From contig CAOKHZ010000013.1 of assembly GCA_948468385.1 (NCBI GenBank), forward strand, positions 1 through 64,000: a stretch of DNA of 64,000 nucleotides. Reading direction: 5' to 3'. Position 1 is the first letter of the stretch, and each line of letters opens with the position of its first letter. Under the pieces are notes generated by a model, which was given only the letters and a program-made list of their open reading frames with translations, was not told the origin of the DNA and did not search any database. The stretch is from an uncultured Faecalicatena sp. Its GTDB lineage: Bacteria > Bacillota > Clostridia > Lachnospirales > Lachnospiraceae. A program made the position numbers and the translations under genes. This document shows positions 1-64,000 of this stretch, in pieces.

Positions 1-63
1 CCCACAAGAGTCCCTTATTATCGTGTCTTATTTCCCCACCCCGTGAAAAGTAACAGGAAAGCA

Positions 64-396
64 ATGAAAAGAAAAAAGATTGAAGACGCGGATTTTTATG
101 ACACGGGATATAGCTATACGCTTTCTCTGATCAGTGGAAAGTACAAGCCTATTATACTGTATTGCCTGATGGAGTATGAGCCGGTGCGTTTCAATGAAAT
201 GCAGCGATATTTAAAGAAAGTCGCCGATAAAACGCTTAGCCAGAATTTGAAAGAGTTGGAGGCCGATGGCTTGATTGTCCGCGAGGTTTATCCTCAGATA
301 CCGCCAAAAGTTGAATACTCTTTAAGTGAACGGGGGAATTCCCTTGTAAAGGTACTCGACAAACTGTGCGATTGGGGGAATGAAAACAGAAGGTAG
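64..396 (+). CDS. HxlR-family winged-helix transcriptional regulator
   Basis: This is a small winged-helix repressor or activator of the HxlR type, a family that often responds to electrophiles or redox stress. The conserved family pattern is visible: a segment around ISGKYKPIILYCL, then RFNEMQR, then the recognition stretch KTLSQNLKELEADGLIVREVYPQIPPKVEY, ending in a short tail. I prefer the ATG at 64, which has AGGA five bases upstream, over a GTG at 43 with no ribosome-binding site. The length (110 residues) is normal. Its target is not evident, because the gene sits at the edge of the window with only a MerR gene downstream. No Cys is placed as in classical HypR-type sensors, so the signal is unknown. 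Confidence 0.85.
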   Translation: MKRKKIEDADFYDTGYSYTLSLISGKYKPIILYCLMEYEPVRFNEMQRYLKKVADKTLSQNLKELEADGLIVREVYPQIPPKVEYSLSERGNSLVKVLDKLCDWGNENRR

Positions 397-429
397 TCCG
401 GCATTCTTGAATTTTTGTAAAAAAGGGTA

Positions 430-460
430 TTGACTCCTACGTTGCGTAATGGTTTATAGT
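430..460 (+). promoter_or_regulatory. MerR-type promoter with long spacer and internal dyad
   Basis: A -35 box TTGACT (430-435) and a -10 box TATAGT (455-460) are separated by 19 bases. This is the long spacer that MerR-family activators correct by twisting the DNA. The spacer holds an inverted repeat CC-TACG-ttg-CGTA-at-GG (436-452). The site lies just upstream of the MerR gene, which implies autoregulation. Confidence 0.8.
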
Positions 461-487
461 GTAATTACACGGAAGGGGGAACCACCG

Positions 488-1216
488 ATGATGACGGTAA
501 ATGAGGTAAGTAAGTTGACCGGGGTGAGTATACGCGCTCTGCAATATTACGACAAAATCGGATTACTAAAACCGACGGGTTATACAGAATCCAGATATCG
601 GCTGTATGACGATACGGCCTTGGAAACGCTGCAGCAGATTTTACTGTTTCGAGAATTGGAATTCCCTTTAAAGGAAATCAAGCAAATTTTGTCCAGTCCG
701 GATTTTGACAGAAATCGGGCGTTGGAGCAGCAGATTACGTTGCTTACAATGAAAAAGGAGCATTTGGAGGATTTGATTGATTTTGCCCGTGGAATAAAAT
801 TTTCAGGAGTGAATAAAATGGATTTTTCAGTATTTGACACAAAGAAAATGGACGAGTATGCGAGGCAGGCGAAAGAGCAATGGGGGCAGACGGCCGAATA
901 TGAGGAGTATGCGCAAAAATCCCAGGGAAGAAGCAAGGATGAGGAACGAAACGTCATGGAGAACTTTTTGCAGTTGTTTGTGGAATTTGGAAGATTAAAG
1001 GAGAGAGAGCCGCAATCTGCCGAGGTTCAAAATCAGGTTCGGAAATTGCAGGATTATATCACGCAGAATTTTTATCACTGCTCCAAAGACGTCCTTTTGG
1101 GATTGGGGCAGATGTATGCCGGCGGCGGGGAATTTACGACCAACATTGACGGCGTTGGCGGGGCGGGAACGGCAAAGTTCACGGCTGAGGCCATTCGGAT
1201 TTACTGCGGCGGGTGA
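488..1216 (+). CDS. MerR-family regulator with TipAS-like ligand domain
   Basis: A drug-sensing transcriptional activator. Residues 1-75 form the MerR DNA-binding domain (MTVNEVSKLTGVSIRALQYY, then the wing ESRYRLYDD), followed by a dimerisation helix. The C-terminal part (about 130-242) fits the TipAS antibiotic-recognition fold, including HCSKDVLLGLGQMY and the FTTNIDGVGG-GTAKFTAEAI end. TipA proteins bind peptide antibiotics in this domain. The ATG at 488 lies seven bases after AAGGGGGA; a second ATG follows at once. The promoter upstream has the 19-base spacer expected for self-activation. The most plausible regulated neighbour is the MATE pump at 2527, but that is inference. Confidence 0.88.
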   Translation: MMTVNEVSKLTGVSIRALQYYDKIGLLKPTGYTESRYRLYDDTALETLQQILLFRELEFPLKEIKQILSSPDFDRNRALEQQITLLTMKKEHLEDLIDFARGIKFSGVNKMDFSVFDTKKMDEYARQAKEQWGQTAEYEEYAQKSQGRSKDEERNVMENFLQLFVEFGRLKEREPQSAEVQNQVRKLQDYITQNFYHCSKDVLLGLGQMYAGGGEFTTNIDGVGGAGTAKFTAEAIRIYCGG

Positions 1217-1283
1217 GCGAACGTGTAAAGTGGAAAAGGATGAAAAATAGCAAGATTCATGAAAACATGAGGAATATTTTTGA

Positions 1284-1289
1284 TATAAT
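1284..1289 (+). promoter_or_regulatory. Candidate -10 box in the gap before the AraC-GNAT gene
   Basis: The 260-base gap between the MerR gene and the AraC-GNAT gene contains a perfect TATAAT at 1284-1289 in an A/T-rich stretch, without a recognisable -35 box. It is a possible promoter for the downstream gene, giving a leader of about 185 bases. I see no other feature in this gap. Confidence 0.4.
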
Positions 1290-1478
1290 ATGAACACTTG
1301 GTGAGGCTCTTTAATCCTGGTGGGCATGTTAGGATGTTTGTTAGGGTAAAGTCTTTTCGAGGGGCTTTGCCCTAATATTTTGTGAGTGGAATCGAAAAGG
1401 CAAAAGTGGGGAAAAACGTGCATGTAAACCTGGTATGCGCGGAGGGGCAAATTGGACAAAATAAACAAGGAGGATGTC

Positions 1479-2561
1479 ATGCGAACGCAAAAGGAGAGTG
1501 GGAAAGAGACATGTCCCGCCATTTGTGGCGAGGTCATTGATTTTATCGAAGGGCATTTGACGGAGGACTTGGATTTGGACATGGTTGCCGATGCGGTTCA
1601 CTATTCAAAATATCACCTCCACCGGCTGTTTGTAAATGAGGTCGGACTTACGATACACGACTACGTGCAGCGCAGGCGATTGACGGAAGCCGCGCGGCTT
1701 CTGGTCTTTTCAGACAAGCCTATTCTGGAAATCGCCCTGCTCGCCGGCTATGAGAGCCAGCAGGCGTTCACGTCCATATTTAAGGAAATGTATAAGAAGA
1801 CACCGGGGCAATATCGGGAGGACGAGGTGTTTTATCCGTTGCAGCTGAGATTTGTTTTGAATGAAAATCCCGCGAAATTTGGCGAGGCGTCTGACTGGAA
1901 GCGGCGAATTACCGTGGCGGAAGAAAACGACGTTTCCGGGTGGATGGAGTTGGTGCGCCTGGTTATTGACGGATTTCCTTATTTGGATGAGGAACAATAT
2001 GTCGCGCGGCTGCGGGAGTACATCGGGCGTGGTCAGGCGTTGATTTTAAAAGACGGGGACACCGCGATTGGCATCATGGCGTTTCATGAAGAAAAGGAAT
2101 GTCATTCGCCCGCGGTGCGGACTCGTTCGCAGTCGGAGCAGTCGGGCAGCGACGGTTCTGCCGCGTGTAATCGGGTAGTGGATTTTCTGGGTGTGCATCC
2201 ACAATATAAAAAGCAAGGGATAACAGAGGCATTTTTGGCAAAATTGTGGGAAATGACGAGCGGGGCCAAGCGTGCGGATGGGATGCTTGGGGATGAAAAA
2301 CGGAACGTGAAGAATGCGCCCGGGGACGGAACCTCGAATGCGGATAATTGGAATGGCAAGGGCATCGTCACGGTCACGACGTTTCGGGACGGTGACAAGG
2401 CGGACACGGGGTATCGCGAAATGTTTCAACGGCTTGGATTTGCCGAGGCGGAATTGCTTGTGGAGTTTGGCTATCCTACCCAGCGTCTTGTGCTGCAGGG
2501 GGAAAGTTGGAAGGGAGATGAAGGAGATGGCAAATCAGAAAAAAGTGACGGAAAACTTTGA
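1479..2561 (+). CDS. AraC-type DNA-binding domain fused to a GNAT acetyltransferase domain
   Basis: The N-terminal third (about 10-120) is an AraC/XylS double helix-turn-helix: HLTEDLDLDMVADAVHYSKYHLHRLF and then the signature DKPILEIALLAGYESQQAFTSIFK with KKTPGQYR. The remaining part is a GNAT-like fold with an AIGIMAFH strand and the acetyl-CoA-loop segment DFLGVHPQYKKQGITEAFL. Two low-complexity stretches rich in Ser, Gly, Asn and Asp (around 212-225 and 270-290) interrupt the GNAT part. The ATG at 1479 has AAGGAGG five bases upstream; an upstream TTG at 1452 is less likely. The end overlaps the MATE start by 35 bases, so the two are probably co-expressed. The acceptor substrate is unknown. 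Confidence 0.85.
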   Translation: MRTQKESGKETCPAICGEVIDFIEGHLTEDLDLDMVADAVHYSKYHLHRLFVNEVGLTIHDYVQRRRLTEAARLLVFSDKPILEIALLAGYESQQAFTSIFKEMYKKTPGQYREDEVFYPLQLRFVLNENPAKFGEASDWKRRITVAEENDVSGWMELVRLVIDGFPYLDEEQYVARLREYIGRGQALILKDGDTAIGIMAFHEEKECHSPAVRTRSQSEQSGSDGSAACNRVVDFLGVHPQYKKQGITEAFLAKLWEMTSGAKRADGMLGDEKRNVKNAPGDGTSNADNWNGKGIVTVTTFRDGDKADTGYREMFQRLGFAEAELLVEFGYPTQRLVLQGESWKGDEGDGKSEKSDGKL

Positions 2562-3939
2562 CGGGCAGATGTCAGAGAGTTCCGGCATGCAGGTGATGGG
2601 AAAATGCGACGGGCAAATGCCGGGAAATCCTTTGGCGAGGGACTTTGATATTAAGACATTGGTGTTTTTCGCGTTGCCGACCATCATCATGATGATGTTT
2701 ATGGGGCTTTATACCATTGTGGACACCATTTTCGTGGCGCGTTTTGTAAACACGAACGCGTTGTCGGCCTTGAATATTGTTTGTCCCGTCATCAATCTCA
2801 TCGTGGGACTTGGAACCATGCTCGCGACCGGGGGAAACGCCATCATTGCGCGAAAAATGGGGGAGGGGGAAGAAAAACGTGCCGCGCGGGATTTTACGTT
2901 TATTGTTTGTACGGGAACTGTTTTGGGATTACTGATTTCCATCGCGGGAATTTTTTTTATGGATAAAATCATCTGGGGACTTGGGGCAAGCGAGATTTTG
3001 TTTCCTTATTGTGAGGAATATTTGTTCGTCCTCCTGCTTTTTACCCCGGCGAGCATGCTTCAGGTTTTGTTTCAAAATCTAATCGTCACGGCGGGACGGC
3101 CGGGGTTTGGGATGGCGTTGTCAATTGGCGCGGGGGCGGCCAATATTTTGTTGGATTATATTTTCATGGTTCCTTTGCAGATGGGGATTCGCGGCGCGGC
3201 ACTTGGCACGGGAATCGGTTATTTGATTCCCACGTTGATTGGACTCGCTTTTTTCGCGGGGAAAAAAAGCGGTCTGAAATTTTGCAGACCCAAAGTGGAC
3301 TTTTCCGTGCTGGCGGAAAGCTGTTTGAACGGTGCTTCCGAAATGGTGAGCCAGATGGCGACGGCGGTCACCACGTTCTTTTTTAATGCAATTATGATGC
3401 ACTTGTCAGGAGAAAACGGTGTCGCCGCCATCACGATTATCATATACGCCCAGTTCATGCTGACGACCTTGTACATTGGATTTTCGATGGGGGTCGCCCC
3501 GGTCATCAGCTATAATTACGGGCGGAGGGACGGCGTTCGGCTGAAAAGGATATTTCGGGTTTGTATCGGCTTCGTCCTTGCCGTATCGGTTTCGGTATTT
3601 CTTTTGTCGATGCTATTTGGAAGTGCGCTTGTCAAAGTCTTTTCGCCCGAAGGTACGCCGGTTTATGACATCGCGCGGAGGGGATTTTTAATCGTTCCGA
3701 TTAGTTTTTTGTTCTGCGGAATCAATATGTTTGCGTCCGCGGCATTTACGGCATTGTCAAATGGAAAAGTGTCGGCAATCATTTCCATCTTGCGGACGTT
3801 CGTGTTTCTTTTGCTTTTCTTATTTTTGTTGCCGCCCGTTTTGGGGGAAATGGGGGTGTGGCTGGCGGTCGTGTTGGCAGAAGGGGTGACATTTGTTTTT
3901 TCGGTGTGTTTTTGTCTCGGTTGGATTTTTAATGGCTGA
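2527..3939 (+). CDS. MATE-family multidrug efflux transporter
   Basis: A cation-coupled exporter of the inner membrane. After a hydrophilic leader of about 40 residues, roughly twelve membrane helices follow, beginning LVFFALPTIIMMMFMGLYTIVDTIFVARFV. This is the first MATE helix pair, and a related pattern returns in the second half (SEMVSQMATAVTTFFFNAIM). The 470-residue length fits the family. The ATG at 2527 lies nine bases after AGGGAG; an ATG at 2518 sits too close to that site. The gene begins inside the 3' end of the AraC-GNAT gene, so the pump, that protein and perhaps the MerR/TipAS regulator may form a drug-resistance unit. Substrates cannot be read from sequence. Confidence 0.92.
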   Translation: MANQKKVTENFDGQMSESSGMQVMGKCDGQMPGNPLARDFDIKTLVFFALPTIIMMMFMGLYTIVDTIFVARFVNTNALSALNIVCPVINLIVGLGTMLATGGNAIIARKMGEGEEKRAARDFTFIVCTGTVLGLLISIAGIFFMDKIIWGLGASEILFPYCEEYLFVLLLFTPASMLQVLFQNLIVTAGRPGFGMALSIGAGAANILLDYIFMVPLQMGIRGAALGTGIGYLIPTLIGLAFFAGKKSGLKFCRPKVDFSVLAESCLNGASEMVSQMATAVTTFFFNAIMMHLSGENGVAAITIIIYAQFMLTTLYIGFSMGVAPVISYNYGRRDGVRLKRIFRVCIGFVLAVSVSVFLLSMLFGSALVKVFSPEGTPVYDIARRGFLIVPISFLFCGINMFASAAFTALSNGKVSAIISILRTFVFLLLFLFLLPPVLGEMGVWLAVVLAEGVTFVFSVCFCLGWIFNG

Positions 3940-4026
3940 ATATCAGGTGGATTTTGGATACAATGATAAAAGAGCATTGGTTTAACATTGTCAGAACTGT
4001 TATGGAAAAGAAACGGGGTGTGTGAA

Positions 4027-4657
4027 ATGGATTTTATCAAGCTTATAAATTCGCCGGAATATGATTTTTTGCGGAAAAATCCGAGGCTTGGCGGGCGTGT
4101 GATTCTCTTGGGGATCGGAGGAAGCCATGCCTATGGAACGAATAATGAGAACAGTGATGTTGACATTCGGGGGATCACGTTAAATCTTCCCTCGGACTTG
4201 CTGGGGCTGACGAGGTTTGAACAATTTGAGGACGCACATACGGATACGGTCATTTATTCGTTTAACAAAATCATCTGGCTTCTTTTGGAATGCAACCCGA
4301 ACACAATTGAGCTGTTGGGACTGGACGAGGAACAATACTTGATAAAGACCGCGCCAGGGCAGGAGCTTTTGGACAATCGGGCGTTGTTTTTGTCAAAGCG
4401 GGCGGCGAAGTCCTTTGGCGGATATGCGAGTGCGCAGCTTCGGCGGCTGCAAAATGCCGTGGCTCGGGATTCGGTGTCGCAGTCGGAGCGGGAGCGGCAC
4501 ATATACAATTCCGTGAAAAACGCGCTGGACGATTTTATGCGGAAGAATGCGGCACTTGGAAAGGGCGACGCGTCGTTCGGTTTTGCCGGACAATCCCGAC
4601 ATGGAAAAGGTGGGAAGGCTCGTGGAACGAATAAATCGGAGGGCGATAGAGGATTGA
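4027..4657 (+). pseudogene. Nucleotidyltransferase (pol-beta superfamily), internally deleted and frameshifted
   Basis: The first 160 residues are a clear nucleotidyltransferase with the catalytic GGSHAYGTNNENSDVDIRG motif (GS plus DVD). Homologues of this type run to about 300 residues or more and end with an LP-x-x-PD-x-x-K-V helix. Here the open frame runs through KNALDDFMRKNAALGKGD and then becomes Arg/Gly-rich nonsense up to 4722. In the +1 frame the genuine-looking end appears: VLPDNPDMEKVGRLVERINR, closing with a stop at 4655-4657. About 80 residues of the middle are missing and the two remaining parts lie in different frames. I read this as a decayed gene. The promoter of the next operon overlaps its last bases. 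Confidence 0.75.
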
Positions 4658-4682
4658 CATTTTGGTGGAGACATTTTATAAT
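4654..4682 (+). promoter_or_regulatory. Full-consensus sigma-A promoter of the Panacea toxin-antitoxin operon
   Basis: TTGACA (4654-4659) and TATAAT (4677-4682) are separated by exactly 17 bases. The -35 box overlaps the stop codon of the decayed nucleotidyltransferase. Such a strong promoter suggests that repression by its own products keeps expression in check. Confidence 0.88.
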
Positions 4683-4734
4683 AAAAGAAAACATACGTTC
4701 ATGTCTGACGGCGCGAATGTAAGGAGGAAGCGAG

Positions 4735-5166
4735 ATGGCGAATATTTTCGACGTGGCAAAATATATTTTGGAAAAAAGGGGAACGATGTCCACGATGAAG
4801 CTACAAAAGTTGTGCTATTACGCACAAGCCTGGGCGTTAGTCTGGGATGACGAACCTTTGTTTGATGAGGAGTTTGAGGCATGGGCGAACGGGCCGGTAT
4901 GTCGCGAGCTCTTTTTGAAAACACAGGGACGATATTCTGTTTCGGCTGAAGACGAGACAGGTGGGAACGGTGATTTGACCGAGGATGAAAAGGACACGAT
5001 TGATAAGGTGTTGGAACATTATGGGGAGCACAATGCCCAGTGGCTTAGTCAGCTAACACATATGGAGGAGCCATGGAATAATGCCCGTATCGGTGTTCCA
5101 GCCGGCGTGGGTTGCAATCGAATCATAACAAAAGAAAGCATGGCACTTTATTATGGCGGAATCTAA
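4735..5166 (+). CDS. Panacea-domain (DUF4065) antitoxin-like protein
   Basis: A 143-residue protein with the Panacea/DUF4065 pattern of SocA-type antitoxins: an N-terminal VAKYILEKRGTMSTMKLQKLCYYAQAW, then EFEAWANGPVCREL, a linker with DLTEDEKDTIDKVLEHYG, and a last helix ending SMALYYGGI. Panacea proteins neutralise diverse toxins encoded next door, either directly or by presenting them to a protease. The ATG has AAGGAGG seven bases upstream. The next gene overlaps by 14 bases, as in tightly coupled toxin-antitoxin pairs. Expression is driven by the consensus promoter at 4654-4682. Confidence 0.85.
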   Translation: MANIFDVAKYILEKRGTMSTMKLQKLCYYAQAWALVWDDEPLFDEEFEAWANGPVCRELFLKTQGRYSVSAEDETGGNGDLTEDEKDTIDKVLEHYGEHNAQWLSQLTHMEEPWNNARIGVPAGVGCNRIITKESMALYYGGI

Positions 5167-5623
5167 AAAGAGGGTAAAACAAGTCAGACAAATAGAAAAA
5201 CCCAAGGGGAATAGTATTGGTCAGGGCGGAAATCCTGACCAATATTATTCAGGGCATCCGGCATGGAACTTTGCGAGTTGCGATAAGGAAAATTGGAGCA
5301 TATATTCTGACGAGGTGCGAGAAATATTTTGGGATGAGATATTGCCGCATATTCAGGGATGGGAGACGCAGACGTGGAAAGAAATTCTGCTTGATTCAAA
5401 AAAGCAGAATCATTCCATAGATGTTACGAAGCTGAATAAAAAGGCATCCAAAAGGCTTGTCGAATTGTATGTTGAGGCAGAGTCGTTGGTATCCTTGCGG
5501 TTGACGGGCGCGCATCGAATTTATGGGTATATGAAGGAATCTGTTTTTAATATTTTGTGGATTGACTTGGATCATGGCGACAATGGGACATGCGTTTGTC
5601 AATCTCATAAGAAACATACTTAG
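5153..5623 (+). CDS. Putative toxin partner of the Panacea antitoxin
   Basis: A 156-residue protein overlapping the antitoxin gene by 14 bases. The first 35 residues are basic and Gly-rich (KKRVKQVRQIEKPKGN). The C-terminal part, RLTGAHRIYGYMKESVFNILWIDLDH, then CQSHKKHT, resembles a RelE/ParE-like beta-sheet with conserved His, Arg and Trp. That points to an mRNA-interfering or similar small toxin, but I do not recognise a named family with certainty. The assignment rests mainly on position: Panacea antitoxins are nearly always paired with a small adjacent toxin. No membrane segment is present, so a pore-forming toxin is unlikely. Confidence 0.65.
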   Translation: MAESKKRVKQVRQIEKPKGNSIGQGGNPDQYYSGHPAWNFASCDKENWSIYSDEVREIFWDEILPHIQGWETQTWKEILLDSKKQNHSIDVTKLNKKASKRLVELYVEAESLVSLRLTGAHRIYGYMKESVFNILWIDLDHGDNGTCVCQSHKKHT

Positions 5624-5657
5624 AGTGATACTCACGGCAGATTTCATTGGCTGCGAG

Positions 5658-5678
5658 TATAATAATGACGCTGTCATT
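5658..5678 (+). promoter_or_regulatory. -10 box followed by a 15-bp inverted repeat before the XRE gene
   Basis: TATAAT at 5658-5663 is followed at once by AATGAC-gct-GTCATT (5664-5678), a perfect six-base inverted repeat placed over the expected transcription start. A weaker dyad, GAGTgatACTC, lies at 5623-5633. No good -35 box is visible. This is a likely autoregulatory operator of the downstream XRE protein. Confidence 0.6.
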
Positions 5679-5715
5679 GTATTGATAAAGTGTACGTGAA
5701 TTTGGAAGAGAGTGA

Positions 5716-6135
5716 ATGGGAAGTGGGGCATTGAGACAGAGACCGGAATATGACATGAAATTGATAGGGCGTAATTTGCGGCGGCTGCGTAAGGCGAAAG
5801 GCCTTTCGGTGGATGACGTGCGCAAATATCTTTGCATGGGTTCCGTACAAGCCGTGTACAAGTACGAGGGCGGGAAAAGTTATCCGCCAGTGGACACGAT
5901 GTTCGCACTCATGGAGCTGTATGGGGCGAGCGTGGAGGATATTGTCGGCATGCACGAGAGTATTGGTGCGAATTGTGAAAATGATACTGGAGATTGTAAC
6001 GAGAAGCGTCGATTGGCATCAGGTGTCTGGGAAATGCAAAGCATGATTCTGATGGAAAGGATGCGGGAATACCAGGCGAAGAGGCTGGAAAGATATTATA
6101 AGTTGTGCGCGCAATATGCAAATAGGCCACGATAG
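5716..6135 (+). CDS. XRE-family helix-turn-helix regulator
   Basis: A 139-residue DNA-binding protein. Residues 14-75 form an HTH_3-type domain: IGRNLRRLRKAKGLSVDDVRKYL, then SVQAVYKYEGGKSYPPVDTMFALMELYG. The rest is a linker and a basic helix rich in Arg, Met and Tyr with no recognised domain. The ATG at 5716 follows GGAAGAGAG at good distance; an internal ATG at 5755 would remove only a non-conserved leader. The gene lies between the Panacea pair and the Rpn-like gene, each with its own promoter or terminator signal, so it appears monocistronic. A dyad over its promoter suggests it represses itself. Confidence 0.8.
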   Translation: MGSGALRQRPEYDMKLIGRNLRRLRKAKGLSVDDVRKYLCMGSVQAVYKYEGGKSYPPVDTMFALMELYGASVEDIVGMHESIGANCENDTGDCNEKRRLASGVWEMQSMILMERMREYQAKRLERYYKLCAQYANRPR

Positions 6136-6198
6136 TAACAATAGAGCAACAACGTGGCATGTGGTTTGGCGAAGGTCGTCATATGGTGAAAATGAGAT

Positions 6199-6236
6199 GG
6201 ACTTTGAAATCCGCAAGGGTTTTGGAGTCCATTTTA
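6199..6236 (+). terminator. Rho-independent terminator after the XRE gene
   Basis: A hairpin with TGGACT...AGTCCA arms (extended by pairing of GAAATCC with GGGTTTTG) is followed by TTTTAG. Its layout, and the 31-bp repeat that follows, are matched by the terminator at 7386-7428. Confidence 0.6.
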
Positions 6237-6248
6237 GTGGGTTTATAC

Positions 6249-6279
6249 TTGTGGAAATTCAACTACGCCGTCAATGACA
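6249..6279 (+). repeat. 31-bp direct repeat, left copy
   Basis: A 31-base sequence starting TTGTGGAAATTCAACTACG is repeated without change at 7439-7469. The two copies bracket the Rpn-like gene and each sits behind a similar terminator hairpin. Read on the minus strand, both copies would encode VIDGVVEFPQ, probably by chance. Confidence 0.9.
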
Positions 6280-6384
6280 AGGCATGAAAAAAGAATTAAA
6301 ATACAAATGAAGAAAGTTTCAAAATAAGCAGGGGAAGCTTGAATTTGTAACGGAGAAATGATATTATGAAGGGGAAAAATAAGG

Positions 6385-7344
6385 ATGGGGAATATATATG
6401 ACGGGGTGTTTCGGACGATTTTAAATGACTGCAGGAAACTGATACTTCCGGTAATTAACGAAATTTTTGAGGAAGGATATACTGGGGACGAGAAGGTTGA
6501 GTTTTTCCCGAATGAACATTTCCTTGACCAGCAAAATATGGCGGACAAAGAGCGGATAACAGACACGAATTTTAGAATTATCGGCAAGGAAATTAAGAAA
6601 TATCATCTAGAATGTGAAAGTAGCCTGCCGGATGGAAGGATTACGATTCGCCTCATGGAGTATGATGCCCAAATCGCCTTAGATGAGGGCGAGGTGGAGG
6701 AAGAAACGCTGACGGTGACGTTTCCGAACACGGCCGTTTTGTATTTGCGAACATATAAGAAGACACCGGATAAAATGAAGTACGTGATAATTACCCCGGG
6801 AGGAACCGTGGCATATGACATACCAATTATGAAGGTACAGTCGTATACGATTGATGACATTTTTGAAAAGCGGTTATTGCTTCTGATTCCGTTTTATATT
6901 TTCTTACATGAGAAGTGTTTTTTTGAGTATAATGACGATGAGCGGAAGTTGGCAGAGTTGAAAATGGAGTATAAGGACATCTTGGAAAGACTTGACGAAT
7001 TGGAGCGTCAGGAAGTGATAGGGGCGTTTGACAAGCGGACGATTATAGAACTATCCGATGACGTGGTGAAGGAAATTGCAAAGAAACATGAGAACGTGCA
7101 GAAAGGGATAGGTGAAGTCATGGGTGGAGCATTGATTGAAACGAGTGCGCGTAAATTGAAAAACGAAGGAATAAGTGAAGGGATAAGTGAAGGAATAAAG
7201 GTGGGTATTCGTAAGTTGGTTGAAAGTCTCAGGTCGTTATCAATTCCAGATGAGACGATAGAAGCACAATTAGTAGAAAGATATCAGATGAGCAAGGACG
7301 AGGCGATAGATTGGGTCAGGAAAACTGGCACAACGTCTCGGTAG
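6385..7344 (+). CDS. Rpn-like PD-(D/E)XK nuclease / putative transposase-family protein
   Basis: A 319-residue member of the Rpn/PDDEXK-transposase group that is abundant in Lachnospiraceae. The start MGNIYDGVFRTILNDC and the region ITDTNFRI...KKYHLECESSLPDGRITIRLMEYD show the nuclease core, with a core Asp and an E-C-E in place of the usual E-x-K. The later part is helical (YKDILERLDELER) and includes a short in-frame repeat, EGISEGISEGI, encoded by 12-bp tandem units around 7169-7200. Rpn proteins promote RecA-independent recombination in E. coli. GAAGGGG precedes the ATG at 6385. The gene is bracketed by 31-bp direct repeats with paired terminators, so the whole cassette may be mobile or duplicated. 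Confidence 0.75.
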   Translation: MGNIYDGVFRTILNDCRKLILPVINEIFEEGYTGDEKVEFFPNEHFLDQQNMADKERITDTNFRIIGKEIKKYHLECESSLPDGRITIRLMEYDAQIALDEGEVEEETLTVTFPNTAVLYLRTYKKTPDKMKYVIITPGGTVAYDIPIMKVQSYTIDDIFEKRLLLLIPFYIFLHEKCFFEYNDDERKLAELKMEYKDILERLDELERQEVIGAFDKRTIIELSDDVVKEIAKKHENVQKGIGEVMGGALIETSARKLKNEGISEGISEGIKVGIRKLVESLRSLSIPDETIEAQLVERYQMSKDEAIDWVRKTGTTSR

Positions 7345-7385
7345 TGTAAGAAGTTTGTGTTTTTGCTTCCTGCGATATAGCAGAA

Positions 7386-7428
7386 ACGGGTTTTAAAGTC
7401 TTTAAGGGTTTTGAAGCCCGTTTTTTGT
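7386..7428 (+). terminator. Rho-independent terminator after the Rpn-like gene
   Basis: ACGGGTTTTAAA pairs with TTTTGAAGCCCGT (two G-U pairs), followed by TTTTTT. It resembles the terminator at 6199-6236 and is also followed by the 31-bp repeat. Confidence 0.85.
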
Positions 7429-7438
7429 GGCTCTATGT

Positions 7439-7469
7439 TTGTGGAAATTCAACTACGCCGTCAATGACA
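7439..7469 (+). repeat. 31-bp direct repeat, right copy
   Basis: Identical to 6249-6279. It ends 27 bases before a dispersed inverted-repeat element begins at 7496. Confidence 0.9.
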
Positions 7470-7495
7470 GATTGTGAGAATGATGTTATTCTAAT

Positions 7496-7691
7496 GTCAC
7501 TATTCACGGGGCTGTGCGCTCTGCCGCACGGCCACCGTCCGCTAAGGTGATGGTGCCGATTGGGCATTTCGGCCTTCTTCGCTCCGCTTCGGTCCGTCCT
7601 AAACAAGTGCCACTGGCACTTAGGACCGCCGTAGGCGATTTTAAATGGCCGAATGCCGTTACTATCGCGGCCGCAGGCCGTGAATAGTAAC
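7496..7691 (+). repeat. Dispersed inverted-repeat element, copy A
   Basis: A 196-base non-coding element with 14-base ends matching at 13 positions (GTCACTATTCACGG and, reversed, GTTACTATTCACGG). It holds nested dyads: GGGCATTTCGGCC against GGCCGAATGCC, a central AAGTGCC-act-GGCACTT hairpin, and a 3' hairpin GTTACTAT...ATAGTAAC. Segments recur in copies B to E, including a 28-base stretch repeated exactly, in inverse orientation, at 25614-25641. It has no coding capacity and looks like a MITE or REP-like element. Confidence 0.8.
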
Positions 7692-7743
7692 ATTCTAGTA
7701 GGAAGAGGTATAGAGTGTCAGGGGATGTCAAGAGGGTGGTTTT

Positions 7744-8436
7744 GTGTTGTTTTTGGTGGATTATGAAAACGTGGGAAATGAAGGGATGAAGGGCAGTGTT
7801 TATCTGGACGCGGGGGATCATGTGATTGTGTTTTACAGCGAGGCCAAGTCGAACATGGAGAGAAGGACGCTAGAGCATTTATCGACTTCTGGGTGCAAGT
7901 TCGAGGCGTGCAAGCTTTGTAAATCCGGGAAAAATGCCCTGGATTTTTATATTACGTCGAGGCTTGGTGAATTAATTGGCGGTGGCTATGACGGCATCGC
8001 GGTCATCGTGAGCAGGGACGGCGGATTTGGCGCGGCGCGGGATTATTGGGAGAAGCGAGCGGTTCACAAAAGGCGAATCCTGCTGTCGCATAGCATCGAA
8101 GACGGGATTGTAATGGGAAATGAAAATAATGGTCGCACGAAAGAATTGCGGCGGTTGCGTGAAAAGTGCGCCATTGGGAGCTATTATTGTGCTTATACGG
8201 AACGGATGAGGATAAAGGCGGTTTTGCAAAATCTGTTCGCGGACACAGAGTATGCGGGAAGAATAGGAGAGATTCAAGGTATGCTTGAAGGGAAAGAAAA
8301 AAGCGCGAAGATTATATACCTTGACAGTTTGCGCTTGTTTGGGAGAAAGGGCGGGCTGGAGATTTATAACAAAGTGAAGGCGAGTGGCGAACTGCAGAGG
8401 GCAGGTGGTGCAACGCATGGCTCAAACAGCGATTAA
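7744..8436 (+). CDS. PIN/NYN-like ribonuclease-fold protein
   Basis: A 230-residue protein whose N-terminal 110 residues look like a PIN/NYN nuclease domain. The first strand is FLVDYENVG (D6, E8, N9), then KNALDFYITSRLGEL (D67), then AVIVSRDGGFGAARDYW (D92). This spacing of acidic residues is what metal-dependent PIN-fold RNases use. The C-terminal 120 residues are basic and helical without a known domain. The start is GTG at 7744 (or TTG at 7747), preceded by AGAGGG. It lies directly behind repeat element A and has no operon partner. The substrate is unknown; a role in RNA decay or defence is possible but not shown. Confidence 0.7.
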   Translation: MLFLVDYENVGNEGMKGSVYLDAGDHVIVFYSEAKSNMERRTLEHLSTSGCKFEACKLCKSGKNALDFYITSRLGELIGGGYDGIAVIVSRDGGFGAARDYWEKRAVHKRRILLSHSIEDGIVMGNENNGRTKELRRLREKCAIGSYYCAYTERMRIKAVLQNLFADTEYAGRIGEIQGMLEGKEKSAKIIYLDSLRLFGRKGGLEIYNKVKASGELQRAGGATHGSNSD

Positions 8437-8497
8437 CTGCAAAGGGCGAAATTATTTTTCACGGAAGGATGAGCGATAAAATTAACATGTGGAATGA

Positions 8498-8526
8498 TTG
8501 ACACAAAATTCCATGCCATATATAAT
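8498..8526 (+). promoter_or_regulatory. Full-consensus promoter of the UPF0158-Nudix gene
   Basis: TTGACA (8498-8503), a 17-base spacer and TATAAT (8521-8526), about 65 bases before the start codon. Confidence 0.88.
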
Positions 8527-8590
8527 GTAAGCTGGAAGCGTCAGAATGAACGGGTTTTGCTTCCGACATCATGAATTTGGAAGGGGATAG

Positions 8591-9661
8591 GTGTGGATTA
8601 TGAAACGTGCAAAAGTGAAAGTACCGTTGAAGTTGATTGTTGATGCCATTGAGATGGCAGACGATATGTGGAAGCAGTATCTTGATATAGAGAAGATGGA
8701 AGTTGTCAGTTTGATGGAGGATTCATATGATTATGATGAGGAAGACAAGGAACTTTCCGAGTTGATTGAGGAAGAGTGGAATGTTCGTTTTTTTGGATTG
8801 CCATCCAAGTTTGATATCCATGAGTACAGTATCATGGAACATTTTATATGGGGGTTGCCGGAAGGACGGATGCAGGATTCTCTGGAAAATGCCATCAAGG
8901 GGAGGGGAGCGTTCCGTAGATTCAAAGATGCCATTATTCGCTATGGAATCGAGCAAATCTGGTATGACTACCAAGAAGAGGCATATCGGAAAATCGCGAT
9001 AGAATGGTGCAAGGCTCGCGGTTTTACGTATGAGGATGAGGGAAAGGCTGCTTCCGCAAAAGAGGAAACGCCAGAACCGGCAGGAGATGACGATGAACTT
9101 ACATGGAAGGAAATCAGTACGGAGCATATCATACAAGACGAATGGATAGACTTTCGGAGATCCGTATATCGTTTCCCTGACGGAAGCGTATTTGAACCGT
9201 ATTATAGTTATAGCCGTAGGGATTACGTGGTAATCGTGGCTTCGGACACGGATGGGCATTATTTGTGCGTCCGTCAGTTCAGACAAGGAATTAAAAAAGT
9301 GACTACAGAATTTCCGGCAGGCGGGATAGAGCGGAAGGACGGAAAAGAATATGGCGGGGACGGTGACTTGTCTGCGGAGGACGCGCTTGCGGCGGCGAAG
9401 CGAGAACTGTTGGAAGAGACCGGTTACGATTCGGATGAGTGGAAGCACCTGCTCACGGTGCCATCAAATGCCACGATTGCAGATAATTACGCGCATCTTT
9501 TCGCCGCGAGAAATTGCCGGAAGGTGGCCGGGCAGTCCCTTGATGAAACGGAATTTTTGAATGTGGAAAAGTTTTCAGCACAAGAGATAGAGGATATGAT
9601 TGTGAAGGGAGAGTTCCAACAAGCGATTCACATCATGGCATGGCTGTTGTCTGTCAGATAA
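8591..9661 (+). CDS. UPF0158 domain fused to a Nudix hydrolase
   Basis: Two domains in one chain. Residues 5-145 match the UPF0158 pattern: PLKLIVDAIEMA, FGLPSKFDIHEYSIMEHF, AIKGRGAFRRFKDAI and IWYDYQEEAYRKIAIEWC. An acidic/Pro linker (about 150-170) leads to a Nudix domain of the ADP-ribose pyrophosphatase type, with WKEISTEHI, DYVVIVASD, CVRQFRQG, EFPAGGIERK and the catalytic helix AAKRELLEETGY. The Nudix box carries an extra loop between the first Gly and the helix. Such enzymes hydrolyse nucleoside diphosphate sugars. Start is GTG 8591 or ATG 8600; both lie near AAGGGG. The function of UPF0158 is unknown, so a fusion partner that acts on nucleotides is informative. Confidence 0.85.
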   Translation: MWIMKRAKVKVPLKLIVDAIEMADDMWKQYLDIEKMEVVSLMEDSYDYDEEDKELSELIEEEWNVRFFGLPSKFDIHEYSIMEHFIWGLPEGRMQDSLENAIKGRGAFRRFKDAIIRYGIEQIWYDYQEEAYRKIAIEWCKARGFTYEDEGKAASAKEETPEPAGDDDELTWKEISTEHIIQDEWIDFRRSVYRFPDGSVFEPYYSYSRRDYVVIVASDTDGHYLCVRQFRQGIKKVTTEFPAGGIERKDGKEYGGDGDLSAEDALAAAKRELLEETGYDSDEWKHLLTVPSNATIADNYAHLFAARNCRKVAGQSLDETEFLNVEKFSAQEIEDMIVKGEFQQAIHIMAWLLSVR

Positions 9662-9762
9662 CGTGATACCGGGGTGATTTAAGGAATTTTTAAGTGTTAT
9701 GTCGTTATTTTTTTAGATGAGCATGATAGCATGGTAATAAAAATGCGATGGGAGAAAAGATA

Positions 9763-10134
9763 ATGAAAAAGAAACGTCTCATAATCGGAATTTTTGTTGT
9801 AATTTTTACCTTATCATGTATTTGGTTTATCACTCGTCCCGAAAAATTAGGCAACATGAGTCATAGTAGCACGGAAGCGGAAACAAGTACCTCTGATATT
9901 TCGTTTGAAGGGGAAGCGGGTCAAAAATTAAGATTTTACTTTTCGTCCGACATAAGGGCCGGGGAAATGCACGTCGCGTTATACGATTCTACGGGAGATG
10001 TGGTGTACGAATTTGACAAGGCGAAGGAACTGGTGGATTATCTTACGTTGGAGACGGCGGATACTTATACTTTGGAGGTGGAGTACAAGGATTTTGTTGG
10101 TGATTTTAAGGCCGTGATTACCAAGGCGCGGTGA
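9763..10134 (+). CDS. Small secreted or membrane-anchored protein, function unknown
   Basis: A 123-residue protein with a basic start (MKKKRLI), one hydrophobic segment (residues 5-23) and an extracytoplasmic beta-rich part: a Ser/Thr-rich spacer, then GQKLRFYFSSDIRAGEMHVALYDSTGDVVYEF and YTLEVEYKDFVGDFK. It resembles small beta-sandwich proteins that measure or buffer envelope components, but I recognise no family. A Cys lies near the end of the hydrophobic stretch (TLSC), though it does not fit the lipobox well. The ATG at 9763 has GGGAG eight bases upstream; an in-frame ATG at 9748 lacks such a site. It is followed by a bidirectional terminator. Confidence 0.65.
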   Translation: MKKKRLIIGIFVVIFTLSCIWFITRPEKLGNMSHSSTEAETSTSDISFEGEAGQKLRFYFSSDIRAGEMHVALYDSTGDVVYEFDKAKELVDYLTLETADTYTLEVEYKDFVGDFKAVITKAR

Positions 10135-10180
10135 CTTGTCAGATGTAGATGTCTTCTTTTATGATGTAAAATGGAACTAA

Positions 10181-10222
10181 AAAAATTATCGGGAGTTTTT
10201 TAATAAACCTCCCGATAATTTT
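10181..10222. terminator. Bidirectional terminator overlapping the end of the AraC gene
   Basis: ATTATCGGGAG and CTCCCGATAAT form the stem, with A-runs on one side and T-runs on the other, so it works on both strands. On the minus strand the 5' arm consists of the last coding triplets of the AraC gene (encoding KKNYREV). Confidence 0.85.
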
Positions 10223-10940
10223 TTTTACGGTATTGCGACGGGGTCATATATTTCCACTTGCGGAAGATGGCGGCAAAGTTGCTCTGGCTTTGAAAACCCA
10301 AATAGGTGGAAATCTCGCTGATGGAACGGGGCGTGTGTTCCAGCAGATTGCAGGCGACATTCACCTTTTCACGTTGAATATAATTATGGATGGTCATCCC
10401 CACTTCTTTAGAAAAGAGATGGCATAGATAAGTCTCGGTCAATCCCGTGTAATCCGCGAGTTCCTTTAGGGTGATTTTTTGAAAAATATTGCGGCTTATG
10501 TAGTTGCGCGCCTGCTCTACCTGATAGGAACGAGGCGATTCGTGTAATTTGGCCACCCGCTTGGCAAACATGACGGCGGTAAGCTGGAAAATATTGTGGA
10601 TTTCTTCCACGGTGTTACAGCCGGAAAGAGCATAAAGCAAGGCGTCGGAGAGGTCAAAGGCTTCATCTGGAGAAACTCCGCAGTCGATGGCGGTACGGGA
10701 GGACAAGGCGATTGCGGTAACGGTAAGGTAAATGTAGCCGGTCTTTTTGTTCAAGGCCATGGAGCCCAGGTTGTCATCCATCCGGGTGAACGGGGCAATT
10801 CGAATGTTCTTATAATCTCCCTGCCGAATCTTTTTCATCAATTCTGCTTCTGCTTCGAGGGGGATTCGTTGAAACTGGTTTTCACCCTGCTGAAATTTGT
10901 TTAAGTCTAAAAGTGTCTCTAATTGTTGTTCGGTAATCAT
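10200..10940 (-). CDS. AraC-family transcriptional regulator
   Basis: A 246-residue regulator. The C-terminal 100 residues hold the AraC double HTH: QKITLKELADYTGLTETYLCHLFSKEVGMTIHNYIQREKV and RSISEISTYLGFQSQSNFAAIFRKWKYMTPSQYR. The N-terminal 140 residues are an all-purpose helical sensor region (TAIALSSRTAIDCGVSPDEAFDLSDALLYAL) also seen in other clostridial AraC proteins of sugar loci. It is divergent from the esterase-GH43-GPH-GH78 cluster, so it probably controls that cluster in response to a plant sugar. Transcription starts from TTGCTA-17-TATAAT on the minus strand. Confidence 0.88.
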   Translation of the reverse strand: MITEQQLETLLDLNKFQQGENQFQRIPLEAEAELMKKIRQGDYKNIRIAPFTRMDDNLGSMALNKKTGYIYLTVTAIALSSRTAIDCGVSPDEAFDLSDALLYALSGCNTVEEIHNIFQLTAVMFAKRVAKLHESPRSYQVEQARNYISRNIFQKITLKELADYTGLTETYLCHLFSKEVGMTIHNYIQREKVNVACNLLEHTPRSISEISTYLGFQSQSNFAAIFRKWKYMTPSQYRKKNYREVY

Positions 10941-11034
10941 TGTTTTTCACCTATTGTCATTCTATTATTATCACGATGAAAAGGTCATGCATTTCATGTA
11001 GACATGCCATACGTGACTTTTTGGCTTTGGCATC

Positions 11035-11063
11035 ATTATACATAAATTTCAAGAAAATAGCAA
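11035..11063 (-). promoter_or_regulatory. Promoter of the AraC gene
   Basis: On the minus strand, TTGCTA (11063-11058), a 17-base spacer, then TATAAT (11040-11035). The leader is close to 90 bases. Confidence 0.7.
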
Positions 11064-11114
11064 TATTGAGATAAAAATCATAAGAACAAGTTAGAAAATA
11101 ATAGAGGAACTACG

Positions 11115-11120
11115 TATAAT
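11115..11120 (+). promoter_or_regulatory. Candidate -10 box for the esterase operon
   Basis: A TATAAT at 11115-11120 in the plus direction, with only a weak TTAGAA about 18 bases upstream. A poor -35 box is what an AraC-activated promoter would be expected to have. Confidence 0.5.
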
Positions 11121-11212
11121 GGCTACAGAGAAAGGAACAAGGTTTGGACAACTTAGAAAAAAGGGTAAGGGAAAGAATGTAAGGATAAGAATGTAAGAAA
11201 GGGGACGAGTAG

Positions 11213-12199
11213 ATGTTGGCAACGTTTATCGTGGGGAGGATTCAAAAGGCGATTTACAAAGGAAAGCCCATCAATTCTTTCGAGCCGTTTGCCGAACCGA
11301 AGCAGGTGGTCAAGGAAAACGGGCAGTATTATGTCACGGAGATTCAGTACGGTGTGGAGTATCCGAACAGCTATCTGGACATTACATATCCGACGGAGAA
11401 TACGAAAAAGAAGCGTCCGACGGTCATTTATTTTCACGGCGGTGGTTTTTTTGGCGGGGACAAGTCCATGGGCGACCCATTGGCGGTGGACGACGATGCG
11501 AACCGACTTTTTGAGGAGATTGTCGCGAATGGATATAATTTTGTAAATGTAAATTATGCCCTCGTTCCGGACTGTCATTTTCCGGTGCCGTTTATCCAAA
11601 TGAACCAGGCCATTGATTTTCTGGTGAAAAATGGGAAGAACTATGGACTTGACATGGAGAACGTGACGATTTTCGGGCAGTCGGCGGGCGCGGTACTTAC
11701 GGGTCAGTTTGGCGCGCTTTTATGTAATCCTGAGCATGCGAAGCTTTTGGACGTGAGGCCGGCAATTGCGCCAGAAGCGGTAAAGGCGTTGGTAATAGAC
11801 GATGCGCCGTTTATCGTCGAAGAGTTCAGGGGGAAGTTGAAACTTTTGATGCAAAGTTATTTCGGCATGAGGAAGATTACGGAGGAAACGGCAAGGAAAT
11901 ACAATGCTTATGCCTACATTTCCGAAGGATATCGTCCCACGTTTTTGACGGCGGGGAATACGGACGGTTTTCCGAGGGACATGGAGGCATTTGCAAAAAG
12001 GTTGAAGGAACATGGCGTGGAACATGAATATTTTTTCGTGCCGAGAGAAACCTGCGAACTTCCACACGGATATTTAAACATGGTGAAGACGAATCCGCAT
12101 GCGCGGGAATGTTTTGAACATATTATCGCGTTTATGAATCGGCATAGCGGTGTGGAGGATGCGGATGGGACGGCAATGGAAAGAGCGGATGAAAATTGA
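11213..12199 (+). CDS. Alpha/beta-hydrolase, hormone-sensitive-lipase-like esterase
   Basis: A 328-residue serine hydrolase. The oxyanion-hole motif FHGGGFFGG (about residues 75-83) and the nucleophile elbow GQSAG (about 155-159) place it among HSL/esterase-D-type carboxylesterases. The His of the triad is likely in ELPHGYLNM near the C-terminus. No signal peptide is seen, so it works in the cytoplasm on imported, acylated sugars. It opens a plus-strand cluster with a second esterase, GH43, a sugar symporter and GH78, which suggests de-esterification of hemicellulose or pectin fragments. Its 3' end lies in a 34-bp tandem repeat that contributes the last residues, AMERADEN. Confidence 0.85.
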   Translation: MLATFIVGRIQKAIYKGKPINSFEPFAEPKQVVKENGQYYVTEIQYGVEYPNSYLDITYPTENTKKKRPTVIYFHGGGFFGGDKSMGDPLAVDDDANRLFEEIVANGYNFVNVNYALVPDCHFPVPFIQMNQAIDFLVKNGKNYGLDMENVTIFGQSAGAVLTGQFGALLCNPEHAKLLDVRPAIAPEAVKALVIDDAPFIVEEFRGKLKLLMQSYFGMRKITEETARKYNAYAYISEGYRPTFLTAGNTDGFPRDMEAFAKRLKEHGVEHEYFFVPRETCELPHGYLNMVKTNPHARECFEHIIAFMNRHSGVEDADGTAMERADEN

Positions 12200-12272
12200 C
12201 GAGGCGGTAACGGAAAGAGCGGATGAAAATTGACGAGACGGCAATGGAAACGGTAGATGAGAATTGATAAGG
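12171..12272 (+). repeat. Three tandem 34-bp direct repeats
   Basis: Units at 12171-12204, 12205-12238 and 12239-12272. Each starts CGGYAAYGGAAA and contains GATGARAATTGA; the first two differ at only a few bases and the third is more diverged. The first unit encodes the esterase C-terminus and its stop; the others form the spacer to the next gene. Confidence 0.85.
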
Positions 12273-12289
12273 AAGGTAGGCGTAATAAA

Positions 12290-13330
12290 ATGAGAGCGGA
12301 AACAATCGTATTACATGAGAAGCGAGACGTAACTTTAACGGCATACATCCAGGAAGCGGAAGGTGAGTTTGGATTTACGAAACGTCCGGCCATGCTGGTG
12401 CTTCCGGGCGGCGGATATGCCATGTGCTCCGACCGGGAGGCGGATCCGGTGGCGTTGGCTTATTCAAAAGCGGGATTTCAGACATTCGTCCTTCGTTATA
12501 CGGTGACCTCGAAAGGAAAATGGCCGTTGCCTTTGGAGGATTATGAGGAAGCGATGGAATTAATTGTGAAGAATGCCGAGGCATGGCATGTTGATCAGGA
12601 TAAAATTGCCGCCGTCGGATTTTCGGCGGGGGGACATCTCTGTGCATGCGCGGCGACCGTGGCAGAGCATAAGCCGGCAGCGGCAATTCTTGTTTATCCG
12701 GCCATATTAAAGGAAATCTGTGATTTGTGTCAGCCGGGCATGCCATATCCGAACGAACATGTGGGGAAAGACACTTGTCCGTGCTTTTTGGTGGCGGCAA
12801 GGGACGACCGAACGGTAGATATTAAGAATAGTCTGATGATGGAACTTGCGTTGGCGGAAAAAGGAATTCCCTTCGAGAGTCATATTTATTCTTACGGCGG
12901 ACATGGATTTTCCACGGCGGAGCAGTGGGTAGTGACGAACAGTGTTTCAGAGCGGGTGCCGGACTGGGTGCCGGACAGTATCGGGTGGCTGAAGGAAATT
13001 TTCGGGGCATTGACTTATAAAGGTTTTACGGAACCGAACATCGCGGTCAGCAAGAATGGGGATACGGCTCCGGTGTTGGCGGTATCTTGCTCGCTTAAGC
13101 ATATCCGCAAGCAGTCCGAGGAAGTGCAGACGCTGTTGAAGCCAATGTATGACGGAATACGGATAGTGGCGGAGGCAAGAGGTTTTGACATGGAGAAATT
13201 GATGGATGCAGTTGGTAATAATACCATTCGGGAAATTATGGAGATAGTACAAGTAGATGCGGATGCCATAGTGGAAATAGACAAGGCATTGCATGGCATG
13301 GTGAATAGGTTGGAGGAGAGGAAGGGATGA
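12290..13330 (+). CDS. Alpha/beta-hydrolase (acetyl-xylan-esterase-like) with C-terminal extension
   Basis: A 346-residue protein. Residues 1-230 form an alpha/beta-hydrolase with VLPGGGYAM (oxyanion region), VGFSAGGHL (GxSxG nucleophile), ARDDRTVD (Asp) and YGGHGFS (His). This resembles BD-FAE-type acetyl-xylan esterases. The last 90 residues are not part of the hydrolase fold: they contain KHIRKQSEEVQTLLKPMYDGIRIV and helical segments ending in VNRLEERKG, with no domain I recognise. The ATG at 12290 follows GGAAGGTAGG; an upstream ATG at 12257 lies inside the tandem repeat. The stop overlaps the GH43 start by four bases, implying coupled translation. Confidence 0.83.
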   Translation: MRAETIVLHEKRDVTLTAYIQEAEGEFGFTKRPAMLVLPGGGYAMCSDREADPVALAYSKAGFQTFVLRYTVTSKGKWPLPLEDYEEAMELIVKNAEAWHVDQDKIAAVGFSAGGHLCACAATVAEHKPAAAILVYPAILKEICDLCQPGMPYPNEHVGKDTCPCFLVAARDDRTVDIKNSLMMELALAEKGIPFESHIYSYGGHGFSTAEQWVVTNSVSERVPDWVPDSIGWLKEIFGALTYKGFTEPNIAVSKNGDTAPVLAVSCSLKHIRKQSEEVQTLLKPMYDGIRIVAEARGFDMEKLMDAVGNNTIREIMEIVQVDADAIVEIDKALHGMVNRLEERKG

Positions 13331-14805
13331 AAAAGCAGGCGTATAACCCCTATCTTCCCAGTTGGGAGTACATACCGGACGGAGAGCCGCATGTTTTCGA
13401 AAATCGTTTGTATGTATATGGCTCCCACGACAAGTTCAACGGGACACAGTTTTGCATGAATGATTATGTATGTTGGTCTGCCTCGCTCGATGATTTGTCA
13501 GATTGGAGGATGGAAGGGGTTATTTATCGGAAGACGCAGGATCCACATGCAAAAGAGGATGGCATCATGCAGGCGCCGGACGTGGTGCAAGGCTATGATG
13601 GAAGGTACTATTTGTATTATGCTTTGGGGCTGGCACCGTTCGTGTGCGTGGCGGTTGCCGACGAGCCTGCCGGATCATTTGCTTATTATGGCGTGGTGCA
13701 TCGAGAAAATGGAACGGCGGTTGGCTTGGGAGAGAAGGACGTGTTCATGTTCGACCCGGGACTTTTCATGGATGACGACGGCGAATGCTATCTGTATTGT
13801 GGTTTCGGTCCGGAGGAGGACGGGATGTTTGGCGCGGTTTGCCAGAAATACCAGATGGAGGGCGCGTATGTATTTCGCCTGGAAAAAGACATGCTCACCA
13901 TAAAGGAAGAGGGCAGGCTGATTTTGCCGAAGGTTGGACATTCAGAGGGGACTGGTTTTGAGGGGCACGAGTTTTTCGAGGCAAGTTCCATGCGCAAGAT
14001 AAATGGAAAATATTATTTTATTTACTCATCCATCTTGTCGCATGAATTGTGTTATGCGGTGAGCGATTATCCGGATCGGGGATTTCGGTTTGGCGGAACC
14101 ATCGTAAGCAACGGGGATGTCGGATTTCAGGGAAGGACGGAGCCTTTGAATTACACGGGAAACACGCATGGGAGCCTTGCATGCGTGCATGGGCAATGGT
14201 ATGTATTTTACCATCGGCAGACAAACAAGCACAATTATTCGCGGCAGGCGTGTGCGGAGCCGATTTCCTTCGCGGAGGACGGTTCAATCGCTCAGGTGGA
14301 AGTTACGAGTTGTGGCCTAAACGGAGGGGCACTTGTCGGAAAGGGCTCATATCCGGCGTATATTGCCTGCAACCTGATGTCAAAGTCGGGGGCGCTCCAC
14401 TATGGAACGGCGGCAACCCCCGAGGCAGAGGGACATCCGTATTTGACCCAGACGGGGGAAGACCGGGAAGAAAACGGCGACCAGTATATCGCGGACATGC
14501 AGGATGGCGCATTGGCGGGATTCAAGTATTTTGAGTTCACGGGCAAGACGAAGATAGGCATTGAGGTAAGCGGACATGGCGAAGGCGTGATGGAAGTGTG
14601 GACAAAATTGGAGGAAGCGTGCGGCATGGAAACACACGGAATGGAAGCGGCCTTGCGCAAGCCGATTTGTAAAATCGCGCTGCGAGTCGAGGGCGAGAAA
14701 CGAACGTTTGAGGGCGAGGAGGTGGAACTGCAAGGAAAACAGTCTTTGTATTTCACGTATCGCGGCAGTGGCAGTGTTGACTTCCATGGATTTGAATTAC
14801 GATAA
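13327..14805 (+). CDS. Glycoside hydrolase family 43 protein
   Basis: A 492-residue five-bladed beta-propeller glycosidase acting on arabinose- or xylose-containing oligosaccharides. The N-terminus, NPYLPSWEYIPDGEPHVFENRLYVYGSHD, carries the catalytic-base region. DPGLFMDDDGECYLYCG holds the pKa-modulating Asp, and GHEFFEASSMRKINGKYYFIYSS holds the catalytic Glu. After about residue 320 comes a beta-sandwich with CBM6-like features (YIADMQDGALAGFKYFEF ... GKQSLYFTYRGSGSVDFHGF). There is no signal peptide, so the enzyme is intracellular and hydrolyses imported oligosaccharides. It starts inside the stop of the upstream esterase and lies 85 bases before the transporter gene. Confidence 0.9.
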   Translation: MKKQAYNPYLPSWEYIPDGEPHVFENRLYVYGSHDKFNGTQFCMNDYVCWSASLDDLSDWRMEGVIYRKTQDPHAKEDGIMQAPDVVQGYDGRYYLYYALGLAPFVCVAVADEPAGSFAYYGVVHRENGTAVGLGEKDVFMFDPGLFMDDDGECYLYCGFGPEEDGMFGAVCQKYQMEGAYVFRLEKDMLTIKEEGRLILPKVGHSEGTGFEGHEFFEASSMRKINGKYYFIYSSILSHELCYAVSDYPDRGFRFGGTIVSNGDVGFQGRTEPLNYTGNTHGSLACVHGQWYVFYHRQTNKHNYSRQACAEPISFAEDGSIAQVEVTSCGLNGGALVGKGSYPAYIACNLMSKSGALHYGTAATPEAEGHPYLTQTGEDREENGDQYIADMQDGALAGFKYFEFTGKTKIGIEVSGHGEGVMEVWTKLEEACGMETHGMEAALRKPICKIALRVEGEKRTFEGEEVELQGKQSLYFTYRGSGSVDFHGFELR

Positions 14806-14890
14806 GACATCTATTTTGGATGCAAATGGAAACATGGCCATTCGTGGCCAATGATGAACAAATTTGATGAAATGAAGGAGAAGGGTAAAA

Positions 14891-16402
14891 ATGGGAAAGA
14901 CAAAAGGAAAGAAACAGTATCCGGAAAATTTCCGCAGTTTGGCGGGATTCTTTATGACAATGTTTGCAAATGCATTTGCGGCAACGGTATTGGGCATTTT
15001 CATGATATTTTTGACGGACTATTCCGGCATTGACTCGGCAATGGGAAAGGTGGGCTATGCTGCTGGCTTTGGTACGCTGTTTTTGTTGGTCACGAGAATC
15101 ATCGACGCGGTTGACGATCCGGTGCAGGGCTGGATCGTGGACAGTGCGAAAGAGCAGAAATTTGGAAAATACCGTAAGTTCGGAATCATTGGAACGCTTG
15201 TATTGGCAGTGGGGTTGATTATGTTGTTTGCCATGCCGCAGGGTGTGAAGGGAAATGCCCTTCTTTTGTGGGTGTGGGCCGTGGTTGGCTATTTGATGTT
15301 TGACATGGGAAGCGCGTTGTCTGCGATTACGGCTCCGTTGGTTCAGAAAAGCACGACGGTTCCCCGCATTCGCGCAAAAATTTTGTCCGTAATTCGGATG
15401 GCGGCCGTAATTGCCGCGATTCCGTCTGCTTTTTTCGTGGCCATCGTGACTGCCTTGGGAAAGGACGGTAATTTGGGAAAGACGGCGACAAGTACTGCCG
15501 TGATTTTCTGCCTGATAGCTTGCGCGGTGACGATTCTGGGAATCTTGCTGTTAAAGGAGCCATATCTGGAGAGGGCGAATGAGGAAAAGAAAGGCGCGGT
15601 TGGCGCATCGGACATCCTCAATCTGGTGAAAAAGGATAAACCATTGTGGATACACAGCCTTGGCTTCTTGATTGGAAACATGAGTTATGGTCTGGCTGCA
15701 GGCGTGATGCTGTACTTCATCAAATGGTATTTTTGCGCCGACATGGCGACCGGCGAGGTGAATTTGGCGAAATTTGCCGCATTGTCCGGCATTTACTCTT
15801 TGACGGCGCTGATTCCGAACTTTCTTTGCCCATTTTTGACGACGTTGGTTTTGAAGATTTTTAAAACCGTGGATCGCGGCATGTCGGGCTGCATGCTGAT
15901 TATGGCCTGCGGGTACGGGGTAATTTATGTATTGAATGTGACCGGCATTATGAGGGCGGTTCCGGCACTGCTGTTCGTCTTGTTCTTTATCGTGATGATA
16001 CCGTCTGGTATGACGGCGATATTTTCCACTCTTCTGACCGTGGAGTGTGCGGACTATGCGGAATATACCATCGGACGCAACATGACGGCCATTACGAATT
16101 CCTTGTATGGCCTGACGCAGAAGGCGGCCAGCGCGATTGGCGCGGCGGTGCCGGGAATCCTTTTGGTGGCGGTTGGCTATAGCGTGAATGAGGCGACGGG
16201 GGCTTACACGGGTGACTTGGCATCTCTACCGAGCATGGTGAGCGGGCTATCGTTGGTATTGGCCTTGGTTCCGGCCATCATGGCGGCGGCTTCCTTCTTG
16301 ATTTACAAATTTTTCTATAAGATTACGCCGGAGGTTCGGGAGGAGATGACGAAAGAACTGGAGCGTCGCCATGCTGAGCAGAGCGCGGAAGGGGAAGCGT
16401 AA
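14891..16402 (+). CDS. GPH-family (MelB-like) sugar:cation symporter
   Basis: A 503-residue transporter with about twelve membrane helices. The family marker RIIDAVDDPVQGWIVD is present, as in MelB and XynB-type symporters, followed by KYRKFGIIGTLVLAVG. The central loop YLERANEEKKGA separates the two six-helix halves, and the tail is charged. AAGGAG sits well placed before the ATG. It lies between GH43 and GH78, and so probably imports the plant-derived oligosaccharide or glycoside these enzymes cleave. The exact substrate is not readable, but arabinose- or rhamnose-containing oligosaccharides fit the context. Confidence 0.9.
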   Translation: MGKTKGKKQYPENFRSLAGFFMTMFANAFAATVLGIFMIFLTDYSGIDSAMGKVGYAAGFGTLFLLVTRIIDAVDDPVQGWIVDSAKEQKFGKYRKFGIIGTLVLAVGLIMLFAMPQGVKGNALLLWVWAVVGYLMFDMGSALSAITAPLVQKSTTVPRIRAKILSVIRMAAVIAAIPSAFFVAIVTALGKDGNLGKTATSTAVIFCLIACAVTILGILLLKEPYLERANEEKKGAVGASDILNLVKKDKPLWIHSLGFLIGNMSYGLAAGVMLYFIKWYFCADMATGEVNLAKFAALSGIYSLTALIPNFLCPFLTTLVLKIFKTVDRGMSGCMLIMACGYGVIYVLNVTGIMRAVPALLFVLFFIVMIPSGMTAIFSTLLTVECADYAEYTIGRNMTAITNSLYGLTQKAASAIGAAVPGILLVAVGYSVNEATGAYTGDLASLPSMVSGLSLVLALVPAIMAAASFLIYKFFYKITPEVREEMTKELERRHAEQSAEGEA

Positions 16403-16452
16403 GCGGGAAGAGGTAGGCATTGGTGCACGGCGACACGGAAATGGAGACAAAG

Positions 16453-18933
16453 ATGAAAACAAACGCGAAATGGATTTGCCATCCGAACGATGGGCGGGAA
16501 ACGCCTCTGGTGCCGGTGTTTTGTAAAAAATTTGAGGTTGGCGACGGCCTTGCGTCGGCGAAACTTTATATTACCGCGCATGGAATTTACGAGGCAAAAA
16601 TAAATGGAAAGGCCGTGACGGAGGATAAGTTCACGCCGGGGCTTACCAGTTATTATTATCGGGTACAAGTGCAGGAATATGACGTGACGGATTTGCTCAC
16701 GGAGGGGGAAAATACGTGGCAGACCACGGTGGGCGATGGCTGGTGGCGGTGGCATAATAATTATGGTTACCGTCTGGCCATACTTGGCTGGCTGGAACTT
16801 GCATATGAGGATGGAACGACCGTGGTAGCGACGGATGAAGGGTTCGAGGTCGGAACGGGTCCCGTGGTGAAGACGGACTTGCAGAAAGGCGAGACGTATG
16901 ACGCAAGACTTGTAGAATCGGACTGGGTGGCGGCCATTCTTGAGACGGAACATACGGACGCGCGGCTTATTAAGACTGAGGGCGTGCCGGTACGCGAAAA
17001 GGAGCGTTTTTCTGGGAAAGTTCTGCGTGACAGTGCACAAAATCTGATTGTGGATTTTGGGCAAAATATTGCCGGATATGTGAACATGAAGCTTTATGAT
17101 ACAAAGCCCGGTCAGGTGATACATTTGAAGCATGGCGAGGCATTGGACTTGGAAGGAAAATTTTCCACTGCGAATTGTGACGGGGGAATGGAAGAATTCC
17201 AGGAAATTACTTACATTTGTAAAGGTGCCGAGGTGGAAGAATATACGCCGCATTTTGCCTATTCGGGATTTCGCTACGTGCTGGTGGAAGGGCTTTTGCT
17301 TGATGCGGATGCAGGGAATGAATCCATGCGAGCCGGGAATGAGGTGGGTACCGAGGTGGCGGATGTGGAGGTATTCGCGGAAAGGGTAGGGAAACTTGCC
17401 GCGTTCGAGGCGGTCGCCGTGTATTCCGATATGGAGGAGACGGGAGATTTTCGTTGCTCCAACGAGCTTATCAACAAGTTGGTGGAAAATGCGAGATGGA
17501 GCCAGAAAGGGAATTTCCTGGACGTGCCGGTGGACTGCCCGACTCGTGAGCGGAATGCGTGGACCGGGGACGCACAGATTTACGTGCGGACGGCGGCTTA
17601 TTTCATGGACGTTTCTGACTTTTTTAAGAAATGGCTGAAAGACCAGACCATAGAGCAGTATGAAAGCGGAAAGGTGGGAATCACGTTCCCGTCAACTTCC
17701 AGCGTCCACAATCCAGAGGAATTTGCACGGATAAGGGAGAAAGATCCACGCATGGCGTTGGCAGGGCCGACCGGCAACGGCAATATCGGTGAGGACAGTG
17801 TCGGTTGGGGGGATTCTGCAGTATGGCTTCCTTACCAATTATATTTGATGTACGGCGATAGAACGGTTTTGGAAAATCAGTACGAGACGGCGCGTCGTTG
17901 GGTGGAGTATTCGCTCGCCTGCATGCGGGAGAAAAATCCCATGTATGCGGATAAGCCGTGGTATACCCATCCGGGCATCCCGCATCAGATGCGCTTCGCG
18001 CCAGCGAACCCTCCGGGTTCGTCAATGTATACAAATGTGGACGGCAATTATATTTATGACACAAAGTTCCACTATGGGGAATGGAACGAGCCGTTGCCGC
18101 CGAGTCCGGAGGTCATCGAGTTTTTTAAATCGGGCAAGAGTGCTTCGGAATATGTGGAGTACATGGCGAAGTTTGGAAAGCCCGAGGTGGCGACCGCCTA
18201 CACGAAGCGAAGCTGCGACAACATGGCGCACATGGCGGAAATTTTGGGCAAAACCGAGGACGCGAAATATTTCCAAGGGCTTTCGGCGAAAATCAAGGAG
18301 TGCTATGACAAGTACCTGATTGCCGGGGACGGAGAAATTCAGAAGGGACATCAGGCGGCCTACGTGCGGGCGTTGGCACTCGGCATGGTAAGTGAGGCGA
18401 AAAGGCCGCTCGTCGTGGCGCAGTTGAAAAAGGAGCTGGAGGCGGCAAATTATCACTTGAACACGGGCTTTTTGAGCACGGTATACTTGTTGCCGACACT
18501 CTGTGACAACGGGCTCGTGGATGAGGCGTTTCGGATACTGGAACAGACTGACGCGCCGGGATGGCTGCATCCGATTATGCTGGGGGCGACGACCATGCTG
18601 GAAAACTGGGACGGAATGGATACGTTTCGCGACAGCTTCAATCATTATAGCTTTGGGGCGGTGTGCCAGTTCTTGTTCGAGTACGTGGCTGGGATTTGTC
18701 CAGATTTTTCACATCCGGGATTTGAGGAGTTTGAGTTAAAGCCGATAGTTGGCGGGACGCTTACCCATGCCAAGGCGCGGTATAAGACGAAGTATGGCGT
18801 GATTGTTTCCGAGTGGAAGGTCGAGGGTGAGACGTTCCATTATCATTGCATCGTTCCCGGAGGGACGATGGCACATCTGACGTTACCAAATGGGGAGGAA
18901 CATGCATTGGCGGGAGGGGAATACTGGTTTTAG
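16453..18933 (+). CDS. Alpha-L-rhamnosidase, glycoside hydrolase family 78
   Basis: An 826-residue inverting glycosidase that removes L-rhamnose from pectin (rhamnogalacturonan) or plant glycosides. N-terminal beta-sandwich domains are followed by VVDFGQNIAGYV-like sequence (here LIVDFGQNIAGYVNMKL), the GFRYVLVEG strand, and the (alpha/alpha)6 barrel with DVPVDCPTRERNAWTGDAQI near residue 360. This last segment carries the conserved acidic residues. The barrel ends with EYVAGICPDFSHPGFEEFELKP. No signal peptide is seen. The ATG at 16453 has GGAG six bases upstream; a TTG at 16420 behind AGAGGT is an alternative. It is the last gene of the esterase-GH43-GPH-GH78 cluster. Confidence 0.92.
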   Translation: MKTNAKWICHPNDGRETPLVPVFCKKFEVGDGLASAKLYITAHGIYEAKINGKAVTEDKFTPGLTSYYYRVQVQEYDVTDLLTEGENTWQTTVGDGWWRWHNNYGYRLAILGWLELAYEDGTTVVATDEGFEVGTGPVVKTDLQKGETYDARLVESDWVAAILETEHTDARLIKTEGVPVREKERFSGKVLRDSAQNLIVDFGQNIAGYVNMKLYDTKPGQVIHLKHGEALDLEGKFSTANCDGGMEEFQEITYICKGAEVEEYTPHFAYSGFRYVLVEGLLLDADAGNESMRAGNEVGTEVADVEVFAERVGKLAAFEAVAVYSDMEETGDFRCSNELINKLVENARWSQKGNFLDVPVDCPTRERNAWTGDAQIYVRTAAYFMDVSDFFKKWLKDQTIEQYESGKVGITFPSTSSVHNPEEFARIREKDPRMALAGPTGNGNIGEDSVGWGDSAVWLPYQLYLMYGDRTVLENQYETARRWVEYSLACMREKNPMYADKPWYTHPGIPHQMRFAPANPPGSSMYTNVDGNYIYDTKFHYGEWNEPLPPSPEVIEFFKSGKSASEYVEYMAKFGKPEVATAYTKRSCDNMAHMAEILGKTEDAKYFQGLSAKIKECYDKYLIAGDGEIQKGHQAAYVRALALGMVSEAKRPLVVAQLKKELEAANYHLNTGFLSTVYLLPTLCDNGLVDEAFRILEQTDAPGWLHPIMLGATTMLENWDGMDTFRDSFNHYSFGAVCQFLFEYVAGICPDFSHPGFEEFELKPIVGGTLTHAKARYKTKYGVIVSEWKVEGETFHYHCIVPGGTMAHLTLPNGEEHALAGGEYWF

Positions 18934-19103
18934 GTGAAGTCACGCAGTCCCCCCCACGAGACATCTTCCGGCATCTTGTGCAGGGTGTCGGAAAGGTAGC
19001 CCAGGTAAACGCGGACATAGGTGGAATAAAGTGGCAGGCCAACATTTTCGGAGGCGGATGGTAAAAAATTTCCGATGTGTAGTTGATGAGTTTGAAAATC
19101 CAT
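18930..19103 (-). CDS. Possible small protein or gene remnant, antisense to the GH78 end
   Basis: A 57-residue open frame on the minus strand, ending with a stop that overlaps the GH78 stop region. Its composition looks protein-like (LPLYSTYVRVYLGYL, DTLHKMPEDVSWGGL) and lacks the Arg/Ser-rich bias of shadow frames. No ribosome-binding site is visible before the ATG. I do not recognise the family. It may be the tail of an eroded gene or chance. Confidence 0.3.
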   Translation of the reverse strand: MDFQTHQLHIGNFLPSASENVGLPLYSTYVRVYLGYLSDTLHKMPEDVSWGGLRDFT

Positions 19104-19314
19104 GGTAAACTATACATAGCAGTTCTTAAAGTTATGAGGTTGTTTGGTGTGGGAACTTAACAATACATCATAAATTTAAAAACTGCTACCTTTTTTTGAA
19201 AAAAGTTGTAGATTTACGTGCCTGGGGCTAGCCGCCGCGCTAGCGGCTTGGTACAATCACGTTGACAAAACATTCATGCTTGCTGACAGAAAATGGAGAG
19301 GGCGGAGGGAGTGT
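18934..19314. other. Intergenic region between GH78 and the two-component system
   Basis: About 380 bases. Apart from the small antisense frame, it holds a hairpin CTACCTTTTTT...AAAAAAGTTGTAG (around 19189-19211) and a G/C-rich dyad with GCTAGC arms (around 19229-19250). A TTGACA at 19262-19267 has no convincing -10 partner. I found no RNA gene. Confidence 0.5.
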
Positions 19315-19989
19315 ATGTATACAATATTGATAATTGAAGACGACCTGGCGTTAAACGAGGCGTTGAGGCAGATGCTTTCTCATGGCGGGTACAACGTCAG
19401 GAGCGCGTTTTCGGCTACGGAAGGTATCGGTTTGCTGGATGGTTCGATTGATTTGGTTCTGCTGGACATCGGTCTTCCGGACGGGGACGGGCTGAAAGTC
19501 GGAAAAGAAATTAGGGGGAACACGCGTGTTCCCATTATTTTTTTGACCGCGAAAGATGACGAGGAGGACATCGTGACGGCATTTGATTGCGGAGCCGATG
19601 ATTATTTGGTAAAGCCGGTCTCGCTGATTGTTCTGGAAAAGCATATAAAGGCGGTTTTGCGGAGGCTTCCGGCTGGTGACAAGGGCTTCTTCCAGTATAA
19701 AGGCTTGGTGATTCATTATGATGCAAAACGGGTGACAGTAAACGAGGAGGCGGCAAGGTTGTCGCCGAAGGAGTATCTTTTATTGGAATTATTGGCAAGG
19801 AATCGGGGAAAGGTGATGACGAAAACGATGATTCTGGAGCAAGTGTGGGACGACATGGGCAGCTTTGTGGAGGAAAATACGTTCAACGTCACGTTAAGCC
19901 GATTAAGGAAGAAAATCGAGCCGGACGTCACGCGGCCGACCTATATAAGGAATGTCTTTGGACTGGGGTACACGTTGGGAGAATGGTGA
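19315..19989 (+). CDS. OmpR/PhoB-type response regulator
   Basis: A 224-residue DNA-binding response regulator. The receiver domain shows the acidic pocket IIEDD, phospho-acceptor D51 in VLLLDIGLPDG-type sequence, Thr in IIFLTAKDDEEDI and Lys in DDYLVKPVS. The C-terminal winged helix has RLSPKEYLLLELLARNRGKVMTK and the end RPTYIRNVFGLGYTLG. The ATG at 19315 is preceded by GGAGGGA. Its stop overlaps the start of the histidine kinase gene. Direct repeats TGTAAGTA spaced by 11 bases before the ABC transporter genes downstream are likely its target. Confidence 0.93.
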   Translation: MYTILIIEDDLALNEALRQMLSHGGYNVRSAFSATEGIGLLDGSIDLVLLDIGLPDGDGLKVGKEIRGNTRVPIIFLTAKDDEEDIVTAFDCGADDYLVKPVSLIVLEKHIKAVLRRLPAGDKGFFQYKGLVIHYDAKRVTVNEEAARLSPKEYLLLELLARNRGKVMTKTMILEQVWDDMGSFVEENTFNVTLSRLRKKIEPDVTRPTYIRNVFGLGYTLGEW

Positions 19990-20837
19990 TGTTTGGTAAG
20001 AAAAAAGATGAAATGGCGATGGAAGAGATTTCGCGGATGCTTGAAAAACTGTTAAATGGTGAAGAGCTAAAGGTCGCTGACCTCACGTATGGCGACACGC
20101 TTCCCGACAAAATAAGGCATCAGGTAATCCGCTTATCCGAGAAAATGAAGGGAACAGAGGCGCGTGTTGGAAAGGAACGAGACGAAACGAGAAAGCTTAT
20201 TTCGGAAATCGCGCATCAAATGAGGACTCCGTTGGCAAATATAGAAAGCTACACGCTTCTTGCGCAATCCGCAAATGCAGATAAAAGAAACGGATATTTT
20301 ACCGCCTTGGAAAAGGCGGAAGAGAAACTTCATTTCTTGGTTGAAAATTTTATTAAAATGTCACGTCTCGAAAACGGAATCATTCAGATAAGAAAAGAGT
20401 CGGAGAGCCTGCAGGAAACGATTCTTTCCAGCGTTTTGATGGTTCAAGGCGGCGCGGAGCAAAAGCAGATTGACATTTGGCTTGAAATGGATGACAAGGT
20501 GAGTGTTTGGCATGATTTCGCATGGCTTGGCGAGGCCATTTACAATTTGCTGGACAATAGTGTCAAATATTCTGAAAATGGTTCCGTCATTCAAATTGCC
20601 GTGAAACAAGACGAACTATATACCCGGATTTTGGTTTCGGATCAAGGAATTGGCATTGGCAAGGAGGAGGAAGGAAAAATCTTCCAACGTTTTTATCGGG
20701 GGAAGGACGTGCAGAGACAGCCGGGATTAGGACTGGGATTATACTTGGCCAGGGAAATCGTGACGCTGCATGGAGGCTTTATGAAATGCAAGAGAAAGGA
20801 GAAGGGATTGGACATGTGCATTTTTCTTCCCACATAA
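19989..20837 (+). CDS. Histidine kinase without membrane segments
   Basis: A 282-residue sensor kinase. It starts MFGKKKDEMAMEEISRMLEKLLNG and has no hydrophobic helix, so it is cytoplasmic or binds a membrane partner. The H-box ISEIAHQMRTPLANIESY (phospho-accepting H76) is followed by the N-box EAIYNLLDNSVKYS, the G1 box VSDQGIGIG, an F-box IFQRFYRG and the G2 box GLGLGLYLAREI. Kinases of this kind commonly take their signal from the adjacent ABC transporter rather than sensing directly. The ATG overlaps the stop of the response regulator gene (TGATG). Confidence 0.92.
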   Translation: MFGKKKDEMAMEEISRMLEKLLNGEELKVADLTYGDTLPDKIRHQVIRLSEKMKGTEARVGKERDETRKLISEIAHQMRTPLANIESYTLLAQSANADKRNGYFTALEKAEEKLHFLVENFIKMSRLENGIIQIRKESESLQETILSSVLMVQGGAEQKQIDIWLEMDDKVSVWHDFAWLGEAIYNLLDNSVKYSENGSVIQIAVKQDELYTRILVSDQGIGIGKEEEGKIFQRFYRGKDVQRQPGLGLGLYLAREIVTLHGGFMKCKRKEKGLDMCIFLPT

Positions 20838-20859
20838 GTTTTTGCCATGAAGGGAAAAA

Positions 20860-20892
20860 TGTAAGTAAATTGTAAGTATCTCCTGCTAAGAT
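20860..20892 (+). promoter_or_regulatory. Response-regulator direct repeats and ABC operon promoter
   Basis: TGTAAGTA at 20860-20867 and again at 20871-20878 gives an 11-base period, typical of OmpR-type dimer binding on one DNA face. The repeats lie over the -35 region of a -10 box TAAGAT (20887-20892). No good -35 box exists, which suggests activator dependence. Confidence 0.65.
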
Positions 20893-20922
20893 GGTGATAC
20901 CGGGGGTTCAAGGTCGTGCGAT

Positions 20923-20952
20923 TCATGCTTGCATGAGAAAGCATGACTTTTT
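20923..20952 (+). terminator. Leader hairpin with T-run upstream of the ABC operon
   Basis: TCATGCTT (20923-20930) pairs with AAGCATGA (20939-20946), followed by CTTTTT. It lies inside the expected 5' leader of the ABC genes, so it could act as an attenuator. Confidence 0.5.
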
Positions 20953-21020
20953 ATTCTTGGGATCATCAAGACGGCATCCGTACAAGGAGGCCATGAATAT
21001 GGAAGAAAGGCGGGAATGCG

Positions 21021-21701
21021 ATGAACGTATTGCAAATGAAGAATGTGAAAAAATATTATGAGACGGCGGCTGGGACGGTGCGGGCGTTGGATGGCGTTTC
21101 CTTAGAAATCGAAGATGGAGAATTCGTGTCCGTCGTGGGTTCCTCTGGAAGTGGGAAGACGACGCTTTTGAACCTGCTTGGGGGGCTGGACTATCCGACG
21201 AAAGGGGAAATCATAGTTCGCGGAAAGGTTTTAGGCGCGTTGAATAATGAAGATTTGACGGTTTTTCGGAGAAGGAACATTGGATTTGTATTTCAGAATT
21301 ACAACTTGCTTCCAACGTTGAATGTTTGGGAGAATATGACGTTTCCCCTTAGACTGGACGGCGTTTCGCTAGACGCGCCGTTCTTGCGGGAAGTGGTGGA
21401 TGTTTTAAGGTTGGGGGAAAAGTTGGAGAACATGCCGCATATGCTGTCCGGCGGGCAGCAGCAGAGGGTGGCGATTGCGAGGGCGTTGTCGACAAAGCCG
21501 GCCGTGATTCTCGCGGACGAGCCGACGGGAAACCTGGATTCGGTTACCGGGACGGAGGTAATTGGCTTGTTGAAATCAAGCGCCAAGAAATTTCACCAGA
21601 CGATTTTGCTAGTCACGCACAATGATGAAATCGCGCAAATGTCGGATCGAATCATCCGTGTTGAGGATGGAAAGATTGTGGGTGATTCGTATGAAAAATA
21701 A
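21021..21701 (+). CDS. ABC transporter ATP-binding protein (MacB/LolD type)
   Basis: A 226-residue ATPase subunit. Walker A is VGSSGSGKTTLLNLLGGLD, the Q-loop VFQNYNLLPTLNVWENMTFP, the signature LSGGQQQRVAIARALSTKP, Walker B VILADEPTGNLDS and the H-loop LLVTHNDEIA. This is the pattern of LolD/MacB-like ATPases that pair with FtsX-fold permeases for export or for peptide-antibiotic detoxification. The following permease gene starts inside the end of this gene. Expression is probably controlled by the two-component system upstream. Confidence 0.95.
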   Translation: MNVLQMKNVKKYYETAAGTVRALDGVSLEIEDGEFVSVVGSSGSGKTTLLNLLGGLDYPTKGEIIVRGKVLGALNNEDLTVFRRRNIGFVFQNYNLLPTLNVWENMTFPLRLDGVSLDAPFLREVVDVLRLGEKLENMPHMLSGGQQQRVAIARALSTKPAVILADEPTGNLDSVTGTEVIGLLKSSAKKFHQTILLVTHNDEIAQMSDRIIRVEDGKIVGDSYEK

Positions 21702-24249
21702 TAATGGGGAAATTATTCGTTTGCTTGCACGACGGGAATATCAAAACAACAAGGTGAGAAATAGGATTTTGTTATCCGCGGTTGCTATTGCGGTCATGAC
21801 CATTTTTTGCGTGATGAGCCTTGTGGTTGGAAAAATTGAGGCGGATTATTTGATGTATGTTAGAAACGAGGGAACCGCGGCCAGCGTCATATTGAGGGAA
21901 GCCGACGAGGAGCAGTATTTGCGAATTCAATCTTTATCCTATATCAAGGCAGTTGGAAAAGAACTGGAATTTGGAAATACGGACCATTTCCAGTGCGTGG
22001 TTCTCGACGAGGTGGCATGGAACCAGATGCAATCGCCTGCGTATTCGAATATTCATGGCAGTTACCCTGAGGAAAGGGAAGAGGTGATGCTTTCATGTTT
22101 CACTTTGGAGAGCATGGGAATTCATCAGCCGGAGCTTGGCATGGAAATTTTGTTGGAAATGAACGTCGGGGAAGGTGAAGAAATTTTTAGGCTAAGCGGT
22201 TATTACACGGATTACGTGGATGAAGCGAGGCGAGAGCCGCAAGGGTATTTCTCAAAACGGTATCTGGAAGAGGCGGCATTACCATCAAACACGCGAATGA
22301 AATTGTTAATTTGTCAGGATGATGGTCTGACCGGGGCAAAGGCAGAAGACATGTTATACCGGGACGTCGAGATGAATGACAAGAGCCAACAGTTTATCGG
22401 TGGGAATTCCATGAGTCTGGAGGCGGTAAAGAGCCTGGCCGGAGGCTATGATACGGCGGTTTTGTTTTGCGCGGCTCTTTTTGGGGCGGTTTGGTCGTTG
22501 GTCTACAATGTTTTGCATATTTCCCATGAGCAAGATGTTAGAAGCTATGGGATGATGAAGATTTTGGGGATGACAAAAAGACAAATAAGGGGAGTTTTTT
22601 ATCGGCAAATATTGAGAATCACGGTTATGGGATGCCTTGTGGGTGCGGCGGTGGGGATGACGCTGACGGTCACGGTATTGCCGGAAATTTTAGCCAAAAT
22701 GTCTTTGTATAAACTAGGGAAAGCTTCCGCCTTGATTGCGTTTCGCGGTTGGATACTGGCGGGGGCAGTCGTGTTCGGTTTCGTGGTTACGTTTTTTAGC
22801 GGCATCCCGGTAATTTGGCGGTTGGCAAGATTGTCCCCGATTGAATCCGTGAAATATGCACGTTCGGACACCCCGTATCGGACGCGTTTCGCGCATGTTT
22901 GCCGCAACCGTTTGTCGAAGACGTTTTCTCCGATTCAGATGGCTTGGGAAAATGTCGCCAGGTTTAAAAGAAGAGGTTTCTTGCCCATGATTTCTCTGGC
23001 TTTGGGGATTTGCGTTTCCATCGGGGGGGTAGTCATTTCGAAAGGGACGGACTATACGAACCAGATAGACTATGAAAATCATGATTTTACGATAATTAGC
23101 AACATGTCCGTATACGTGATTGACATGTACCCGGACGTGGATGAAATATTTCCCTCAAAATTGGTGATGAAGCTAAGTGGTTTGGATGGAATTAAAGAAG
23201 TTTCCAGTGTCACCGGCGGTTTTGGAAAAATACGGACTGATGAGGAAATATTGAGGCTGCGGGCGGAGGATTTGACAGACCCGGAGGAAATGGAAGGCGG
23301 ATTTTATGACTTTGTCGTACAAAGCGTTGGCGAGGGATATTTGGAGGAACTGAGCGATTTTGCGGAACAAAAGGGACTGCCGCTTGACATGGAGTCCGTT
23401 CTTGATGGTACGGGTGCAATCATGCTGCATCGGAATATATTTTCTAAACAGGAGGAAGAAGAGGGAAAGGATTATGTTGGCGTACCGTTTTTGGTGTATA
23501 CGATGAATGAAGAGCAGGCGGGCGACATGTCTTTTTCCGGTTATTTGAATTTTGACGAGGAAGGGTTTCCGAAGCTGGACACGACATGGAACAGTACAAA
23601 TGTCGTATATTTCCTGGTAAGTGAAAAGGGGTTGGAACATATGCGGGTCAAGCCGCAGACATTTTCCTTGTCGTTCGAGGTGGAACCGGTGCGTGAATCG
23701 GTGATTAAGGCTTCGTTAAATCAGATGGTGGAGGAGTATAACGCTCAGTTTCGCCCGGAAGAGCCCCAACCCTTCTATGTGACGGATAATAGGAGTCTCT
23801 CTCTTACGGCGAAGTCGGACTTGTTGCAGAAAGAAAAGGAGTATATCGCTTCAAGCCGCATTATTATGACGGCGGGATGCCTGATGCTGCTTGTGATGGG
23901 AGTGACGAATTATTTTAACGTGATGATTACAAACTTTTCATTGCGGAAGCGGGAATTCGCAGTGATGGAGAGTGTTGGAATGAGTCGTGCGCAGATGAGG
24001 CGCATGATATTTTGGGAGGGAATATTATACGGGAGCATGATTGGCGTCTTGACTTTTGTTTTCGGCAGTGTGATCTGGCAGGGAGTGGCCGTTGTGATGA
24101 AAGGGCGGTTGGCGTACTTCCGGTACGAATATCCGATGGCGGCCTTGTTGGCGGCGTTGGTCGTTCTATATGTGATTTGCATCATCGTTCCGTTGTTTGT
24201 TTATAAGAAAGGAATCCATGAAAGCCTTGCGGGAAGATTGAAAAGGTAA
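21691..24249 (+). CDS. FtsX-like ABC transporter permease
   Basis: An 852-residue permease with an N-terminal membrane helix (ILLSAVAIAVMTIFCVMSLVVG), an extracytoplasmic region, an FtsX-type three-helix unit (TAVLFCAALFGAVWSLVYNV ... FRGWILAGAVVFGFVVTFF), a second helix (MISLALGICVSIGGVVISKG) with a larger extracytoplasmic domain, and a C-terminal FtsX unit (IIMTAGCLMLLVMGVTNYF ... LLAALVVLYVICIIVPLFV). This duplicated layout is common in Firmicutes export or resistance ABC systems. The ATG at 21691 overlaps the ATPase gene by 11 bases. The substrate is unknown; antimicrobial peptides or lipoproteins are plausible given the linked kinase without a sensor domain. Confidence 0.9.
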   Translation: MKNNNGEIIRLLARREYQNNKVRNRILLSAVAIAVMTIFCVMSLVVGKIEADYLMYVRNEGTAASVILREADEEQYLRIQSLSYIKAVGKELEFGNTDHFQCVVLDEVAWNQMQSPAYSNIHGSYPEEREEVMLSCFTLESMGIHQPELGMEILLEMNVGEGEEIFRLSGYYTDYVDEARREPQGYFSKRYLEEAALPSNTRMKLLICQDDGLTGAKAEDMLYRDVEMNDKSQQFIGGNSMSLEAVKSLAGGYDTAVLFCAALFGAVWSLVYNVLHISHEQDVRSYGMMKILGMTKRQIRGVFYRQILRITVMGCLVGAAVGMTLTVTVLPEILAKMSLYKLGKASALIAFRGWILAGAVVFGFVVTFFSGIPVIWRLARLSPIESVKYARSDTPYRTRFAHVCRNRLSKTFSPIQMAWENVARFKRRGFLPMISLALGICVSIGGVVISKGTDYTNQIDYENHDFTIISNMSVYVIDMYPDVDEIFPSKLVMKLSGLDGIKEVSSVTGGFGKIRTDEEILRLRAEDLTDPEEMEGGFYDFVVQSVGEGYLEELSDFAEQKGLPLDMESVLDGTGAIMLHRNIFSKQEEEEGKDYVGVPFLVYTMNEEQAGDMSFSGYLNFDEEGFPKLDTTWNSTNVVYFLVSEKGLEHMRVKPQTFSLSFEVEPVRESVIKASLNQMVEEYNAQFRPEEPQPFYVTDNRSLSLTAKSDLLQKEKEYIASSRIIMTAGCLMLLVMGVTNYFNVMITNFSLRKREFAVMESVGMSRAQMRRMIFWEGILYGSMIGVLTFVFGSVIWQGVAVVMKGRLAYFRYEYPMAALLAALVVLYVICIIVPLFVYKKGIHESLAGRLKR

Positions 24250-24257
24250 CATTGCAG

Positions 24258-24520
24258 GTTACTGTTCACGGGGCTGTGCGCCCCGCCGCACGGCCTCCGT
24301 TCGATAAAGTGATGGTATCTTTTTTTCAACCGAGATTGGAAGCGAGGTGTTTGATAAACCGTTCATGCTTGTTAACCAATAGTTAATAAATCTTGTCCTT
24401 TTCTTAATTTTGCCTCTCTTGAAAGGCAGGCCTCCATTGTCTATAATATTTCCATAAGATATCTTATAAAACATTTTCGAAAGGATGCAATTTGCGGCTC
24501 AACCGGCCGTGAATTGTAAT
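24258..24520 (+). repeat. Dispersed inverted-repeat element, copy B
   Basis: The left end GTTACTGTTCACGG (24258-24271) and right end CCGTGAATTGTAAT (24507-24520) match as inverted repeats at 11 of 14 positions. The left 65 bases follow copy A closely (GGGGCTGTGCG, GCCGCACGGCC, GTGATGGT). The middle differs and contains the promoter of the next XRE gene. Confidence 0.65.
24419..24467 (+). promoter_or_regulatory. Promoter and 14-bp palindromic operator of the XRE/TPR gene
   Basis: TTGAAA (24419-24424), a 17-base spacer and TATAAT (24442-24447) are followed by the perfect palindrome ATAAGATATCTTAT (24454-24467) at the expected start of transcription. The palindrome is the likely binding site of the encoded XRE protein. 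The whole promoter lies inside repeat copy B. Confidence 0.75.
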
Positions 24521-24538
24521 CTCGAAAGGAGACAAAAA

Positions 24539-25600
24539 ATGAACATGAAAATAGGTGCCAGGCTTCTGGAGCTTCGAAAAAAGAAGGGGCTGACGCAAGA
24601 CCAGTTGGCGGAACGACTCGGCGTGTCCGCCCCGGCCGTCAGCAAATGGGAAACGGACAATTCGTATCCGGATATCACGCTGCTGTGTCCGCTTGCGAGG
24701 GCATTGGACACGAACGTAGACACGTTGCTTCAATTTGAAGCGACATTGCCGGATGACGAGGCCGTGAAAAAAGTAAACGCGATCGTGGAAACGTCCATGA
24801 AAGAAGGATACGAGACGGGTGAAGAAATGTTGTCCAGGCTCCTGCGTGAATTTCCAAACTCCGTCGCGCTGAAATTTAACGCCGCCGTGGTGTGGGATGT
24901 CTTTCAAGTATACTTCCCCACGGCCGGCAAGGAAGAAAAAGAACGGTGGTGCAATCGAAAGAAAGAACTGCTCACCGAAGTGCGCGCGTCAGGAAACGCC
25001 GCTTACTGGCAGACGGCGACCTTGCAGCTTGCCAACATCGCAATCAAGGAAGAAAACTTGGAACGGGCTGAACGGCTCTTAAAGGAATTGCCGGAGCATA
25101 ACGCGGATTCCACCCTCACCTGGTCTTTGTATTACTTAAAAAAAGAAGAGCCGACAGAGGCCTTGAAGATAACGCAAAAACGCTTATTTTCCCTCGTTCG
25201 GCAGGTACAAGGCTGCCTAACCAACATGATGAACCGGGAAATCATTTCCGATAACGAATTACAACTGGAAATCTGTGAAGCTTACAAGACGTTGGATGTC
25301 TTGTTCGGCCTTGGCGGCATGTACGACGGACTGTTTCTGGAAGTGTATCTGCGCATGAATCGCTTGGAAGAAGCCGCCGACTGCCTTGCGCGGTACGTCG
25401 ACGCGCTCCTTCGCCCGCTCACCCTGCCAAAGCAAAGCTTTTTTACACCGGGACTTGATGTCAAAGAAGCATCGCCGGCATCCAGAAAGGAACTGCGGAA
25501 GTTGTTGTTAAAAGGATTGGAGGAAGAAACGCAATATGAAAAACTGATCAGGTATCCCAAAGGGAAACAAGCGGTGGAGAAATTGAAGGCGAGCCTTTAG
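24539..25600 (+). CDS. XRE-family regulator with helical C-terminal repeat domain
   Basis: A 353-residue regulator. Residues 1-65 form an HTH_3 domain (ARLLELRKKKGLTQDQLAERLGVSAPAVSKWE, then YPDITLLCPLARALDTNVDTLL). The long C-terminal part is helical and resembles TPR-like repeats (TLQLANIAIKEENLERAERLLKELPEH; EVYLRMNRLEEAADCLARYVDALL). This layout is shared with many Clostridia regulators of unknown targets. The ATG follows AAAGGAG by about seven bases. The gene is framed by dispersed repeats: copy B covers its promoter and copy C starts 14 bases after its stop. Confidence 0.85.
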   Translation: MNMKIGARLLELRKKKGLTQDQLAERLGVSAPAVSKWETDNSYPDITLLCPLARALDTNVDTLLQFEATLPDDEAVKKVNAIVETSMKEGYETGEEMLSRLLREFPNSVALKFNAAVVWDVFQVYFPTAGKEEKERWCNRKKELLTEVRASGNAAYWQTATLQLANIAIKEENLERAERLLKELPEHNADSTLTWSLYYLKKEEPTEALKITQKRLFSLVRQVQGCLTNMMNREIISDNELQLEICEAYKTLDVLFGLGGMYDGLFLEVYLRMNRLEEAADCLARYVDALLRPLTLPKQSFFTPGLDVKEASPASRKELRKLLLKGLEEETQYEKLIRYPKGKQAVEKLKASL

Positions 25601-25613
25601 AAGGCTGCTTGAC

Positions 25614-25706
25614 GTAACGGCATTCGGCCATTTAAAATCGCTTACGCGATGGCCGAAATGCCCAATCCGCACCGCCGCTTTATCGGACGGAAGCCGTGTG
25701 CCGAAT
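25614..25706 (-). repeat. Dispersed inverted-repeat element, copy C (reverse orientation)
   Basis: Bases 25614-25641 are the exact reverse complement of 28 bases in copy A, and 25651-25667 match a further 17 bases in inverse orientation. The outer ends are degenerate. It lies between two convergent genes and its hairpins could also serve as a terminator. Confidence 0.75.
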
Positions 25707-25714
25707 GGTACACG

Positions 25715-27292
25715 CTATAACCTGATTTTAAACGTCTTCGGAGCGTAACGATATACCAGCACCAACGAAATGGCGGTATACGCCACGCAGAATACGATGG
25801 TCGCGATTCCAAATTGTATCGTTGGCAGCCTTAAGTATATCATGACATAGCAGACGAGGTAGGTAAGTAGTTGAGCTGCCTTATAAGTGCCGCTTTTTAG
25901 TTCCGTGCTTACCGTATACGGTTGCAGCAAATAATACATGACCAGATAGTGGACGGAGAAAAAGATGCTCATGGCATTGATGGAAATAAATAATACAAGG
26001 TAGTTCAGCGGATTGTCGGTGCCGCCCGTCGCATAAAGAATCAGCGCGAGTCCGAGCCCGATGATGCTTGCCGGCATCAAATTGATGGAAATCATCGTCT
26101 TTAACCGTTCCTTGAAGACGCCCAGCAAGACTTGCGGCGTTCGATAAATACGATACGTCAGCATGGAATGGTCGCAGTTCATGAACATTGCTTGTGTAAT
26201 CGTGGTACCCCGGTTTAGCATATACATGATAAAGACAAAGTAAGGCAAAAAAGTAAGCGTGATATAGTTCAGCGGTTCTTTTGATTCCGGCACAAAGTGG
26301 ACAATCATCAACACAAGGGCCACCACGGCAATAAGGAAAAACGACTGCTTTTCGGCCGACTTCGTCAATAACTTGCGGTGTCTTTTTACGAAGAGTTCAT
26401 GGAAATAGGCGAAACCTTCCTTGTTGCTGGTAAATGAACCGTCATATTCGATCGACTTGGCAATGTTTTTCTTGACAGTCTCCGTGCTGGTGGCCTTTTT
26501 CACCATATAGACGTTATCCGGCGTCAAAAGTTTCTTGTACAGTTTTTTGTAGTCCTTAAACGCCAGGATTTGAGTCAGGCTATAAATGCCAAATAGGAGG
26601 CAAGCCGCGAGCAGGATGGCAAAAATGGTTCGCGTGAGGGTGACGTGAACCACCGGAAGTCCGTATGCAAGTGCCAGCAAAAGGGCGATGAGGGCCCAAC
26701 GCAGTTTGTCCAGAGAGTTTTCGTTGGTGACGATTCCGGTTCTTTTATATTTCCAGATATCGTAAAAGATGGCGCAAATTTTCACCGCGACGACGAAGAA
26801 TGGCATCAGGATGCACAGCCAGAGCGGCACGTCGATGCCAAGCCCGAAAAGAATCGTAAATGGCAGGAAGCCAACGACGACCTTCAGCATGGAATAAGCA
26901 TAGTTGGAAATGGCGTATTTTCCCGCGTCCATGTTCATTAAAATGATAGCGTAGTATTTGTCCTTGGTAGGGTTGAACATGTATGTATTTGAAATGGCGC
27001 CGATCAGGGTCAAAAAGGTAAATATATGTAAAAATGTATCCGCTTGATTCGTGTCATAGAGAGTGGTCATGAGAAACAGCATCAAAAGCACGTAAAGAAA
27101 TTTCCCCAAAAACGTGTTGACAATTTCCCATAAAATGCTGACGATATTGGCAAAAACCTTTAGTCCGCCGCTTTTATATAGGCGGTTCGGCAGGATTTTG
27201 TTTAGCACCGGCAATCCTTTTATGGAGTAAATGATGCTGTTTGCCATATAGGTGTTTTTTAATCGAAAGGAAATGATAAATGATTCTAACAT
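25715..27292 (-). CDS. ABC transporter membrane subunit
   Basis: A 525-residue polytopic membrane protein with about ten to twelve hydrophobic helices, such as FLYVLLMLFLMTTLY, WALIALLLALAYGLPVVHV, FFLIAVVALVLMIVHF, FVFIMYMLNRGTTI and a C-terminal TIVFCVAYTAISLVLVY. It lacks the FtsX pattern and resembles the large integral subunits that pair with single ATPases in Firmicutes bacteriocin- or antibiotic-type exporters. The gene starts one base after the stop of the ATPase gene, so the two are translated together. The substrate is unknown. Confidence 0.8.
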   Translation of the reverse strand: MLESFIISFRLKNTYMANSIIYSIKGLPVLNKILPNRLYKSGGLKVFANIVSILWEIVNTFLGKFLYVLLMLFLMTTLYDTNQADTFLHIFTFLTLIGAISNTYMFNPTKDKYYAIILMNMDAGKYAISNYAYSMLKVVVGFLPFTILFGLGIDVPLWLCILMPFFVVAVKICAIFYDIWKYKRTGIVTNENSLDKLRWALIALLLALAYGLPVVHVTLTRTIFAILLAACLLFGIYSLTQILAFKDYKKLYKKLLTPDNVYMVKKATSTETVKKNIAKSIEYDGSFTSNKEGFAYFHELFVKRHRKLLTKSAEKQSFFLIAVVALVLMIVHFVPESKEPLNYITLTFLPYFVFIMYMLNRGTTITQAMFMNCDHSMLTYRIYRTPQVLLGVFKERLKTMISINLMPASIIGLGLALILYATGGTDNPLNYLVLFISINAMSIFFSVHYLVMYYLLQPYTVSTELKSGTYKAAQLLTYLVCYVMIYLRLPTIQFGIATIVFCVAYTAISLVLVYRYAPKTFKIRL

Positions 27293-27293
27293 A

Positions 27294-27989
27294 TTATGCC
27301 TCCCTCAAGGTGTCAATGATTTTGTCTTTGAATTCCTTGTCATCCAAATCGGACTTTGTAATCTCTTCCAGCACGCCTTTGTTTAAGACGACGATTTCGT
27401 CGCACAAATCAAGGGCCAGTTCCATGATGTGGGTGGAAAAGATGATGATGTGGTCGCTCTTGATGCTTTTGAGCATCTCCTTCATTTCCTCGGCGACTAC
27501 CACGTCGAACGACGTCAAAGGTTCGTCCAGCAACAAAATGTTTGGGTTTGCGATGATGTTGACAAGCATCTGCATCTTGTTTTTCATTCCGTGCGAGTAA
27601 TCTTTCAGCAGTTTATCGCGGTCGCTTGTTTCAATATTCATGAAATCAAAGTATTCGTCAATCGTTTTCGGGGTTTTGACCTGCTTTTTATTGATTTCAA
27701 GGAAAAATTTCAGAAATTCCCTGCCCGTTAAAAATTCTGGAACGTTGGGAATGGACAGCACGTAGCCGATGTCATTCGCTTCCAGCGGCCTCTCCTTTCC
27801 GTCATGGATGTAAAACGTCCCCCCGTCCAACTCCAAATCCTGGTTCAGGCAATTAAACAGCGTCGTCTTTCCCGCCCCGTTTCGGCCTAGCAATCCGTAG
27901 ATTTTCCCCTTTTCAAATCGAAAATTGAGGCCTTTTAAAACCTCCTTCTTTTCAAAGTTCTTTTTCAGGTTTTCAATAATTAGTTCCAT
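27294..27989 (-). CDS. ABC transporter ATP-binding protein
   Basis: A 231-residue ATPase. Walker A is GLLGRNGAGKTTLFNCL, the signature is the variant YSHGMKNKMQM instead of LSGGQ, Walker B is ILLLDEPLTSFDVV and the H-loop is IIFSTHIMELAL. The variant signature is typical of CcmA-like exporter ATPases of Firmicutes. It lies in a minus-strand operon of XRE regulator, ATPase and membrane protein, which suggests an exporter induced when the XRE repressor is relieved. Confidence 0.93.
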   Translation of the reverse strand: MELIIENLKKNFEKKEVLKGLNFRFEKGKIYGLLGRNGAGKTTLFNCLNQDLELDGGTFYIHDGKERPLEANDIGYVLSIPNVPEFLTGREFLKFFLEINKKQVKTPKTIDEYFDFMNIETSDRDKLLKDYSHGMKNKMQMLVNIIANPNILLLDEPLTSFDVVVAEEMKEMLKSIKSDHIIIFSTHIMELALDLCDEIVVLNKGVLEEITKSDLDDKEFKDKIIDTLREA

Positions 27990-28094
27990 GCTTTCAACCT
28001 CCTTAACAGTTGTTTCCGCGTGTTGTTTTGTTTGCTGTTGCTTTGTGTGTCGCTTGTCGTTTTATTTGCCATTGCCTTGCATGTTATCCTTTGC

Positions 28095-28679
28095 CTACCA
28101 TAGCTTGTCAAAAACGAATATTATGACAAGACAAGCGGCGAATCCAAGTACGGCGGCCAGGATTGCAATTAAAATCTGCTGATACACACGCTTCCCAAGT
28201 TCTTGCTGGGATTCGTCATGAGTTAATTGCCGTTTTTCGGTAAACGCAAGAATTTCTTTGTAAGTCCAAATGTTGTTACGTTTCTTGAGCTTTTCCGCAT
28301 AATGGGCGGTTGCGAAAGCCGCGATGACAAGTGATATCCAAATGACAATTCCGAGCGAGTCCGCAAATTTGGCCAGAGGATATGCGCTGACGACCACGAG
28401 AACCAGCTCTAAAAAGTAGATATATCCCAGCAGGTTAAATTTTTTAATTTCGTTTTCATCAATATTCGCTTTCATTTTCTCGACATCGTCTTTCACAAGC
28501 TCGTCCAAAGTTATGTGGAAGACGTTGCCAAGCAGGGTCAAACTTTTGATGTCGGGACAATTTTTGTTGTTTTCCCAGTTGGAGATGGTTTGTCTGGAGA
28601 CAAAAACCTTTGAGGCCAGTTCGTCTTGGGACAAGCCATGCTTTTCTCTGCATTCCTTTATCTTACTTCCAATGTTCAT
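28095..28679 (-). CDS. XRE regulator with C-terminal membrane helices
   Basis: A 194-residue protein. Residues 1-65 hold an HTH_3 domain: IGSKIKECREKHGLSQDELASKVFVSRQTISNWE followed by CPDIKSLTLLGNVFHITLDELV. After a short linker come three hydrophobic segments (IYFLELVLVVVSAYPL, IVIWISLVIAAFATAHYA, IAILAAVLGFAACLVIIFVF). Membrane-tethered XRE proteins of this build usually sit next to ABC exporters and may sense envelope stress. The ATG at 28679 overlaps the stop of a six-codon reading frame (28696-28676) that has the good ribosome-binding site GGGAGG. A GTG start at 28703 is possible but lies directly on that site. Confidence 0.85.
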   Translation of the reverse strand: MNIGSKIKECREKHGLSQDELASKVFVSRQTISNWENNKNCPDIKSLTLLGNVFHITLDELVKDDVEKMKANIDENEIKKFNLLGYIYFLELVLVVVSAYPLAKFADSLGIVIWISLVIAAFATAHYAEKLKKRNNIWTYKEILAFTEKRQLTHDESQQELGKRVYQQILIAILAAVLGFAACLVIIFVFDKLW

Positions 28680-28768
28680 GATTGGCCAATATTCATTGTT
28701 CACCTCCCTGATGTGTATGAGGACATTTTACATGAAACGCCATGCTTTGTCCATCTATTTACCGTCAA

Positions 28769-28823
28769 ATGTCTATGACATGGAATAAAGTGCTTGTATT
28801 TTCATGTCAAAAGTTTTTGACAT
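28769..28823 (-). promoter_or_regulatory. Promoter between two matching operators, XRE-ABC operon
   Basis: Palindromes ATGTC-tat-GACAT (28769-28781) and ATGTCAAAA-GT-TTTTGACAT-like (28804-28823) share the half-site ATGTC. On the minus strand the second contains TTGACA (28810-28805) as -35 box, with TATTCC as a possible -10 box 17 bases on. The first site would then cover the transcription start. This arrangement fits repression by the encoded XRE protein. Confidence 0.65.
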
Positions 28824-28898
28824 CGTGCGTCTGCGCTATCTTTTAAAGGGAAATGAGGAAGGGTCAAATTAATTTTTGAGGAAGGTACCCAAAATTAA

Positions 28899-28927
28899 TT
28901 GTCAAGTGTCCAATTTCGTGATAAGAT
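28899..28927 (+). promoter_or_regulatory. Promoter of the hybrid histidine kinase gene
   Basis: TTGTCA (28899-28904), a 17-base spacer and TAAGAT (28922-28927), about 40 bases before the start codon. Confidence 0.7.
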
Positions 28928-28969
28928 AAGTAGATATACAAGCGTTGAAGTTTATACGGGAGATTGGAT

Positions 28970-31048
28970 ATGAGAGAGACTGCGAAGTATTACGAAGAAT
29001 TACATTTTTATGACAATCATACGGAGATTTCCGACAGCGACCAGAATTTGTTCCTTCAATTGCTTGAGGCGAATGACGCGGTCGGATTGTGCGGGGTGTT
29101 TGAGGAGGAAGGATATCCCATTTATTGTATGTCCAACTTTGCCTTGACAAGCCTTGGCTATTCCTTTGATGAGCTGATGGAAAAGACGGGCGGGTATTTT
29201 ATAAATTTGGTTTACGAGAAGGACAAGGATGCCTTTTTGCAGGAGTATGATGGGGAGATGCCAAAACACCGAGAGTTTCGCGTGATTGGTAAAAAAGGAA
29301 ATTATATGTGGATGAGTTCGCATCGGCAGAGGATGATTTCTGCTGACGGACGCAGGCTTCGGATGGCCTCCATTCGGGTGGTGGATGGCATTAAGAGGCG
29401 TGAGAACCAGCTTTTGGCCGCATTGTCGAAGGAATATAGGAGCATACTCTATCTGGAGGAGGATGGAAAAAAGTATAGGTGGATTAAAAAAGGCGGGGTG
29501 TTAAGTGATTCGCATGAGAGCGGTTCGTATGAGGAAATCTTTCAGGCGTTGGCGCGTTATCGGGAGATTTACGTCCATCCGGACGACACCGCGTTTACGA
29601 ACCTTGTGGAAAAGGTGCGAAACCTCCCTCAAGGAAAGATCAATGACGGGACGAGGTACGTGGCAAATTACAAAATGATGACGGAACGGGAAGGATGCCG
29701 TTGGAACGAGCTGCAGGTGCTTTTTAACGGAAATAGCGAGATGGACACGGGGCATGTCATTATCACGTTCCGCGACGTGGATGACGAGACAAGAAGAAAG
29801 TTGGACGAGAACCAGCTCATGGCCAATTCCCTGCAAAAGGCGAAGGAAATCATCAGTCTGAAAAATGAATTTCTGTCCAGGATGTCCCATGACATGCGTA
29901 CTCCGCTAAACGGCATCATTGGCATGGTCGAGATGGCAAATGGCAATCTGGAAAACGCTTTCAAGGTGAGGGAATGTCATGATAAGATTATGCTGTCTTG
30001 CAGAAATCTGGTTGAATTAATCAATGACATTTTGGACATGCAGAGCCTGACTTCGGGCACGGTGGAATTCACCGAGGAGAATTTTAGCCTCGTGGACATG
30101 ATACAAGACGGATTTTTGGACATTCGAAAGCAGGCGCGGGAATCCGGTGTTTCTTACGAGGTGGAGTTGGAGGAGTTCGTACACCCGTACGTGCGGGGGA
30201 GCGAGAAATATATCAGGGAGATTTTTGCCACCGTCCTATCCAACGCGGTTCGTTATAACAAGGATGGCGGGAGCGTGCGCGTCATGGGACGGGAGCTTTC
30301 GAACGGCCGCGCGGTCAGCATTTATGAATTTGTGATTGAGGATACCGGTTTTGGCATGAGCGAGGAGTTCGTAAAGAGGATTTTTGAACCGTTTGAGCAG
30401 GAGCATAATGGCGCGCGGACCGAGTATCAGGGCAGCGGCCTTGGCATGTCGATCGCGAAGAGGATTGTCGAGGTGCTGGGCGGTGACATTTCGATTGAGA
30501 GCAGGTTGGGCGAAGGGACGAAAGTTTTTTTGACGCTTCCGCTAAAAACCGTGAAGGACATGGGGGCTGAAAGCCTGAATGGCGCGAAGCGGCTGCTTGC
30601 GCAGGAGGCGGCGGACAGAAGGTATCCGAACGGGCAAGTAGCCGCACACCGGGAAAGCCTGGCCGGCAAAAAGGTGTTGCTCGCGGAAGACAATGAAATC
30701 AACATGGAAATTGCGAAATATATTTTGGAGGATGCGGGCATCATCGTGTCATGTGCGAAGAATGGGCAGGCCGCGGTGAAAGGTTTTGAGGATTCCGCGG
30801 AGGGCGAGATTGATTTTATATTGATGGACATTTTGATGCCGGTCATGGATGGAATCGAGGCCGCGAAGACGATTCGAGGCCTGGGTAGGGAAGACGCGAA
30901 GACGGTGCCGATCATTGCCTTGTCGGCCAACGCGCTGGATGCGGACGTGAAGAAGACCCGGATGGCTGGGATGAACGAGCATTTGACGAAGCCGGTGGAG
31001 AAGGACGTGTTAATTGGCACGTTGGCAGAGTATTTGTTAAGAGAGTGA
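28970..31048 (+). CDS. Soluble PAS-type hybrid histidine kinase with receiver domain
   Basis: A 692-residue kinase without membrane helices. Residues 25-140 are PAS-like (ILYCMSNFALTSLGYS-type sequence, here PIYCMSNFALTSLGYSFDELM, with KHREFRVIGKKGNYMWM). A second sensory region follows (150-275). The H-box RMSHDMRTPLNGIIGM carries H307. The ATPase domain has the N-box TVLSNAVRYNKDGG, IEDTGFGMS and GSGLGMSIAKRIVEVLGG. The C-terminal receiver has LLAEDNEINMEIA, phospho-acceptor D620 in FILMDILMPVMDG, and Lys in EHLTKPV. There is no Hpt domain or output regulator nearby, so phosphotransfer must go elsewhere. The ATG at 28970 has GGGAG seven bases upstream. Confidence 0.9.
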   Translation: MRETAKYYEELHFYDNHTEISDSDQNLFLQLLEANDAVGLCGVFEEEGYPIYCMSNFALTSLGYSFDELMEKTGGYFINLVYEKDKDAFLQEYDGEMPKHREFRVIGKKGNYMWMSSHRQRMISADGRRLRMASIRVVDGIKRRENQLLAALSKEYRSILYLEEDGKKYRWIKKGGVLSDSHESGSYEEIFQALARYREIYVHPDDTAFTNLVEKVRNLPQGKINDGTRYVANYKMMTEREGCRWNELQVLFNGNSEMDTGHVIITFRDVDDETRRKLDENQLMANSLQKAKEIISLKNEFLSRMSHDMRTPLNGIIGMVEMANGNLENAFKVRECHDKIMLSCRNLVELINDILDMQSLTSGTVEFTEENFSLVDMIQDGFLDIRKQARESGVSYEVELEEFVHPYVRGSEKYIREIFATVLSNAVRYNKDGGSVRVMGRELSNGRAVSIYEFVIEDTGFGMSEEFVKRIFEPFEQEHNGARTEYQGSGLGMSIAKRIVEVLGGDISIESRLGEGTKVFLTLPLKTVKDMGAESLNGAKRLLAQEAADRRYPNGQVAAHRESLAGKKVLLAEDNEINMEIAKYILEDAGIIVSCAKNGQAAVKGFEDSAEGEIDFILMDILMPVMDGIEAAKTIRGLGREDAKTVPIIALSANALDADVKKTRMAGMNEHLTKPVEKDVLIGTLAEYLLRE

Positions 31049-31123
31049 GAAAGCGAAGGGAGCGTACTTTATCGCTTGTGGCTGAGCGGCAAGCGTCCCT
31101 CATGTTTTCAGGAGTGTCATGGA

Positions 31124-32401
31124 ATGAACGTATATAATTTCATAGATTTGTTCGCGGGTTGCGGCGGGTTGAGCGAGGGGTTTTACCGTCAAGGGTTTCA
31201 TGCGCTCGCCCATGTCGAGATTGACCCGACCGCTTGTCGGACGTTAAGGACGAGGATGAAGCATTACGGATATGGAGACGCGGACGCGGCGGTACTTGAG
31301 ATGGACATCACGCGTGACGACGTCATTGAAAAAATAGAGGAAGCGGTGCGGGGGCGCGAGGTGGATCTGATCATAGGAGGTCCCCCTTGTCAGGCCTATT
31401 CCAGCCTCGGCAGGGCGAAGGACGACAATGGCATGCAGGATGATCCGAGAAATTATTTGTTTGAGAGTTATGTCAAGGTATTGAATCATTATAGGCCGAA
31501 GTTTTTTGTCTTTGAAAATGTCACGGGCATGCTGAACGCGCGGGTGAACGGGAAGCATATTGTCAATCGAATCGTGGCGGCATTGGGGGAAAACTACAAG
31601 GTGAAGTTCGATCCGAAAATGATGGTGCTTAATTCCGTCAATTATGGGGTGCCGCAGATTCGCAAGAGGGTCATCATCATGGGCGTGCGAAGGGACGTTG
31701 GCTTGGAACCCGAGGAATTGTACGCGGGCATCCTAAAGACGCATTATGGCCCGGAAGAGGAGTCGGCTTGTGAGAATGGAGCTGACGGAGTTTGTAGTTT
31801 GGACGGTTCACACGAGGGCGAAGAAAAGCTGAAGAGGTTTGTCACGGTGCAAGACGCGATTGGAGAATTGCCCGCGCTGCGTCCGGGACAAGGCGAGGCG
31901 ATTGTCACGTTTGAGTCAAAGAGGGATAATGAATTTTTGAAAAGAATCAGGAAGGAAGAGGACAAGGTACTAAGAGATCATGTTGCCCGCAACCATAACG
32001 AGCGTGACGTGGAGCGGTATACGGCCATGAGCGCGAATCACTGGACGTTTCAGGAACTTTTGGAGAGGAGGCCGGACCTTCGGCATGTAAAGCAGCGGGT
32101 GTTTGGAAACAGTTACGTGGTGCAGTGGTGGGATTTGCCATCCAAGACCATTATCGCGCATTTATATAAGGACGGGAACCAGTTTATACATCCGGACAGC
32201 TCGCAGGGGAGAACCTTCACGGTGAGGGAGGCCGCCAGGCTTCAATCGTTTCCGGATGATTTTATATTTGAGGGGCCGCGGACGGAGCAGTTCAAGCAGG
32301 TCGGTAACGCGGTGCCGCCGTTGTTCGCGGAGGCCATTGCCAAATGCTTGAAGGAAAAGCTGGATTCCCTGGAAATGACGGAGGAGGAAAATGATTTTTA
32401 A
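31124..32401 (+). CDS. DNA (cytosine-5)-methyltransferase, first of a pair
   Basis: A 425-residue C5 methyltransferase that protects host DNA from the restriction proteins encoded downstream. Motif I is FIDLFAGCGGLSEGF, motif IV GGPPCQAYSS carries the catalytic C89, motif VI is FVFENVTGM, motif VIII is QIRKRVIIMGV, and motifs IX and X are TVREAARLQSFPDD and QVGNAVPP. The target-recognition region lies between VIII and IX (about 190-340). The ATG at 31124 has GGAG nine bases upstream. It overlaps the second methyltransferase gene by 11 bases. Two different C5 methyltransferases in tandem are typical of systems with asymmetric sites (LlaJI) or of BsuMI. Confidence 0.95.
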   Translation: MNVYNFIDLFAGCGGLSEGFYRQGFHALAHVEIDPTACRTLRTRMKHYGYGDADAAVLEMDITRDDVIEKIEEAVRGREVDLIIGGPPCQAYSSLGRAKDDNGMQDDPRNYLFESYVKVLNHYRPKFFVFENVTGMLNARVNGKHIVNRIVAALGENYKVKFDPKMMVLNSVNYGVPQIRKRVIIMGVRRDVGLEPEELYAGILKTHYGPEEESACENGADGVCSLDGSHEGEEKLKRFVTVQDAIGELPALRPGQGEAIVTFESKRDNEFLKRIRKEEDKVLRDHVARNHNERDVERYTAMSANHWTFQELLERRPDLRHVKQRVFGNSYVVQWWDLPSKTIIAHLYKDGNQFIHPDSSQGRTFTVREAARLQSFPDDFIFEGPRTEQFKQVGNAVPPLFAEAIAKCLKEKLDSLEMTEEENDF

Positions 32402-33947
32402 ATCAGTCAGCAGTTTGAACGGCAAGGCAGAAAAGTCATTTTTTTTGGAACAGATACAAGTATACCGAAGGTTGGTGGAAGTGTTTTGCGAGAGGCATGG
32501 GGCAAGGACGCATGCAGATGTCGTGTCGTCGGAGTTCGTGTCGGAATTAAAAGCGATTGGCGTGATTGCGGATGAGGCGGAGCTGCCAGAGTTAAAGTCG
32601 GTGCTGGGAAAGGAATATGGAAAGTTTGCGGAAGCGGTAAATTTTGTTATCACTCATAAGGCGGAAATCTTCGAGGGGGAAGCACGCCCGGGTGAAGCCG
32701 GCGATTTGCTTGGCAAACTTTATAATTCGAAGAGGAAGGAAATTCAAGAATCGGCGGCCAAGAGGCATGGCCTGACCCTGGTGGATTTTTTTTGCGGTGC
32801 AGGTGGTTTGAGCCTGGGATTCGTGCAAGAAGGCTTTCAGGTCAAGTTGGCCAATGACATTGAGGATGTTTGCATTCAAACGTATAAGTATAATCATCCC
32901 GAACTGCCAACGGACAAGGTGGTCACGGGGGACATACGGGAACTCGTGAAGCATTTGGCGGACTATGTTGATAAAGAAGCATGGGAGGACGTCGACGTGG
33001 TGACGGGCGGTCCGCCTTGTCAGGGGTTTAGCGAGGCGAACCGGCAGCGGGTGATTGACGACCCGCGTAATGAACTATACAAATATTTCGTGCGGGCCGT
33101 GGAAATCATTGCCCCCAAAATCGTTGTCATGGAAAACGTGAAGGGGATGCTTAAGGTGGCCGACCAGGTGGTGGAGGATTATGAATGCCTGCGAATCCAT
33201 AGGGGGGAGAAGGTGTATTCCTACAAGGTAAAATACCAGATTTTGAACTCCTTGGATTTTTCTGTTGCCCAAAGCCGGGAAAGATTGATATACATTGCCG
33301 TGAGAAATGACGTGACGGAAGAAAAGGGCGTGCGGCCGGAGGATGTATTTGAACGGATAAAAGAGACGTGCGAGGGCAATCGGACGTTTGTTTTGATGGA
33401 TGCTTTGCATGACATCAAGCCGCTGGAAGCCCCCAGAATCAAGAATATGAACGAGGTGGACAGTGATACGACGGGGAAGAAGATAGACGTTAATGCTTAT
33501 GCGGAGAATGAAAACGAATATTTGAGGCTGATTAACGGGGAACGGGCCATTCCCTATGTGCTTAACCATAAGGCCAGGTATTTGAGCGACGTGAATTATG
33601 AGATTTATAAGCGGCTTTCGCAGGGAGATGACGCGACGGACGAAAAAATCAAAGACATCATGCCCTATGCCCATCGAAATCATTGTTTTAAGGACAAGTA
33701 TTACAAGCTGATTGCCAACAAGCCGTGCAGGACGATTACCGCGCACCTGAAAATGGACTGCCATTCCCATATACATCCGTACCAGGTACGGGCACTCACG
33801 CCGAGGGAGGCCGCGAGGGTGCAGTCGTTTCCCGACGATTATCTATTTTGGGGGGCGTATTTGAAGACATACATGCAGATTGGCAACGCGGTTCCGACGA
33901 GGATGGCCAGGGGGATTGCACGGGTGATTAAGGAATGTTTGGAGTGA
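32391..33947 (+). CDS. DNA (cytosine-5)-methyltransferase, second of a pair, with N-terminal extension
   Basis: A 518-residue C5 methyltransferase. The first 120 residues are an extra helical domain (FFLEQIQVYRRLVEVFCERHG ... EFVSELKAIGVIADEAEL) before motif I, LVDFFCGAGGLSLGF. Motif IV GGPPCQGFSE has the catalytic C210, followed by VVMENVKGM, QSRERLIYIAV, LTPREAARVQSFPDD and QIGNAVPTRMA. It differs clearly from the first methyltransferase, so the two probably modify different strands or sequences. The gene starts within the end of the first one. A/T content rises sharply just downstream, at the ATPase gene. Confidence 0.95.
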   Translation: MIFKSVSSLNGKAEKSFFLEQIQVYRRLVEVFCERHGARTHADVVSSEFVSELKAIGVIADEAELPELKSVLGKEYGKFAEAVNFVITHKAEIFEGEARPGEAGDLLGKLYNSKRKEIQESAAKRHGLTLVDFFCGAGGLSLGFVQEGFQVKLANDIEDVCIQTYKYNHPELPTDKVVTGDIRELVKHLADYVDKEAWEDVDVVTGGPPCQGFSEANRQRVIDDPRNELYKYFVRAVEIIAPKIVVMENVKGMLKVADQVVEDYECLRIHRGEKVYSYKVKYQILNSLDFSVAQSRERLIYIAVRNDVTEEKGVRPEDVFERIKETCEGNRTFVLMDALHDIKPLEAPRIKNMNEVDSDTTGKKIDVNAYAENENEYLRLINGERAIPYVLNHKARYLSDVNYEIYKRLSQGDDATDEKIKDIMPYAHRNHCFKDKYYKLIANKPCRTITAHLKMDCHSHIHPYQVRALTPREAARVQSFPDDYLFWGAYLKTYMQIGNAVPTRMARGIARVIKECLE

Positions 33948-33959
33948 GGGGGATGATAG

Positions 33960-33988
33960 GTGACTTGTTGGTTTAGGTATAGTATAAA
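33960..33988 (+). promoter_or_regulatory. Candidate internal promoter before the ATPase gene
   Basis: GTGACT (33960-33965), a 17-base spacer and TATAAA (33983-33988) lie between the second methyltransferase and the ATPase gene. The next bases, AGAAGGCGAGG (33989-33999), serve as ribosome-binding site and recur before the gene at 35983. Confidence 0.5.
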
Positions 33989-34006
33989 AGAAGGCGAGGT
34001 GCGAAT

Positions 34007-35335
34007 ATGAATAAAGAATGGGTGTTACATGTCGAGAATTTTGCAAAAATAAAAACGGCAGATGTCAAAATAGCGCCATTAATATGCTTCGTTGGTGAAA
34101 ATAATAGTGGAAAGAGTTATCTCATGAGCCTATTGTGGGGGGTTTTGACGCTGGGGAAGGAGATCTTTCCGAAATTTCCGTCCGAGGCGAAATCCTATAA
34201 AAAATGTGAAAAGTGGTTGAGTGAGAATATAAATAAAAATACGGAGTTGTCCAGTGAAATCATTACAAACTATATTTCGTGGTTTAACGAGCTTTTGGCA
34301 AATAATAAAAAAGAACTTTTGAATAAAATTTTCAATTATGATGTTGATGCTGAAAGAATTGAAATTTTAAGTTATCGTCGCAAGAAAAAATTTGAAATTT
34401 GTTGGGAAGAGGTGGCCGAACGCTATTCCGTGACGGAAACGTATGTGAAATTTCCCAAGCAGGAAATCTATAGTCGGGAACAACTTCTTAGAATGAATGC
34501 CTATATTTGCTGGAACATTTTGATGGAGGGAATTGCTGAACCGCTTTATACGCCGATTGTAAAAGGAAGACGGATGGGAGAACCGGTGTATTTGCCTGCT
34601 TCGCGCACTGGTTTTATGCTGACATATCCACAATTAATTGAAAATTCTTTACAAGTTAGTTTTGCACCGGCATCAAGGGAAAATGCCAGCGCGCTTACAC
34701 TGCCTTATGTTGATTTTCTTCAACTAATTACGAAGTTTGAGACGAGGGGGAAATTGAGTAAGTGGAAAAAGGAAGTGGTTCAATATATGGAAGAAGAGAT
34801 GACGAAAGGAAGCGTGTCCATAAAGAAAGACATGATTCCTATCATCAAGTACCAACCAAGCGGGATGGAAAAAGAGATTCCGCTGCATGTGGCTTCTTCC
34901 ATTGTTGCGGAAATATCGCCATTGTTATTGTTGCTTAAGTCAGATATTAATTTCAAAACACTAATCATTGAAGAACCGGAGGCACATTTGCATCCAGAGT
35001 TGCAACAGAAAATGGCGAGGTTGATGATTAACCTGGTCAAATATGGAATCCCGGTATGGATTACGACCCACAGTGACACGATTCTTCAGCATATAAATAA
35101 TATGCTGAAGTTGAAAAGACATGGAAATGCGGTTGAATTAATGAAAGAATATGGATATTCAAAAGTGGACTTACTGGATCCCGATGAAGTATCCATGTAT
35201 CAATTTATGCCCTGCAAAGCAGGAAAGTCGCAATTGGAGCAATTGGGATCTACGAAATATGGATTTGTCGTACCGACTTTTAATGACGCATTGGAAAACA
35301 TTGTAAGGGAAGTGTATGCGTTTCAGGAGGACTGA
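34007..35335 (+). CDS. AAA/ABC-type ATPase of the OLD/AAA_21 class, embedded in the RM operon
   Basis: A 442-residue ATPase. Walker A GENNSGKSYL is at residues 30-39, with a long helical insertion (about 55-250) and then Walker B LIIEEPEAHLHPELQ near residue 319, followed by ITTHSDTILQHINN. This is the pattern of ABC-like ATPases such as OLD, RecF-like and several anti-phage proteins. It lacks the TOPRIM nuclease of OLD; a nuclease-like protein is encoded two bases downstream instead. The DNA is visibly A/T-richer than the flanking methyltransferase and McrB genes. I infer a sensor or motor that licenses the adjacent effector, inserted into a LlaJI-like operon. Confidence 0.85.
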   Translation: MNKEWVLHVENFAKIKTADVKIAPLICFVGENNSGKSYLMSLLWGVLTLGKEIFPKFPSEAKSYKKCEKWLSENINKNTELSSEIITNYISWFNELLANNKKELLNKIFNYDVDAERIEILSYRRKKKFEICWEEVAERYSVTETYVKFPKQEIYSREQLLRMNAYICWNILMEGIAEPLYTPIVKGRRMGEPVYLPASRTGFMLTYPQLIENSLQVSFAPASRENASALTLPYVDFLQLITKFETRGKLSKWKKEVVQYMEEEMTKGSVSIKKDMIPIIKYQPSGMEKEIPLHVASSIVAEISPLLLLLKSDINFKTLIIEEPEAHLHPELQQKMARLMINLVKYGIPVWITTHSDTILQHINNMLKLKRHGNAVELMKEYGYSKVDLLDPDEVSMYQFMPCKAGKSQLEQLGSTKYGFVVPTFNDALENIVREVYAFQED

Positions 35336-35337
35336 TA

Positions 35338-35964
35338 ATGTACAGTAAGAGAATCCAGTATGCAATAGATCATTTTATCATGGAGCAATATTTTCTGCCG
35401 ATGAGCAGGCAATATCATTTGCGGGAGGAAAGGGAGTCGGGTAAAAGTGACCTGAACGTGACCATTGAAAATGAGAATCTTTGCATTTATGATTTCGACG
35501 ACAAGAAAAGGTGTGGCTTTCTCAGACCGGACAAAAAGTTTGGCATGCAAAAAAGCGTTGACCATATTCTGTTTGAAAAATGGTCGGACGATTGGAGGTT
35601 GCATCTGATAGAAATGAAAAGTGGAGTCGGGTGTAAGACGTGGCAAGAATCTATCAAGCCAAAAGTTCGGACAAGCTATTTTACGGCGTTGGCGATAGCG
35701 AGTTTTTTGGGAATTCGGATTTCTGAAGTGATAGCTTATACCACGTATGAGGAAGAGCGATTTGGCGATATCAATAATGGTACGAATCCAAGGATGATGA
35801 TGCCATCTTTAGGTCGGCCTGCGAGGAATCCTGTTACGGATGAATGGGAAAAGAATCAGATGTTTTTGAATGTGGGTGAGGAAATGAGGATTCCGCACAA
35901 GAGAATACGGATGGTAAAGAATGGTATGACGGGCGTGTTGGAGGGGGCGTTGGTAATAGAGTGA
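35338..35964 (+). CDS. PD-(D/E)XK nuclease-like partner of the ATPase
   Basis: A 208-residue protein two bases after the ATPase stop. The segment VDHILFEKWSDDWRLHLIEMKSGVG places D75, E92 and K94 in the D...E-x-K arrangement of the restriction-endonuclease fold. Downstream, KVRTSYFTALAIASFLGI forms the helix expected after the core strand, and a basic IPHKRIRMVK lies near the end. I do not recognise a named family. Two-gene pairs of an ABC-like ATPase and a small nuclease (for example Septu or Gabija, with different effectors) act against phage, so an abortive or DNA-degrading effector is plausible. The nuclease call is inferred from one motif. Confidence 0.6.
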   Translation: MYSKRIQYAIDHFIMEQYFLPMSRQYHLREERESGKSDLNVTIENENLCIYDFDDKKRCGFLRPDKKFGMQKSVDHILFEKWSDDWRLHLIEMKSGVGCKTWQESIKPKVRTSYFTALAIASFLGIRISEVIAYTTYEEERFGDINNGTNPRMMMPSLGRPARNPVTDEWEKNQMFLNVGEEMRIPHKRIRMVKNGMTGVLEGALVIE

Positions 35965-35982
35965 TAGAAGGCGAGGGCTTAC

Positions 35983-36609
35983 ATGAAGGTCGTACAAGTG
36001 ATAAAGAAATTGAACAATACCGAGTTGGGGAAGGGCGGTACGCATGACTCCTATGTTTTAGTTCCCAGCGAATTGGACATTACGGATTTGTTCGTGAAGC
36101 TGAACGAACCGGTCACGTTTGTTGACAAAAGCACGGCGGAGGAAGTGGTCGTTCGAAGCACGTATGGCCGGGAAAAGCGGATCGTCGGTCTGGGCCAGTA
36201 TTATCGAAGCCATGACTTGTCCGCCGGGGATGAAATCTTGTTTGAGCGGCGGGTAGTTGGGAAAAGGGCGAGACATTTTATCAGTGTGAAAAAGAATGAA
36301 GATGTATTGGCGTTTCAGAAATCAAAAAATGGTTTTGAGATATTGACGCCGGAGCGGATTTCCAGGTTTCAAAATATTGTGACGGATTCGGGCGAGAGCC
36401 TGGAAATTCGTTTTCTCAATACAAAAAAGAAACGGAACGATTCACCGGAGGCAACATCATTTTATGACATAATCGTGTCGGGGAAAAGCCTTATGGGTTC
36501 TTTTTCCGGAAATAGTTTGGGGGAAATCGTCGTACAGAACCATAAAATCGTGGTAACGCCCTTTTATGGTTGGAAAAAATATGTATTCGGGACGGAGGAA
36601 GATACATGA
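35983..36609 (+). CDS. Candidate sequence-recognition subunit of the LlaJI-like system
   Basis: A 208-residue protein without enzyme motifs. Its first 110 residues (NNTELGKGGTHDSYVLVP, then GLGQYYRSHDLSAGDEILFERR) look beta-rich and recall B3-like DNA-binding modules of EcoRII, BfiI and the N-terminal domain of LlaJI.R1, as far as I can judge by eye. In LlaJI that module is fused to the McrB-type NTPase; here a stand-alone gene overlaps the NTPase gene by four bases (ATGA). I infer a split specificity subunit. The leader AGAAGGCGAGG (35966-35976) is the same 11 bases found before the ATPase gene. Confidence 0.5.
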   Translation: MKVVQVIKKLNNTELGKGGTHDSYVLVPSELDITDLFVKLNEPVTFVDKSTAEEVVVRSTYGREKRIVGLGQYYRSHDLSAGDEILFERRVVGKRARHFISVKKNEDVLAFQKSKNGFEILTPERISRFQNIVTDSGESLEIRFLNTKKKRNDSPEATSFYDIIVSGKSLMGSFSGNSLGEIVVQNHKIVVTPFYGWKKYVFGTEEDT

Positions 36610-38009
36610 AAAGTGACGAGGGGAAAAACTATATTATGTCAATAGACTCGTTTGTCGATACGTTTTCGGTGCTGGACGAGTCCCAGACGATTTCTTTTTC
36701 CATGGAGATGCAAAAGAAGGAGAAAGGTCTTTGGGAATCGTATTTTTCTGCCCTCTGGGAGGGGGATCGCGTGCTCGTGTACCGAAGGAAACCGTGCGCG
36801 GGGATTCATGTCGTGCTTGAAGTCATGGGGGTTAGCGGGAAGCAGATTAAGTTCCAGAAGAAGCTGGGAGTGGCGAAGGGATATGAAATAACCGCCAAGG
36901 ACGAGGAAGAAATCGACGGGGACTTTGAAAAAGACGTGCTGGTAGAGATTACGGATGCTGTTTACGAGAAAATTTGCCGGGCGTTGATTGAGGAGTTTGT
37001 GAAAAGCGATTTGGAGACGGAAGAGACGGCGGACGCGAAAGGACAAGAGGAGAAGGCGGGGCAAACGCCGTGGGAGACGATACCACGGGTCACGGGGGCG
37101 GAAAACGTGCTTCTCTACGGCGTGCCGGGCGCGGGCAAGAGCCATGAGATTCGGACGAATTATTGTGATGACTCCACAAAAATGGAACGGGTCGTGTTTC
37201 ATCCGGATTACACGTATTCGGATTTCGTGGGGCAGATTTTGCCAAAGGTGAGGGACGGACAGCTGAAGTACGTCTTCACGCCGGGACCGTTTACCCGAAT
37301 GCTGAAAAAGGCGTGGGAGAATCCGGGGGAGGAACATTATCTGATTATCGAGGAAATCAATCGGGGCAACGCCCCGGCCATTTTCGGGGAAATCTTTCAA
37401 TTGCTCGACAGAAAGACGGAGGACGATGGCAAGTATGATGAGTCTGAATTCGGCGAGAGCGAGTATGGGATTTCTAACGAGGAGGTGGCGGGCATCGTGT
37501 ACGGGGACGGGCGGCGGGAGGTTCGCATTCCGTCCAACATGTGGGTTCTGGCCACGATGAATACTGCGGATCAGAACGTGTTCACGATGGACACGGCATT
37601 TTGGCGCAGGTGGAACATGCGCCATATTAAGAATGACGTGCACGCGGCTTTGCATGCGGGTGAGAGAATCGAGGGCTCCGAAGTGACCTGGGGCAATTTC
37701 GCGACAGTGATTAACGACATGATATTGGAATTGGGTGCCGACGTGGGCGGCTTCGAGGACAAGAGGCTGGGGGCGTATTTCGTTAGGAAGAGAGAACTTT
37801 TGGAAGACAAATTCCCGGAAAAAGTATTGAAATATTTGTGGGAGGACGCTTTCAAGATGGAGCGCGAGGCGGTGTTTGACGAAAAATTCAAGTCATTGGA
37901 CCAGGTGATCGAGGCGTTTGAGGATGTCGTATGGGACGTGTCGGATGCGTCGCGGGACGCGCTGGAAGCGGTGCTGCGACCGGAGGTTTACCGGAAAATG
38001 AGGGGATGA
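36606..38009 (+). CDS. McrB-type AAA+ NTPase (LlaJI.R1-like restriction subunit)
   Basis: A 467-residue motor protein. Walker A GVPGAGKSH is at 172-180, followed by VVFHPDYTYSDFVGQILPKV, Walker B LIIEEINRGNAPAIFGEIFQLLDR near 245 and the sensor MNTADQNVFTMDTAFWRRW. These are the hallmarks of McrB family NTPases, which hydrolyse GTP and translocate on DNA to activate the McrC nuclease. The first 130 residues (ESYFSALWEGDRVLVYRRKPCAGIHVVLEVMG) resemble EVE/PUA-like modules that can read modified bases. An acidic linker (138-160) joins the domains. The ATG at 36606 has GGAGG upstream and overlaps the previous gene by four bases. Confidence 0.92.
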   Translation: MKSDEGKNYIMSIDSFVDTFSVLDESQTISFSMEMQKKEKGLWESYFSALWEGDRVLVYRRKPCAGIHVVLEVMGVSGKQIKFQKKLGVAKGYEITAKDEEEIDGDFEKDVLVEITDAVYEKICRALIEEFVKSDLETEETADAKGQEEKAGQTPWETIPRVTGAENVLLYGVPGAGKSHEIRTNYCDDSTKMERVVFHPDYTYSDFVGQILPKVRDGQLKYVFTPGPFTRMLKKAWENPGEEHYLIIEEINRGNAPAIFGEIFQLLDRKTEDDGKYDESEFGESEYGISNEEVAGIVYGDGRREVRIPSNMWVLATMNTADQNVFTMDTAFWRRWNMRHIKNDVHAALHAGERIEGSEVTWGNFATVINDMILELGADVGGFEDKRLGAYFVRKRELLEDKFPEKVLKYLWEDAFKMEREAVFDEKFKSLDQVIEAFEDVVWDVSDASRDALEAVLRPEVYRKMRG

Positions 38010-38034
38010 CGCGGGAAGGAATGCGGCGTAGGGC

Positions 38035-39372
38035 ATGGAGCGTCCGTTCGCAAGGGACGTGTTGGAGGAAGGACGTTTGGAGAGACATGGAATCAGGGAA
38101 AAATGCAGGGTAAACACGAATCGGGACTCGGACATGTTTGTCGGCATCATGTGCGAGCATGGTGACATCAGCGTGAATTTTCCCCTTGGTTTTCGCATTT
38201 CCGAGGATGAGAGGGGCTTGCGAAAAGACATTCTGTTGTTGATTCGTACGATTCAATCGACGACGGCCCGTAGGGATTCGCAAGTTTTGAAGCCGGGGCA
38301 GACATATGACCAGACGGCGTTTCCCATTCAGGCCTATATGCATGTGATTTCGGATTATTATGCCAGAGGCTATTATAAGGAGCAGGAAACGAGGCATGCC
38401 GTGGCCGGTCGGGGAAAGATTGACTGGAACCGGACGATAAAGACGCAAAAAGTATATGTAAGCGGTGCCGAAAGTAATTCCAGGCCGGGGTGTTTTGTAG
38501 ACGAAGACAGTGTGAAATTTGGAGAGACGCGTGGAAAAGGGACGTTACAGGCGGCGTTTTACTTGGATTTTGTGATGCGAAAAAGCGCGATAAAGGAGAA
38601 TGAGTTGATTACGCTCATACACAAATATTGCGTGTATGAAAGTTTTGAGAAAATAGGGTGGCTGTATGCAAACGGCATGCCCGCAAAGCCGGGAATCAAG
38701 TATAATGAAACGTTGTTCAAGAGAGTCGTCCGTGACAAGTTGCGAAATACGTTCAATGATAGGAATCGGGCATTGTTTCGCAGCATGCTGGCAATCCTTG
38801 AATATGAGGGGAATTCGGACGGCGGCAGGGATTACCGTTATGGGACGTGGCGTTTTGAGTACGTTTGGGAGGCGTTGATTGACCGGGTGTACGGAATCGA
38901 AGAGAAGTCAGTGTATTTCCCGAAGACGAGGTGGAAAATCAAAAATACGGAATACGCCAACTCCCATCTGGAGCCGGACACGATTATGATTTGTTTCGGA
39001 GCCGTGTACATTTTGGATGCCAAGTATTATAAGTATGGGGCGACGAGGCGACCTTTGGATCTTCCGCAGTCGGCATCCATCAACAAACAGATTACTTATG
39101 GGGAATATGTGGCCACGCAGGAAAAATTCAAGGAACTTCACGGGGAAGGGTTCAAGGTATATAATGCTTTTCTGATGCCGTTTGCAGCGGAGGATGAAAC
39201 GTGCCCGGTGGTAAAAATCGGCGAGGCTCATGCGGACTGGAAAAGCGGCAATCATACTTACGAGACCGTGCATGGCATATTGGTCGACGTAAAGCACCTG
39301 ATGAAAATCGGAACGAGAGAGGACGAGGAGGAAATCGAGAGGTTGGCGGGGATGATAAATGGGGAAAGGTAA
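38035..39372 (+). CDS. McrC/LlaJI-family restriction endonuclease subunit
   Basis: A 445-residue nuclease subunit. The C-terminal domain contains LEPDTIMICFGAVYILDAKYYKYG, giving D315 and D328-A-K330 of the PD-(D/E)XK core, the hallmark of LlaJI.R2/McrC nucleases. The N-terminal region (FVGIMCEHGDISVNFPLGFRISED) is the part that contacts the McrB ring in this family. The start is uncertain: ATG 38035 is the most upstream possible, since an in-frame stop lies at 38029, but ATG 38134 is also possible. With the McrB-like protein and two methyltransferases it completes a four-part LlaJI/BsuMI-type restriction-modification system. Confidence 0.88.
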   Translation: MERPFARDVLEEGRLERHGIREKCRVNTNRDSDMFVGIMCEHGDISVNFPLGFRISEDERGLRKDILLLIRTIQSTTARRDSQVLKPGQTYDQTAFPIQAYMHVISDYYARGYYKEQETRHAVAGRGKIDWNRTIKTQKVYVSGAESNSRPGCFVDEDSVKFGETRGKGTLQAAFYLDFVMRKSAIKENELITLIHKYCVYESFEKIGWLYANGMPAKPGIKYNETLFKRVVRDKLRNTFNDRNRALFRSMLAILEYEGNSDGGRDYRYGTWRFEYVWEALIDRVYGIEEKSVYFPKTRWKIKNTEYANSHLEPDTIMICFGAVYILDAKYYKYGATRRPLDLPQSASINKQITYGEYVATQEKFKELHGEGFKVYNAFLMPFAAEDETCPVVKIGEAHADWKSGNHTYETVHGILVDVKHLMKIGTREDEEEIERLAGMINGER

Positions 39373-39421
39373 GGCGTAAAAGAAGTTTTGAAGAAATATG
39401 AAATAGAAAGTGGGTGAAGCT

Positions 39422-40390
39422 ATGGAAGCGGAACAAGAATACTATATAAGATTAATTGAACGCTTACGACTTTTACCAGAAGAAAATGAATGGTTGGAAT
39501 ACAAAGTGAATAATTATGAGCCGGAATTGATTGGAGAGTATATTTCGGCATTAAGCAATTCGGCGGCTATTTGTGATAAAGAGAAAGCATATATCTTGTG
39601 GGGAATTGATGACAAGACACATGAGATTAAGGGGACGACTTTCGCACCTAAGAAAGTTAAAAAAGGAAACGAGGAAATAGAAAATTGGCTGGCTGGAGGA
39701 CTGAAGCCAAGGGTGGATTTTAAATTTATTGAAGTTGAAACAGATAGAGGAAAAGTTGTTATTATGGAGATTCTGGCAGCGGTCAATAGCCCTATTAGCT
39801 TTAAGGGGACAGAATATATTCGTGTTGGCTCATACAAAAAGAAGTTAAAGGATTTTCCAGAAAAGGAACGAAAATTATGGCTTTCTTTTGAGCAAAAACC
39901 GTTTGAATTACGTTCTGCAATAGAAAATGTCACTGCTGCCAAGGTGACGGAACTTTTGGATTGTGCGTCTTATTATACTTTGATGAAACTACCATTGCCA
40001 AGTAATCGGGACGCAATTATCCACAATATGATGGATGAGCAGTTCATCAAGGAAATGGATAATGGAAATTACGCCATTACAAACATGGGAGCATTGCTAT
40101 TGGCAAAAGATTTGAACGCCTTTACACATTTGAAGAGGAAAGCAATTCGAGTAATCAGATATAAAGGAAACGGACGGACAAATGCAATCCGGGAACAAAT
40201 ATTTACAAAGGGATATGCTATTCAGTTTGATGATATTACAGATTATATTATGACATTGATCCCGCAGGAGGAAAAGAATAAAGCGATTGTTTCTAGAATC
40301 ATCAAAGATACAAGGGAAGCAGGATATATAAAATTATCAGACGAAAATGCTTCTCCCAAAATGAGAAGGTATGTTCCATATTGGGCATGA
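39422..40390 (+). pseudogene. AlbA_2 (Schlafen-like) ATP-binding protein with in-frame internal deletion
   Basis: A 322-residue remnant of the large family of AlbA_2-domain proteins (usually 450-550 residues). The N-terminal domain is intact: ENEWLEYKVNNYEPELIGEYISALSNSAA, AYILWGIDDKTHEIKGT, VIMEILAAVNSPISFKG and EYIRVGSYKKKLKDFPEKE. The middle helices are present too. After FDDITDYIMTLIPQ the protein jumps directly to the family's end, KAIVSRIIKDTREAGYIKL and RRYVPYWA. The 150 or so residues that normally form the GHKL-like ATPase part are missing without loss of frame. It may be inactive or may retain nucleic-acid binding through AlbA_2. It follows the restriction genes. Confidence 0.7.
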
Positions 40391-40512
40391 TTTTAGTTGA
40401 TGGGTAGTAGATTTAAATTTATTATTTGATGGCGATAAGCTATATGGAATCTCATGTAATGCAACATTTAAGCGAGATTCTGGTTTGAAGATTTTAGTTG
40501 ACGGGTAGTTGA
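40389..40512 (+). repeat. Pair of 23-bp direct repeats in an intergenic gap
   Basis: GATTTTAGTTGATGGGTAGTAG (40389-40411) recurs with two changes at 40490-40512. The 101-base period spans the gap between the AlbA_2 remnant and the asparagine-synthetase-like gene. No gene lies in this gap. Confidence 0.7.
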
Positions 40513-40633
40513 TAGTATGGATTGGAAGCGGGAGATGACGAGAATATCATAGAAAACGTATGGGTTAAAAAGGTCAATGAATTTTGGCGTTGAATAAATG
40601 CTTACTGGCAAATATAGAAAGGAGACGACACAA

Positions 40634-42169
40634 ATGATTACGATTCAGGAGTACAAGGGGCATATCCGCAACTGGGCGGCATTATGCGAGGAGTTGGGGG
40701 TGGACAAGGCGCTTCCGAGGAAGGAGCGGGAGTGCGAGATTTTACTCTGTGCTTATGAGCGGTGGGGATATGACATGGCGAGCCATATTTACGGCATGTT
40801 CGCCTTTGCCATTTGGGACGAGGAGGAACAAAAGTTGTTCTGCCTGCGCGACCAGTTCGGCACGAAGCCGTTTTATTACTATGAGACGGCGGACGGAAAA
40901 TTGCTTTTTGGGACGAGCATCCGCGACATCATGGCGCAGCCGGGATTTGAAAAGCAATTGAACGAGGAAATGTTGCAATTGTACTTGAGCCTGACTTACG
41001 TGGCGGGCGAGAACACGTTTTTTAGGGGACTGAAAAAACTGTTGCCGGGGCGTTATCTGGTGTGGCAGGATGGTCGGCTTTCGATTACGCGCTACTGGAC
41101 ACCGACATTTTGTCCGGATGAAGACAAGTCGCTTGAGGATTGGGCGGAGGAAATCCATACCACGCTTGCGCAGGTCATGCCCGAGGTGAAGACGGCGGAC
41201 GAGACGGCGGAGTCGTTCCTTTCCGGCGGCGTGGATTCTTCCTATGTATTGGCGATGTCCGACGTGCGAATGACGGATTCCTGCGGTTACGAGGAGGCTC
41301 GCTTTGATGAGTCGGGATTGGCGGCGCGGACGGCAGAAATCCTGGGACGAGAAAATTCACGTTGTCTGATTACGCCGGAGGAATATTTTGAAGTCGTGCC
41401 TTATGTGATGTACAATATGGAACAGCCGCTCGGGGACGCGTCGGCAATCGCGTTTGCCATTGCCTGCAGGGAGACGGCGAAGCACACGAAGCTTTGCTAT
41501 TCCGGCGAGGGGGCGGACGAATTTTTCGGCGGGTATAATATGTACCGCAACGCCGAACGATATGGGGAAAATTTGAAGACGTTTTACGTGGGCAATACCA
41601 ATATCATGAAAGAGGATGAAAAGCAGAAAATCCTCAAAAAATATGACCCGGACGTGTTGCCAATCGAGCTTGTGCGCGGCATATATGAGGAGACGGAAGG
41701 GCTTGACCCGCTGACGAAAATGTCCGACGTGGACATCCAGATTTGGCTGGAGGGCGACATTTACTTGAACGTGGACAAAATGAGCACGGCGGCCGGTTTG
41801 GAGATTCGCATGCCGCTCACCGATTTGCGGATATTTGACATCGCGTCGCGCATGCCCGCCAGATATAAGGTAAACGAGGAGCAAAACAAGGTGGCGCTGC
41901 GCACGGCGGCGGCGAAGGTGTTGCCGGAGGAAATCGCGTTCCGTAAAAAACTCGGCTTTATCGTGCCGATTCGCATCTGGATGGCGGACGAACGGTACAA
42001 CCAGGACGTGCATAAAAAGTTCCAGAGCAAGGCGGCGGAAAAATTCTTCCATCTGGAGGAAATCAACGCCATTTTGGACGATTATCTGGGCGGGAACTCG
42101 GACAACTGGCGGAAAGTGTGGACGATATACACGTTCCTCGTGTGGTATGAAATCTATTTTGGGGAGTAA
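40634..42169 (+). CDS. Asparagine-synthetase-like protein lacking the glutaminase nucleophile
   Basis: A 511-residue protein. The C-terminal synthetase domain is well preserved, with the PP-loop SFLSGGVDSSYV near residue 197, YSGEGADEFFGGYNMYR, a DKMSTAAGLEIRMPLTD segment and the end IRIWMADERYN. The N-terminal class-II glutaminase part (YERWGYDMASHIYGMFAFAIWDEEEQKLFCLRDQFGTKPFYYY) lacks the first 60 or so residues, including the Cys-2 nucleophile and the RG-D loop. The start has AAAGGAG upstream and looks genuine. The enzyme may use free ammonia or another amine, or work as an amide-forming enzyme in a pathway. It is separated from the NRPS gene by 800 bases. Confidence 0.85.
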   Translation: MITIQEYKGHIRNWAALCEELGVDKALPRKERECEILLCAYERWGYDMASHIYGMFAFAIWDEEEQKLFCLRDQFGTKPFYYYETADGKLLFGTSIRDIMAQPGFEKQLNEEMLQLYLSLTYVAGENTFFRGLKKLLPGRYLVWQDGRLSITRYWTPTFCPDEDKSLEDWAEEIHTTLAQVMPEVKTADETAESFLSGGVDSSYVLAMSDVRMTDSCGYEEARFDESGLAARTAEILGRENSRCLITPEEYFEVVPYVMYNMEQPLGDASAIAFAIACRETAKHTKLCYSGEGADEFFGGYNMYRNAERYGENLKTFYVGNTNIMKEDEKQKILKKYDPDVLPIELVRGIYEETEGLDPLTKMSDVDIQIWLEGDIYLNVDKMSTAAGLEIRMPLTDLRIFDIASRMPARYKVNEEQNKVALRTAAAKVLPEEIAFRKKLGFIVPIRIWMADERYNQDVHKKFQSKAAEKFFHLEEINAILDDYLGGNSDNWRKVWTIYTFLVWYEIYFGE

Positions 42170-42213
42170 GTAACAAAAAAATTGACTTTTCGTTGAATTT
42201 GAGCAACAATCCA

Positions 42214-42242
42214 TTGAGATTATTCGCTATGTTGCGTATAAT
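42214..42242 (+). promoter_or_regulatory. Promoter of the DUF3791 gene pair
   Basis: TTGAGA (42214-42219), a 17-base spacer and TATAAT (42237-42242). Confidence 0.75.
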
Positions 42243-42262
42243 AAAAATAGGCAGGTAATCGG

Positions 42263-42586
42263 ATTGAACTTGATATTGCATACAGTCAAGCAGAAAAGGT
42301 GCGTGCACTTGTAGAAAAGCGGCGGCACATTGAGGCAATGGTGAAATCTTTGCAGGAGGAAAAAACGATTGCAGATAAAGTATCGGAGAACCGTTCTGGC
42401 AATTACACGGGAGAATCCTACAATTTCATTTTTGGTTCCGTCGCAAATGAATTTTATGGGTCTAATCTGTATGCCCTATTGGAGCAGGAGGACACGAAAA
42501 TTTGGCATTTTAGCCCGCTTACACTTTTCAATATGTTTGATGAAGAAAAAAAGACGGGCAGCTTTGAACTGCCGGAGGAGGCTTGA
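42263..42586 (+). CDS. Uncharacterised partner of the DUF3791 protein, no standard start codon
   Basis: The reading frame is open from 42251 and reads IELDIAYSQAEKVRALVEKRRHIEAMVKSL and so on, but contains no ATG, GTG or TTG before a GTG at 42299, which lies within a conserved-looking helix. An ATT at 42263, placed well after GGCAGG, is the most natural start position. It is either a rare ATT start or a mutated ATG. The rest (SYNFIFGSVANEFYGSNLYALLEQEDTKIWHFSPL, then KKTGSFELPEEA) is protein-like but matches no domain I know. It stops two bases before the DUF3791 start, so the two form a tight pair, possibly toxin-antitoxin-like. Confidence 0.55.
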   Translation: MELDIAYSQAEKVRALVEKRRHIEAMVKSLQEEKTIADKVSENRSGNYTGESYNFIFGSVANEFYGSNLYALLEQEDTKIWHFSPLTLFNMFDEEKKTGSFELPEEA

Positions 42587-42588
42587 TT

Positions 42589-42801
42589 ATGAGTATTCAA
42601 GGCAATTTTATGATATTCTGCGCTGAACAGTACAAAATGGCAAAACACTTGACGGGCAAACAACTTGCCGAGCTTTTCACCCGTTATCGGGTATGGGAGT
42701 ATATCTACTCATGCTATGAAGCCCTGCACACAACGGGTATGAACTATATCATTGAGGATATTGACCTATATATCGAAGCACGAAAGCCCGCTATGGCTTA
42801 G
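42589..42801 (+). CDS. DUF3791 domain protein
   Basis: A 70-residue protein with the DUF3791 pattern: FMIFCAEQYKMAKHLTGKQLAELFTRYRVWEYI and SCYEALHTTGMNYIIEDIDLYI. These small proteins are common in gut Clostridia, usually next to a DUF3990 (ADP-ribosyltransferase-like) or another small protein, and are suspected to be antitoxins. GGAGGAG lies eight bases before the ATG. Its upstream partner here is not recognisably DUF3990. Confidence 0.8.
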   Translation: MSIQGNFMIFCAEQYKMAKHLTGKQLAELFTRYRVWEYIYSCYEALHTTGMNYIIEDIDLYIEARKPAMA

Positions 42802-42916
42802 AGTAGAGGCAAATTAAAATGGATATGTGTTTTATCTCCACCCCTCGAACCGACGAGATTTTTGTGTACACGGGACAGAAAGGTATATGCAGCTTATGTA
42901 GCCTGCCCCGGCGCGA

Positions 42917-42944
42917 CGAGTAGGGGAATAATCTCCCCTACTCG
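42917..42944. terminator. Hairpin between the DUF3791 and NRPS genes
   Basis: A perfect 11-base stem, CGAGTAGGGGA against TCCCCTACTCG. There is no clear T-run on either side, so termination is plausible but not certain. The two genes converge here. Confidence 0.5.
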
Positions 42945-42986
42945 ATTCCGTCCTCATTTTCTTGATCGATTAAGTGGCTTTTTCTA

Positions 42987-45900
42987 TTATACCTTAAAAT
43001 AATCAAGCTTTCGAAAATAATTTATATATCCGCTTAAATATTTTGCATCAATTTTATTCCATTCAAAATCCAGTCGTTTTAAGAACCAAACCGTAAAGTC
43101 ATTTTTGATATGGATATTGCTGTCGTATACTAACCGTCCGTGTTCGTCCATGTCGTTTTGAAACGCTTTAAAAATATATGAGGTATCGCCATTTTTAAGT
43201 GTTTCCTGCAATGCATTGTGAAATGTAGTAGCGTTAACAATTTTCATGGATATTCCAAGTTCATGCATGATTTCAAGGAAACGGTCGAAATAAATGGTTC
43301 GATTGCTGTTCAAGTGGAATATACATGGTTCATCTGCAAACTGCGCAATTTTGATGATTCCTTTAGCGGTCAAATCCACCGGTGAAAATTCAGCGTATAG
43401 CGGCCTCAGGTAATCGGGAAACAGGCCAAATTCCAACATTGCCTTTAGCCTTGTAAGAAAGGCGTTTTGCGCGTAATTTGGTTGAAATTTAAAATCCGTG
43501 GTACGATTGGTCAGGTTGCCCACGCGGATGATTTTGGCTTCCAGTCCGTCTAGCATGGCATCGTAAACTGCCTTTTCCGCTTCAAATTTACTACGGATAT
43601 ACACATTGTCCAAAGGCTGTCCGATATAGAAGGATGTCTCGCAAAACTGTTTTTCCTTTCCAGAATAATATACTGAAAAATCGTCCGCCATACTATTTCC
43701 ACTAACGCTTAGGGTTGAAATATGAATCAATTTTGCCCCGATTGTTTTGGCATAATTTGCGACATTTTTGGTTCCTTGCGTGTTGGCACGATGGAAATAA
43801 TCATATGAACCATAATGTTTGACGCTGGCGGCAGTGTGGATTACGGCTTGTACGTCTGTTGGCATGCCATTTGCCAGATTTTCCTGCTCTATATCGCCCA
43901 CGAGTGGTATGATTCGGTGATTCAATTCGGGATTGTATTTACTGTCAAAATAGTATCTTAGGATATCGTGTAACCGTTGACGATTCCGAATTAAACAGTA
44001 TATTTTGCCGGTTTCTGTTTGTAGTAATTGTTCCAGAACATGGGCGCCTAAAAATCCCGTGGCACCGGTCAGCAGGACGTTCCCGAAAGGCTTTTGGGTT
44101 GGTACAAATGTTTCGGCAACGATATTTTTCGAAAGTAAATTTTGATATTTGTTAAAATCAGAGGGCTTATAATGGACGCTCACTTTTTCACCTTGTCTTA
44201 TAAAATCACATAACGACTGTATCGTGGGATAATCGAATACATTTTGCAGGGTAAAATGAATACCCATGGCATGTGCTTGTGCAACAAATTCGATGGCCGT
44301 CAGACTGTCCCCGCCAAGTTCAAAAAAGTCGTCGGTCGTACCAACTTGCTTTATATGTAAAAGTGTTTCTGATAAGTGGCACAATTTACATTCTTGCTCC
44401 GTTACCGGTTTTACATATTCGTTTATCCGAATGGCAAAATTTGGCGTCGGTAGATTTTTCCTATCCATTTTTCCGCCCGATGTCATTGGCATGGCATCCA
44501 AACGCATAAAATAGTTTGGAACCATATATTTTGGTAGTTTTGCAGATAAATGTCCGCGCAAATTTCTTTCATCAATTACGACATTAGAAGTATAATAGCC
44601 CACAAGATATTGTCGGTTATTTTCATCACGTTTGTCCGTGACCGCCGTCAGGCTTATTCCGTCCATACTGCTCATAACGTTTTCTATTTCTTCAAGTTCG
44701 ATGCGCAGTCCACGAATTTTGACTTGCGTATCAATTCTTCCAAGGTATTCTATGTTCCCGTCCGTGCGCCAACGGGCCAGATCCCCGGTATGGTACATGG
44801 TCTTGCCGTGACGGTTTTCCTTCGTTGAGAAAGGGTTGGGAACGAATTTCTCCGCCGTCAAATCAGGGCGGTTAAGATAGCCTTTTCCCACGCCGTCTCC
44901 AGAAAGGCAAAGTTCGCCTGCCACGCCAATAGGAAGAGGCGCGTTATTTTTGTCAATTATGTAAATTTGGGTGTTGGCAATTGGCTTGCCAATGTTAATG
45001 TCTTTGTCAGTCACCTCTGAAATCGTGGACCATACGGTCGTTTCTGCCGGACCATAATTATTAAATATTTTTGCAGTGGTTTGTTTCCTTAAGTGTTTAT
45101 AAAAGGTGCTTGTTAAAGGCTCGCCGCCTAAAATAATTGCTTTAAAATTGGCAATACTCGTAAAGTTACCGCTCGAAAGAAGCATTTTTAGCTTTGTCGG
45201 AGTCGTTTCAATGATATTCGGGTGCCTTTTTTGGCATAACAATTCCAATGGTTCACCCATTGAGGCCTCCTGCTCGTTTGCAAATAAAATGGTCATTCCG
45301 CTTGTCAAAGGGATGAACAGTTCGGTAATAAACATGTCAAAAATTGTGTTCGTAATCGATAAAAATATCGTGTCGGCGGGGCTGATTATTTTATCATTTA
45401 CGTTAAAATGATTTTTGTTACAAAAATTCACCCCGTTTCGGTGGCATATGGACAATCCTTTTGGGGTACCGGTACTTCCAGATGTATATATGACATAACA
45501 CAAATCATCAGGATGATTTACACTTTCGAGATTTTCACAATTATCAGAAAAATCAAACTTTGACAAGTCAATGATTGTGTTTTTGTCGGGATCCAATTTA
45601 TCTATGGCCTCCGTCTGTACTCCCATGTTGGAAACAAGGACTATTTTTGATTTTGTGCTTTCTAATATATATTTGATTCTTTCTGTTGGATGTGTTACGT
45701 CGATGGACATAAAAGCACCACCAGCCTTTAGGATACTAAGCATTGCAACGATTACATGCCAACTTCGTCTTGCGAGGATGGGAACCACGTCGTTTGGCCT
45801 TACGCCCGCTTTCCGTAGAAAGTGCGCCAGTGAATTTGTCATTTCGTTTAATTGCCGATAGCTAAATTCTTTATCTTCAAATATTAGGGCGAGTTTGTCC

Positions 45901-47303
45901 GGCGTTTCTCGTACTTGTTCGGAAAAAAGCTCATGCATACATTTTTTTCTTGAAAAATCTATGTGCGTATCGTTAAATTCATAAATCAGTTTTTGTAATT
46001 CTTGCTTTGGAACGATACAAATATCCTTGATTGGTCGTACGGAATCCTCCGTTATCTGCTCAAGAATGTATTCCAGGCGGTCTATGATAAGTTTGATTTC
46101 TGTATTTTCTTTAAATATAGCGGTCTGGTAATCTATTGTCATAGTATATTTGTCGTCTCCATCGCGGTCATCTATATGTATGGCAAGAGGAACCTCGCTA
46201 GAGCCATTAGAGTACCACCTTGTCTCTGCATTGGTATTTGTTTTTGCATTTTGGAAACTAAATATTACGTCATATAAATTTTCCGTGAAATTTTGTTCTT
46301 CTCGTAGAAACGTCAAAATATTGGAAAAAGGATATTTTTGATGTCGGAATATGCTTATGTGTTCCCTGGTGATTTGTATTGCAAGTTCTGACACGGTTAT
46401 CGATTTTGGTAACGTTATCGTAAGCGGCATGGTGGAAATAAACATTCCGGCAATGTTTTTTTGTTTGGCATTACTGCGATTTAATACTAAAACGCCGATG
46501 GTTATGGACTTGTTTTCTGGATTGATTTTGGAAAGGTACGTTGTGATTGCCGTTTCAAATAAAACGGCAGGGGTTATGGAGTGTGTCTTGCAATAGTCTT
46601 CAATCTTTCGCTTTAAACTCCTGGGCAACGTTTCAACCATTCTTTTCGCCTCAACGGATGGCGTTGCGACAACATGTGACTTTATCAAGCTTCTTTCGGG
46701 GCAAAGGGCATATTTCTCTTCCCAATACTTTTTGTCCTTTATATATCGCTCGGAGGACAGATAAGTGTTTTCGAACTGTACATAATCCATGTAATCTGCC
46801 TTTAAAAGTACGTCATTTGTCTTGGCGGGTGACGAGTTTGCTTCTCCGGCCAGTTGGCGATATGCCACGTCAATTTGATTTGCCATTAGTCCAAATGTCC
46901 AAGCATCGGAAATCAGGTGACTTAACGTGACCAATATGCCACTTTTTTGCCCGATTTGAAATACTACAAAGCGATACATGGGGGTGTCCAAAAGTCCAAT
47001 GGATGTTTGGGCAAAGCTTTCTGCATATCGGTCAAGTTCATCCATGGATGAAAATGACATAAACGGAATGGAAGTGTCAATTTCATCGGATATATATTGC
47101 ATTGGTTCGCTTTCTTCATAAAAACGGAGACGAAGGCTGCTTTGAGATTGTATGAATTGACAAATTGCTTGTTGTAATAATGCGATATTTCTTTCTTCGT
47201 TAAAGATAATGGCACCACATTGATTGCCAATGGCCGTGTCTTCGTAATATTTTTGAAGATTCCAAATATTTTTTTGTGGCGTGGTTAAGTGAAAGTATTT
47301 CAT
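42987..47303 (-). CDS. Single-module NRPS: condensation-adenylation-carrier-reductase
   Basis: A 1438-residue synthetase. The condensation domain (1-430) has SHLISDAWTFG in place of the canonical HHxxxDG, so its first His is Ser. The adenylation domain (about 450-960) has YVIYTSGSTGTPKGL near 604, NNYGPAETTVWS and YHTGDLARW. The carrier domain has GGDSLTAIEF with the phosphopantetheine Ser near 998. The C-terminal thioester reductase begins VLLTGATGFLGAHVLEQLL near 1076, so the product leaves as an aldehyde or alcohol. The altered condensation motif suggests that domain may not form a peptide bond. No other module or phosphopantetheinyl transferase is in the window. The DNA is markedly A/T-rich, suggesting transfer. 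Confidence 0.93.
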   Translation of the reverse strand: MKYFHLTTPQKNIWNLQKYYEDTAIGNQCGAIIFNEERNIALLQQAICQFIQSQSSLRLRFYEESEPMQYISDEIDTSIPFMSFSSMDELDRYAESFAQTSIGLLDTPMYRFVVFQIGQKSGILVTLSHLISDAWTFGLMANQIDVAYRQLAGEANSSPAKTNDVLLKADYMDYVQFENTYLSSERYIKDKKYWEEKYALCPERSLIKSHVVATPSVEAKRMVETLPRSLKRKIEDYCKTHSITPAVLFETAITTYLSKINPENKSITIGVLVLNRSNAKQKNIAGMFISTMPLTITLPKSITVSELAIQITREHISIFRHQKYPFSNILTFLREEQNFTENLYDVIFSFQNAKTNTNAETRWYSNGSSEVPLAIHIDDRDGDDKYTMTIDYQTAIFKENTEIKLIIDRLEYILEQITEDSVRPIKDICIVPKQELQKLIYEFNDTHIDFSRKKCMHELFSEQVRETPDKLALIFEDKEFSYRQLNEMTNSLAHFLRKAGVRPNDVVPILARRSWHVIVAMLSILKAGGAFMSIDVTHPTERIKYILESTKSKIVLVSNMGVQTEAIDKLDPDKNTIIDLSKFDFSDNCENLESVNHPDDLCYVIYTSGSTGTPKGLSICHRNGVNFCNKNHFNVNDKIISPADTIFLSITNTIFDMFITELFIPLTSGMTILFANEQEASMGEPLELLCQKRHPNIIETTPTKLKMLLSSGNFTSIANFKAIILGGEPLTSTFYKHLRKQTTAKIFNNYGPAETTVWSTISEVTDKDINIGKPIANTQIYIIDKNNAPLPIGVAGELCLSGDGVGKGYLNRPDLTAEKFVPNPFSTKENRHGKTMYHTGDLARWRTDGNIEYLGRIDTQVKIRGLRIELEEIENVMSSMDGISLTAVTDKRDENNRQYLVGYYTSNVVIDERNLRGHLSAKLPKYMVPNYFMRLDAMPMTSGGKMDRKNLPTPNFAIRINEYVKPVTEQECKLCHLSETLLHIKQVGTTDDFFELGGDSLTAIEFVAQAHAMGIHFTLQNVFDYPTIQSLCDFIRQGEKVSVHYKPSDFNKYQNLLSKNIVAETFVPTQKPFGNVLLTGATGFLGAHVLEQLLQTETGKIYCLIRNRQRLHDILRYYFDSKYNPELNHRIIPLVGDIEQENLANGMPTDVQAVIHTAASVKHYGSYDYFHRANTQGTKNVANYAKTIGAKLIHISTLSVSGNSMADDFSVYYSGKEKQFCETSFYIGQPLDNVYIRSKFEAEKAVYDAMLDGLEAKIIRVGNLTNRTTDFKFQPNYAQNAFLTRLKAMLEFGLFPDYLRPLYAEFSPVDLTAKGIIKIAQFADEPCIFHLNSNRTIYFDRFLEIMHELGISMKIVNATTFHNALQETLKNGDTSYIFKAFQNDMDEHGRLVYDSNIHIKNDFTVWFLKRLDFEWNKIDAKYLSGYINYFRKLDYFKV

Positions 47304-47354
47304 GTTCTCCTCCGTTCGTTACTATTCATGTTTTTGTCTGTATAAAATCTGGAT

Positions 47355-47428
47355 TTGCAATCTATACATTGCAATTATAGCGCGAAAAGAAATTAAAATC
47401 AACATAAAATGCAATATATTCATTGCAA
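47355..47428 (-). promoter_or_regulatory. NRPS promoter flanked by two 20-bp operators
   Basis: On the minus strand, TTGATT (47402-47397), a 17-base spacer and TATAAT (47379-47374). Operator 1 (47355-47374) is TTGCAAT-6-ATTGCAA over the transcription start; operator 2 (47409-47428) is ATGCAAT-6-ATTGCAA upstream of the -35 box. Their centres are 54 bases apart, about five helical turns, which would suit looping. The XRE protein at 47660 is the obvious candidate binder. Confidence 0.8.
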
Positions 47429-47440
47429 AGATGTATGAAG

Positions 47441-47575
47441 GTAACTGTTCAGATAGGTCTGCGCATTTACTGCGCTGACCGTGCAAAAACGTAGTGAAAA
47501 AAAGGCATATGGCTCATCGCAGAGCGATTTTAATGGCCATATGCCGTTACAGTTCAGACTTGTCTGAACTGTAAC
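47441..47575 (+). repeat. Dispersed inverted-repeat element, copy D
   Basis: Ends GTAACTGTTCAGA and TCTGAACTGTAAC match as inverted repeats at 11 of 13 positions. The inside has GGCATATGG against CCATATGCC and, at the 3' side, a perfect 14-base hairpin GTTACAGTTCAGAC/GTCTGAACTGTAAC (47546-47575). The stretch GCGATTTTAATGGCC...GCCGTTAC parallels copy A. Confidence 0.75.
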
Positions 47576-47582
47576 GTATGGA

Positions 47583-47942
47583 GGTTGCTGTTCAGCTCCG
47601 AGCCGACTGGCCCGGAGGATGCACGGTTTCCGGTCAATGACATGAATGGAGGCGTAATCATGGCTCAGAAAATAAGACAAGACATTTCTATTGGTGGCAA
47701 CATTCGTAGACTTAGAAAGCTGTCTCACCTTACGCAGGAGCAAGTTGTCGCGCGCTTGCAACTAAAGGGAATTGAAATTTCCAGAAGCAGTTATTCGCAA
47801 ATAGAATGTGGGACGTATAATGTTCGCGTGTCGGAGTTAATCGCACTTGCGGAACTATTTCAGGTGGATTATAACGCGTTTTTTGAAAAGCTGTCAATAT
47901 GATGCCGTTACAATCCACGGCGGTTAGGCCGTGAACTGTAAC
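47583..47942 (+). repeat. Dispersed repeat ends bracketing the small XRE gene, copy E
   Basis: The right end GCCGTTACA...CCACGG...CCGTGAACTGTAAC (47904-47942) clearly belongs to the family and begins right after the XRE stop codon. A possible left end, GTTGCTGTTCAG (47583-47594), is weaker. If both are real, the XRE gene lies inside an element. Confidence 0.5.
47660..47902 (+). CDS. Small XRE-family regulator, likely controlling the NRPS
   Basis: An 80-residue stand-alone HTH_3 protein: IGGNIRRLRKLSHLTQEQVVARLQLKGIEISRSSYSQIECGTYNVRVSELIALAELFQVDYNAFF spans almost the whole chain in its usual order. GGAGG is seven bases before the ATG. It is divergent from the NRPS gene, whose promoter has two 20-bp dyads suited to such a dimer. 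The gene is enclosed by dispersed repeat sequences. No own promoter with good boxes is visible, because the upstream stretch is taken up by repeats D and E. Confidence 0.82.
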   Translation: MAQKIRQDISIGGNIRRLRKLSHLTQEQVVARLQLKGIEISRSSYSQIECGTYNVRVSELIALAELFQVDYNAFFEKLSI

Positions 47943-47954
47943 CGAATTTCACGG

Positions 47955-48009
47955 TTGACAAATTCAAGATATCCGTCTAAAATAAAAGCATGATTTGGAT
48001 TAGACGGAT
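47955..48009 (+). promoter_or_regulatory. Promoter and 10-bp inverted repeat before the DUF4143 ATPase
   Basis: TTGACA (47955-47960), a 17-base spacer and TAAAAT (47978-47983). ATCCGTCTAA (47971-47980) and TTAGACGGAT (48000-48009) form a perfect inverted repeat spanning the -10 box and transcription start, a likely repressor site. Confidence 0.75.
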
Positions 48010-48051
48010 GTTTTGCGGAAAAACGGGTCGGATTTGAAAGGGGAGATGATC

Positions 48052-49326
48052 ATGACGTATATTAAGAGAGCCGCCGAAGATACGATTCTGAAGATTTCGA
48101 AGATGTTCCCGGTGCTTTTGGTAACCGGGCCGAGGCAGGTCGGGAAAACAACGTTGTTGCAAAAGTTGGCCGAGGTACAAAAGAAAGCCGGTATAGAGCG
48201 GAAATACGTGACATTGGATGATCCTGACGCGAGATACCTTGCAAAGACCGACCCCGCGTTATTTTTACAAAGATATTCTCCGCCGGTGTTGATTGATGAG
48301 ATTCAGTATGCGACCGAATTGTTTCCTTATATTAAAATGAGCGTAGATCGCTCAAGACAAAAAGGAGATTTCTGGCTCACGGGTTCTCAGGTTTTCCGGC
48401 TAATGGAAAATGTAAGTGAAAGCCTTGCGGGGCGTGTCGGCATTGTGAATTTGTTGGGACTATCTGATGCGGAAATATATCAGGTGCCAAGTGAACCGTT
48501 TTCTGCGGATGCGGATCGCCTGATGAAGCGTTTGTCTGTCGCAAAGCCGCGCGGGCTGAACGAAATTTATCAGCGTATATTCAGAGGCTCCATGCCGGAA
48601 CTTTACGCGGATGAAAATGTGGACTGGGAAACGTATTATCGTTCTTATGTGAATACGTATTTGCAGAGGGATATTCGGGATTTGACGCAGGTTGCCGATG
48701 AAATGCAGTTTTATAACTTCATGACGGTCGTCGCGGCACATACTTCGAAACCGGTTGCATATGAGGAGTTGGCAAGTGCGGCGGGCATATCGGCGCCAAC
48801 GGCAAAAAAATGGCTGTCAATTTTGGTGTCGTCTCATATTATCGCGCTCGTACAGCCGTATCACAACAATGCGTTGAAACGTGTCGTGAAAATGCCGCTT
48901 TTACATTTCCTGGACACGGGGCTGGCGGTCTATCTCCTAAAGTGGGGAAGCCCGCAGACGTTGGAGAGGGGTGCGATGTCCGGTGCCATTTTTGAGAGCT
49001 ACGTGTTTTCGGAAATTTATAAAAGCTATTTGAATGCGGGAAAGGAGCCGCCGATTTTTTATTATAGAGATAAAGACCAGAGGGAGATTGACCTGCTGAT
49101 TTATCAGGACGGAATACTGTCTCCGATCGAGGTTAAAAAAGCTGCCTCGCCCGGAAAAACGGCGATTAAGAATTTCCATGTCTTGAATCCGGTTTGCGCG
49201 GCGGACGCTTTTGGCGGATTGGAAACGCTTAAGGTGGAAATAGGAACCGGAAGTGTCGTTTGCATGGCGGCTGACCTATTGCCCATCGATGAAAAAAACT
49301 GGTACGTGCCGGTATGGCTGATTTGA
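48052..49326 (+). CDS. AAA_14/DUF4143 ATPase
   Basis: A 424-residue protein of the widespread AAA_14 plus DUF4143 family. Walker A is VTGPRQVGKTTLLQKL, Walker B VLIDEIQYATELFPYI and the sensor WLTGSQVFRLM. The C-terminal DUF4143 part begins YYRSYVNTYLQRDIRDL, contains a winged-helix-like stretch (YEELASAAGISAPTAKKWLSIL) and ends with a PD-(D/E)XK-like core YYRDKDQREIDLLIYQDGILSPIEVKKAA, where D...E-V-K can be aligned. Such proteins are suspected regulators or nuclease-linked switches, but the role is unproven. The ATG at 48052 follows GGGGAG. A dyad over its promoter suggests regulation. Confidence 0.88.
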   Translation: MTYIKRAAEDTILKISKMFPVLLVTGPRQVGKTTLLQKLAEVQKKAGIERKYVTLDDPDARYLAKTDPALFLQRYSPPVLIDEIQYATELFPYIKMSVDRSRQKGDFWLTGSQVFRLMENVSESLAGRVGIVNLLGLSDAEIYQVPSEPFSADADRLMKRLSVAKPRGLNEIYQRIFRGSMPELYADENVDWETYYRSYVNTYLQRDIRDLTQVADEMQFYNFMTVVAAHTSKPVAYEELASAAGISAPTAKKWLSILVSSHIIALVQPYHNNALKRVVKMPLLHFLDTGLAVYLLKWGSPQTLERGAMSGAIFESYVFSEIYKSYLNAGKEPPIFYYRDKDQREIDLLIYQDGILSPIEVKKAASPGKTAIKNFHVLNPVCAADAFGGLETLKVEIGTGSVVCMAADLLPIDEKNWYVPVWLI

Positions 49327-49371
49327 GAAATGGTTTGCTCCATGCCATTTTTTGAATCCTTTCATCATACT

Positions 49372-50091
49372 TTAAAGTCCCTTCATCATGCGTGTGGACG
49401 TCAGGCAGGTTTCTCCGTTGCTAAAATGGATGATTCGGCCTTTGGCGTCTACTTCTTTTATGTTATTTTTATTTACTAGAAATGACCGATGGCAACGCAC
49501 AAAGTTACCGTCCAGCGTGCTTGCCAGTTCCTTTATGGTACCGGTAAATTCGATTTGACGGTCTTTCGCGTGGAGAATGACTTTATGGATATTACCGGAA
49601 GTTTCAAAAAAGAAAATATCATCATAATCTATGCTGATTTTCCGTCCACCGGTTTCAATCGTATAGACCTTGTGTATCTTGTTTGTCTGGAGCGTATAGC
49701 GTTCCATCGCATTTAACAGACATTCTCTGATTTTCACTTTCATCTCGGCAGGGTTGTCTTTTAATACAAAGTCCATCGCTTCCACCCGATACTGAAAGGT
49801 CATGTAGCTTAGTTCGGAATGTGCGGTTATGAATATGATGAAACCACGGGGGTCAAACAATCTGATTTGTTGTGCCAGTTTCATTCCGTTCATGTTGCTG
49901 CTCAAGTCGATATCAAGGAAATAAATGCCGGTGTCCTGACTGGTCTTGACTTTTTCTAATAGCACGTAAGGGTCTTTGGCATCTAATACAAGCTGCATGT
50001 CCAGTTCTTCCATTAATACGGTATTTTGAATGATTTTCACGACATTGCGCCGTTGTACGTCATTGTCCTCACATACAAAGATATTTAGCAT
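49372..50091 (-). CDS. LytTR-type response regulator (AgrA-like)
   Basis: A 239-residue regulator. The receiver domain has FVCEDNDVQRRN, phospho-acceptor D60 in IYFLDIDL and Lys in MDFVLKD. The C-terminal LytTR domain has KISIDYDDIFFFETSGNIHKVILHAKDRQIEF and FVRCHRSFLVNKNNIKEV. This is the layout of AgrA/ComE/FsrA quorum-sensing regulators. It is translated together with the kinase gene (six bases between them). No AgrB or AgrD gene is close by. Possible LytTR sites lie between the kinase gene and the small membrane protein gene at 51620. Confidence 0.92.
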   Translation of the reverse strand: MLNIFVCEDNDVQRRNVVKIIQNTVLMEELDMQLVLDAKDPYVLLEKVKTSQDTGIYFLDIDLSSNMNGMKLAQQIRLFDPRGFIIFITAHSELSYMTFQYRVEAMDFVLKDNPAEMKVKIRECLLNAMERYTLQTNKIHKVYTIETGGRKISIDYDDIFFFETSGNIHKVILHAKDRQIEFTGTIKELASTLDGNFVRCHRSFLVNKNNIKEVDAKGRIIHFSNGETCLTSTRMMKGL

Positions 50092-50097
50092 TTTATG

Positions 50098-51393
50098 TCA
50101 TTCCTTTCTGGCAGCAAGCTCCATATGTTGCACGAAACAGCCGCATCGCATTGTAGTTTCCAATATTATATTGTCATAGGAGCTGATGATTTTTTGGGCG
50201 TTGGAAAGCCCAATCCCCTGATGTCCGATTTTGGTACTAAAGCCTTTTTGCCTTAACTTGTGCAGCGCCACGCCATGATCTTGAAAGTGGTTGCTTATGA
50301 TGATTGACACACCAGCCTCGTTCTGGATAATATTTAGGCCTATTTGCGGGTGCTTTGTCTCCAACGTGGCTTCAATGGCGTTGTCCAAAAAGATTCCCAG
50401 TATTCTGGCAAGATCCACGGTGTCTATCCGAAAACTGTCCACCTTGTCGGGAATATCAATCGTGACGTCAATCCCTGACTCATGGGCGTAAATCATTTTT
50501 GCGGAGAGCAGGCTTTTGATTTCCAACACGCCGATGTTGCTAAGTTGATTCAGCTTGTAATCACCTTGGTCAATCAGATTTTTCGTTGGAAAGATTTTGT
50601 TTTCAAAAAATATTTTTAATTCGTCCATATCACCGTTTTCAATATAGCCGGATATAGAGAGCAGAATGTTAACGTAATCATGCTTAAAGGAGCGCAGGCC
50701 GTTGTACATGACTTCCAGATTGTGTGTGTAGTCTTGCAAATCCTGCATGGCTTTCTGCTTTGCTTCCGCTTGCATTTGTTCCAGGTAGGAACGGCGCATG
50801 GCCAGAAGTAAAAAAAGCATGACAAGCAGATAGCCTGAAATATGTAAGGCATTATTATATATCATTTTGCCGATAGAGCCATTTTGTCCCGGAATCAGAT
50901 TATCGAACAGATAGGTGGTTATAAGGAGCAGTAATGCGGCATCAATCAAATACCACGTTTGCTGAAGGCGTAAAACGCCTTTACCTGACAGTAATAATTT
51001 TTTTAGAAGCTTGCCGCAAAACAACGTAATAAAATAAAACAGCAAAATGCGAATTGGCCTGACACCGAAAGAAAAATACTGCTGATTTGATAAGTCCGGG
51101 GGAATCAACATATTTAGAAGATTTGTCAGCAAATTATCCGTCATGATGGCAAGCACAAATCCGATCATGCCCATACAAACATTCTGGGATGCGGTATCCC
51201 GGTATGTAACCAGTCCATAAATACAAGCGGCCACCAGAATGCCGAACAGACCATATGGTATGCAGGATAAGAGCGTGACGGGCATTCCGGCAAGCAACAG
51301 CAGCATATAAAGCATTATAAAAGATTTTAGGTTCATGCGCTGAGGCCACACGTTACGAATGGCAAGGGAAAGCTGAAAAAAAGACAGCAACAT
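50098..51393 (-). CDS. AgrC-like sensor histidine kinase (GHKL, HPK10)
   Basis: A 431-residue kinase with six predicted membrane helices in the first 200 residues (for example FIMLYMLLLLAGMPVTLLSCIPYGLFGILVAACIYG and LIDAALLLLITTYLF), typical for peptide-pheromone receptors. The phospho-acceptor is H238 in GLRSFKHDYVNILLSISGY. The ATPase part has the N-box DLARILGIFLDNAIEATLE and the G-box GIGLSNAQKI. It pairs with the LytTR regulator. The promoter is TTGATA-17-TATAAT on the minus strand. The ligand would be a small cyclic or linear peptide, but no peptide or processing gene is seen nearby. Confidence 0.92.
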   Translation of the reverse strand: MLLSFFQLSLAIRNVWPQRMNLKSFIMLYMLLLLAGMPVTLLSCIPYGLFGILVAACIYGLVTYRDTASQNVCMGMIGFVLAIMTDNLLTNLLNMLIPPDLSNQQYFSFGVRPIRILLFYFITLFCGKLLKKLLLSGKGVLRLQQTWYLIDAALLLLITTYLFDNLIPGQNGSIGKMIYNNALHISGYLLVMLFLLLAMRRSYLEQMQAEAKQKAMQDLQDYTHNLEVMYNGLRSFKHDYVNILLSISGYIENGDMDELKIFFENKIFPTKNLIDQGDYKLNQLSNIGVLEIKSLLSAKMIYAHESGIDVTIDIPDKVDSFRIDTVDLARILGIFLDNAIEATLETKHPQIGLNIIQNEAGVSIIISNHFQDHGVALHKLRQKGFSTKIGHQGIGLSNAQKIISSYDNIILETTMRCGCFVQHMELAARKE

Positions 51394-51428
51394 TTCAATA
51401 GCCTCTCCTTTCGAGATTTACTTCCACG

Positions 51429-51457
51429 ATTATACAGTATTTGATTCTTCGTATCAA
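51429..51457 (-). promoter_or_regulatory. Promoter of the AgrC/AgrA-like operon
   Basis: On the minus strand, TTGATA (51457-51452), a 17-base spacer and TATAAT (51434-51429). Confidence 0.82.
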
Positions 51458-51478
51458 GCGTTGTTCTGCGAAAATGAT

Positions 51479-51575
51479 GAATAAATGCGCGTTTTGTGGG
51501 AAAAAAACGCGTTTATTCACGAAATGAGGCGTTTTATGACTGATTTGGGAAATCTGTTATTTTCTCTGATATACT
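51479..51575 (+). promoter_or_regulatory. Inverted and direct repeats plus extended -10, candidate LytTR-controlled region
   Basis: GAATAAA-tg-CGCGTTTT (51479-51495) pairs with AAAACGCG-TTTATTC (51504-51518). GCGTTTATTC at 51509 and GCGTTTTATG at 51529 are direct repeats 20 bases apart, close to the two-turn period of AgrA-type sites. Downstream is an extended -10 box, TGaTATACT (51567-51575), with no good -35 box, as expected for an activated promoter of the gene at 51620. Confidence 0.55.
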
Positions 51576-51619
51576 ATCTTACGATAAATACATATTTGCT
51601 TTGGAAGGAGATTAAAGTT

Positions 51620-51802
51620 ATGAAGCATTTTTTAAAAGGGACTGCCGCAGTGGCAATAGTACTGATTGTTTCAATGGCAATCCACGTGTTCTGCAATATG
51701 AAGGGCATTAACCTAGACATGCCAATGGAAGCTATAGTGTCAGCGAGTTTCGCTGTCTTGATTTATCACGTATTGATCAAGAATGAAAAAAATAAGGAGT
51801 AG
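51620..51802 (+). CDS. Small two-helix membrane protein divergent from the Agr-like pair
   Basis: A 60-residue protein: basic start MKHFLKG, a first hydrophobic helix TAAVAIVLIVSMAIHVFC, a short loop (NMKGINLDMPME), a second helix AIVSASFAVLIYHVLI and a charged tail KNEKNKE. GGAAGGAG lies upstream of the ATG. It has no features of an AgrD precursor. Its position opposite the Agr-like kinase, behind a likely LytTR site, suggests that it is a target of that system and perhaps modulates the kinase. It is not a family I recognise. Confidence 0.65.
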   Translation: MKHFLKGTAAVAIVLIVSMAIHVFCNMKGINLDMPMEAIVSASFAVLIYHVLIKNEKNKE

Positions 51803-51905
51803 GGTGTGATTTTCCGCGGCGATATACGTCAGAAAGGATTTTGACAAGCGGCGCGTCCACATAAGCCATAATTCTATTTGTAATTTTATTTACTTACATG
51901 ATGTT

Positions 51906-51932
51906 GGGGGGGCAAAATGTATTTTGCCCCCC
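51906..51932. terminator. G/C-rich perfect hairpin
   Basis: GGGGGGCAAAAT-gt-ATTTTGCCCCCC, a 12-base perfect stem between convergent genes. The T-runs lie inside the stem rather than after it, so its role as a terminator is likely but not certain. Confidence 0.6.
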
Positions 51933-51988
51933 ATGATATTCACAAATTGCTTTGTACTTCGTGTTCTCGCAATTCCAAAGTCTTGCCT

Positions 51989-53338
51989 TTACATCGCTCC
52001 CGTGCCAAGTCTCGGTCTGAAATGCCGGCTCCAGGACCGTTCGGTTGAATCTTGTTTTTCATCAATGGCTCGTTGGTAATAATGAACGACCTTGGCGGCG
52101 ATGCGGCTTTCTTCATATTCTTCTGCAGTTTGCCGTGCGGCCGCTCCCATTTCCTTCAGGGAAAGTCCTTCCCCCATCATGTCATTTTTTATCATGGAGG
52201 TCAATTTTTCTGCCCAGTCCGTTTCGCTGTTGGCGGTCAGCATGCCGTTTTCGCCATGTTCGATCAGGTCATCGGTGCCGGTCGCGTCAATGGCAATCGC
52301 CGGGAGGGAGGCGGCGAAAGCTTCCAAAAGCACGATTCCCTGCGTCTCGGACTGAGAGGAGAAAAGGAAGAGGTCGCACGCCTGGTGGTAGGCACAAACT
52401 TCGTCATTGGGGACGGCTCCGATAAAAACGACGTTATCGGTTAGGCCTAGTTCCGCAGTGAGTGATTCCAAGGTCTTCCGCTCCGGACCGTCGCCAATCA
52501 TCAGGACGCGGAAAATATTTCCGATACGTTCCTTGGCAAGCGCGAGCGAGCGCAGCATGAAATCAAGGTTTTTCTCCTTTGCCATGCGGGACACGGTGCA
52601 AAATAGATAACGCTTGTCCTCTGGCAAATATTTTTTACGGATGTCCGCCGCTTGCGTCTTCTCGTCAAATGCTTCCGCGGACAAACCGGTCGGCACGACT
52701 TCCATCGTGGTTTGCAAGTCAAATGGTTCCAGATAGTCTGCCATCGTTCGGGTCGGGGCGAGCACCAGGTCGCATTGTTCGGCAAAATAGTTCAGATAAC
52801 GCTGGACGATTTGCATTTGCGTGAAGCTGACCAAGGCTTGCGCCGCGGCTGCATCAAAGGCCTCATCTTTTTTTGCACGTTTATCGAGCGACTTAAAAGG
52901 TGCCGCGTAATGGATATATTGTTCATAACGCGTATGGTAGGTAAACACAACGGGGACGTTATATTTTCGGCCAAGGTGCAGGGCGGCGTTTCCGGTCAGC
53001 ACGGGATGGTGCACATGGATGACGTCGATATTCAGTTCGGAAAAGATGGAATCCAGGTAACTGAAAATCGGCAGCGGCAACGGCATTACGCCGGCCATTT
53101 TGACGTTGGTAGTCGGAAACCGGAACGTACATCCAGGATTGAAATCCATAGAATTTTCAAGCGATTCCATGGCACGTGTCCTCTCCTTTGTTTCTACGTC
53201 GTCTTTCACATGATAATCCGGTGCAAAGATATAAACGGTATGCCCTCCGGCGCGCAACCCGTCGGCAAGACGTTCCACGGCGATTGGTACCCCCGCCACG
53301 AAAGGTTTGTAATTGTTGGTAAGCATTGCGATATTCAT
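51989..53338 (-). CDS. GT4-family glycosyltransferase (diacylglycerol glucosyltransferase-like)
   Basis: A 449-residue GT-B enzyme. The N-terminal half begins MNIAMLTNNYKPFVAGVPIAVERLADGL with a conserved Gly loop, and VIHVHHPVLTGNAAL and VFTYHTRYEQYIHY follow. The C-terminal half has TVSRMAKEKNLDFML, VLMIGDGPERKTLE and the nucleotide-sugar motif SSQSETQGIVLLEAFAASLPAIA (E-x7-E pattern). This resembles 1,2-diacylglycerol 3-glucosyltransferases of Firmicutes, which make glycolipids and lipoteichoic-acid anchors at the membrane. The ATG at 53338 has GGGAG upstream. The neighbours do not extend the pathway, so the assignment is by family only. Confidence 0.88.
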   Translation of the reverse strand: MNIAMLTNNYKPFVAGVPIAVERLADGLRAGGHTVYIFAPDYHVKDDVETKERTRAMESLENSMDFNPGCTFRFPTTNVKMAGVMPLPLPIFSYLDSIFSELNIDVIHVHHPVLTGNAALHLGRKYNVPVVFTYHTRYEQYIHYAAPFKSLDKRAKKDEAFDAAAAQALVSFTQMQIVQRYLNYFAEQCDLVLAPTRTMADYLEPFDLQTTMEVVPTGLSAEAFDEKTQAADIRKKYLPEDKRYLFCTVSRMAKEKNLDFMLRSLALAKERIGNIFRVLMIGDGPERKTLESLTAELGLTDNVVFIGAVPNDEVCAYHQACDLFLFSSQSETQGIVLLEAFAASLPAIAIDATGTDDLIEHGENGMLTANSETDWAEKLTSMIKNDMMGEGLSLKEMGAAARQTAEEYEESRIAAKVVHYYQRAIDEKQDSTERSWSRHFRPRLGTGAM

Positions 53339-53554
53339 AATACACACTCCCTTACATAGTTGTTATTGTTTGTTGTTTTCGTAAACTGATATGTCGATTA
53401 CGGTCGCGTGCAGATGAGGCAAAGCGGCCGTGTTCTGCACGATTCGTTTTCTGATAATGCCAGTATAAACGAGAGTGTTTAATATTCATGTCGTGTTCTT
53501 CTTAAAGGTTTTAGAAAAAAAGGAAAAAAAATAAGAAGAAATCTAAAGAAAGCT

Positions 53555-53770
53555 TTGGAATGTCGGTTCAGGAAATACGAAAATTCAATCGTTTTTATAT
53601 GGTCAGCATGGGCGTTGGATCATGGCGCGAAGCGGCTGTTCATTCTTTCGAACAGCAAACTGAAACCGGCGCTTCACATTTACAGAAAATATGGTTTTAA
53701 GGAAATCAAACTGGATAATTATGAATACGTCAGGGGCGACATCGCCTTTGAGTATAAAAAGGATGCCTGA
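53555..53770 (+). pseudogene. C-terminal fragment of a GNAT acetyltransferase
   Basis: Only the end of a GNAT domain is left: ALDHGAKRLFILSNSKLKPALHIYRKYGFKE, then YVRGDIAFEYKKDA. This corresponds to the last two strands and the acetyl-CoA-binding helix of MarR-linked or stand-alone N-acetyltransferases of about 150 residues. The residues before ALDHG are unrelated, and no upstream N-terminal half is found in any frame. A good terminator follows at once, so the original gene's 3' end is intact. Confidence 0.75.
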
Positions 53771-53785
53771 CGGGGCATCCTTTTT
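53761..53785 (+). terminator. Rho-independent terminator
   Basis: GGATGCC-tgacg-GGGCATCC stem followed by TTTTT, at the stop codon of the GNAT remnant. Confidence 0.9.
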
Positions 53786-53797
53786 CTGCGATGCGAA

Positions 53798-53823
53798 AGT
53801 TTTGGCGAAATAGCCAAAAAACT
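53798..53823 (+). promoter_or_regulatory. Inverted repeat upstream of the solute-binding protein gene
   Basis: AGTTTTGGC (53798-53806) and GCCAAAAAACT (53813-53823) form an imperfect dyad about 180 bases before the start codon. It is a possible regulator site; a cre-like reading is not convincing. Confidence 0.4.
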
Positions 53824-53998
53824 CCCGCTGATTTTGTGCATTTCGCAGACAAGATTTATATAAAAAAACCGTGATAAATATAAAAGTCGTGGCGAAATTC
53901 TGTTAAAATTACAAACATGGAAAATTGTAAGGAGTTATTTCCAGACATAAAGAAAGAATGTGTCGGTGGAAATAGTAACAAAAAGAAGGAGGAAAGTT

Positions 53999-55960
53999 AT
54001 GAAAAACAAAGCTGTGAAACGAATTTTAACGGTTGGCTTGGCGGTGGCAATGACGCTTACCATGTTGGCAGGCTGCGGCGGAAAGGGAGATTCCGGTGAC
54101 GCGGGCGATGGCGGCAAGTCCGAAAATCCAAAGGACGCGTCGTTTACCTGGTGGATTTACAAGACGGACGGAGAAGGACAGTATTATGAGGATTACGTGG
54201 ACAGTCCGATTCCCCAATTTATCAATCAGCAGTACTGGGACGTGGAAAACGGCGGCATCGCTACGGCCGAGACCGGCTCACAGTTGAAACTGTCTTATCT
54301 GGTACCGATTACGGGTTCGGAGCAGGATAATTTTAACACGATGTTGTCAACCGGAGAGTATCCGGAGCTTTTGGATTTGGTGTCTTCGCCGGAGAGCCCG
54401 CAGGCGTTGTATGATGAAGGTATCCTGATGGACATCACGGAATATGTGGAAAAGTACATGCCGAATTATCTGGCGTTTTTGGATGCCAATCCAGAACTGA
54501 AGCCATTGGTGCAGGTGGCGGATGACGAAGGTAACGTACATTATTATGCAATCTATGCCTTTATGGATGGCGTGGAAGATCCGTGGCAGGGCACCTGCTA
54601 TCGCCGTGACTGGGTTGTGAAATATGCAGAGCCGACCGAGTATGTATGGGATTGGGAGAGCGATTATGTGGCGGAGAACGGGCATCCGGAAGTGACACCT
54701 CTCGCGCAGGCAATCAAGGAAAATAACATGGAGGGCTGGAAGAAAAACGAAGTGACCGCTTTCAGCGCGGATTATGGGGACGACCCGGCCAACACGTATA
54801 CTGACAACGTCATTTTCCCGAGCGGGACCTCCGACCCGATTACGATTAGTGACTGGGAGTGGATGTTCGAGGCGTTTGACAAGGCGATCGAGGAGAGAGG
54901 CTGGAGTAATGACAGCAATGCTTACGGGACGACCGTTCAGTATTATGGATACAATGGATTGGGAGACGTGACTTCCTCCTTCGGCGGTGGTACCGGAAGC
55001 TATTATCTGAAAGATGGCGAGATATCTTATGACGGCATTTCCGAGAACTTTAAAACCTATCTAGAGTGCATGCAGGTATGGTACGAGAACGGCTGGTTGG
55101 ATTCTCAGTTCTACACGCGTTCCAATGACATCTTTTTCCAGATTAACTCGGCGGGAGTTAATCAAGGAAAGGTCGGCATGTGGGATGGCCTTGTCAGCAC
55201 GCTGGGAACGGCAATCCGCACTTCTTGCCAGGATCCGTCCGACCAGGCGGATGCTTATGTGATGGGAGCGGCTCTTCCGATTAATGACATGTACGGCGGA
55301 GACGCGCAGAAGTTCGTGGAGCCGGATGCATTGTACCAGTCCAGCCGTAAGGGTGCCGCACTTGGAATCACCACCAAGGCGAAAGACAAGGATTTGCCGA
55401 CGTTGTTCACGTTCTTGGATTGGGCATATACTTTGAAAGGTTCGGAAACCATTCGTATCGGATTGGATGAGGAGCAACTGTCTTCTGTGACGTTGAATCC
55501 GGATTTGTACGCGGAATACGAGATTGCGACGGCATACACCGAGGGAATGGATGAAGATGGAAACATCGTCATCACGCCGACCTTGGATTCGTCCAATTCA
55601 CTTATCACGGCATTGGCGGGAATCCGAATGGATGTTGGTTTTAAACTGACCAGAAGCGGAGAACTTGCTTTGTATGAGCAGCATTCCAGCGCGGTGGTTG
55701 AAAATGCATATGATCAGTGGACCAAGTTTTTGAACACCGGAAATATCATGGACTATGCGGGGCTTCTTACAACGGAGGAAACGGATGAATTTAACAAGAT
55801 ACAGACGGCTTGCCAGGAATATTCGTCACAAAATGTGCCGAGTGTCATCCAAGGGACGCTGAGCTGGGAGGACTATGTAAAAGGGTATGACAATATCGAT
55901 TTGGATAAGGGCACTGAAATTTTGCAGAAATACGTGGAATTGGCAAAAACGGCAAAATAA
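53999..55960 (+). CDS. Extracellular solute-binding lipoprotein, orphan
   Basis: A 653-residue lipoprotein. A basic start and hydrophobic stretch lead to the lipobox LAGC (lipid-anchored C26), then a Gly/Asp-rich tether (GGKGDSGDAGDGGKSENPK). The mature protein is large and rich in Trp and Tyr (ASFTWWIYKTDGEGQYYEDYVD), like the LplA/family-1 binding proteins that capture oligosaccharides for ABC importers in Lachnospiraceae. AAGGAGG lies upstream of the ATG. No permease or ATPase genes adjoin it; a terminator follows and the next gene is an unrelated ATPase. It may serve permeases encoded elsewhere, with ATP from a shared MsmK-type subunit. Confidence 0.9.
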   Translation: MKNKAVKRILTVGLAVAMTLTMLAGCGGKGDSGDAGDGGKSENPKDASFTWWIYKTDGEGQYYEDYVDSPIPQFINQQYWDVENGGIATAETGSQLKLSYLVPITGSEQDNFNTMLSTGEYPELLDLVSSPESPQALYDEGILMDITEYVEKYMPNYLAFLDANPELKPLVQVADDEGNVHYYAIYAFMDGVEDPWQGTCYRRDWVVKYAEPTEYVWDWESDYVAENGHPEVTPLAQAIKENNMEGWKKNEVTAFSADYGDDPANTYTDNVIFPSGTSDPITISDWEWMFEAFDKAIEERGWSNDSNAYGTTVQYYGYNGLGDVTSSFGGGTGSYYLKDGEISYDGISENFKTYLECMQVWYENGWLDSQFYTRSNDIFFQINSAGVNQGKVGMWDGLVSTLGTAIRTSCQDPSDQADAYVMGAALPINDMYGGDAQKFVEPDALYQSSRKGAALGITTKAKDKDLPTLFTFLDWAYTLKGSETIRIGLDEEQLSSVTLNPDLYAEYEIATAYTEGMDEDGNIVITPTLDSSNSLITALAGIRMDVGFKLTRSGELALYEQHSSAVVENAYDQWTKFLNTGNIMDYAGLLTTEETDEFNKIQTACQEYSSQNVPSVIQGTLSWEDYVKGYDNIDLDKGTEILQKYVELAKTAK

Positions 55961-55967
55961 AAGGGCG

Positions 55968-56005
55968 AAAAAGAGTGGTTCCATTCATTGGAACCGCTCT
56001 TTTTT
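55968..56005 (+). terminator. Rho-independent terminator after the solute-binding protein
   Basis: AAAGAG-t-GGTTCC pairs with GGAACC-g-CTCTTT, followed by a T-run. Confidence 0.92.
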
Positions 56006-56006
56006 C

Positions 56007-56036
56007 TTGCATAAGTTTAACGATTATGCTATAATC
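56007..56036 (+). promoter_or_regulatory. Promoter of the DUF234 ATPase with dyad over the -10 box
   Basis: TTGCAT (56007-56012), a 17-base spacer and TATAAT (56030-56035). GATTAT-gct-ATAATC (56022-56036) is a perfect dyad covering the -10 box. Confidence 0.75.
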
Positions 56037-56081
56037 AACTCGTGATTCACCAACTTATGAGTCGGCAAAATGGAGGGCATC

Positions 56082-57479
56082 ATGTTTTATTGTCGTGAAG
56101 AAGAATTGCGTGTCATGAATAGACGTTATAAGAAGGGAAAGTTTGAATGCATCGTGATATATGGACGGCGGCGGGTGGGAAAGACGGCATTGATTAATGA
56201 ATTTTGTAAGGATAAGCCGACGGTTTATTTTTCCGCATTGAACGCGTCGTCGCGAGAAAACTTGGAAGCACTGTCCAAGGCGGTTTATTTGTATAAAGAA
56301 CCGGAAGGAGTTCATGTGCCGACCTACCAAAGTTATGAGGATGTCCTGGATGAAATTACAGAAATATCCATGCACACGCGCTTGGTGTTTGTTATAGATG
56401 AGTACCCATATCTGGCAAGGGCGGAAAAGTCCATATCCTCCAGATTGCAGCATGTCATTGACCATGTATGGCAGAACGGGCAATTGTATTTGATATTGTG
56501 CGGTTCTTCCATGAGCTTTATGGAGTATCAGGTGCTGGGATATGAGAGTCCGTTATACGGACGGCGCACCGCACAATTCAAGATTCAGGCGTTGACTTAT
56601 CGGGAGATTACCGCGTTTTACCCGCAATTGAGCGTGGAGGAACAGTCGATGCTATATGGCGTTACGGGTGGGATTCCGCATTATATCAATAAACTGGAAG
56701 TCGAGGATGATTTGGACGAGGCATTGATAAATAACTTGTTTGATACTTCGGGGTATTTGTTTGAGGAGCCGGAGAATTTGCTCAAGCAGGAATTGCGGGA
56801 ACCGGCAATTTATAATTCCGTGATTGCCGCGGTTGCCGGCGGCGCAAGCCGTGCGAATGAAATCGCGACGAAGGTGGGGGTGGAATCCGGCATTTGTGCA
56901 AAATATCTCCGGGTGCTGTTGGAATTGGGGATTTTAAAGAAAGAAATGCCAGTGACCGAAAAGGCGGGAAGGAAAACAATTTATAGGATTGAGGACAATT
57001 TTTTTCGTTTTTGGTATCGGTTTGTTCCTAAAAACATGTCCGTCATAGGAGCGGGACAGATCCGGAAAATTTATGGACGGGCAATGAAACCGCTTTATTC
57101 GGATTATATGGGGGCGGTTTTTGAAAAGATGTGTCAGGATTATTTGCTGCGTTATGCGAATGAACTGCCAATTATGCTTCGCGAGGTGGGGCCGTGGTGG
57201 GGGACGGATTCGAAGACGCGTAAAGAAGTGCAAATTGACATCGTGGGAGTACCCGTGGAAGGGAAGGAGTATATCATCGGCTCTTGTAAATATAAAAACG
57301 AAAAAATTGGAGAGGAAGAATTAGAACTGCTTCGACAATATGCGGCCGTGTTTCGCGGAGACGGAAAATTTCATTATTATATTTTTTCAAAAGGCGGTTT
57401 TAAGAGGTCATTGTTGGAGGCGGAAGAACAAGGAGAAGTCACGCTTGTGACGTTGGAAGATATTTTTGTCATATCCTAA
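56082..57479 (+). CDS. Archaeal-type ATPase with DUF234 domain
   Basis: A 465-residue STAND-like ATPase. It starts MFYCREEELRVMNRRYKKGKFE, with Walker A IYGRRRVGKTALINEF, Walker B LVFVIDEYPYLARAEKS and LILCGSSMSFME. A winged helix follows (SRANEIATKVGVESGICAKYLRVLLELGIL). The C-terminal DUF234 part has NFFRFWYRFVPKN and a PD-(D/E)XK-like end: QIDIVGVPVEGKEYIIGSCKYKNEKIG, with D...S-C-K. These proteins are frequent in gut Clostridia and their function is unknown. The ATG at 56082 is five bases after GGAGG; ATG 56070 is less likely. Its promoter carries a dyad. Confidence 0.88.
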   Translation: MFYCREEELRVMNRRYKKGKFECIVIYGRRRVGKTALINEFCKDKPTVYFSALNASSRENLEALSKAVYLYKEPEGVHVPTYQSYEDVLDEITEISMHTRLVFVIDEYPYLARAEKSISSRLQHVIDHVWQNGQLYLILCGSSMSFMEYQVLGYESPLYGRRTAQFKIQALTYREITAFYPQLSVEEQSMLYGVTGGIPHYINKLEVEDDLDEALINNLFDTSGYLFEEPENLLKQELREPAIYNSVIAAVAGGASRANEIATKVGVESGICAKYLRVLLELGILKKEMPVTEKAGRKTIYRIEDNFFRFWYRFVPKNMSVIGAGQIRKIYGRAMKPLYSDYMGAVFEKMCQDYLLRYANELPIMLREVGPWWGTDSKTRKEVQIDIVGVPVEGKEYIIGSCKYKNEKIGEEELELLRQYAAVFRGDGKFHYYIFSKGGFKRSLLEAEEQGEVTLVTLEDIFVIS

Positions 57480-57550
57480 AATTTTGCAAGAATATGTGGA
57501 CTTGGCAAATATAGATGGTAGATGAGGTTTCGTAAAAGGGTAAAAGTCTC

Positions 57551-57590
57551 GTGCGCCCGTCGTTTGAAAACGACGGGCGCACGTTTTGTT
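57551..57590 (+). terminator. Strong G/C-rich terminator
   Basis: CGTGCGCCCGTCGTTT pairs with AACGACGGGCGCACG over a three- to four-base loop, followed by TTTTGTTT. It separates the plus-strand ATPase gene from the minus-strand esterase operon. Confidence 0.9.
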
Positions 57591-57665
57591 TAAATCATAC
57601 GGCTTCGGTATTCCAAGTGCCAATAAGTGCCGATTGTTTCAAATGCGTTTCATTGTTTCGGTCGC

Positions 57666-58562
57666 TTAGTATCCCAAATGCTTGTAGAAGAAGTTCACGG
57701 TATTTTTCATGGCTTCCTTACCCTCTGGCAGCATCTTGCCCATGACGGGGAAGGTGTGGAAAAGTCCTTTTGAATAATAATGCGTGACCTCAACGCCGGC
57801 GGCTTCGGCCGCGGCGACCAGCGCGACGGAGTCGTCAAAGAGCACTTCCCCCTCGTCGGCAACGACGTAGAGCGGCGGGCAACCGTGGAAGTCCCCGTAA
57901 ATCGGGCTGACATAAGGATCCTTCGGGTCGCCGTCCCCGACATAGGCATCTGTCAATGCCGCAATTCCGGCACCGGAGACGCTAGGATCGGTCTTGTCGT
58001 TCGTGGTGCGGCTTGGATACTGCTCGGCCAGGTTTACGCAAGGCGCGATGGCCTCCACGCATACCGGCAGGGGAAGTTTCTCGTCCTTGGCTCGCATGAT
58101 GAGGGACATGACCATGTTTCCACCGGCACTTTCCCCTATTAACGCCATCTTGTGTCCGGCATTTTCCTTGAGCAGGTACTTGTAGACCGCGATACAGTCG
58201 TCCAGGGCACATGGAGCCTTGTGCTCAGGAGCAAGGCGATAGGTGACGGTGTATACCTTAAGCCCCGTGTTTGCCGCCAGGTAGGAAGCGTAGCTTCTGG
58301 TGGAACTGCAGGTTCCATAGATAAATCCGCCGCCATGGATGTAATAAATATAGTCATCTGATTTGAGGGTGGCCGGCGTCGCCACCTCGATGTCCACGTC
58401 CCCGACTTTTCCCGGCGTAAAAGTAACGCCCTTTTCAATTGGCAGGGCGGCGGTTCCCTGCTCACTCGCTTTCCTGAATTCCTCAAGCTTGTCAGCCGGC
58501 GGAAGCGCGAATTTTGGCTGCTTTTTCATGGTTGATACGAGAATTTTTGACATCATTGACAT
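57666..58562 (-). CDS. Alpha/beta-hydrolase, HSL-family esterase
   Basis: A 298-residue serine esterase. YYIHGGGFIYG gives the oxyanion hole, VTYRLAPEHKAP the family's conserved strand, IGESAGGNM the nucleophile elbow (GxSxG), VVADEGEVLFDDS the acid and KGLFHTFPVMG the His. This is the hormone-sensitive-lipase family. There is no signal peptide. It is the last gene of a minus-strand unit of AraC regulator, GPH transporter and esterase, so it probably removes acyl groups from the imported sugar. It resembles the esterase at 11213 in fold but is clearly a different protein. Confidence 0.9.
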   Translation of the reverse strand: MSMMSKILVSTMKKQPKFALPPADKLEEFRKASEQGTAALPIEKGVTFTPGKVGDVDIEVATPATLKSDDYIYYIHGGGFIYGTCSSTRSYASYLAANTGLKVYTVTYRLAPEHKAPCALDDCIAVYKYLLKENAGHKMALIGESAGGNMVMSLIMRAKDEKLPLPVCVEAIAPCVNLAEQYPSRTTNDKTDPSVSGAGIAALTDAYVGDGDPKDPYVSPIYGDFHGCPPLYVVADEGEVLFDDSVALVAAAEAAGVEVTHYYSKGLFHTFPVMGKMLPEGKEAMKNTVNFFYKHLGY

Positions 58563-58639
58563 AATGGTAGTCCCCTTTCTTTATTGTGGGCATTTGGCGA
58601 GCTGTGTCAAGCCTGGTGCCGATTTCTTAGTCCGGATTA

Positions 58640-60007
58640 TTATGACTGTTGTGTTCTTGCTTCTAATTCTGCGTTTTCTTTCTCGACGTTCAATCCGCTT
58701 ACGAAAATCAGCTGAAGCAGAATGGATACGACCGGGAAAATCAGGTACATGATGGTAATCATTAGATTGGCACTGTCAACTTGTACGGCGGCGGTTCCGT
58801 CATAGTGGGCCAGGCTCAAAAGCCATCCCGTCAAGGCGACCCCGACTCCGCTCCCGATTTTCATGCCCATGGACGTGCAGGCAAACATGGAGCCTTCGAC
58901 CTTGCGTCCCGTAGTCAGGTAGGCGTTTCTGGTGGCGCTTGCCGTTATGGCATTTAACGTGCCCGTAATCGGGGAGGTGAAGAGTCCCCGGATGGCCATC
59001 AGAGCCAGCATCGGCACGACCATTTTTTGCCAGCCGATAAAGATATAAGGGATGCCAAGGCAGACGGCGATGATAAGCGAAACGACATTGGTCTTATACA
59101 TGCCAAACTTTTTTACGAAAATCGGCGTAAATAACAGTCCGATAATCATGGGGAGCATGCCGGCCATGGAAAACAGTCCATATATATTGAAGTTTTGCAA
59201 AATATAAATGGAATAGTACGAGCCGACGGTGTTTGCCACGGAGTTCATAAGGTTGTTGGAAATATTGATGGCAAGGAGCAGCAAGAAGTACTTGTTGGTA
59301 AATAAATATTTGAAATTATCAATAATTCCTGCCTCATCCTCGGTATTCGTGTTGCCAGTGTCAACGTCATAAAGTTCTTCCGGCGGGAGCTCCTTGGCGC
59401 TTACCGTGGCCAGGAAACAAGCAACCAAGAGTATGAGTGAATAGATGATGGCAATCGTGCGCCATGCGGGTGCTCCGCCGCCAAACGCGGTGACCATGAT
59501 GGGAGTCGCGATGGAGATGCCAAGCGCGGCCGCAAGGGCAAACACGTAACGCCAAACGCCCAATTGAACACGCTCGGTATTGTTCTTGGTCACAAGCGCG
59601 GTGAGGGTGTTGTACGCGATGCTGTAAATGGTAAAGAAAATGGAATTCATCAGCGTATAAATCACGAAGAAATAGGCGTACTGAAGCGTCTGGTTCATAT
59701 CAGGAATGATAAATTCCAAAAGTACGGTAACTCCCATAGGGATAAATGACATATATAACCAAGGTTTTGCCTTTCCGCTTTTGAAATGGAAACGATCCAA
59801 AAGCGTGCCGAAGACCACGTCGGTAAAGCCGTCAAAAATTTTGCTGACCATCATTAGCGTTCCGACCACAGCGGGATTAAGGCCGACCGTGTCTGACAAG
59901 TAAAGCAACACAAAGCTGGCCACGAAGGTGTAGCAGAAATTGCCACCGAAGTCTCCCAGACCATAGGCGACCTTTTGGTATCCCTTTAGATATCTCTTTT
60001 CGTTCAT
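58640..60007 (-). CDS. GPH-family sugar:cation symporter
   Basis: A 455-residue transporter with about twelve helices. GLGDFGGNFCYTFVASFVLLYLSDTVG opens the first helices, and KIFDGFTDVVFGTLLDR carries the conserved Asp residues of the MelB fold. The central loop (ELPPEELYDVDTGNTNTEDEAG) is acidic. The start MNEKRYLKGYQK at 60007 has GGAGGG upstream. It imports a plant glycoside or oligosaccharide, possibly a beta-galactoside, since the GH2 gene lies just beyond the regulator. A 19-bp dyad at 60202-60220 lies in its upstream region. Confidence 0.92.
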   Translation of the reverse strand: MNEKRYLKGYQKVAYGLGDFGGNFCYTFVASFVLLYLSDTVGLNPAVVGTLMMVSKIFDGFTDVVFGTLLDRFHFKSGKAKPWLYMSFIPMGVTVLLEFIIPDMNQTLQYAYFFVIYTLMNSIFFTIYSIAYNTLTALVTKNNTERVQLGVWRYVFALAAALGISIATPIMVTAFGGGAPAWRTIAIIYSLILLVACFLATVSAKELPPEELYDVDTGNTNTEDEAGIIDNFKYLFTNKYFLLLLAINISNNLMNSVANTVGSYYSIYILQNFNIYGLFSMAGMLPMIIGLLFTPIFVKKFGMYKTNVVSLIIAVCLGIPYIFIGWQKMVVPMLALMAIRGLFTSPITGTLNAITASATRNAYLTTGRKVEGSMFACTSMGMKIGSGVGVALTGWLLSLAHYDGTAAVQVDSANLMITIMYLIFPVVSILLQLIFVSGLNVEKENAELEARTQQS

Positions 60008-60201
60008 AAAGCGTTCCCTCCTAAGTATAAGTGGTTGATGTTTGGCCAAAAACGGTTTGGCCAAGATGGTAATGCCATAAAACGTATTACGAAGTGCGAT
60101 TTACAAACAATTATAAAAGGGGAACCATAATAAAAGTTCTAAAAATCAAGGAAAATTTTCAAAAAAATCATGTTTAAAACTGATGAAAATAGAAGGGAAA
60201 A

Positions 60202-60220
60202 ATTGTGCAAAGTGCACAAT
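60202..60220. promoter_or_regulatory. 19-bp inverted repeat upstream of the GPH transporter
   Basis: ATTGTGCA-aag-TGCACAAT, a perfect 8-base dyad, in the gap between the AraC gene end and the transporter start. On the minus strand a TATAAT with a weak -35 box lies about 100 bases further on. It is a candidate regulator site. Confidence 0.5.
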
Positions 60221-60281
60221 GCGATAACCGGACGTCATTAAAAATAGAAACATAATGCCGTGGTAAAAGAGCACGGCCGCG

Positions 60282-61040
60282 TTAAGATTCTCTGTGTTCA
60301 TAAGTGCTTCGATTGATTTTTCGAAAATCTCTGGGCGTCATGCCGGTTCTGGCCTTAAAAGAGGAGGACATGTGCGCGAGGGAAGAGTACCCGAGGGCAC
60401 TGGCGATTTCCGTACAAGACTGGTTGGAGTAAATCAAAAGTTTTCGCACTTCGTCCGTTTTCTGGTCAAGGATGTATTCTTGGACGTGCTGCCCCGTTTT
60501 CTCGTAAAAAAGGTCAGACAAGTACGCCGGGGAGTAGCCGGTATATTTGGCAATGTCGGAAAGCCTGAGACGGCTGTAAAGGTTTTGGTTAATATAATTT
60601 ATCGTATTGTCGATGACCATGCCAAAAGACTTACGTCTGCTTTTTGCTACAAGCTCCTGAAAATCCGCAAACAGAGAGGTCATCAGCTCGTTAAATTGCA
60701 TGAAGGTCTTAATGTTGTCGGCCTGGTTGATATAATAATCCGTGAGAATGAGGGCTTCTTCGTAATTAATATTCTCCGCGCTCGCAATGATGGGGAGGAT
60801 GCTGGCGGTACTGATGATCGAATTCCTCATGTTTTTGCGGTAATCCTCCGAGAGTTGTCCGACCTCGGCGCCGCCGCTGCCGCTTGAAGCCAGGGTGCCG
60901 TCAAAATTAGCGGTAATCAGGTAGTCGTCCTCCCATGCAAAGTAAGAGGCGGCCGTGCGCTTGGCCAGAAAGTCGGGGGTGTCGTGGACAAGTCCGCTGC
61001 TCCGCATTTGAAACATAAATTCATAGTATTCTTTCGTCAT
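60282..61040 (-). CDS. AraC-family transcriptional regulator
   Basis: A 252-residue regulator. The C-terminal AraC domain reads YSRLRLSDIAKYTGYSPAYLSDLFYEKTGQHVQEYI and QSCTEIASALGYSSLAHMSSSFKARTGMTPRDFRK. The N-terminal 140 residues form a short sensor region with the helical stretch NYEEALILTDYYINQADNI, of the same general type as the AraC protein at 10200. It is divergent from the GH2 gene and upstream of the GPH-esterase genes, so it probably controls both. GGAGG precedes the ATG on the minus strand. Confidence 0.9.
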   Translation of the reverse strand: MTKEYYEFMFQMRSSGLVHDTPDFLAKRTAASYFAWEDDYLITANFDGTLASSGSGGAEVGQLSEDYRKNMRNSIISTASILPIIASAENINYEEALILTDYYINQADNIKTFMQFNELMTSLFADFQELVAKSRRKSFGMVIDNTINYINQNLYSRLRLSDIAKYTGYSPAYLSDLFYEKTGQHVQEYILDQKTDEVRKLLIYSNQSCTEIASALGYSSLAHMSSSFKARTGMTPRDFRKINRSTYEHRES

Positions 61041-61180
61041 TTCAACTAATCCTCCATTTTTGCAAGAAATCGGGGAAATCTATAAACATTGTACTGTGAA
61101 ATGAAGGATAATGCAAGCAGAAAGTGCGGTTAAAAACAAAAACGGCCACGAATGGTCATAAAAGAAAGGAATGCAAATTT

Positions 61181-63670
61181 ATGGAAAAGATACTTTTTAA
61201 CAACGACTGGGTCGTGAACGAGCGAAAAGGCATGCTGGTCGGCGCGCAGATGGTGGCATCCTCGAAGCAGGTGACCCTGCCCTATGACGCCATGATCTTT
61301 ACCAAAAGAACTCCGGACGGACCCCACGCAGGAGGTTCGTTTGCACTGGGAAAGTGGGAGTATGAAAAGAAGTTCATGGTTCCCGCAGAGTGGGCGGGGA
61401 AGCGGATTTCCCTTTTCTTTGAAGGTGTGTACCAAAACGCGCTCGTTTATCTGAACGATGATTTGGCGGCGAGCCACAATTACGGATACGCGCCGTTTAC
61501 CATTGACGTGGACCGCTATCTGAAATACGGTCAGGAAAACAAGCTGACCGTCATCGTGACATTGGCAGACGGGGTAAGGTGGTATTCCGGGGCGGGCATC
61601 TATAGGGACGTGTGGATGTTTGTCGGGGGTGAGACCTACGTGGAACCACACGGGCTGAAAATTTGCACGCCGGACGTGACCTCGTCCATCGCGGAAGTCC
61701 ATGCGTCCGTCAAGGTGAGAAATGCATCGGTAATGGGAAAGACTACCGTCAAGGTAAAGACTGAGATTGTGGATCGGGACGGAAACGTGGCCGCGTCCGG
61801 CATCGCGCCGCTGACGATACTGCGCGGGGAGAGCGCGACGGCCAAGATTAAGATGTACGTGTCCGAGCCGAAGCTTTGGAACTTGGACGACCCCAATCTG
61901 TACCATATGACCGCGACGGTAATCGGGGAAGGTCATTTTACGGAAGTCGGTGAATACATAGACGGCCCGGTCGTGGATATGGCGGAGGCGGATTTTGGCA
62001 TTCGCTCCTTCCGGCTGAATCCGAAGGAAGGACTGGTCATGAATGGACGGCCGATTAAGCTTAAAGGTTGTGCCGCACACCACGACAACGGTCCGGCCGG
62101 TTCCATTTCCACTGAAAACATAGAAGAGAGAAAGATTAAGAAACTGAAAAGCAATGGCTTTAATGCCCTGCGCACGGCGCACAATCCGCCCAGCGATGCC
62201 TTGCTTCGCGCTTGTGACAAGTACGGCATGTTGGTGATGGACGAATTTTTCGACAACTGGGGACACAGCAAGGTTCCGTTTGACAATACGCTGAATTTCA
62301 AGAATAGTTGGAGAGAAGACGTGGCCGCCATCATTGACATGGCATATAATCATCCGTCCGTTTTGATGTATTCAATCGGAAATGAAATTGCCGATACCGG
62401 TTCGGCAAATGGTTCCATACAAGGGCGGGAAATTGTCGAGGAAGTCAGGAGGTTGGATCCTCACCGCTATATTATCAATGCGATAAACGGCATGGTCAGC
62501 GTGATGGGAATCATCGAACAGATGGCCGCGCAGTCTGCCGAAAAAGCGGCCGAGGCTCAGACCAATTCACAAGCCGAGGGGCAAGAGGCAATCAATAGTA
62601 TGATGAGCGACCTTGGCGATAGCATGAGTGCGATTATGACATTGCCGGTTGTGGGGCAATTGATAGAGGAATCTTGCTCGGTGATAGACATTGCCGGATA
62701 TAATTATATGGATTCCAGATATGAAAGCGACAGCGTGACATATCCGAATCGTATCATGTGCGGGACGGAAACGTTCGTGCCATCGATTTACAAGAACTGG
62801 AAGCTGGTGAAAAAACTGCCGAACGTAATCGGTGATTTCTGCTGGACCGGCTGGGATTATATGGGCGAGCCGTCCACGGGACTGGTAAAATACGAGGCGC
62901 CGCCGATGGAATACGGTATGGGATTGCCGTTCCCGGCACTCAATTCCCAGGTGGGCGAGTTTACCATCACGGGAAACAAGCGAACCTGCGCGTATTATCA
63001 CGAGGTGGTAATCGGAAACCGTAACGTGCCGTTTATCGCCGTGTATCGTCCAGAGCATTATCATGAAAAAGAAATTCTTTCCCCGTGGAGCTTTGGCGAC
63101 ACGGTCTGCAGTTATAGCTATGAAGGGTTCGAAGGGAAGCCGATCAAGGCGGAAATATATTCCGATGCCGGGGAAGTGGAGCTTTTCCTAAATGGAAAAT
63201 CTCTGGGGAGGAAAACGATAACCGACGAGGACAAAATGGTCGCGCTCTATGACTTTACTTATGAGCCGGGCGAGTTAAAGGCCGTAAATTACCGTGACGG
63301 CGTGGCTTGCGAGGAACATACGATAAGGTCGGCATCGGGCGAGAGAAAACTGATTGTTGAGCTGGAAAGTGAAAAGGCTTCCTTGGAGAGGAATGACGTC
63401 ATCTTCGTGAAGGTAAGCGTCGCGGATGCAGACGGAATTGTCTATATTCAGGATAAGTCCCGGGTGAAACTGACGGTGGAAGGGCCTGCCGAGCTTACCG
63501 GATTTGCAAACGACGACCCGTGTCCGAACGAAGATATTTGTGATGACACAAGGACGCTGTATGACGGAACCGCACTTGCGGTCGTGAGGCCGAACGGAAC
63601 GGGGACGGTGAAAATCACCGCGTCCGCACAAGGGCATGCCGATGCCGTGGCGGAAGTGACGGTGGTATAG
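61181..63670 (+). CDS. Glycoside hydrolase family 2 (beta-galactosidase/beta-glucuronidase-like)
   Basis: An 829-residue retaining glycosidase. N-terminal sugar-binding and immunoglobulin-like domains (YEKKFMVPAEWAGKRISLFFEGVYQNALVYLND; DGVRWYSGAGIYRDVWMF) precede the barrel with KGCAAHHDNGP, ALRTAHNPPSDALLRACDKYGMLVMDEFFD, the acid/base Glu in YSIGNEIADTG near 400 and the nucleophile Glu in MCGTETF near 530. An Ala/Gln-rich stretch (about 450-480) is inserted between them. The C-terminus has two more beta domains (EVELFLNGKSLGRKT; KLTVEGPAELTGFAND). No signal peptide is seen. Linked genes suggest cleavage of imported plant-derived beta-glycosides. Confidence 0.92.
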   Translation: MEKILFNNDWVVNERKGMLVGAQMVASSKQVTLPYDAMIFTKRTPDGPHAGGSFALGKWEYEKKFMVPAEWAGKRISLFFEGVYQNALVYLNDDLAASHNYGYAPFTIDVDRYLKYGQENKLTVIVTLADGVRWYSGAGIYRDVWMFVGGETYVEPHGLKICTPDVTSSIAEVHASVKVRNASVMGKTTVKVKTEIVDRDGNVAASGIAPLTILRGESATAKIKMYVSEPKLWNLDDPNLYHMTATVIGEGHFTEVGEYIDGPVVDMAEADFGIRSFRLNPKEGLVMNGRPIKLKGCAAHHDNGPAGSISTENIEERKIKKLKSNGFNALRTAHNPPSDALLRACDKYGMLVMDEFFDNWGHSKVPFDNTLNFKNSWREDVAAIIDMAYNHPSVLMYSIGNEIADTGSANGSIQGREIVEEVRRLDPHRYIINAINGMVSVMGIIEQMAAQSAEKAAEAQTNSQAEGQEAINSMMSDLGDSMSAIMTLPVVGQLIEESCSVIDIAGYNYMDSRYESDSVTYPNRIMCGTETFVPSIYKNWKLVKKLPNVIGDFCWTGWDYMGEPSTGLVKYEAPPMEYGMGLPFPALNSQVGEFTITGNKRTCAYYHEVVIGNRNVPFIAVYRPEHYHEKEILSPWSFGDTVCSYSYEGFEGKPIKAEIYSDAGEVELFLNGKSLGRKTITDEDKMVALYDFTYEPGELKAVNYRDGVACEEHTIRSASGERKLIVELESEKASLERNDVIFVKVSVADADGIVYIQDKSRVKLTVEGPAELTGFANDDPCPNEDICDDTRTLYDGTALAVVRPNGTGTVKITASAQGHADAVAEVTVV

Positions 63671-63764
63671 CGGCGGCGCATTGCACGGGACAATCGACTT
63701 TTATTTATGGTGATGTTTGCGTTGGCGAACATGTCAGTTTAGATTTAGAAAGGAGCGGCATAAA

Positions 63765-64000
63765 GTGGAAGGGAAAAAAAAGCAACAAGAGGGTTTTGAT
63801 ATGAGCAAATTGGATTTGAAAAATCCAATCGTGAAAAAGATGCTTACCGCATCCATGGGGAAGATGGGCGACGCGGTCGCCCCGAGCCTCCGCCCCATAG
63901 AATATAAGAAAGTGAAGTCGGAGAGAATCAAGATTGAAATGCCGGATGGCGTGAAGTTATCGGCATTCTTGACGAAGCCGAAGGAAAAAAAGGCATATCC
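63765..64000 (+). CDS. N-terminal part of a probable alpha/beta-hydrolase, cut by the window end
   Basis: The frame starts with GTG at 63765, nine bases after AAAGGAG, or with ATG at 63801. It runs open to the window edge. The visible part (KLDLKNPIVKKMLTASMG, RPIEYKKVKSERI, IEMPDGVKLSAFLTKPKEK) looks like the start of a CocE/dipeptidyl-peptidase or esterase-type hydrolase, where DGVKLSA opens the first strands. The catalytic part lies outside the window. Confidence 0.6.
   Translation, partial: MEGKKKQQEGFDMSKLDLKNPIVKKMLTASMGKMGDAVAPSLRPIEYKKVKSERIKIEMPDGVKLSAFLTKPKEKKAY

Follow-up and report, generated by a model that had tools for sequence, protein, structure and literature searches.

In this study, we ask how an ABC ATPase gene and a small nuclease gene come to lie between the modification and the restriction genes of a LlaJI-like restriction-modification (R-M) operon, and whether they work as a part of it. 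The window, that is, the whole stretch of DNA that was analysed, comprises 64,000 nucleotides of contig CAOKHZ010000013.1 from an uncultured Faecalicatena sp. of the Lachnospiraceae. Seven ORFs, all open at the places given below, lie near-touching on one strand in the order M1-M2-ATPase-nuclease-gene 5-R1-R2, with junctions of −11 bp (M1/M2), 59 bp (M2/ATPase), 2 bp (ATPase/nuclease), 18 bp (nuclease/gene 5), −4 bp (gene 5/R1) and 25 bp (R1/R2). We think it likely that a five-gene LlaJI-like operon acquired an independent two-gene unit, probably an abortive infection system, at the joint between modification and restriction. The features on which this reading is built are the following:

31124..32401, + strand: M1, C5-cytosine DNA methyltransferase, 425 aa (PF00145, 3.6e-61; PCQ at 88)
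32391..33947, + strand: M2, C5-cytosine DNA methyltransferase, 518 aa (PF00145, 1.4e-64; PCQ at 209), overlapping M1 by 11 bp
33948..35982, + strand: insert of 2,035 bp from the M2 stop to the gene 5 start, absent from the same-genus operon and from loci L122, L128 and L132
33989..33999, + strand: left-hand member of a perfect 11-bp repeat, AGAAGGCGAGG, which resembles a ribosome site and lies immediately ahead of the ATPase gene
34007..35335, + strand: ABC ATPase of the OLD type, 442 aa, which we propose as the sensor of a WonAB/PD-T4-4-like pair (AAA_15, PD-T4-4_A and motifs)
35338..35964, + strand: predicted nuclease of the PD-(D/E)xK type, 208 aa, which we propose as the effector of that pair (D75, E92, K94), starting 2 bp past the ATPase gene
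35966..35976, + strand: right-hand member of that 11-bp repeat, in the leader of gene 5
35983..36609, + strand: gene 5, 208 aa, a standing component of the five-gene LlaJI-like operon; L122, L128, L132 and L143 have a homologue at the corresponding position
36606..38009, + strand: R1, McrB-like AAA+ NTPase, 467 aa (AAA_5; Walker A at 172), overlapping gene 5 by 4 bp
38035..39372, + strand: R2, McrC-like nuclease of the LlaJI family, 445 aa (RE_LlaJI, PF09563; D315, D328, K330)

The R-M genes themselves are readily placed. R1 matches AAA_5 (4.7e-13, scored on the longer ORF 36570-38009) and PADLOC REase_II (2.7e-92), as expected of the McrB-type NTPase that the sequence-only reading had named, and it adjoins R2, which carries a PD...DxK pattern and scores 107 bits against RE_LlaJI PF09563, the family cut-off being 23.6. 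The residues D315, D328 and K330 stand exactly as first noted and belong to R2. Upstream lie the two C5 methyltransferases, M1 and M2, whose 11-base overlap had also been read correctly. According to the available part of its description, the LlaJI system of the Lactococcus plasmid pNP40 contains two C5 methyltransferases, an McrB-like R1 and an McrC-like R2 (PMC1459862). The pNP40 locus (L119 in our survey) has these genes in the same order as the window, but LlaJI proper consists of four genes only, and its R1 has a long N-terminal region of its own, with Walker A at 271, whereas the window has Walker A at 172, a separate gene 5 and the inserted pair. The same five-gene order as in the window, with no pair between M2 and gene 5, is found in L122, L128, L132 and L143, so that M1 and M2 are not orphans. 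From these gene orders and family matches, the R-M system is a further member of the LlaJI-like group, in a five-gene form, M1-M2-gene 5-R1-R2.

RE_LlaJI turned up in 25 of the 392 order-level genomes surveyed, and relatives of the window R2 in 14 of 397 family genomes at E<=1e-30 and in 12 plasmid records. We read 46 LlaJI loci besides the window, drawn from the RE_LlaJI places of the order survey minus the window and two weak ones (G270, G243), from extra family genomes, from six virus-like contigs and from three of the 12 plasmids. R1 was recognised in 44 of the 46, and 39 had in addition, no more than six genes upstream and on the same strand, a C5 methyltransferase; the nuclease family of the inserted pair was present in none (0/46). 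L122 is the closest, its M1, M2, gene 5, R1 and R2 being 76.6, 73.3, 59.7, 59.4 and 59.6% identical to those of the window; M1 and M2 of the same-genus locus L143 are 82.7 and 80.8% identical. M2 and gene 5 overlap in L128, L132 and L143 and are 28 bp apart in L122.

Among the 46 loci, gene 5 is present in three (L122, L128, L132), always between M2 and R1, and it can thus be recognised as part of a five-gene LlaJI-like subgroup. Walker A could be measured in 27 R1 proteins (the window and 26 of the 44). It lies at 148-172 in the four proteins encoded with gene 5; in the remaining 23, which lack gene 5, it lies at 144 (L131), at 187 (L121) or at 195-551. The short R1 N-terminus where gene 5 is present fits the idea that gene 5 is a detached part of the recognition end of R1, and we propose it as a detached recognition subunit. 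We considered, and set aside, that gene 5 might be the N-terminal domain of a fused R1 protein split off as a gene of its own: the best profile score (5.3 bits, E 0.02) hit the N-terminus of L122's own R1, so that homology to fused R1 N-termini is unproven. In L131, a different gene occupies the slot of gene 5. Gene 5 gave nothing better than E 1.6 against PDB and zero named families, those of Pfam included, above their own cut-offs, a DNA-binding domain being recognisable in none of these matches, and we found no gene 5 relatives in viral contigs. Direct evidence for the label of DNA binder, which the sequence-only reading had given to the ORF at 35983, was not found. Of the three extra genes that had been counted between the methylases and McrBC, no more than two are extra, those for the ATPase and the nuclease, since gene 5 is a regular member of the operon. 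All three middle genes as one unit were considered and rejected, since gene 5 travels with the R-M operon and the ATPase/nuclease pair does not.

The inserted ATPase matches AAA_15 (3.6e-23), PADLOC PD-T4-4_A as its best model there (3.7e-44) and PDC-M47A (4e-30), and has GENNSGKS at 30, EEPE at 322 and H355, as an OLD-type ATPase of the PD-T4-4_A kind would. A PARIS system was considered in view of an AriA match (1.1e-24), but the partner fits no TOPRIM or AriB model. The ATPase is 65-69% identical to four stand-alone ATPases (L032, L137, L077, L083) and 57% to a fifth (L081). Since the four are themselves 59-81% mutually identical, the window ATPase shows no sign of specialisation in its sequence relative to its stand-alone relatives. 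Only distant ATPase relatives were found on plasmids and phages.

Its small partner, directly downstream, bears a D...ExK pattern, which is the spacing of PD-(D/E)xK enzymes. Across 12 aligned nuclease rows, two of them near-identical, G35, D75, E92, K94, A119 and L124 are invariant besides the start. The nuclease call for the ORF at 35338 draws on residues kept in all 12 rows; for the protein itself there were zero matches in Pfam, PADLOC and PHROGs, a chance-level value only in NCBIfam (0.16), and nothing at E<=10 against PD-T4-4_B, so that the pair is not PD-T4-4 proper. PDC-M47B was matched by one of 12 family nucleases (1.7e-05) and not by that of the window, and a search of ten genomes with one PDC-M47B model hit zero pair loci. 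The nuclease family profile was also tested on 376 distinct proteins of 150-349 aa encoded in the fetched loci, its own family members among them, and on 900 shuffles. The best hits outside the family, at 14.1 bits (Escherichia marmotae plasmid), 12.3 bits (Bernardetia plasmid) and 10.7 bits (the gene after a distant ATPase, L091), are all partners of PD-T4-4-type ATPases; a third plasmid partner reached 7.1 bits, under one shuffle at 8.8 (the best of the 900), and the best unrelated real protein 6.7. Model matches identify the E. marmotae pair as PD-T4-4 (ATPase 1.3e-262, partner 3.1e-108). Compared profile to profile, the nuclease family reached probabilities of only 49.6, 8.9 and 8.0 against the three plasmid partners. 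The nuclease looks like remote, not proven, kin of the PD-T4-4_B-type partners, and the pair is a probable, remote further member of the WonAB/PD-T4-4-like group.

Where else is the pair found? Besides the window there are 13 pair loci (L032, L077, L078, L079, L080, L081, L083, L084, L085, L086, L087, L088 and L137, L077 being merged with the near-identical L082), and in all 13 the ATPase gene directly precedes the nuclease gene. Relatives of M1, M2, gene 5, R1 and R2, the five R-M genes searched for, were present in the fetched flanks of none (0/13), these flanks being short in L078 (0.6 kb downstream), L080 (the contig starts within the ATPase gene), L081 (1.4 kb upstream), L088 (4.8 kb in total) and L137 (3.6 kb in total). 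A scan of the genome collection showed, in a Roseburia MAG, a 60%-identical nuclease directly after a 69%-identical ATPase, with flanks that have no match to the window R-M proteins. Profile searches, whose genome counts include the window's own, detected the nuclease in 9 of 397 genomes of the family, 2 of 299 of the phylum and two virus-like contigs, and the pair locus of G765 was added by way of the ATPase search; a single-sequence nuclease search of 391 class genomes returned the window's own only. On plasmids and phages there were no nuclease relatives at the protein level, and at the DNA level there were none on plasmids. It is therefore in keeping with both surveys, no nuclease family member in 46 LlaJI loci and no such R-M genes at 13 pair loci, that by its gene neighbourhoods the ATPase/nuclease pair is a free-standing family and not a dedicated part of this R-M type. 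The sequence-only reading would have been refuted, by its own account, if the three middle genes never co-occurred with LlaJI-type systems elsewhere; this is what we found for the pair in the loci read, whereas gene 5 does co-occur. The pair adds a branch of WonAB/PD-T4-4-like pairs, so far from the window's own phylum, the only one sampled, and from virus-like contigs. The pairs of L077 and L078, both virus-like contigs, are nearly identical in different surroundings. In L083, the nuclease gene is interrupted, and the C-terminal end of the L078 nuclease departs from its relatives and may be frameshifted.

An operon without the guest is available in the window's own genus. One of six genomes of the genus that were searched for R2, G764, was positive; a seventh, G773 of the family sample, had no R2 match at E<=1e-30. 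Contig L143 of G764 carries the window's upstream genes from 24.4 to 31.1 kb at 69-82% DNA identity, among them the histidine kinase gene and those of the ABC transporter; at the same chromosomal site there follow M1, M2, gene 5, R1 and the beginning of R2, with no pair. G764 is a 74%-complete assembly and its locus is broken inside R2 across two contigs. In L143, the M2 stop and the gene 5 start overlap by 4 bp (GTGA); in the window, 2,035 bp with the pair come after this M2 end, and gene 5 then resumes at its start codon. The insertion has kept the M2 stop, and gene 5 still has a start codon as well as a leader that resembles a ribosome site. As the pair is missing from the same-genus operon and from L122, L128 and L132, these comparisons suggest most simply that the window's lineage gained it. 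The pair has a GC content of 0.400 as against 0.467 for the window, a weak argument for acquisition since two other genes, at 39410 (GC 0.371) and 42987 (0.397), have a GC content close to that of the ATPase gene (0.386). Conservation is lowest at codon position 3, the pattern of coding genes under constraint. Identity to the window is uneven across the two contigs of G764, which calls for caution: it is mostly 95-98% in the downstream L144 and lower in the upstream L143.

The exact 11-mer AGAAGGCGAGG occurs only twice in the window; at up to one mismatch there are four matches, a number reached by 2 of 100 shuffles (mean 1.11). A target duplication was considered for this repeat and rejected, both copies being ribosome-site-like and the empty-site bases common to both join sides being the stop/start codon only. 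We read the two copies as two similar leaders, perhaps alike by chance. Between M2 and gene 5 there are no terminator-like sites on the + strand, and the promoter scan found no promoter-like match in the M2/ATPase gap. The same strand, the insertion at a stop/start joint, the lack of a + strand terminator and the shared 11-mer leader together point to some integration at the level of the operon, and the pair probably shares the R-M transcript. Five + strand promoter-like matches (9 or 10 of 12) lie inside the pair, at 34247, 34445, 35073, 35465 and 35540, in a region whose promoter-like matches exceed its shuffles overall (27 vs. 14.5); these matches could drive the restriction genes, which may then not need one common transcript.

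It seems, then, that the locus would work as follows. M1 and M2 would methylate the target site of their own R-M system, gene 5 would give recognition to the AAA+ motor R1, and R1 would bring R2 to cut unmethylated DNA. Separately, the ATPase would sense infection and license its PD-(D/E)xK partner, which would stop growth. Its target would most likely be an RNA that translation requires, which is what the discoverers of WonB propose for that protein. Carried on the R-M transcript, the pair would add a last line of defence, aborting, to a first line, cutting, as layers that make no direct contact. The two effector layers in one operon that had been suggested from the sequence are thus plausible as co-expressed neighbours, while nothing shows coupling between them.

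The closest model for the pair is WonAB of Vibrio cholerae, of the class "OLD-ABC ATPase + novel REase", in which, in the accessible part of its description, an ABC ATPase gene is followed by a small PD-(D/E)xK nuclease gene as in the window, both genes are needed, ATPase and nuclease mutants giving no protection, and activation stops translation with no loss of genomic DNA, which suggests rRNA or tRNA as the target (PMC12137116). WonAB was found on a prophage and the window pair lies inside an R-M operon; the likeness is between the described gene layout of WonAB and that of the window, and a WonAB-type abortive mechanism may apply to the window pair. The window ATPase also matches both A models of PD-T4-4 and PDC-M47, and the PD-T4-4 plasmid locus L138 has the same gene order, whereas the window nuclease matches neither PD-T4-4_B nor PDC-M47B directly.

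PrrC contains an ABC ATPase part, and prrC sits inside the EcoprrI R-M genes. This nuclease, tied to R-M genes as in the window, is kept silent by the type I R-M enzyme linked to it until a phage anti-restriction factor activates it, as given in the part of the report at hand (PMC2610378), and it sets the precedent for another reading, in which the R-M proteins silence the pair, the pair fires when a phage inhibits restriction and its position is a working link. Were this so, a captured free-living abort system would have come under the control of an R-M operon, and inhibition or failure of restriction would release an abort nuclease. The placement between M2 and gene 5 on the same strand, with 59-bp and 18-bp junctions, would suit such a guard. 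However, EcoprrI is a type I system with a single-protein anticodon nuclease, whereas the window has two proteins in a LlaJI-like operon and their relatives stand alone; the 13 other pair loci have none of these R-M genes in their fetched flanks, the nuclease family is absent from the 46 other LlaJI loci and the pair from the same-genus locus, and the window pair has not diverged from its stand-alone relatives. We consider a guard of this kind unlikely.

It is quite unlikely, too, that the pair landed by chance as a passenger, is not usefully expressed and will decay. The nesting was seen a single time, and the interrupted nuclease gene of L083 and the altered end in L078 indicate that such decay could occur; against this, both pair genes of the window are open with intact catalytic and ATPase motifs, and its insertion spared the M2 stop and the start codon and leader of gene 5. 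That the two adjacent genes, found also in the virus-like contigs L077 and L078, form a toxin-antitoxin addiction module in which a nuclease toxin and an ATPase antitoxin stabilise the R-M locus is very improbable, as the overproduced effector of WonAB was toxic only with the ATPase present and active, according to the accessible part of that study (PMC12137116).

Returning to the acquired, independent abortive unit that we favour, what is new in this locus is the nesting of the pair inside an R-M operon, seen once, both parts being of known kinds; we recognised no published description of such nesting in the literature searched, which mostly excluded subscription papers. The locus represents a layered defence caught in before and after states, with the operon found with and without its guest in one genus and the guest found alone elsewhere; the insertion is recent enough that an empty site can still be seen. 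It permits a direct test of whether layered defences need contact between the layers, or shared expression alone. The LlaJI family PF09563 also occurs in B. subtilis. The extra restriction gene of BsuMI is ydiR.

The Schlafen/AlbA_2 gene that lies 3' of the R2 nuclease gene of the LlaJI-like restriction-modification operon is, judging from gene order, apparently a second insert, at the other end of the operon, besides the pair of genes for an OLD-type ABC ATPase and a small PD-(D/E)xK-type nuclease. This reading follows from its absence from L144, the same-genus contig of genome G764 that carries the downstream part of the locus, where the asparagine synthase gene comes next after R2. Genes in the window that follow R2 include:

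39410-40390, Schlafen/AlbA_2 gene (PF04326, 9.9e-19; GC 0.371)
within 40598-47303, asparagine-synthase-like gene (PF00733, 1.1e-63)
within 40598-47303, on the strand opposite to the asparagine-synthase-like gene, gene for a 1,438-aa protein, which we take from its sequence to resemble a non-ribosomal peptide synthetase with one module and a terminal reductase

Upstream, the window and G764 are 69-82% identical; downstream, identity steps up to 95-98% for the most part, with one piece at 82%. The step falls inside R2, at about 38750, exactly at the break between L144 and L143, the contig carrying the upstream part, and points to either recombination or a mixed assembly.

Extra genes different from those of the window also occur at the methyltransferase/R1 joint of other LlaJI loci, where three separate the methyltransferase from R1 in both L125 and L035 and a single one is found in L131; this joint may be a hot spot. 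The window's own genome has a second LlaJI-like operon (L056, contig C46) in the order M-M-R1-R2, in which neither gene 5 nor the nuclease family of the pair was found.

The ATPase/nuclease pair is also contained in two virus-like contigs, L077 and L078. In L078, by our reading of the open reading frames, it is preceded by phage-like late genes and a fragment resembling an integrase. The end of the L078 nuclease is altered. A more distant ATPase (25-29% identity) leads two further loci, one in the window's own genome (L090, contig C11) and one in a same-genus genome (L089, contig C9 of G771). There it is followed by a 227-aa partner and two more long genes, next to an apparent response-regulator gene, and these loci possibly represent another ATPase-led module.
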